Shown here one piece after another: positions 1 to 22,883 of a DNA stretch of 22,883 nt. The notes beneath the pieces were generated by a model. That model was given only the letters and a program-made list of their open reading frames with translations, was not told the DNA's origin and made no database searches. The translations under genes were made by a program, and so were the position numbers. The stretch is taken from positions 1 to 22,883 of the IMG/VR virus record IMGVR_UViG_3300025127_000303; one strand, written 5' to 3'. The stretch comes from a virus. Position 1 is the stretch's first letter. Every line of letters starts with the position of its first letter.

Positions 1-504
1 AAGGATCCTGCGAATCCTGAGAACGAAGGTAAAGTATTTCTATACAAGTATGGAAAGAAAATCTTTGACAAACTTACTGCAGCAATGCAACCTGAGTTTG
101 AGGACGAAGAAGCAATCGATCCATTCGATTTCTGGCAGGGTGCTAACTTTAAGTTGAAAGCAAAGAACGTAGCAGGATACAGAAACTATGATAGTTCTGA
201 ATTCACTACTCAAACACCATTACTTGATGATGACGATGCTCTTGAAGCACTATGGAAAAAAGAATTTTCACTTGCTGAGTTCGTTGCTACTGATCAATTT
301 AAGTCTTATGAAGACTTAAAGACAAGACTCAACTATGTTCTTGGTAATGTATCTACTGCTCGTCCAGAAGTAGAGAGTTTTGATGAAGAAGATAGTGATC
401 GTGGTTCAGCAGAAGAATTAGTAACAGCAACTGCTGCCAAAGCAAATGATTCTCTTGAAGATGATGATGCCTTATCTTACTTCCAAAAACTTGCAGAGGA
501 ATAA
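1..504 (+). CDS. 32: Single-stranded DNA-binding protein gp32, C-terminal part (5' end outside window)
   Basis: The reading frame is open from base 1, so the gene starts upstream; 167 residues are visible, against about 300 in the T4 protein. gp32 coats ssDNA during replication, recombination and repair and recruits other replication proteins. The visible part starts in the end of the OB-fold core (KVFLYKYGKKIFDKL, then IDPFDFWQGANFKLK, a block well conserved in T4-like gp32). From about residue 100 of the visible part it becomes a low-complexity acidic tail rich in E and D, ending SYFQKLAEE, which matches the acidic C-terminal domain used for protein contacts. The ATG at 85 is internal to the domain and is not the start. 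The gene converges on gp53 with no spacer: the two stop codons abut (TAA then TTA). Identification is by sequence recognition and is strong. Confidence 0.93.
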   Translation, partial: KDPANPENEGKVFLYKYGKKIFDKLTAAMQPEFEDEEAIDPFDFWQGANFKLKAKNVAGYRNYDSSEFTTQTPLLDDDDALEALWKKEFSLAEFVATDQFKSYEDLKTRLNYVLGNVSTARPEVESFDEEDSDRGSAEELVTATAAKANDSLEDDDALSYFQKLAEE

Positions 505-1164
505 TTAGGGTATAGTTACTCTTGTATTTTCTGTTTTAATTAATCTTTGATTTACAAATTGAGATGATTCTTTATAGATCATCTCATTTTTCATGTCATC
601 TAAAAATTGACCCAAGTAAGTTGGTTTAAGGACATATATTGTTCTTTTCTTTTCATTTTCATCAACTTCATACTCATAATTAGTGATACCTCTTACAGTT
701 TCTGTGGCAGAAGTAGTGATTGGTGTTGAATCAAAATAACTTACTGTAAAATTTGAGTCTACAACCTTTCCTGCAGGTAGAATTAATTTACTATCTGAAT
801 CTCTTATTTCTTTTGTGACAAAATGATGAACACTATTTACATTTTCTAAACCATATTTTTGAACCACATATTCATAAAGTTCTTTGTTCGTAATTGGCCA
901 TTGATCTCTTACATTTGTAATGTTTGCAGTTAAGAGAACTACATAATCATATTCTGATTCTCCGTACAATTCCTCTGCAACAGTATCAGGTCTTGTTCCA
1001 TCTACTATTTGATACTTATTAAAAACAGTAAACACATTTTGTAAATCATCACGGACTTTCATTCTACGAAAAATATTTTTCGCAAACACATATGATGAGT
1101 CTGATAATCTATCAGAGAATGGTGATTGATATTGTAAATTTGGTAGTTCTGAAAAATAACCCAT
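505..1164 (-). CDS. 53: Baseplate wedge subunit gp53
   Basis: 219 residues, slightly longer than T4 gp53 (about 196). gp53 joins neighbouring wedges when six wedges assemble around the hub. The N-terminus (MGYFSELPNLQYQSP) and the following block with RMKVRDDLQNVFTVFNKYQI and GTRPDTVAEELYG are characteristic of the gp53 family in marine T4-like phages, followed by the YDYVVLLTANI segment. The C-terminal third carries more beta-prone sequence (YFDSTPITTSATETV, TIYVLKPTYLGQFLDDM). Its ATG overlaps the stop of the upstream gp48 gene by one base (TAATG), so it is probably translated by coupling within the leftward operon. Its own stop abuts that of gp32. No membrane segment or signal peptide is seen. 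Confidence 0.9.
   Translation of the reverse strand: MGYFSELPNLQYQSPFSDRLSDSSYVFAKNIFRRMKVRDDLQNVFTVFNKYQIVDGTRPDTVAEELYGESEYDYVVLLTANITNVRDQWPITNKELYEYVVQKYGLENVNSVHHFVTKEIRDSDSKLILPAGKVVDSNFTVSYFDSTPITTSATETVRGITNYEYEVDENEKKRTIYVLKPTYLGQFLDDMKNEMIYKESSQFVNQRLIKTENTRVTIP
507..530 (+). terminator. Weak hairpin plus T-rich stretch after gp32
   Basis: Immediately after the gp32 stop, bases 507-512 (AGGGTA) pair with 517-522 (TACTCT) around a 4-nt loop (one G-U pair), and the hairpin is followed by the T-rich run TTGTATTTTCTGTTTT. This could terminate gp32 transcription inside the 3' end of convergent gp53. The stem is only 6 bp and AT-rich, so it is a weak candidate. Confidence 0.3.
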
Positions 1165-2336
1165 TAGTATCCAACTCCTATTGTTCCATCTCCAGTATCA
1201 TAATCTTCATTGTATATTGGATTTATTTCTTGTAAAGATATAATCATTTTCATATTGACAGGAGTTGTATCTTCATAAGTTGCATAAGTACCTGCATTAC
1301 TATAGTTCATGTCTATTTTTTTCATTGCCATTGGAAAGAATGAATTTAAATATGCATGTTTTTTGCCACCAGTTTTATAGCATAATTTAAATATATTTGG
1401 ACTGCTCAAAAATAAACCACCAGCATTATTCGCACCATTTTTCTTTCCACTCATATTTTGTTTGAAAAGTCTTATTATCTGTTTGATAGTATTAGATTCA
1501 GTGACATCTCTTGGTGTTAAAGTAAATTCAAAATTAAATTGTCTTAATTCAACACCTTTAAACAATAGTTCTAAATTATTGTTTAATACTTGACCTGTAG
1601 TTCTGGTTACTATCTCTTGTGGATTTACATTAGCCCCAAGGATATTAGCTGCCTGACCTGCAAAAAATGAAGAGGCAGCATCCTGTGAAACTCCTCCCTC
1701 TTTGAATAATTGAGATACAGCGTTTGATCCTCCTTTCAATAATTTATTAGCACCCCCAGCCAGTGTATCAGATTGTATACCTGCCATACCTGCAGCTATA
1801 CCTGCAGCTGCGAAACCATTTAATTCTCTCTCTCCCCAGGCAACTCCTCTATTATCCATAACACTTTGAGGAATTGGTAATAGAACCGTACCTATTACTT
1901 TTTCATTATTAGAACTATAATTATCAGAACTTCTTTTTACACTAAAAACACTATTAGATGATGAGTACTGTGTTCTACTATCCTCAGTCGATCTGGTGGG
2001 TTGACTGAAATCAAAATTACTTGGATTTCCAGTAGGAACGTATTCTACAACCTTTATTTCTAAGTAGTCGGTATTATCTGTGATTTGTGCATTTGGATAT
2101 CTCAAAGATACGGATGGTTTTTTTCTTCCACCACTAGCTCTGGCAGCTGCATCTAGTTCTTCCTGTTTATAATTAGCTCCTAAATTAGACAATCCTTTAT
2201 TAACTCTTCCATTAAATACACTACCTCTTTCTTTGGTTGGATTACCTTGTCCACCACCACGACCACCTTGGGATCTTGGTATATAACCACCAGTATCTCT
2301 ATTTTTTACTCCACTACCTCTAACTCCTCTAACCAT
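1164..2336 (-). CDS. 48: Baseplate tail tube cap gp48
   Basis: 390 residues (T4 gp48 is 364). gp48 caps the baseplate hub and, with gp54, starts tail tube polymerisation. Residues 1-60 are a glycine/arginine-rich tail (RGVRGSGVKNRDTGGYIPRS) that looks disordered. At about 85-105 comes DYLEIKVVEYVP, then a central Ala/Gly-rich stretch (around 165-240) and a C-terminal beta domain (FNFEFTLTPRDVTES, then IFKLCYKTGG, then a tail with VNMKMIISLQEI), the pattern of the tube-like fold of gp48/gp54/gp19. A short leader (about 14 nt) separates it from a late-promoter-like ACTAAATA (minus strand, 2364-2357). Function rests on family recognition plus the adjacent gp53. Confidence 0.88.
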   Translation of the reverse strand: MVRGVRGSGVKNRDTGGYIPRSQGGRGGGQGNPTKERGSVFNGRVNKGLSNLGANYKQEELDAAARASGGRKKPSVSLRYPNAQITDNTDYLEIKVVEYVPTGNPSNFDFSQPTRSTEDSRTQYSSSNSVFSVKRSSDNYSSNNEKVIGTVLLPIPQSVMDNRGVAWGERELNGFAAAGIAAGMAGIQSDTLAGGANKLLKGGSNAVSQLFKEGGVSQDAASSFFAGQAANILGANVNPQEIVTRTTGQVLNNNLELLFKGVELRQFNFEFTLTPRDVTESNTIKQIIRLFKQNMSGKKNGANNAGGLFLSSPNIFKLCYKTGGKKHAYLNSFFPMAMKKIDMNYSNAGTYATYEDTTPVNMKMIISLQEINPIYNEDYDTGDGTIGVGY

Positions 2337-2351
2337 AATCGACCTACTTTT

Positions 2352-2729
2352 TTAACTATTTAGTAAGAATTTCCCAAAAGGTATCTCTCTTACGTCTGCC
2401 AACTCATCTGGATATATTTCATAAAGGTTTCCTGCAACCTCTGTCCATGTATATTGACGATATCCACCCATGTGTAAGTTAATACCACGAAATCCCCATC
2501 GGAAGATATCAGTGACTGCAACAAGGGGATTTTGATCATATCTTAGATTTGGTGTTTTTGGATTATAAACAAATATATAATACTTACCAACGTCTGGAAC
2601 TGGAGTGCTAGAGTCAGTAACTGCTTCCATTAAATTAACCATCAAATCATCTGCATCCTCCGTGCCGATGATATCACCAACAACACCTCTTATGCGATTA
2701 CTATTATCATCGGTTGGATAACTATTCAT
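2352..2729 (-). CDS. Conserved-looking phage protein of unknown function, 125 aa
   Basis: A small soluble protein with an acidic N-terminal third (GDIIGTEDADDLMVNLMEAV) and a beta-rich, aromatic C-terminal part: KYYIFVYNPKTPNLRYDQ, then NPLVAVTDIFRWGFRGINLH, then YPDELADVREIPFGKFLLNS. The order Y-x-F-x-Y-(D/N)PK, (F/N)PL and GF-x-G-(I/L)NLH is one I associate with small uncharacterised proteins of T4-like phages, but I cannot name a function. It overlaps the end of gp4 by 4 bases (ATGA), so it is translationally coupled to a head completion gene and followed by two baseplate genes. A virion assembly role is the natural inference. No catalytic motif or membrane segment is visible. Confidence 0.75.
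   Translation of the reverse strand: MNSYPTDDNSNRIRGVVGDIIGTEDADDLMVNLMEAVTDSSTPVPDVGKYYIFVYNPKTPNLRYDQNPLVAVTDIFRWGFRGINLHMGGYRQYTWTEVAGNLYEIYPDELADVREIPFGKFLLNS
2357..2364 (-). promoter_or_regulatory. Probable late promoter -10 (ACTAAATA) for gp48-gp53
   Basis: Read on the minus strand, ACTAAATA lies 20 nt upstream of the gp48 ATG, inside the last codons of the preceding 125-residue gene. It differs from the T4-type late octamer NATAAATA at one position. The same 11-base stretch (AACTATTTAGT on the plus strand, 2354-2364) recurs exactly at 3183-3193, 20 nt upstream of gp4, the other lead gene on this strand. Confidence 0.5.
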
Positions 2730-3163
2730 TTGATGCCGAGTTCTTTTTCTGTAATTATCTTAAATTCCCATAATCTATCTTTACAAAATTCTTTTGCAGC
2801 TTTCCATTTTGCTTGATTTCGAACATACTCACGCACTTCATAGATATAACCTTTTGTTTTCCTTTTTTTAACTTTGGGTTCTATCGTCTGCTTTGCTGGT
2901 TTGACTTCGATAATGTATTTTTTGATTTTATTATTACTTTCTCTTACTTTTATGTAAAAATCTGGAAAGTATCGATGTACTTTATTATCGAGTGGTGATC
3001 TATATGGTAGTGCTATCTCCTCACTACCCCATTCTAAAATATTTGTATTTGTGTCACAATAAACCATGAATTTTCTTTCCCACAAAGATCTGTAAATGAT
3101 GTTTGTGTGATCACCTTTATACTTTTTTGGATATGAAGGTTGATATTTACCCTTATATGACAT
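2726..3163 (-). CDS. 4: Head completion protein gp4 (TnsA-like nuclease fold)
   Basis: 145 residues, close to T4 gp4 (150). gp4 acts after DNA packaging, with gp13/gp14, to make filled heads competent for tail joining. The sequence shows a PD-(D/E)xK arrangement: E29 in YRSLWERKF, D68 in RYFPDFYI and E86-V-K88 in KYIIEVKPAKQ, matching the TnsA N-terminal endonuclease-type core. A lysine-rich stretch (about 90-105, KVKKRKTKG) follows and could bind DNA. Whether it cuts DNA is unknown, but the presumed catalytic residues are intact. It is the first gene of the leftward operon, starting 33 bases from the divergent tail-tube-like gene. The ATG at 3163 gives the conserved MSYKGKYxP-type N-terminus. 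Confidence 0.87.
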   Translation of the reverse strand: MSYKGKYQPSYPKKYKGDHTNIIYRSLWERKFMVYCDTNTNILEWGSEEIALPYRSPLDNKVHRYFPDFYIKVRESNNKIKKYIIEVKPAKQTIEPKVKKRKTKGYIYEVREYVRNQAKWKAAKEFCKDRLWEFKIITEKELGIK

Positions 3164-3164
3164 A

Positions 3165-3178
3165 CATAAATATAAATA
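3165..3178 (+). promoter_or_regulatory. Late promoter(s) CATAAATA / TATAAATA for the tail operon
   Basis: Two overlapping T4-type late octamers lie on the plus strand: CATAAATA (3165-3172) and TATAAATA (3171-3178), the latter identical to the T4 consensus. The start codon is at 3197, so the leader would be only about 12-18 nt, and there is no clear Shine-Dalgarno. This is the divergent intergenic region shared with gp4. Confidence 0.7.
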
Positions 3179-3185
3179 TACAAAC

Positions 3186-3193
3186 TATTTAGT
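3186..3193 (-). promoter_or_regulatory. Probable late promoter -10 (ACTAAATA) for gp4 operon
   Basis: ACTAAATA on the minus strand lies 22 nt upstream of the gp4 ATG, almost the same spacing as the identical element before gp48. The surrounding 11 bases (AACTATTTAGT on plus, 3183-3193) match the gp48 site exactly. It sits between the plus-strand octamers and the start of the 3197 gene, so the divergent promoters overlap within about 30 bp. Confidence 0.5.
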
Positions 3194-3196
3194 TTA

Positions 3197-3874
3197 ATGA
3201 TAACAAAGAGAAAAATAACTGATTACATAGGGATAGTTGCAAATACTGCACAAACATCTCATTATGAATTATCTTTTGATGGATTATCTGAGGGATTAAG
3301 AAGATTTTTGAGTAGTAAGAATGTTGATCGTGCTTTTGTATTAAGAAATGCAGGTTTACTATGTAGTAGTGCCTCTTTACCCGGAAGTCAATTGGCAACG
3401 ACAGAGACCAGAGGTAATTTTATGGGTGTGATTGAACCCATGGTGCATAGTAGGATATTTACAACAATTAATCTTGATTTTTATGTAGATAAACAATATA
3501 AAATGATGAAGTTTATTGAGCATTGGATGGACTACATATCAAATGGATCAGAAAATTCAGGTGTTACGAAAGAACAGGATGGATATTACTATCGAATGAG
3601 ATATCCAAAGGATGCAGGAAATGGATATAAATGTGATAAAATAAAACTTATAAAGTTTGATCGTGATTATAAAGATTCAATAGAGTACACATTTTATGAG
3701 ATGTTCCCTAGAAACTTCTCATCTGTTCCTGTCCAATATGGATCATCTGATACTTTAAAAATGAGTGTAGAGTTTGCCTATACCAGATACATCTGTGGAA
3801 AGAGTTCAAGTCTAAGTAGACAGTTTGGAAACAATGAAAACTTCACTTCATCTTTACTTCGATTACTCACATAA
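3197..3874 (+). CDS. Tail-tube-fold protein, probable baseplate tail tube initiator (gp54-like)
   Basis: 225 residues. The order of elements resembles the gp19/gp54 tube fold: a short N-terminal arm, VLRNAGLLCSSASLPGSQL at about 50-68 (the 'C/A-x-A-x-LPG' turn of tube proteins), ETRGNFMGVIEPMVHSRIFTTINLDFYV at 73-100 (tube loop plus beta strand), KMMKFIEHWMDYI helix, and a C-terminal YTFYEMFPRNFSSVPVQYG then LKMSVEFAYTRYICG, equivalent to the 'F-x-G-x-F-P' and final strand of gp19. It is shorter than T4 gp54 (320) and close in size to cyanophage gp19, so tube proper versus initiator is not settled. Its place among hub genes, not beside the sheath gene, favours gp54. First gene of the rightward operon; no obvious ribosome binding site. 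Confidence 0.68.
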   Translation: MITKRKITDYIGIVANTAQTSHYELSFDGLSEGLRRFLSSKNVDRAFVLRNAGLLCSSASLPGSQLATTETRGNFMGVIEPMVHSRIFTTINLDFYVDKQYKMMKFIEHWMDYISNGSENSGVTKEQDGYYYRMRYPKDAGNGYKCDKIKLIKFDRDYKDSIEYTFYEMFPRNFSSVPVQYGSSDTLKMSVEFAYTRYICGKSSSLSRQFGNNENFTSSLLRLLT

Positions 3875-3877
3875 ATA
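3870..3877 (+). promoter_or_regulatory. Late promoter -10 (CATAAATA) before gp26
   Basis: CATAAATA overlaps the stop codon of the preceding gene and lies 19 nt before the gp26 ATG at 3897. Spacing is like that of the other late promoters here. The gp26 leader has no good Shine-Dalgarno. Confidence 0.6.
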
Positions 3878-3896
3878 AAATACATTTGATATTATT

Positions 3897-4613
3897 ATGC
3901 CATTACCTAAAATAAAAACACCGACTTATGAATTGGTTCTTCCGTCAACCGGAAAAAAAATAAGATACAGACCATTCCTTGTCAAAGAGGAAAAAATACT
4001 TATTATTGCATTAGAATCTGAGGATATAAAACAAATTACCAATGCGATTAAAGATGTAATCGGTGGTTGCATCTTAACACGAGGTGTAAAAGTAGATCAA
4101 TTATCAACTTTTGACATGGAGTATTTGTTCTTAAACATAAGAGGAAAATCAGTTGGAGAGGATGTTGAAGTATTAGTAACATGCCCTGATGATAACAAAA
4201 CTAAGGTTTCTGTTGTAATACCTCTTGATGATATAGAAATAGTAAAAGATCCCAAACACACTAAGGATATCAAATTGGATGATGATTTGAAAATGAGAAT
4301 GAAGTATCCATCTCTCTCACAATTTATTAATTCAAACTTTAATCCAAATGAAGTGGGATTAAAGGAATCATTTGATTTAATCACATCATGTATTGATCAA
4401 GTATATAATGAAGAAGAATCATGGAGTGCATCCGATTGTTCAAAAAAAGAACTTACTGACTTTATCGAACAATTAAACTCTCAACAATTTAAAGAAGTTG
4501 AAAATTTCTTTGATTCTATGCCTAAATTGTCATATACAGTAAAAGTACTTAACCCAAAGACAAAGGTAAAAAATGAAATAACTCTGGAGGGATTATCAGA
4601 TTTTTTCGAGTAG
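3897..4613 (+). CDS. 26: Baseplate hub protein / tail assembly chaperone gp26
   Basis: 238 residues; T4 gp26 is 208. The sequence fits the T4 baseplate protein family (Pfam T4_baseplate): LPKIKTPTYELVLPSTGK, then KIRYRPFLVKEEKILIIALES, a helical GGCILTRGVKVDQLSTFDMEYLFLNIRGKSVG block (about 57-90), a small beta domain (CPDDNKTKVSVVIPLDD), and a helical C-terminal half (LKMRMKYPSLSQFI, then LITSCIDQVYNEEES, then DFIEQLNSQQFKEVENFF). This layout, a beta lead-in with helical body placed just before gp51 and the tape-measure-like genes, resembles tail-assembly chaperones of the gpG type. The last codons contain a frameshift-like signal (T TTT TTC at 4601-4607), so a fraction of ribosomes may continue into gp51. 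The protein has no membrane segment and is probably cytoplasmic during assembly. Confidence 0.88.
   Translation: MPLPKIKTPTYELVLPSTGKKIRYRPFLVKEEKILIIALESEDIKQITNAIKDVIGGCILTRGVKVDQLSTFDMEYLFLNIRGKSVGEDVEVLVTCPDDNKTKVSVVIPLDDIEIVKDPKHTKDIKLDDDLKMRMKYPSLSQFINSNFNPNEVGLKESFDLITSCIDQVYNEEESWSASDCSKKELTDFIEQLNSQQFKEVENFFDSMPKLSYTVKVLNPKTKVKNEITLEGLSDFFE
4586..4591 (+). promoter_or_regulatory. Internal Shine-Dalgarno-like GGAGGG upstream of slippery site
   Basis: GGAGGG lies inside gp26, ending 9 nt before the T TTT TTC heptamer and 24 nt before the gp51 ATG. That is too far to serve gp51 initiation, but it is close to the spacing at which an internal SD stimulates -1 frameshifting (E. coli dnaX has about 10 nt). 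Such a good SD match stands out in this AT-rich sequence. Confidence 0.55.
4601..4607 (+). promoter_or_regulatory. Candidate -1 frameshift slippery heptamer T TTT TTC
   Basis: In the gp26 frame this reads gaT TTT TTC gag TAG, so the heptamer has the X XXY YYZ phase. Both zero-frame codons are Phe, and after a one-base backward slip both become TTT, so tRNA-Phe can re-pair. The new frame reads CGA GTA GGT ATG, entering gp51 in frame with no stop. An internal SD-like sequence lies upstream and a hairpin starts 5 nt downstream. Confidence 0.72.
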
Positions 4614-4643
4614 GTATGGCTCATACAAGTCTTGAGTCATACT
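4613..4643 (+). promoter_or_regulatory. Hairpin downstream of slippery site, burying the gp51 start codon
   Basis: Bases 4613-4623 pair with 4633-4643 (11 bp, two G-U pairs, no bulge) around a 9-nt loop at 4624-4632. The stem begins 5 nt after the heptamer, within the usual 5-9 nt window for frameshift-stimulating structures. The gp51 ATG (4616-4618) is in the 5' strand of the stem, which would hinder independent initiation there. Confidence 0.65.
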
Positions 4644-4798
4644 ATAAGTTAAATTTTGCCTTGATGCAGCATCATAAATATTCAATAACTGAACTTGAAA
4701 ATATGATTCCTTGGGAAAAGGAAATTTATATTTCATTATTACAACAGTATATTGAAGAGGAAAATTTAAAACGTCAACAGAAAGGAAGTGGCATCTAA
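4616..4798 (+). CDS. 51: Baseplate hub assembly catalyst gp51-like / C-terminal part of frameshift chaperone
   Basis: A short 60-residue frame with LESYYKLNFALMQHHKYSI, then ELENMIPWEKEIYISLLQQYIEEEN: two helices joined by a Pro-Trp turn. In marine T4-like phages the small protein after gp26 with this pattern (Y-x-L-N-F-x-LM-x-HHKY, then (M/I)P(W/F)E) is usually labelled gp51; T4 gp51 is much longer. The sequence closely recalls the T-type extension of tail assembly chaperones, where a P-W/F-E-x-x-x-Y motif sits between helices. Nothing resembling a working SD is at the right distance from the ATG: AGG at 4612-4614 is 1 nt away, and the start is inside a hairpin. It may therefore be made mainly by -1 frameshifting from gp26 or by stop-restart across the 2-nt gap. 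The end overlaps the next gene by 11 bases. Confidence 0.75.
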   Translation: MAHTSLESYYKLNFALMQHHKYSITELENMIPWEKEIYISLLQQYIEEENLKRQQKGSGI

Positions 4799-6287
4799 AG
4801 TTTCAAAAGATAAATTATTTAACATTCAAAGTAATCCAAATTTGGATGCTGCGGATACTGGTGTTGATCCAAAGACAGGAAAATATTTGTCAAAAAAAGA
4901 AAGAAGAGCAATATTTAAACAAAGAAAAATAAATGTAAGTAAAGTATTTGGTAAACGTGATGAATCATCAAGATTTGGATCTCTGGTAAAATTTAATCCT
5001 GACGATGTAGAGAATCAAACAGTTAGTGATAATGCTGAGAGTATTTCTGATATTGAAGAGTATATTGCTAAACAAACCCAAAGTATTGAAAAACTTAAAA
5101 ATTTTATTGTTGATAATGAAAAATTAGATAGAAAAAATGCCTTAGAAGAACAGAAAGAAAAAACTAAATTAGATGAAAAAAGAAAATTAGATAAAAAGGA
5201 GTTATTACTGGAAGCAGGGGATGAACCAGATAAACAAGTTGAAGAAGAAAAACCACAAACTGAAAGATTTAAAAAAGTAAAAGGATTTTTAGGAAAATTA
5301 AAAGATGCTTTTACTACCTTATTTGCAGGTTGGTTGACTGATAAAGGAATACAAGCGTTTAGAGCCTTCCAAGAAGGTAATATGGAGAAGTTAAGGAGCA
5401 TAGCAAAGAATGTGGCAGTTGCATTAGGAGTGGTTGGTGGAGTTTTGTTATTAGCTAAAGGAGGAATTTTTAAAATTGGAAAATTATTTAAAATTGTCTC
5501 GAAAGTATTTAAAAAAGGTCTTAAATTTTTGTTTAAATCATTAAAATCAGCAGGAAAAATGTTGACAAAAATGGGAGGTCAAATAGCAAAATTAGGAAAA
5601 CAAATATTAAAACTGGGTAAAAATATAGCATCAAATGCCTTAAAATTAGCAAAAAATGTGGTAGGGAAGGGAAAAAATATTGTAAAAAATGTGGTAGGAA
5701 AGGGAAAAAATATTGCAAAAAATATTGTAGGAAAGGGAAAAAATGTAAGTAAATCATTACTTAAAACTGGAAGTAAAAATGTAGCAAAAGGTGCTGCTAA
5801 AAAAGGAACAGCAAAATTAATCGCAAAGAAAATACCTTTAGTTGGTTTAGTTTTAGGAACTGCATTTGCAATTGACAGAGCAAGAAAAGGTGATTTACTT
5901 GGAGCAGGTATTGAACTAATTTCAGGTGTTGCATCAACTGTGCCTGGTGTTGGTACAGCAATATCAACTGCAGCTGATGTGGCAAATATCGCAAGGGATG
6001 TTAAAAAATCCACCACTGGTGAAGGTGAAGAAACTTCAAAAATAGATTCAAAAATTACAACAAATGCAACAAAAGTAAATCAAAAAAATGAGAAAATATA
6101 TGATTATGGAGCACCTGAAGATGAAGTAGTGGTAGTTGATGGATCACAAGATCAAAATGCAGGTGGAAGTCAAACAATGGCTTCACCTGATTATGGTGCC
6201 ATCGAAGAAGAAATAGTTAATTTTGATTCAGAAGATAGTAGTAATATGTATCTAATGGGAACTCAATCGGAGTTTAACATATTTTGA
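4788..6287 (+). CDS. Lysine-rich helical protein, probable tape measure or hub component (499 aa)
   Basis: The start is GTG at 4788, overlapping the gp51 end; the frame is closed upstream at 4767 and the next in-frame ATG is far inside. Residues 1-100 are basic with a KKERRAIFKQRK motif. About 80-145 is a charged coiled coil (IEEYIAKQTQSIEKLKNFI, then a Glu/Lys-rich run). FTTLFAGWLTDKG follows near 180, then a hydrophobic helix NVAVALGVVGGVLLLAKGG (about 208-226). About 228-325 carries 11-residue amphipathic repeats, including three GKGKN units, and 345-405 is a Gly/Ala-rich helical segment (IPLVGLVLGTAFAIDRARKGDLLGAG, split by Gly, then SGVASTVPGVGTAIS). The last 90 residues are acidic. Position after the 26/51 chaperones and before gp27, the helical repeats and the membrane-active look fit a tape measure or hub protein (T4 gp29/gp28 role). 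No direct homologue was recognised. Confidence 0.72.
   Translation: MASKVSKDKLFNIQSNPNLDAADTGVDPKTGKYLSKKERRAIFKQRKINVSKVFGKRDESSRFGSLVKFNPDDVENQTVSDNAESISDIEEYIAKQTQSIEKLKNFIVDNEKLDRKNALEEQKEKTKLDEKRKLDKKELLLEAGDEPDKQVEEEKPQTERFKKVKGFLGKLKDAFTTLFAGWLTDKGIQAFRAFQEGNMEKLRSIAKNVAVALGVVGGVLLLAKGGIFKIGKLFKIVSKVFKKGLKFLFKSLKSAGKMLTKMGGQIAKLGKQILKLGKNIASNALKLAKNVVGKGKNIVKNVVGKGKNIAKNIVGKGKNVSKSLLKTGSKNVAKGAAKKGTAKLIAKKIPLVGLVLGTAFAIDRARKGDLLGAGIELISGVASTVPGVGTAISTAADVANIARDVKKSTTGEGEETSKIDSKITTNATKVNQKNEKIYDYGAPEDEVVVVDGSQDQNAGGSQTMASPDYGAIEEEIVNFDSEDSSNMYLMGTQSEFNIF
5622..5753 (+). repeat. Tandem 33-bp (11-residue) repeats inside the tape-measure candidate
   Basis: Three near-identical 33-bp units lie at 5655-5687, 5688-5720 and 5721-5753, encoding NVVGKGKNIVK, NVVGKGKNIAK and NIVGKGKNVSK. 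A more diverged unit (NIASNALKLAK) precedes them at 5622-5654. The 11-residue period is the hendecad spacing of amphipathic helices. At the DNA level the repeats could vary in copy number. Confidence 0.85.
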
Positions 6288-7456
6288 AACAGTCAGTGAT
6301 GAAAATTGGTAAGTCGATGTTTTCCAAAACTGGAAATTTAATTTCGGGTGTAAAAAAATCAATTCAAAAATCTAAAACGATTAAAAAAGGAACATCTAAA
6401 ATAAAATCTGTTTTTGAAAAGAAAAGATTAGAGAAACAAAAAAGAAATCAAAAAGAACAAAATTTAGAGAATAAAGATAATCCCACAATACCACAAAAAA
6501 ATAGAAAAATTGAACCAAAGAAATTTGGATCAAATATTATGTCAGCAATAAAAAAATTATTATTAGGTTGGTTAGTTATCAACATACCAAAAATTATTGA
6601 GTCAATTAAGGTAATTATTGATAAGATAAAAGAATTTGTTGACTTTATTAAAAATATAATACCTAATATTAAAAAATTTATCGGTAATTTATTTAAACCG
6701 TTTAAAAAACTTGATGATGATGTAGTGAATTTAGATTTAAAGTCAGGTGAAGAACAAGTAAAACAAGAAATAGATAATTTTGAAACTGAAACAAAAAATA
6801 CAATTGGAGAATTTGATCCAGAGGAGAAAAAAAAGTTAGATGAAGAAGACAAAAAAGATAAACAGGAAGAAAAAAAAGATAAATTAATAACTTCATCATC
6901 AAGTTCTGCTGTTAAAGAATTTAAAGAAGACGATACTACAACATCAGATAGTATAAAAAGTGATCTAACAACAATTACCTTTGACGGAATGACATATCCT
7001 AAAGGACGTTCAGGTCTCGGTGGATTTATTCCTGGTGCTGGTGAAGGTGGTAGTACATATGGTCAGACTGAAAGTTTCGAATCAACAGATTCTAATCTAT
7101 TAAATGAAGAAGGTGGATTAAACATAAGTTTAGAAAATTTTAAAGATAACACTCCTGACGCAAGTTCATTACAACAAGCAGATTCAAGAGAGGGAAATTT
7201 ATCTGTGAATAATATAAGCAAAACATTAGAAATAGATAAATCAGTGGTAAATAATAAAAATATGACAACTGTAAATAATATAAATCAATTTAGAAAACAA
7301 AAAAGAAAAACTGTTGTGATTAATTCAAATAATCAAAATAATAATAATATGAGTAACAATATGATGCAAACAAAATCATCTTCAAATGTGGTAGTTGTAA
7401 AAGAAAAATCAAAAAAAATTGATGATCTTTTATTTTCAAAATTAGGAGATTTATAA
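6284..7456 (+). CDS. Second lysine-rich helical protein, probable hub/tape-measure partner (390 aa)
   Basis: The open frame overlaps the upstream stop (TTGA), so a TTG start at 6284 is possible, with GGAG (6269-6272) 11 nt upstream. An ATG at 6299 has no SD but gives a normal start (MKIGKSMFSKTG). Residues 20-80 are highly basic coiled coil. About 80-150 contains FGSNIMSAIKKLLLGWL, then a long hydrophobic/amphipathic helix series (INIPKIIESIKVIIDKIKEF, split at several Ile-Pro turns) ending FKPFKKLDDD. This echoes the AGWL region of the preceding protein. After residue 165 it is low complexity: acidic/lysine tracts, a Gly-rich segment (KGRSGLGGFIPGAGEGGSTYG) and Asn/Ser-rich runs, ending in a helical DDLLFSKLGDL. 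Function is unknown; gene order between gp51 and gp27 points to hub or tail-axis assembly. Confidence 0.7.
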   Translation: MKQSVMKIGKSMFSKTGNLISGVKKSIQKSKTIKKGTSKIKSVFEKKRLEKQKRNQKEQNLENKDNPTIPQKNRKIEPKKFGSNIMSAIKKLLLGWLVINIPKIIESIKVIIDKIKEFVDFIKNIIPNIKKFIGNLFKPFKKLDDDVVNLDLKSGEEQVKQEIDNFETETKNTIGEFDPEEKKKLDEEDKKDKQEEKKDKLITSSSSSAVKEFKEDDTTTSDSIKSDLTTITFDGMTYPKGRSGLGGFIPGAGEGGSTYGQTESFESTDSNLLNEEGGLNISLENFKDNTPDASSLQQADSREGNLSVNNISKTLEIDKSVVNNKNMTTVNNINQFRKQKRKTVVINSNNQNNNNMSNNMMQTKSSSNVVVVKEKSKKIDDLLFSKLGDL

Positions 7457-8715
7457 TGGCAGCAAAAGATCCAGCATCATATAAGGTTGTTGAAATTACA
7501 TCAAACGATGGTAAGAACACTGTTGATCTAAGACTTGGTGTTGTTTCATTTGAGTTTTTTCAAAATATATTGTCTCCTGTTATAACAGCTAAAATGAGAG
7601 TAGCACTCACAGGAAACGTGATAAATGATCAAGGAGTTTATAATGGATTACCATTACGAGGTGGTGAAAAAGTAAAAATAAAAATTATTGAGCAAGTCAA
7701 AAATAGATCTGGAATAGATTTGGACTTGTATGTAACGAGTATATCTGATGTGATATCAAGTTCACAAAAAGAAACTTTTTTACTAACTTTATCTTCTAGA
7801 GAGGCAATAACAAATGAAATCTCAAGTGTCTCTAAAAAGTATATTGGTACAATTAAACAATCAGTTACATCGATACTTACAAATATTTTAGGTGTAAGTA
7901 AAAATAAAATTGATATTGATCCCACACAAAACAAATATTCTTTTATAGGAAATTTAAAAAAACCATTTAAAACATTAACATGGTTGGCAACAAAAGCAGT
8001 TCCTGAAGAATCACAAAACAATAGTACATCTGGATTTGTTTTCTTTCAAACAAAAAGTGGATTTAAATTTAAATCAATAGACAGTTTAATAAATCAGAAA
8101 CCAAAGTCTAAATTTGTCTACTCCCAAGTTCAATATAATTCCACAACATTTAAACCAACACCAGATTTACCATCTTTGGATTTAAAAATGGAGAGTTATA
8201 AAATTGATAAAAATCAAGACATTATTCGTAAACTAAGATTAGGAGCATATTCAAGTAATAGATTGTTTTTTAATCCTAATGATTTTTCAGTTAGTGGTCA
8301 AGTTTTTAAAACAAAAAGTAAAAATACCCTTGGTGGTAAGAAAATTGAAGATATTCTACCTGAGGATGTGATTACAAAACCATCAAGAACTTTTACTCAA
8401 GTGTTAGATGTAGGAACAATTGAACCAGACGTATCTAAACAAGAAAATGCCGATCCTAAAAAATACCTTTCTCAATCTGTAAGTGGATATAATATTTTAA
8501 CAACTCAAAAGGTAGAAATTTCTGTTCCGTGCAATACGGATTTAGATGCAGGTGATGTAATTGATTGTGTATTTTTAAAATCTTCTGTAAAGGAAAAAGG
8601 TGTTAAAGATGAAGAGATAAGTGGTAAATACTTAATACAAGCAATTGTTCATCATTTTGACCCAGAAAAATCTGTTTCATCAATGACACTAGCTAGGGAT
8701 ACTTTCGGGAGATAA
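7456..8715 (+). CDS. 27: Baseplate central hub protein, gp27-like
   Basis: 419 residues; T4 gp27 is 391. gp27 trimers form the torus that joins the tube end to gp5. The N-terminus (YKVVEITSNDGKNTVDLRLGVVSFEFFQNI, broken by many beta strands) and the next block (SPVITAKMRVALTG, then LPLRGGEKVKIKI) are the first of the two tube-like barrels. The segment SGIDLDLYVTSISDVISSSQKETFLLTLSSREAITNEI follows the family pattern (in T4-type hubs, strand then 'L-x-x-x-S-x-E'). About 140-215 is the hub domain with LTWLATKAVP and GFVFFQTKSGFKFKSID. The C-terminus has VEISVPCNTDLDAGDVIDC, then ISGKYLIQAIVHHFDPEKSVSSMTLARD, typical of gp27/gpD-type proteins. AGGAG (7444-7448) is 7 nt before the ATG, and the ATG overlaps the upstream stop by one base. 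Confidence 0.86.
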   Translation: MAAKDPASYKVVEITSNDGKNTVDLRLGVVSFEFFQNILSPVITAKMRVALTGNVINDQGVYNGLPLRGGEKVKIKIIEQVKNRSGIDLDLYVTSISDVISSSQKETFLLTLSSREAITNEISSVSKKYIGTIKQSVTSILTNILGVSKNKIDIDPTQNKYSFIGNLKKPFKTLTWLATKAVPEESQNNSTSGFVFFQTKSGFKFKSIDSLINQKPKSKFVYSQVQYNSTTFKPTPDLPSLDLKMESYKIDKNQDIIRKLRLGAYSSNRLFFNPNDFSVSGQVFKTKSKNTLGGKKIEDILPEDVITKPSRTFTQVLDVGTIEPDVSKQENADPKKYLSQSVSGYNILTTQKVEISVPCNTDLDAGDVIDCVFLKSSVKEKGVKDEEISGKYLIQAIVHHFDPEKSVSSMTLARDTFGR

Positions 8716-8716
8716 T

Positions 8717-10975
8717 ATGTTACAAGATTCATTTTTTAAAACTAACTTTATAGGTCAAGATGGATTTACTTGGTGGGTAGGTAAAATCGCACCGATTGAA
8801 TCTCAAGGAAAACAAGTAACTGGTGATGGATGGGGAAATAGATTTAAAGTTAGAATAATTGGATATCATCCTCGTGGTAAAAGTGAGTTAAAGGATGCTG
8901 ATTTACCATGGGCAATTGCTCTTCTCCCTGCAACAGCAGGGACTGGTGCTGCGAATAAAGGTCAAAGTGTAAAATATCGTCCTGGTGATTCAGTCATAGG
9001 ATTTTTTATTGATGGTAATAATGCACAAGTGCCTGTTATTATGGGAGCACTTGGAAGAACAAATGATGTTTCACAAGACGCACCAGACCCTGAAGATGGA
9101 TTTGCTCCATCAACTGCATTTTCAAAAAATGTGCCTACGGGTGATGGAACGTTAGACAAAGGTGAATCAAATGAATCGAATAGAAATTCTTTAAAATCAC
9201 CAGTTTTAAGAAAGCCAACTGGTGATGAAATAGGTGCATCTAAAGGTTTTGGATATGAGGAGGTTGCAGCAGATACATGTGATGACAGTATTTTTAATAG
9301 TATATCAAGTGTATTGACAAATTTATCTTCAAATATTTCAACCACGACAAATTTATTCGGTGATATTGCCTCTGCCACTCAAAGTATAGAAACAATATCA
9401 AATGGATTGGTAAACAATATGATGGGTAAATTATATTCAAATATGATACCAGGTTTATCATCAGGATTACAATCCTTATATGCCACAACATTTGCTGCAA
9501 CAGGATCTGAATTAGCTGCTATTGCAGCACAAAAAGCAATGGTTGGTCCGATAAAAAATTTACAATCTGGTTTAGATTGTTTACCTGGTAAAATTCAATC
9601 AGGATTATCTTCTACGATACAAGGATTGTTAGGAAAGTTTTTAGCTGATTCAATGGTAGCTGGGGATTGTGTGGCAGAGCAATTTACAGGAGGTTTGTTA
9701 AATGAAATATCAAATCAAATTTCAAATGATTTATCAGGACCTTTAAGTGGATTAAGTAGTATTTTACCAGGAGCATTTAAAGTGCAGGATGCTCTATTAA
9801 GTTCTGCAGATACGTTTACTTCCATTGGTGGATTATTTGATTGTAATCAAAATAAATCAAAATGTGTTGGTAAAGTTAAAAAACAGAAAATAGGATCTGG
9901 TGCCATGCCGGTGCCCAATTTATTAAGCACGATAGGTAATATTACAGATGCATTTAATTCAGTATCCTCTGGAACTCCATCATTTCCAAATCCTGCATGT
10001 GCTGAACCCTCATTTTGTGATTCTCCAAGTATAACATTTTTTGGTGGTGACGGTGAGGGTGGATTAGGGAAACTTATATTGGGTGAATTTGTTGATAATA
10101 CACCCGGTTTATCACAAGTCACTGCTGATGTGAGCAGAACTGCAAGTATTATTGGTGTTGAAATTACAGATCCGGGATCTAGTTATCTTGTTAAACCACC
10201 TCTAGTGAGTATTAGTGATCCTTGTGATTTGGGATATGGTGCTATCGCAAGAGCAAATATTGACTCAAACCCAAATTCATCAACATTTGGTCAAATTACA
10301 TCAGTTGATATTATTTCTGAGGGTGAAAATTATCCTGTTGGAAATGATGCATCAGATGTTATATCATCAGATAACACACCAGTTGGTGTTGTTGATACTA
10401 TCATCGCAAATTCAGGTTCAGGGTACGAAGACGCAACTGTAACTGATAGTAATGGATTAGAATATAATGTCACCATAGGTAATGGTAGAATTATCTCAGC
10501 TCAACCGATAAATAATATTGCGATTACTAATAAACCTAATATAGTAATAGAATCGTTAACGGGTAGTGGAGCACTCATCAAACCAATAATTAAAGAATTG
10601 TCAATTGATCCTCAAGGTGACATTGTTCAAATCATTGATTGTGTGGGACCTGAAACCAATTTTGTGGTTGGATTTATAAATGGTCAACCTTATTATGGGG
10701 ATTATCATGTTATGCCAGATGGCACAAAAATGACCGGAGTATCTCACTCTACTGATGATAAAATAATTTATGACACACCACAAGAAAGTTTAAATACAGT
10801 ATTAAATATGAATATGACAGCAACCACAAACGTGATAACGACTCCAACTGTGACAACTGACACTACACCTAGTGCGCCAATTATAGATAATACAACACCA
10901 CCAAGCACACCACCACCAAGCACACCACCATCAAGTGATCCACCTTCAGGTGGTGGTGGATATGGAGGATACTAA
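8717..10975 (+). CDS. 5: Baseplate hub protein gp5-like, OB-fold with long non-lysozyme C-terminal part
   Basis: 752 residues. The N-terminal ~115 residues are the gp5 OB-fold (FIGQDGFTWWVGKIAPIE, then WGNRFKVRIIGYHPRGKS, then LPWAIALLPATAG, then VKYRPGDSVIGFFIDG, then VPVIMGALGR), which docks on gp27. No T4-lysozyme domain is recognisable. About 190-385 is a helical Gly/Ser/Leu region with several Cys (C188 onward). About 470-630 contains repeated short beta modules of the type I-x-x-G-x-x-Y-x-x-P-x-V-x-I (TDPGSSYLVKPPLVSI; ISEGENYPV; ANSGSGYEDATV). Around 642-680 is a compact C/H/M-containing segment (C642, H664, H677 in GDYHVMPDGTKMTG then SHS). The C-terminus is a Thr/Pro tail ending GGGGYGGY. 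GGGAG lies 5 nt before the start; the next gene overlaps the stop by one base. Confidence 0.83.
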   Translation: MLQDSFFKTNFIGQDGFTWWVGKIAPIESQGKQVTGDGWGNRFKVRIIGYHPRGKSELKDADLPWAIALLPATAGTGAANKGQSVKYRPGDSVIGFFIDGNNAQVPVIMGALGRTNDVSQDAPDPEDGFAPSTAFSKNVPTGDGTLDKGESNESNRNSLKSPVLRKPTGDEIGASKGFGYEEVAADTCDDSIFNSISSVLTNLSSNISTTTNLFGDIASATQSIETISNGLVNNMMGKLYSNMIPGLSSGLQSLYATTFAATGSELAAIAAQKAMVGPIKNLQSGLDCLPGKIQSGLSSTIQGLLGKFLADSMVAGDCVAEQFTGGLLNEISNQISNDLSGPLSGLSSILPGAFKVQDALLSSADTFTSIGGLFDCNQNKSKCVGKVKKQKIGSGAMPVPNLLSTIGNITDAFNSVSSGTPSFPNPACAEPSFCDSPSITFFGGDGEGGLGKLILGEFVDNTPGLSQVTADVSRTASIIGVEITDPGSSYLVKPPLVSISDPCDLGYGAIARANIDSNPNSSTFGQITSVDIISEGENYPVGNDASDVISSDNTPVGVVDTIIANSGSGYEDATVTDSNGLEYNVTIGNGRIISAQPINNIAITNKPNIVIESLTGSGALIKPIIKELSIDPQGDIVQIIDCVGPETNFVVGFINGQPYYGDYHVMPDGTKMTGVSHSTDDKIIYDTPQESLNTVLNMNMTATTNVITTPTVTTDTTPSAPIIDNTTPPSTPPPSTPPSSDPPSGGGGYGGY

Positions 10976-11679
10976 TGACTAGACCAAATGAAAACTGGGA
11001 GGGAAGGGAGTTTATTTCCCTCGGACCTAAATTTAGAATTGATACTGCAAATCCACAAATGGGTCTTGATGGTTCTGTGGTGTATATGCTATATGCAGTT
11101 ACTGATAATAAAGAACAACATTTATGTGCCTTAAGTGAGGGTGGAACTTACCATATTCATAATGATGGTAAAATAGAAATTATAGGTGGTCTAAATCGAC
11201 AGGCTGGTGAAGTTGATATTCAAATAAGTACAAAGAAGGGTGATATTACGATCACGGCAAATGAAAATGGTCAAGTTAGAATTAAAGGCAGTAGCATTGA
11301 GATTAAAGCTGATTCTGATATTGATTTAAAAGCAGGTAGAAATATTAATTTAAATGCTGGAGCAAGAATTTTGTTAAATGCTAATAAAGTAGATGCTAAA
11401 GGATTGCTTGGTAATGTCATAGAAAAAACAAGTGGAAGTTTTATACAACGAGTATTCAAACCAACTAAGGTTGGAATGGATTATTTGGCAAATCCAAGTG
11501 TTGGTGCTTTGTCTGGGATTGGTGATTTAGCAAACATAACAGAAAATCTACCTATAAGTGATATTCAAAGTCAGTTGTCTAGTGTAGATGTGGGAGGACT
11601 GACTGGTCAATTACAATCAGCTACTCAATCTTTACCTAGTAATATTAATCTTCCATCAGGTTTTAATTTTCCAGTATAA
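10975..11679 (+). CDS. Beta-helical spike (needle) protein, gp5 C-terminal-like
   Basis: 234 residues. After MTRPNENWEGREFISLGPKF and a beta lead-in (VVYMLYAVTD, HLCALSEGGTYHIHNDGKI), about residues 60-140 show short-period beta repeats of alternating polar/hydrophobic residues: VDIQISTKKGDITITAN, GQVRIKGSSIEIKADSD, IDLKAGRNINLNAG, RILLNANKVDAKG. This is the intertwined triple beta-helix pattern of T4 gp5 C-terminal domain and VgrG/gpV spikes. The last 90 residues (PSVGALSGIGDLANI onward) are Ser/Gly/Leu-rich and probably helical. In T4 the needle is fused to gp5; here it is the next gene, with GGAGG (10964-10968) 6 nt before the ATG and one-base overlap, so co-translation with the OB-fold protein is likely. 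It probably forms the membrane-piercing trimer. Confidence 0.76.
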   Translation: MTRPNENWEGREFISLGPKFRIDTANPQMGLDGSVVYMLYAVTDNKEQHLCALSEGGTYHIHNDGKIEIIGGLNRQAGEVDIQISTKKGDITITANENGQVRIKGSSIEIKADSDIDLKAGRNINLNAGARILLNANKVDAKGLLGNVIEKTSGSFIQRVFKPTKVGMDYLANPSVGALSGIGDLANITENLPISDIQSQLSSVDVGGLTGQLQSATQSLPSNINLPSGFNFPV

Positions 11680-14600
11680 TGTCAGAAAATATCACAGTCA
11701 CAGGTAATAAAGCTCAATTTAATGAAGATGTAGTCTTCCTTAAAGATACTGACATTAGAGGTAGTATTTTATTTGGTGAAACTGGAACAATTACGACTGG
11801 TTTGCTGAATATTGATGGTGATCTTGCGACAGATAATCTATTAATAAGAGAAGATTTAGATGTTTTAGGTAATTCAGATTTTTCTGGAATAGTGACTGCC
11901 AGAACGGGAGTGGATTTTGGGATTGGTGAACCTGTTTCATTTATTCCTTCTTTCAATACAGTATTTGATTTTGCAGGTAATTCTATTGAAGAAAATTACG
12001 GACACTTAAATGTAACTGGTAAATACATAAGTTTTTCAGGTGTAACTACAACATCTTTTGATGATGTTGGAATAGGTATAACACAACCACATAAAGGTGC
12101 CAACGGATTTGGATTTGAGTACATTAAACTGGATGTTAATGGAAGTGTTCGTGTTCAGTCAGGTTCAGCCATTGGAATTGGTACAACTAACCCTTCACAA
12201 AGTCTTCATACAACTGAAAGTGTTAGAATATCTAAGGAAATATATGACTCCAGAAACCTTGATGGTGATCCCGGTAATTTTTTAAGTAAAGATGCGAATG
12301 GTATAACTTGGGTATCACTGGAACCATCATTTACTGAAGGCATCTTTCTGATGGATGAAAGTGTTTATGTGCCAGCTGGGTCTTCATTTGTTCCCGGTCA
12401 AATTGGTGCTGGACAATCATTTTCTGTTATAAATTTTGTCGAGAGAAATAGTCTTGGTTTTGGAACTGATACTACTGTTGTAACTGCAAGGGATCCAAAT
12501 TCTGTTACTGGTCTCGCAACCATATTTACAAGTGATTTATGGGGAACTCTTGGAGCAGGTGCCACTGCATCAATCTATAGACAGTCTAGAGTTGGTATTA
12601 AAAATATTAATCCGAGTGCAGATCTTGATGTCACTGGAACTCTTCATGTAACAAATAATGTTGATTTTGATACTGATTTAGATGTTGATGGTAATGTTAC
12701 TGTCCAAACTAATCTTGATGTTAATGGAATATCAAACTTTAATAATCAAACAGATGCCACAAGCATTTCAAATGCATCTGTCATTATTGACGGTGGAACT
12801 GCAATTGCTAAAAAATTATTTGTTGGTGGTGCAGTTGATTTAGAAGATACTTTAAATGTAGATGAACAAGCTACCTTCGGTGATGATGTTGCATTAATTG
12901 CAGATGGTAAGACTTTTAAAGTTAAGACTGCCGGATCAATTGATAAGTTTATAATAAGTTCAGATGATGGAAATACCGATATTAGAGGAACACTTATTGT
13001 CTCTGGTGTTACTAGCATATCAAATACGACACAGAGCACAGCAAAGGATGATGGTGCACTTACAATTAAAGGTGGTGTTGGTATTGGATCAACTGTATTT
13101 GTAGGTGGTGATGCTAATTTATTAAGTAATTTAAATGTAAATGGTGATTTAGATGTTGATGGTCACACAGAACTTGATGATTTAAATGTTACCGGTTTTA
13201 CCACGTTTACCAATATCGTTGACTTAGAAGGTCCTGTTAGAGATCAAAATGATGTCATTGCAAATACTGCCGCTGGACAAAACGATTATAGATTATCTTC
13301 TGTTGGCACCGGTGTTTCTTGGAGACCATCTGGTGTACAGACAAAGAGAACAATATGGGTTTCTAAAAGTGGTAATGATAGTAACAGTGGATTATTAGAG
13401 GGAGATGCAAAAGCAACAATAGGAGGTGCAGCTGCGATAGCAGTGGAGACTGATACAATTAAAGTAAGACCAGGAATTTACATTGAGAATAATCCAATTG
13501 GTTTGAGAACAGATGTTACGGTAACTGGAGAGGATCTAAGATTAGTTATTATTCAGGCAGGTAATCCAAATAAAGATATTTTTCATGTAAGAAGAGGATG
13601 TTTGATTGAAAATTTAAACTTTGGTGGAACAAATGTTGGGATAGATCATACAGGTTCTGCATGTGTTGCATTTCCACCTCCTGCTGGCGCCGACAGTGCT
13701 GTAAGTGGATATACAGCACCCGGTCCTGCAACTGAAGGACCAAGTGGAAGATGGAGATCACCTTATGTAAGAAACTGCACTAACTTTATGACAAGTAGTA
13801 TTGGTATGAGGATAGATGGTGATAATGCGACTGCATCAACGATTGGTGCAGATTTGAAATCAATGGTATGTGATTCATTTACACAATATAATGAAAATGG
13901 TATAGGAGTCTCTCTTACAAATGATGCGTATGCTCAGTTAGTTTCAATATTCACTATCAATACTGATATTGCAATATACGCATCAAGTGGTGCACAATGT
14001 GATTTAACGAACTCTAATTCATCTTTTGGTAATTTTGGACTTGTTGCTGTTGGATTAGGTTCAACATTGTTTACTGGAATTGCAACAAACGTAAATCCAG
14101 CTGGTCTTCAAATAAATAGCACAACTCCAGATATTGACACCATTGTTTGTTCAGAGGTTTTTGATGAAGATAATAATCCAAGAAGACCATTTGATGGACA
14201 GGCATTATTCTTCCAAATTGATTTAGATAATTATCCTGATACCATAGGAAGTGGAAGAATTACTGCACCATTAGAAAGATTATCACAAGTAAATATATTA
14301 CCAGGAGTTGATGTTTCTGGATATAGTGCAGTTGATCCACCAAATATTCTTATTAGGGACGCTGATGGTAATACAGTTCCAAAAGGTCCTCAGGGAATTA
14401 TCGCAGAGGCAACTGCAAATGTAAGTGCTGCAGGAACCATTGAAAGTGTTAATGTAGTTGCACAGGGAAGAAATTATCTATCAACTCAAAATTTGGTGGT
14501 AGATATAGAGGGTAACACTGGTTTAGCAACTGCTGTGACTGAACCAATATTTTTTACTGTAGAGTCAGCTACTCCTCCAACTAATGTTGGTCTTACAACT

Positions 14601-14942
14601 ATTACTTTTAATGAATTTATACCTTATGAAGTTTTTAGTAATGATCCATTTTCTCTTCAAAGAATAAGTCGAATACTAACGAGTTCTCATTCTTTTGAAT
14701 ATGTCGGTACAGGTACAGATATAAATATAGCGACACCTTTACAGGGTGCAATACCCATAAAGGAAAATGAAGTTGTTTCTACTGGTGGAGCACAGATTCC
14801 ATTCACATCAACCGATCAAAAAGGTAATTTTGATATAGGAGAAGGAATTCAAATTGATCAAACAACTTCAACGATCAGAGGAAGAGATTTTGCTAGAGCT
14901 ATTCAAGCAGAAGTAACACCATTAATATTAGCATTGAGATAA
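11679..14942 (+). CDS. Large virion structural protein with fibre modules and a pectate-lyase-type beta-helix (1087 aa)
   Basis: Residues 1-540 are built from short fibre repeats: GIGTTNPSQSLHT (about 163) and VGIKNINPSADLDVTG (305), then DLDVDGNVTVQTNLDVNG, DGGTAIAKKLFVGGAVDLED and GGVGIGSTVFVGGDANL (466), then DLDVDGHTELDDLNVTGF. Residues ~559-800 are a right-handed beta-helix type domain: IWVSKSGNDSNSGLLEGDAK, then DTIKVRPGIYIENNPI, then CLIENLNFGG, then PYVRNCTNF, SIGMRIDGDNA, GIGVSLTNDAYAQLVSIFTI and QCDLTNSNSSFGNFGLVAVG. The C-terminal part has SHSFEYVGTGTDI, then FTSTDQKGNFDIGEG and TSTIRGRDFARAI. I recognise these blocks from structural proteins of marine T4-like phages. The protein is probably a baseplate-attached adhesin or fibre that may bind or cleave surface glycans; no catalytic residues could be assigned. 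The start overlaps the upstream stop by one base and has no clear SD. Confidence 0.8.
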   Translation: MSENITVTGNKAQFNEDVVFLKDTDIRGSILFGETGTITTGLLNIDGDLATDNLLIREDLDVLGNSDFSGIVTARTGVDFGIGEPVSFIPSFNTVFDFAGNSIEENYGHLNVTGKYISFSGVTTTSFDDVGIGITQPHKGANGFGFEYIKLDVNGSVRVQSGSAIGIGTTNPSQSLHTTESVRISKEIYDSRNLDGDPGNFLSKDANGITWVSLEPSFTEGIFLMDESVYVPAGSSFVPGQIGAGQSFSVINFVERNSLGFGTDTTVVTARDPNSVTGLATIFTSDLWGTLGAGATASIYRQSRVGIKNINPSADLDVTGTLHVTNNVDFDTDLDVDGNVTVQTNLDVNGISNFNNQTDATSISNASVIIDGGTAIAKKLFVGGAVDLEDTLNVDEQATFGDDVALIADGKTFKVKTAGSIDKFIISSDDGNTDIRGTLIVSGVTSISNTTQSTAKDDGALTIKGGVGIGSTVFVGGDANLLSNLNVNGDLDVDGHTELDDLNVTGFTTFTNIVDLEGPVRDQNDVIANTAAGQNDYRLSSVGTGVSWRPSGVQTKRTIWVSKSGNDSNSGLLEGDAKATIGGAAAIAVETDTIKVRPGIYIENNPIGLRTDVTVTGEDLRLVIIQAGNPNKDIFHVRRGCLIENLNFGGTNVGIDHTGSACVAFPPPAGADSAVSGYTAPGPATEGPSGRWRSPYVRNCTNFMTSSIGMRIDGDNATASTIGADLKSMVCDSFTQYNENGIGVSLTNDAYAQLVSIFTINTDIAIYASSGAQCDLTNSNSSFGNFGLVAVGLGSTLFTGIATNVNPAGLQINSTTPDIDTIVCSEVFDEDNNPRRPFDGQALFFQIDLDNYPDTIGSGRITAPLERLSQVNILPGVDVSGYSAVDPPNILIRDADGNTVPKGPQGIIAEATANVSAAGTIESVNVVAQGRNYLSTQNLVVDIEGNTGLATAVTEPIFFTVESATPPTNVGLTTITFNEFIPYEVFSNDPFSLQRISRILTSSHSFEYVGTGTDINIATPLQGAIPIKENEVVSTGGAQIPFTSTDQKGNFDIGEGIQIDQTTSTIRGRDFARAIQAEVTPLILALR

Positions 14943-15959
14943 ATGGCAGTAGCACCACTAAATAAATTTTTAACGATTGCAGTTCCAGTCGCACCAGGAG
15001 AGCAAACACTTTTTGAAGCAAATGTTGGTACATCTGCTATTATATTGTATGCTCAAGTTTCAAACGTTGGAGCTGGGATTACTTTTCCAACCGTTACATT
15101 TTCTCATCGTAGAAGAAGTGTTGCAACTAGCACTGCAGGTAATTTAAGAAATAATAGAATTGTAAAAGACGTTGAAATACCACCAAGTGACGCATTAATT
15201 CTTATAGATGGAAGATTAGTCTTAGAGAGAACTGCTATTGTTTCAGACTCAATTGTGATTTCAGGAGTGCAGACAGGAATATCAACAATAAATGATGTGA
15301 AATATGATAATACCACTGGATTAACAACAGTGACGACACTCGATGCACATGGATTATCGGTAGATCAGGAAATCACAATGGCAGGTATTGCTTTTACTTG
15401 TCCTTCTACCGCTGGTATTACAAGTTCTCTTTTCCCTGCACCACAAAGGTCATTTTTTGTTGAAAGGGTAGTAGGAATAAAAACATTCGAAACAAACACT
15501 GGTATTGTAAACAATTTACCTCATACTTTCAAACCATCTGATCATCGTTTCATTCGATCATTACCCGATTCAATCACTGTTAAAAGCGGACCACAAATAA
15601 ACGATAAAATCACACCTAGAAGAGGGACTAATTATGATTCTGTCACAGGTATTTTATCAGTTACAACTGCTTCACCTCATAATCTTCTTACTGGAAATCA
15701 GATAGAATTTGAAAATAATTCTCTAATATTTAAATGTTCTCAAGATAATTATTTTAAAGAAAAATCATATCCAAGACCAACCGACCCTGCATCTAAATCT
15801 AATTCAGAATTAAATAATGGTCTTTTAGGTGTTACCACCATTGTTGGTTTTCCAAACGTTTTTACCGTAAATGTAGGAGTAACAACCACAGGTGGATTAG
15901 TTGGACCACTTCAGATGGAATTCATTTGCAGTATTTTAGAAAATAGCACAGCGACATAA
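14943..15959 (+). CDS. Virion structural protein of marine T4-like phages, 338 aa
   Basis: A beta-rich protein starting directly after the upstream stop. The N-terminal 110 residues (FLTIAVPVAPGEQTLFEANV, then SAIILYAQVSNVGAGITFPTVTFSHR) look like a compact sandwich, with IPPSDALILIDGRLVLER resembling small attachment proteins that report 'units' along fibres. Two copies of a beta module follow: YDNTTGLTTVTTLDAHGLSV, then GIAFTC (about 119-153), and YDSVTGILSVTTASPHNLLT, then SLIFKCS (about 230-263). Each copy has a Y-D-x-x-T-G-x-x-x-V-T-T-x-x-x-H-x-L core and ends in a Cys. It has no enzyme motif. Wedged between two giant adhesins and co-transcribed, it probably connects a fibre to the baseplate or forms a small baseplate appendage; the exact role is unknown. 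Confidence 0.75.
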   Translation: MAVAPLNKFLTIAVPVAPGEQTLFEANVGTSAIILYAQVSNVGAGITFPTVTFSHRRRSVATSTAGNLRNNRIVKDVEIPPSDALILIDGRLVLERTAIVSDSIVISGVQTGISTINDVKYDNTTGLTTVTTLDAHGLSVDQEITMAGIAFTCPSTAGITSSLFPAPQRSFFVERVVGIKTFETNTGIVNNLPHTFKPSDHRFIRSLPDSITVKSGPQINDKITPRRGTNYDSVTGILSVTTASPHNLLTGNQIEFENNSLIFKCSQDNYFKEKSYPRPTDPASKSNSELNNGLLGVTTIVGFPNVFTVNVGVTTTGGLVGPLQMEFICSILENSTAT

Positions 15960-15960
15960 T

Positions 15961-18900
15961 ATGCCAAAGTATTTAAGTGGAAGAGTTAAAAGAACTGATC
16001 AAGCTTATCTTAGCACTGATAGATATCAATATCTTGGACTAGAGCAAGCTGAACCTAATTTAGCTGACCCACCAGCAGGAGGCACCTCTCCTAATATACC
16101 AGTTGGTCAAAGAGCTCAAATAATTTCCGTTCAAGGTTTTCCTGGTGAAAGATTTTGGGTTCCGGTAGAGGGTGGATTAATACCCGGTGCAATAAGTGTT
16201 TTTGAGGAGGGGACGTTAGTTGGAGGATCGAGCAGCACAACTCAACTAGACATTAGAGGAAATATTATCACTGCGATTGGAAATAGGACAGGATTAGCTA
16301 ATCCCGGTGTTGCAGTAACATTAAGTGTGGATCCACCAGGAACTGATGGTCAACTATTGTTTAATAAAAATGGAGATTTTGGAGGAGCAACTCTTTTTAA
16401 TTATGATGATTCTACAGTGGGAGTTGCATCAGTTGGAATAGGAACCACAGCACCAACACAAAATCTTCATATATTAGGTAATCTTCGTTTAGAAAATGCA
16501 TTTTTCGATGCGACTAATTTTAGTGGTAATCAAGGACAACTTCTAGTTAGAAATGCTTCTGGTGGTTTAGAATATGCTAACGCAGCAACTGTTCCAACTG
16601 GTGCAGGAGGAACATTTGGAAATGTTCAATTTCATGATGATACTGGATTAGTAGATGGTGCACCTAATTTTGTGTTTGATGAATCAAATAGTAGGGTGGG
16701 AATAGGGAGTACTCAACCTAGAGTATTGCTTGATGTTGTTGGGATAGCTTCTTTTACTGACTTAACTATTGCTGGAATCCTTACTGCATCACAAGAACAA
16801 GGCGGTCTTGACTTTGAAACTGATGTGCGATTTGAAGGAGCAAATTATAATTTACAATGGGATATATCTGAAAGCAGTTTAGAATTTGGAGATAATACGT
16901 TTGCTGTTTTTGGTGGTGGTGGAGATTTAAAAATACGACATAATACCACTGTAACTCCAAATGTTTCACAAATAACAAATGCTTCATCCTCTCAACTTGA
17001 AATAGTTGCTGATGATTTTGAATTAAGAAGTGGAACGGGTGATGAATCTTACTTAGTATCAAGGGTAGGTTCAGGTGTAACATTGTTCACAGATAATGTA
17101 AAACGATTTGAAACAACTTTTGCCGGTGCGATTGTAACAGGAATATTCACTGCAACACAAGAAATACAATCAGCAAAAATTACAACTATAGATAATAACT
17201 TTGTCAATATTGATGTTTCCGGTATTGCGACAATGGGGACACTTGATACCAATTTTATAGATGCGGAAAATATTGATGTTGGTTTTGCCACTGTTACTGA
17301 CAAGTTAGATGTCACTGGATTCACAACAACAAAAAATATTTTTGCTGCAGGGATTGGTACATTCTTACAAATAGAAGTTGATAATCTCAAAATAGATGGT
17401 AATAAGGTTGAATCAACTACTGGTAACTTAATTTTAGAGTCAGCATCTACCACTATAACAGCAAATGATATATTGTTTGTTAACAACGCTGATGATTCAA
17501 ATTCAAAAGATTCTGGATCTATTATAACTCAGGGTGGAGTTGGTATTGAAAAAAGTTTAAATGTAGGTAATAATTTATCCGTTGTTGGTTTTACAACTCT
17601 TGCATCTGCAGGTGGTATCACGACCACTGGAGGAGATCTTTATGTTGGAGGTGATTTATTTGTTAATGATGATATTGTTCTTGATAACATTAAAGCTGGT
17701 AGTGTTTTCGTTTCTGGTCTTTCAACTTTCATAGGATTATCTACATTTAATTCAGGGATTGAAGTTGTTTCAGGACTATCTACCTTTAGAGCTAATGTTT
17801 TTGTAGCAACTGGTGCGACTGTTGGTCTTGGAGATTCAGTATTTATTCCTGATAATAAACGAGTAATTTTTGGTGATGACAATGATTTAGAAATATATCA
17901 TGAGTCATCATCGGATCAGAGTATTATTAAATCAATCAATAAGAAAATATCCTTAATGAGTGGAATTGCTATTGAGATTGAAGATGAATCTGGTAAGCAA
18001 CTGGCAGATTTCACAAAAGGGGGTGCTTCAAGATTATTTTATAATGCAAATGGAGATGCGACAGATCTTAAATTTGAAACCACTAATGAAGGTGTGAAGG
18101 TAACTGGCATGACCTCAATGACTGGTAATTTGAAGGTAGGTCAATATGTTGAATCTGATTTAACACCAAGTGTGGAATCTTTTGATTTAGGTGAGAGTGG
18201 AAAATCATGGCAAAGATTATACATTAAAGAGATAATAGGAACTGACAAAATTGGGGTTGATGAAAGCACCATTGGTTTATTAAAAGTAACAGGGATAGCT
18301 ACGATAGCAACTTTAGGTGTTACTGGACTCACAACAACTAAAGATTTAATTGTTACTGGTTTATCAACATTCAAGGGTAAATCACATTTTGAGTCAAATG
18401 TTGGTATTGGAACTACAAATCCATTTGATCCTTTTGATGGTGGTTTTGAAAAAAGATTTCAAGTTGTTAGTGGTGGAGTCGAACCTTACCTTTTTTCTGG
18501 AGGTGAATTTTTTAATGCTGAAGATATACTTAGTGTTACAACAAAAAGTGGTTATGGTGGGTTCAATATAAATGTTCGAAATCAAAACGAAGATAATCCA
18601 ACTTGGACTATTAGGACATTTGCAAATGAACCAATCGCATTTGCACAAGGAACATCAGAGATAGCAAGATTTAATAGTGACGGTAATTTAGGTATCGGAA
18701 CCACCAATCCTGGTTTATATAAACTTCATGTTAAAAGTCCCATAGCAACCATAGCTAGATTTGAAAGAACAACTGATTCAGGTGGTGGATCATGGGCAAA
18801 GGTAGATATCAAATCAGGCACAGCATCAGGAAATTCATATCTTACATTTAGTGATGTTGATGCGACTGAAATTGGTGCTATAAATTATGAACATAATAAT

Positions 18901-21900
18901 GATAGTTTAATCTTTCATGTGAATGGAAGTGATAAAGTTACCATCGACTCAAGTGGTAACTTACTTCGTGGTGGAACTGGTCAAGACATTGGTGCGATTA
19001 CTGCTCCTTGGGATAAGATATATGCAAATGAATTTCTTGGACAAGTTGGAGTATCACAAGGTACTTTGGAGGTTGGTAGTTTAAACGTAACTGGATTATC
19101 AACATTTGGAGATACTGTAGATATTAATGCTAGTGTAGATATTCTTTTGGATTTAGATGTAGATGGTCATACTTATCTTGATAATCTAAGTGTCTCTGGG
19201 ATTTCAACATTTACTGAAATGCTTGAGGTTCAAAAGAATGGTGTACCAGCAATAATATCAAATTATAATAATTCAAAACACATTCAAATGGATGCTGGTG
19301 GTAATGGGGCAGGATTTCAATTAACTACTGGACATTATTTTGCAATAAACCATCAACCATATACAGATAGAGGAACAAATAATAATTTAGATGAAAAATT
19401 CCGCATCACATCTGATGGTAATGTTGGCGTCGGAATTGATAATCCAACTGAAAAACTCCATGTTTCATCATTAGGTGCTACTGATGAACCAACCATAAAA
19501 ATAAGTAGTGAAAATTCTTCTATATTCTTGAGAACTGCTGGATCTGGTGGATCATTTCCCACAGGTGGAGGTGGAAATGATGGAGAACTTGTTTATCTTG
19601 GTGGAGATTTTAGATTTGGTATTGGTGGTCCAGGATCACATAATTTAGTATTTTTTAATGGTAATGGATATCCAGCAAGACTTACCATCGACCCAAGTGG
19701 TAACTTACTTCGTGGTGGAACTAGTCAAGACATTGGTGCAAATGGTGCTCCTTGGGACAAGATATATGCAAATGAATTTATTGGACAAATTAATGTAACA
19801 CAATCAGAATTAACGGTTACAAATTTAGATGTAACTGGAATCGCAACTTTCAGAGATGACGTTCAGTTCCATTCATCAGGTAGTACAAGTATTAGATTTG
19901 ATAGTTCTGCTAGTTCTTTAAAATTTGTAACTGATGCCAAGGCAGTATTTGGTGCTGATGGAGATGCTGCTGGAGATCTTGAAATTTATTCAAACGCATC
20001 TCACAGTTATATTACACATGCAAATAGCACTAATGGTAGTCATCTTTATATTGAATCAAGTGATAATTTAATTCTTCAAAGTGCAAATGATGGTAATAAT
20101 TGGATTCGTGGTGTAACTAATGGATCTACAGAATTATATTGGAATGTAGGTGGTGCGGTAAAATTAAGGACACAATCCACAGGTGTTGACATTATAGGTG
20201 AATTAGTTACTGACACTGCAAAAGTATCGAATTTAACAGATGGTCGTGTTGTTTTAGCAGGATCTCAGGGAAAATTAGAGGATAGTGGTAATTTAACTTT
20301 TGATGGATCTAAATTGACTATTGATGGTGACTTATTAGTCACTGGAGACGCAACATATGAAGGTGTAACAAACATCGATTCTGTTGGTATTGTCACAGCA
20401 GGAAGAGGTTTTAGAGCAACGACTGGTGGTTTAATTGTTTCCTCAGGAATTTCAACATTTAATGATGTAATACGACCTCAACACGGAAATAACGAAAATT
20501 CAGGTATTCAATGGGCAGACAATATTGGGACTGGAAGTGGTGATCAAGCATTCATTCGTTATTACGTTCAATCTGGTGAAAATACGAGATTAGAAATTAC
20601 ATGTAGAAATGATAGTGATGATGATATTTATTTAAATACAAGACTTGTCAATGTGTCAGATGATATGACTATTGATAAAAATTTAACTGTTAATGGTAAT
20701 ACTACCCTTGGAAATGCAACTGGTGATACTGTTACTTTCAATGCGAGAGTTAACAGTAACATTTACCCCTCTCTTAATGCAGCTGATTCAGATCCACTAA
20801 CCACCGGTTATGATCTTGGTGGTTCAAATAATCAATGGAGAAAAGTATTTGCACGAGAATTTTCTGGTGCAGTGATTGGAAATGCGGATACTGCAACAAG
20901 ACTTGCAACTCCGAGAAACATAGCAATTACCGGTGATTTGTCATGGAATGTTAATTTTGACGGAAGTCAAAATGTAAGTGGGGAAGGAACTCTGGCAACT
21001 ACTGGTGTTACAGCAGATACTTATGGAAGTGGAACACAAATTCCTAGAATAACGGTGGATGCAAAGGGAAGGATTACTGCTGTAGTTACAAATGGTCTTG
21101 ATTTAACTGGTGCCACAGCAGCAGTTGCAAATAAGATAAAAGTTAATAATACTGACACAGATGGTGTTCATTATCTTGCCTTTATCGGTCAAGATGGAGA
21201 TATGAATGAGAAAGATGTATTTATTGATGGTGAATTGAAATATAATCCACATACAAATATTTTAACAACAAGAACCATATACCCAGAATTAGATGACACT
21301 TATAATTTAGGGCAGAGTGATACTCAATATCGTTGGAATAAAATATATGCCAAAGAGTTTCGAGGTGGAACATTCTATGGAACCATAGACAGCACCGTAT
21401 CTGCATTTAGTCTTGCTAATTCTGTCGAGGATGTTTTTTCAGTATCTAGTAATATTCTTGCTGTAAATGGAAATCCAACTGAAGATAAAATTATATTTTA
21501 TGATGATTCTGCAAATAAATTAACCCATTTAAGTATTGGAACTAATTTATCAATAAGTGGAACTACTCTTAATGGTACGGGTGATACTAATACAACTTAT
21601 ACTCTTCCTGTCTCTGGAACTTCAAGTGCTGTTAGTTTAAATTTAACTGACAATAACGGAATTGTTGATTCTGTCACTATTACAAAAGGAAATGGTATAA
21701 CACTTAGTAATGTGGGAACTGGTGGATTTACTATTTCTGCTGATACACAATCTGGAACAACATATGATCTTGGCACGAGAACAGAACCTAAAATAAGATT
21801 AGCAGGTTCTAATGGCATTAATGATGATATAACTCTTGTTGGTCATGACGGAATAACACTATCAAGTTCTAATAGTGTTAATGGAGGAACAATTAATATT

Positions 21901-22539
21901 TATGGTGGAGGTGTAGCTGGTACGAGATATGACTTGTTTGTTCCTACTGGTACCACAAAAATAAGATTATCAGGTACTACAGCATCTGGTAATGCTAATG
22001 ATGATGTTGAAATAGCAGCTGGAAGCAATATTACGATTACTAGAGGTGATTCACAAAAAATTATCATAAATGGAACTGCAGCAGGACTTAGTTTAGTAAA
22101 TGAAAATTCAAACAGTTATCGCAATATTGTTTTTTGTTCTGGATCAGGTGATAGTTCATTAAGAACTAATGATGATGGTAGACTTAGAGTAAGATCTAGT
22201 GATGGAGAACTTAGAGTAAATGGTGATATAATAGCATTTAATTCTGATATTAGACTTAAAACTGATATTGAACCAATTACTGATGCACTATCAAAGGTTG
22301 ACTCTTTAAATGGTTTCACCTATAATCATAACGAAATTGCTGCTGGACTAGGATTTGATACTAAGACTAGATATGCTGGTGTATCTGCTCAAGAAGTACA
22401 GAAAATCCTCCCAGAAGCAGTTGCTAAACGTTTAGATGATGAGTACTTAACAGTTAAATATGACAAACTTGTACCACTTTTAATTGAAGCAATTAAAGAA
22501 CTTAAAGATGAGATTGACGAACTTAAAAGCACTAAATAA
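15961..22539 (+). CDS. Giant tail fibre/adhesin with C-terminal S74 intramolecular chaperone (2192 aa)
   Basis: The N-terminus (MPKYLSGRVKRT, then DRYQYLGLEQAEPNLADPP, then GFPGERFWVPVEGGLIPGA) is a head region I recognise from marine T4-like phages and is the likely baseplate anchor. The shaft is modular: GIGTT-x-P-type motifs near residues 158, 247, 814, 910 and 1155; 'F-G-x-x-x-DL-x-I' modules near 310, 640 and 1325; and W-x-K-(I/L)-Y-A-x-E-F-x-G motifs near 750, 1016, 1264, 1625 and 1790. A fibre module ADTATRLATPRNIAITGDLS (about 1640) follows. The end is a chaperone of endosialidase (Peptidase S74) domain: SDIRLKTDI with S2095 and K2100 in the spacing of the known Ser-Lys dyad, then FTYNHNE, YAGVSAQEVQKILPEAV, VKYDKLVPLLIEAI and a helical tail. 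The domain should trimerise the fibre and then cut itself off just before or at S2095. Confidence 0.88.
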   Translation: MPKYLSGRVKRTDQAYLSTDRYQYLGLEQAEPNLADPPAGGTSPNIPVGQRAQIISVQGFPGERFWVPVEGGLIPGAISVFEEGTLVGGSSSTTQLDIRGNIITAIGNRTGLANPGVAVTLSVDPPGTDGQLLFNKNGDFGGATLFNYDDSTVGVASVGIGTTAPTQNLHILGNLRLENAFFDATNFSGNQGQLLVRNASGGLEYANAATVPTGAGGTFGNVQFHDDTGLVDGAPNFVFDESNSRVGIGSTQPRVLLDVVGIASFTDLTIAGILTASQEQGGLDFETDVRFEGANYNLQWDISESSLEFGDNTFAVFGGGGDLKIRHNTTVTPNVSQITNASSSQLEIVADDFELRSGTGDESYLVSRVGSGVTLFTDNVKRFETTFAGAIVTGIFTATQEIQSAKITTIDNNFVNIDVSGIATMGTLDTNFIDAENIDVGFATVTDKLDVTGFTTTKNIFAAGIGTFLQIEVDNLKIDGNKVESTTGNLILESASTTITANDILFVNNADDSNSKDSGSIITQGGVGIEKSLNVGNNLSVVGFTTLASAGGITTTGGDLYVGGDLFVNDDIVLDNIKAGSVFVSGLSTFIGLSTFNSGIEVVSGLSTFRANVFVATGATVGLGDSVFIPDNKRVIFGDDNDLEIYHESSSDQSIIKSINKKISLMSGIAIEIEDESGKQLADFTKGGASRLFYNANGDATDLKFETTNEGVKVTGMTSMTGNLKVGQYVESDLTPSVESFDLGESGKSWQRLYIKEIIGTDKIGVDESTIGLLKVTGIATIATLGVTGLTTTKDLIVTGLSTFKGKSHFESNVGIGTTNPFDPFDGGFEKRFQVVSGGVEPYLFSGGEFFNAEDILSVTTKSGYGGFNINVRNQNEDNPTWTIRTFANEPIAFAQGTSEIARFNSDGNLGIGTTNPGLYKLHVKSPIATIARFERTTDSGGGSWAKVDIKSGTASGNSYLTFSDVDATEIGAINYEHNNDSLIFHVNGSDKVTIDSSGNLLRGGTGQDIGAITAPWDKIYANEFLGQVGVSQGTLEVGSLNVTGLSTFGDTVDINASVDILLDLDVDGHTYLDNLSVSGISTFTEMLEVQKNGVPAIISNYNNSKHIQMDAGGNGAGFQLTTGHYFAINHQPYTDRGTNNNLDEKFRITSDGNVGVGIDNPTEKLHVSSLGATDEPTIKISSENSSIFLRTAGSGGSFPTGGGGNDGELVYLGGDFRFGIGGPGSHNLVFFNGNGYPARLTIDPSGNLLRGGTSQDIGANGAPWDKIYANEFIGQINVTQSELTVTNLDVTGIATFRDDVQFHSSGSTSIRFDSSASSLKFVTDAKAVFGADGDAAGDLEIYSNASHSYITHANSTNGSHLYIESSDNLILQSANDGNNWIRGVTNGSTELYWNVGGAVKLRTQSTGVDIIGELVTDTAKVSNLTDGRVVLAGSQGKLEDSGNLTFDGSKLTIDGDLLVTGDATYEGVTNIDSVGIVTAGRGFRATTGGLIVSSGISTFNDVIRPQHGNNENSGIQWADNIGTGSGDQAFIRYYVQSGENTRLEITCRNDSDDDIYLNTRLVNVSDDMTIDKNLTVNGNTTLGNATGDTVTFNARVNSNIYPSLNAADSDPLTTGYDLGGSNNQWRKVFAREFSGAVIGNADTATRLATPRNIAITGDLSWNVNFDGSQNVSGEGTLATTGVTADTYGSGTQIPRITVDAKGRITAVVTNGLDLTGATAAVANKIKVNNTDTDGVHYLAFIGQDGDMNEKDVFIDGELKYNPHTNILTTRTIYPELDDTYNLGQSDTQYRWNKIYAKEFRGGTFYGTIDSTVSAFSLANSVEDVFSVSSNILAVNGNPTEDKIIFYDDSANKLTHLSIGTNLSISGTTLNGTGDTNTTYTLPVSGTSSAVSLNLTDNNGIVDSVTITKGNGITLSNVGTGGFTISADTQSGTTYDLGTRTEPKIRLAGSNGINDDITLVGHDGITLSSSNSVNGGTINIYGGGVAGTRYDLFVPTGTTKIRLSGTTASGNANDDVEIAAGSNITITRGDSQKIIINGTAAGLSLVNENSNSYRNIVFCSGSGDSSLRTNDDGRLRVRSSDGELRVNGDIIAFNSDIRLKTDIEPITDALSKVDSLNGFTYNHNEIAAGLGFDTKTRYAGVSAQEVQKILPEAVAKRLDDEYLTVKYDKLVPLLIEAIKELKDEIDELKSTK
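18940..19044 (+). repeat. Direct repeat copy A within the giant fibre gene (105 bp)
   Basis: This stretch matches 19684-19788 with about 8 mismatches in 105 bases (hand count). It encodes TIDSSGNLLRGGTGQDIGAI through APWDKIYANEFLGQ. The DNA is more alike than needed for the protein similarity, which points to recent duplication or gene conversion. Confidence 0.88.
19684..19788 (+). repeat. Direct repeat copy B within the giant fibre gene (105 bp)
   Basis: Second copy, 744 bp downstream of copy A and in the same frame. It encodes TIDPSGNLLRGGTSQDIGAN through APWDKIYANEFIGQ. In-frame recombination between the copies would remove or add 248 residues of shaft. Confidence 0.88.
22531..22538 (+). 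promoter_or_regulatory. Late-promoter-like ACTAAATA at the end of the fibre gene
   Basis: ACTAAATA overlaps the fibre stop codon and lies 46 nt before the small ORF at 22585. It is the same variant octamer as at the two minus-strand sites before gp48 and gp4. The same octamer also occurs inside the 14943 gene (14957-14964), so chance matches do happen. Confidence 0.35.
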
Positions 22540-22548
22540 TATTGACAT

Positions 22549-22557
22549 TGTTATAAT
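22549..22557 (+). promoter_or_regulatory. Possible sigma-70 type extended -10 (TGTTATAAT)
   Basis: TG-T-TATAAT is a perfect extended -10 in the 45-bp gap after the fibre gene. No -35 lies at the normal spacing: TTGACA at 22542-22547 is only 4 nt upstream. The predicted start is about 22564, giving a leader of about 20 nt for the 22585 ORF. It would allow host-polymerase (early) transcription of this ORF. Confidence 0.4.
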
Positions 22558-22584
22558 CTGTGGTAGGATAAAGAAAAAAAGTAT

Positions 22585-22773
22585 ATGAAAGAGGATTATC
22601 TAACAAAAATAGTTGTGGACATGACTTCTCGATCTTTTCTTTTAATTAGTGAAAATGGTTCACAAAGACTTGTTGAATGTGATACACCTGATGAATTTCT
22701 TCGTGTTCTTGATGTTTGTAATCAATTAGAAGAAGATAAAATTGAATTTGCTCAACTATCTGAAAAAAAGTAG
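22585..22773 (+). CDS. Small protein of unknown function, 62 aa
   Basis: The sequence MKEDYLTKIVVDMTSRSFLL then ISENGSQRLVECDTPDEF then LRVLDVCNQLEEDKIEFAQL suggests two or three beta strands followed by one helix. The pattern 'V-x-V-D-x-x-x-R-x-F-x-L-x-S-x-x-G-x-x-x-x-V-x-C-D-(T/S)-x-x-x-F' looks like small conserved hypothetical proteins of marine T4-like phages, but no function is known to me. AGGA at 22565-22568 is 16 nt from the ATG, too far for a standard SD. It is separated from the fibre gene by its own promoter-like sequences, so it may be regulated apart from the tail operon. Codon use looks like that of its neighbours. Confidence 0.6.
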   Translation: MKEDYLTKIVVDMTSRSFLLISENGSQRLVECDTPDEFLRVLDVCNQLEEDKIEFAQLSEKK

Positions 22774-22786
22774 TCCACAGATCATA

Positions 22787-22794
22787 CATAAATA
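22787..22794 (+). promoter_or_regulatory. Late promoter -10 (CATAAATA) before the last gene
   Basis: CATAAATA follows the small ORF and lies 28 nt before the ATG at 22823, giving a leader of about 22 nt that contains AGGA at 22814-22817. This is the best-formed late promoter plus SD in the window. Confidence 0.68.
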
Positions 22795-22822
22795 AAATAT
22801 AGTATAAGTAGTCAGGATACCC

Positions 22823-22883
22823 ATGCCCCTGAATAAATTAGAGAATTTTTTAAAGAACGTTGATGGAAGAATACTTTATGTTA
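22823..22883 (+). CDS. Start of a virion structural protein (3' end outside window)
   Basis: Twenty codons are visible, reading MPLNKLENF then LKNVDGRILYV, and the frame is open to the window edge. This opening is one I recognise from large structural proteins of marine T4-like phages that start MPLNKLENF-x-KN-x-x-GRILYVNP and carry a beta-helix module like the one in the 11679 gene. AGGA ends 5 nt before the ATG, and a late promoter lies just upstream. It is too short to say more. Confidence 0.7.
   Translation, partial: MPLNKLENFLKNVDGRILYV

Follow-up and report, generated by a model that had tools for sequence, protein, structure and literature searches.

In related phages gp51 is annotated to start at an ATG, which at the locus studied here lies just behind the stop codon of gp26 and inside a hairpin. 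The locus belongs to a T4-like, cyanophage-type tail gene cluster carried by an IMG/VR virus record of 22,883 bases, which over its whole length is called the window below. Phages of marine Synechococcus and Prochlorococcus were the best relatives of the window. We are highly confident that gp51 is not an independent gene, and that −1 ribosomal frameshifting at the end of gp26 joins it to gp26. This reading is based on sequence, conservation, covariation and domain homology, from which we infer the slippage itself, its efficiency and its role in assembly.

Gene arrangement and the buried ATG

The gp26 ORF (3897–4613; this and all other features given here are on the plus strand) directly follows the gene for the tail tube protein (3197–3874; PHROG_45, E 5.9e-36, and PF23849). 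It codes for 238 aa with the C-terminus ...LEGLSDFFE in front of the stop codon TAG (4611–4613), and matched PF12322 (E 1.4e-72) and PHROG_150 (E 5e-77). This protein would be the short isoform (TAC-N, the 'G' protein). The gp51 ORF (4616–4798) lies in the −1 frame of gp26, which is open from 4577 through 4798 in the translation of the window, and would constitute the C-terminal 'T' extension of a long isoform (TAC-NC). It matched PHROG_634 (E 5.9e-28) and the C-terminal columns 239–278 of PHROG_150. By sequence, both domains are thus homologous to the T4 gp26/gp51 family (PF12322, PHROG_150/634). Two ORFs of 499 and 390 aa follow gp51 (4788–7456). They have no clear Pfam family, their PHROG names were only weak or misleading, and neither was identified as the tape measure; their position makes them candidate tape measure or hub proteins. 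A tape-measure-like gene comes next in two relatives, phiM12 and Listeria LIS04.

The ATG at 4616–4618, annotated as the gp51 start in relatives, is separated by 2 nt from the gp26 stop. The sequence-only reading had considered free initiation at this codon to be poor, with the ATG held in the 5' arm of an 11-bp hairpin and no usable Shine-Dalgarno (SD) sequence nearby. Folding with RNAfold agreed with this description: the hairpin (4613–4643) consists of a stem 4613–4623/4633–4643 and a 9-nt loop, and the ATG sits in the 5' arm. The segment 4608–4650 had a folding energy of −14.7 kcal/mol (z −3.4 against dinucleotide shuffles), and the native hairpin was more stable than all 300 synonymous re-encodings (z −4.2). 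Freeing the region from −12 to +13 at the gp51 start would cost 18.6 kcal/mol, compared to 1.9–7.9 kcal/mol at the other 11 gene starts and a median of 7.5 kcal/mol at 200 random ATGs. The gp51 start is locked in a stem, well beyond chance. It is also true that an SD is missing: the AGG at 4612–4614 ends 1 nt before the ATG, and the next SD-like element, GGAGGG at 4586–4591, is 24 nt from the ATG and too far away to serve it. This absence is nevertheless weak evidence and by itself uninformative, because several other genes of the window, namely those for the tail tube, gp26 and the 1087-aa and 2192-aa proteins, have little or no SD either.

The same observation makes the absent SD compatible with gp51 as a normal gene in its own right that is initiated at 4616, the way it is annotated in P-SSM2 and other phages. 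The cost of opening its start, however, is more than twice that of any other gene in the window, and the conserved slip site and the relatives without a start codon, both described below, argue against it as well. Independent initiation was rejected on the hairpin energy and on these start-less relatives, and we regard it as most improbable.

A probable slip site at the end of gp26

The gp26 gene ends with GAT TTT TTC GAG TAG, in which T TTT TTC is a heptamer of the X XXY YYZ type that lies in frame with gp26 (U UUU UUC in the RNA, 4601–4607). Shifted by −1, the codons are TTT TTT CGA GTA GGT ATG GCT and run unbroken into gp51. The element GGAGGG (4586–4591) lies 9 nt 5' of the slip site and is a candidate for an internal-SD stimulator as in dnaX. 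On the other side, direct reading and RNAfold placed a spacer of 5 nt, GAGTA (4608–4612), between the slip site and the stem. The hairpin that buries the gp51 start is a candidate frameshift stimulator that also sequesters the ATG, and is most likely part of the slip signal. In the dnaX cassette of E. coli, an internal SD-like element about 10 nt upstream, an A-rich heptamer and a hairpin after 5–6 nt act together, with a high measured efficiency. The window shares the three-part arrangement of upstream SD-like element, heptamer and downstream hairpin. It differs from dnaX by its U-rich site in a different gene.

Most ribosomes would read gp26 to the TAG at 4611 and yield the short protein. 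A fraction would slip from UUU-UUC to UUU-UUU on the heptamer, a step promoted by the hairpin 5 nt downstream and probably also by the SD-like element, and would continue in the −1 frame (...LSDFF-RVGMAHTSLESYY...) to give a gp26-51 fusion of about 300 aa. In this fusion the ATG at 4616 would most likely be read as an internal Met codon. The output of gp51 would be tied to that of gp26, as the sequence-only reading held; that it would also be the lower of the two is an expectation by analogy to lambda.

To see how widely these features occur we gathered 265 loci with gp26 relatives; scans with the gp26 of ACP17 and PG216 gave almost no new ones. The gp51 domain was found in the −1 frame in 247 loci, in the same frame as gp26 in eight (T4-type gene 51) and in the +1 frame in one (Synechococcus phage S-SCSM1). 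Five loci gave no match and four were incomplete. Removal of duplicates left 205 distinct −1 junctions, some of them from related contigs, so that the counts given here are not independent events. The relatives ranged from cyanophages to phages of Vibrio, Aeromonas, Stenotrophomonas, Acidovorax and Sinorhizobium. An in-frame U UUU UUC/U heptamer was present near the end of gp26 in 204 of the 205 junctions, as compared to six occurrences in 47,706 codon positions elsewhere in gp26, and in none of the 205 did a stop interrupt the −1 frame between the slip site and gp51. Frameshifting, which the sequence-only reading had named merely in passing, is on our reading the main mechanism.

Codon choice around the site was equally constrained. 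The codon before the Phe pair was always NNT, whether it encoded Ser, Ala, Asn, Asp, Thr, Gly or His. The first Phe codon was always TTT and the second was TTC in 195 of 204 junctions, against a TTT:TTC ratio of 1494:660 in the rest of gp26. Upstream, the Glu codon of a conserved E-G pair was GAG in 148 and GAA in 34 cases, the reverse of the 1310:3061 found elsewhere in gp26, which suggests selection for the SD-like element. A 4-base SD core preceded the heptamer in 189 of the 204 junctions.

These data also bear on transcriptional slippage, in which the polymerase rather than the ribosome would change frame on the U run. The run of six T is invariant in the window's clade, as might be expected in that case. 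Six bases are a short run for polymerase slippage, however, and the C that caps the run in nearly all junctions, in spite of TTT being the commoner Phe codon, is the opposite of what selection for a longer run would produce. The codon phase of the heptamer and the stem and SD-like elements fit ribosomal slippage instead, and we give a transcriptional origin very little credence.

A few relatives deviated from the common arrangement. S-SCSM1 (MK867354.2; locus L083, 3195–3265) has an intact heptamer, a closed −1 path and gp51 in the +1 frame; compared by eye with its relatives, it carries about 11 extra bases around the stop, which shift gp51 to +1. This is a single isolate, for which an error of sequencing, free initiation and a −2/+1 shift are the candidate explanations. 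In Listeria phage LIS04 (L095, 2980–3939) the gp26 homologue lies between the tail tube and tape measure genes and an unannotated T-like ORF was found in the +1 frame after GAG TTT TTT AGT, an arrangement which suggests a −2 or +1 shift. Vibrio phage D507 (L089, 2540–2800), Aeromonas phage phiA8-29 (L093, 3200–3450) and Serratia phage phiMAM1 (L094, 3200–3400) have gp26 homologues and a T-like −1 ORF with an MPWHL motif, without U UUU UUC. Their slip site must differ and could lie, for example, around CTT TTC or GTT TTC.

Start codon and hairpin among the relatives

According to the sequence-only reading, ribosomes stopping at the TAG could also restart at the ATG at 4616. Such termination-reinitiation would produce free gp51 coupled to gp26, alone or beside frameshifting. 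The short distance between stop and ATG is in line with this proposal, as is the presence of an ATG at +5 from the gp26 stop in 110 of 205 relatives. A ribosome that reaches the stop would moreover open the base of the hairpin and could bypass the lock, and S-SCSM1, in which the −1 path is closed, retains an ATG before gp51. A start codon conserved near the upstream stop was nevertheless not found: in the stretch from where the −1 frame opens to the conserved LESYY core of gp51, 70 of the 205 distinct junctions have no ATG and 52 have neither ATG, GTG nor TTG, among them isolate S-RIM2 and Aeromonas phage Asswx_1. In these 52, therefore, only a frame change can yield the domain.

Its place is then usually taken by a leucine codon other than a start codon. 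In the 167 relatives sharing the exact geometry of the window, the position of the ATG was occupied by ATG in 105, CTN in 56 and TTA in three, by ATC, TTG and TTT in one each, and never by GTG. To judge from these codons, a hydrophobic residue is kept at this position, not a start. Conservation is far stricter for the heptamer and its codon choice than for the ATG, and T4-type phages encode the gp51 domain only as a fusion. Restart as a conserved route was rejected on the start-less relatives, and its general importance was not supported; as a source of gp51, alone or beside frameshifting, it seems unlikely to us. Some room for a second use of the codon is left by the window's clade, where the ATG was kept at the 4616 position in 64 of 69 sequences. 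Its conservation there goes mostly with base-pairing to the CAU in the 3' stem arm. Restart may add some free gp51 in this clade as a minor path.

In Synechococcus phage S-RIM2 (L085, 2708–2899) the usual start codons are all missing further upstream, and the annotated gp51 start, at 2762, therefore falls within the conserved domain. This start is an annotation error, accounted for by the frameshift. In Asswx_1 gp51 was not annotated. For the gp51 domain of these two start-less relatives, no source other than a frame change is evident.

Conservation of the stem was more restricted than that of the heptamer. In an alignment of 69 sequences, 90.5% of the stem cells were paired, as opposed to 23–48% when the partner was slid by 1–3 columns. 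Pair 4621–4635 was U-A in 29, G-C in 23 and A-U in 11 sequences, a three-way compensatory change in which a synonymous Ala wobble base tracks a Glu/Ala/Val change in the 3' arm; it was the only pair of the stem with strong double-sided change. Among relatives with the stem of the window, 62 of 68 matched or exceeded the stability of the best 5% of synonymous versions. This level was reached by 28 of 37 relatives with the ATG but another fold, and by just 18 of 62 without the ATG, which would make the hairpin a clade-level stimulator and not an essential part of the signal. A stem that is not kept would have spoken against the sequence-only reading; this was the case only outside the window's clade, where the heptamer stays, and within the clade the stem is kept and covaries. 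A universal stem was rejected, as other clades have different hairpins or none that could be detected locally. A local hairpin appears to be common, with a sequence that turns over; the heptamer does not.

A further possibility, which we put forward tentatively and think rather doubtful, is that one and the same hairpin has a double function in the window's clade, as stimulator of the −1 shift and as a mask over the in-frame AUG. The T domain would then be made only as fusion and never free, and the ratio of fusion to short protein would be kept tight. S-SCSM1, with its −1 path apparently broken by an insertion, would in this case represent a natural switch to free initiation or to a −2/+1 shift.

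Domain homology and relation to known chaperones

The AlphaFold model of gp26 had a pLDDT of 89. Its residues 1–86 aligned with the tail assembly chaperone (TAC) of HK97 (2ob9) with Z 7.9 and an rmsd of 4.0 over 84/107 residues. This TAC and two similar proteins were the best structural matches, and the first unrelated-looking one followed at Z 4.2. Since the HK97 match by Foldseek alone was not significant (E 1.6), we consider the evidence for a TAC fold in gp26, the N-terminal protein, as moderate. No relative of solved structure was picked up in the PDB when its sequences were searched with the gp26 profile, and a fold comparison of the T4-type gp51 model had no TAC among the matches listed.

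The gp51 of the T4-type phage T2 is a single ORF of 249 aa, in which PF12322 covers residues 2–200 (E 2.7e-54) and which PHROG_150 spans to column 280. A profile built only from −1-frame gp51 domains matched residues 208–245 of this protein (E 5.6e-7) and did not match T2 gp26 in the same two-protein search. AlphaFold models of the window gp26 and of T4-type gp51 agreed in the order of their elements; gp51 had additional C-terminal helices (208–248). In Escherichia phage T2 (L081, 2668–4094), genes 51 and 26 are adjacent divergent paralogues; gene 51 has both domains in frame and gene 26 the first only. T4-type phages therefore need no frameshift, and the single ORF of T2 gene 51 shows that the fused product is a natural form. 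T4-type phages would so have a gene for each form, short and long, the two being adjacent and divergent; in most of the relatives examined, one gene and a frameshift would supply both.

The T4 proteins gp26 and gp51 have been listed as hub assembly chaperones (PMC3004832). The G/GT frameshift of lambda-type tail assembly chaperones was described by Xu 2004, and a 2016 review reported G-GT frameshifting as conserved in long-tailed phages except T4 (PMC5009743). As in lambda, the window would have a short and a −1-extended protein, encoded just downstream of the tail tube gene, with the slip site near the end of the first ORF, and gp26 and gp26-51 so correspond to G and GT. By this analogy, the short form and the fusion would act as chaperones of the tape measure protein, and recruitment of the tail-tube protein would fall to the fusion. 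The lambda slip site is G GGA AAG, in contrast to U UUU UUC here. Also unlike lambda, the window locus has an SD-like element and a hairpin burying an in-frame ATG, and its gp26 domain is longer, extending beyond the HK97-like N-terminal part.

Tail assembly chaperone genes of T4-like phages were identified by Vladimirov, Gautam and Davidson 2022, as cited in PMC10885494 and PMC12846349. In some T4-like phages, according to these two citing papers, a short gene is accompanied by a long one that is a fusion; they also report poly-T −1 slip signals within TAC-N genes of the T4-like group. They indicate that the frameshift system has already been described for T4-like phages, and the window locus would be the frameshifting form of those gp26/gp51 chaperones. 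The evidence for a dispensable and buried gp51 ATG, the conservation of codons and stem and the SD-like bias are added here, and may or may not be contained in the 2022 work.

Many cyanophage records list gp51 as a gene of its own under the name 'baseplate hub assembly catalyst'; in some of them, such as S-RIM2, its start is truncated. The interpretation of gp51 as a −1 extension of gp26 corrects these annotations and ties cyanophage tail assembly to the G/GT principle of lambda. T4, the listed exception among long-tailed phages (PMC5009743), would make the same two products with a separate gene for each. Slip site, stem and start codon occur in hundreds of natural variants, by which the role of each part can be tested.
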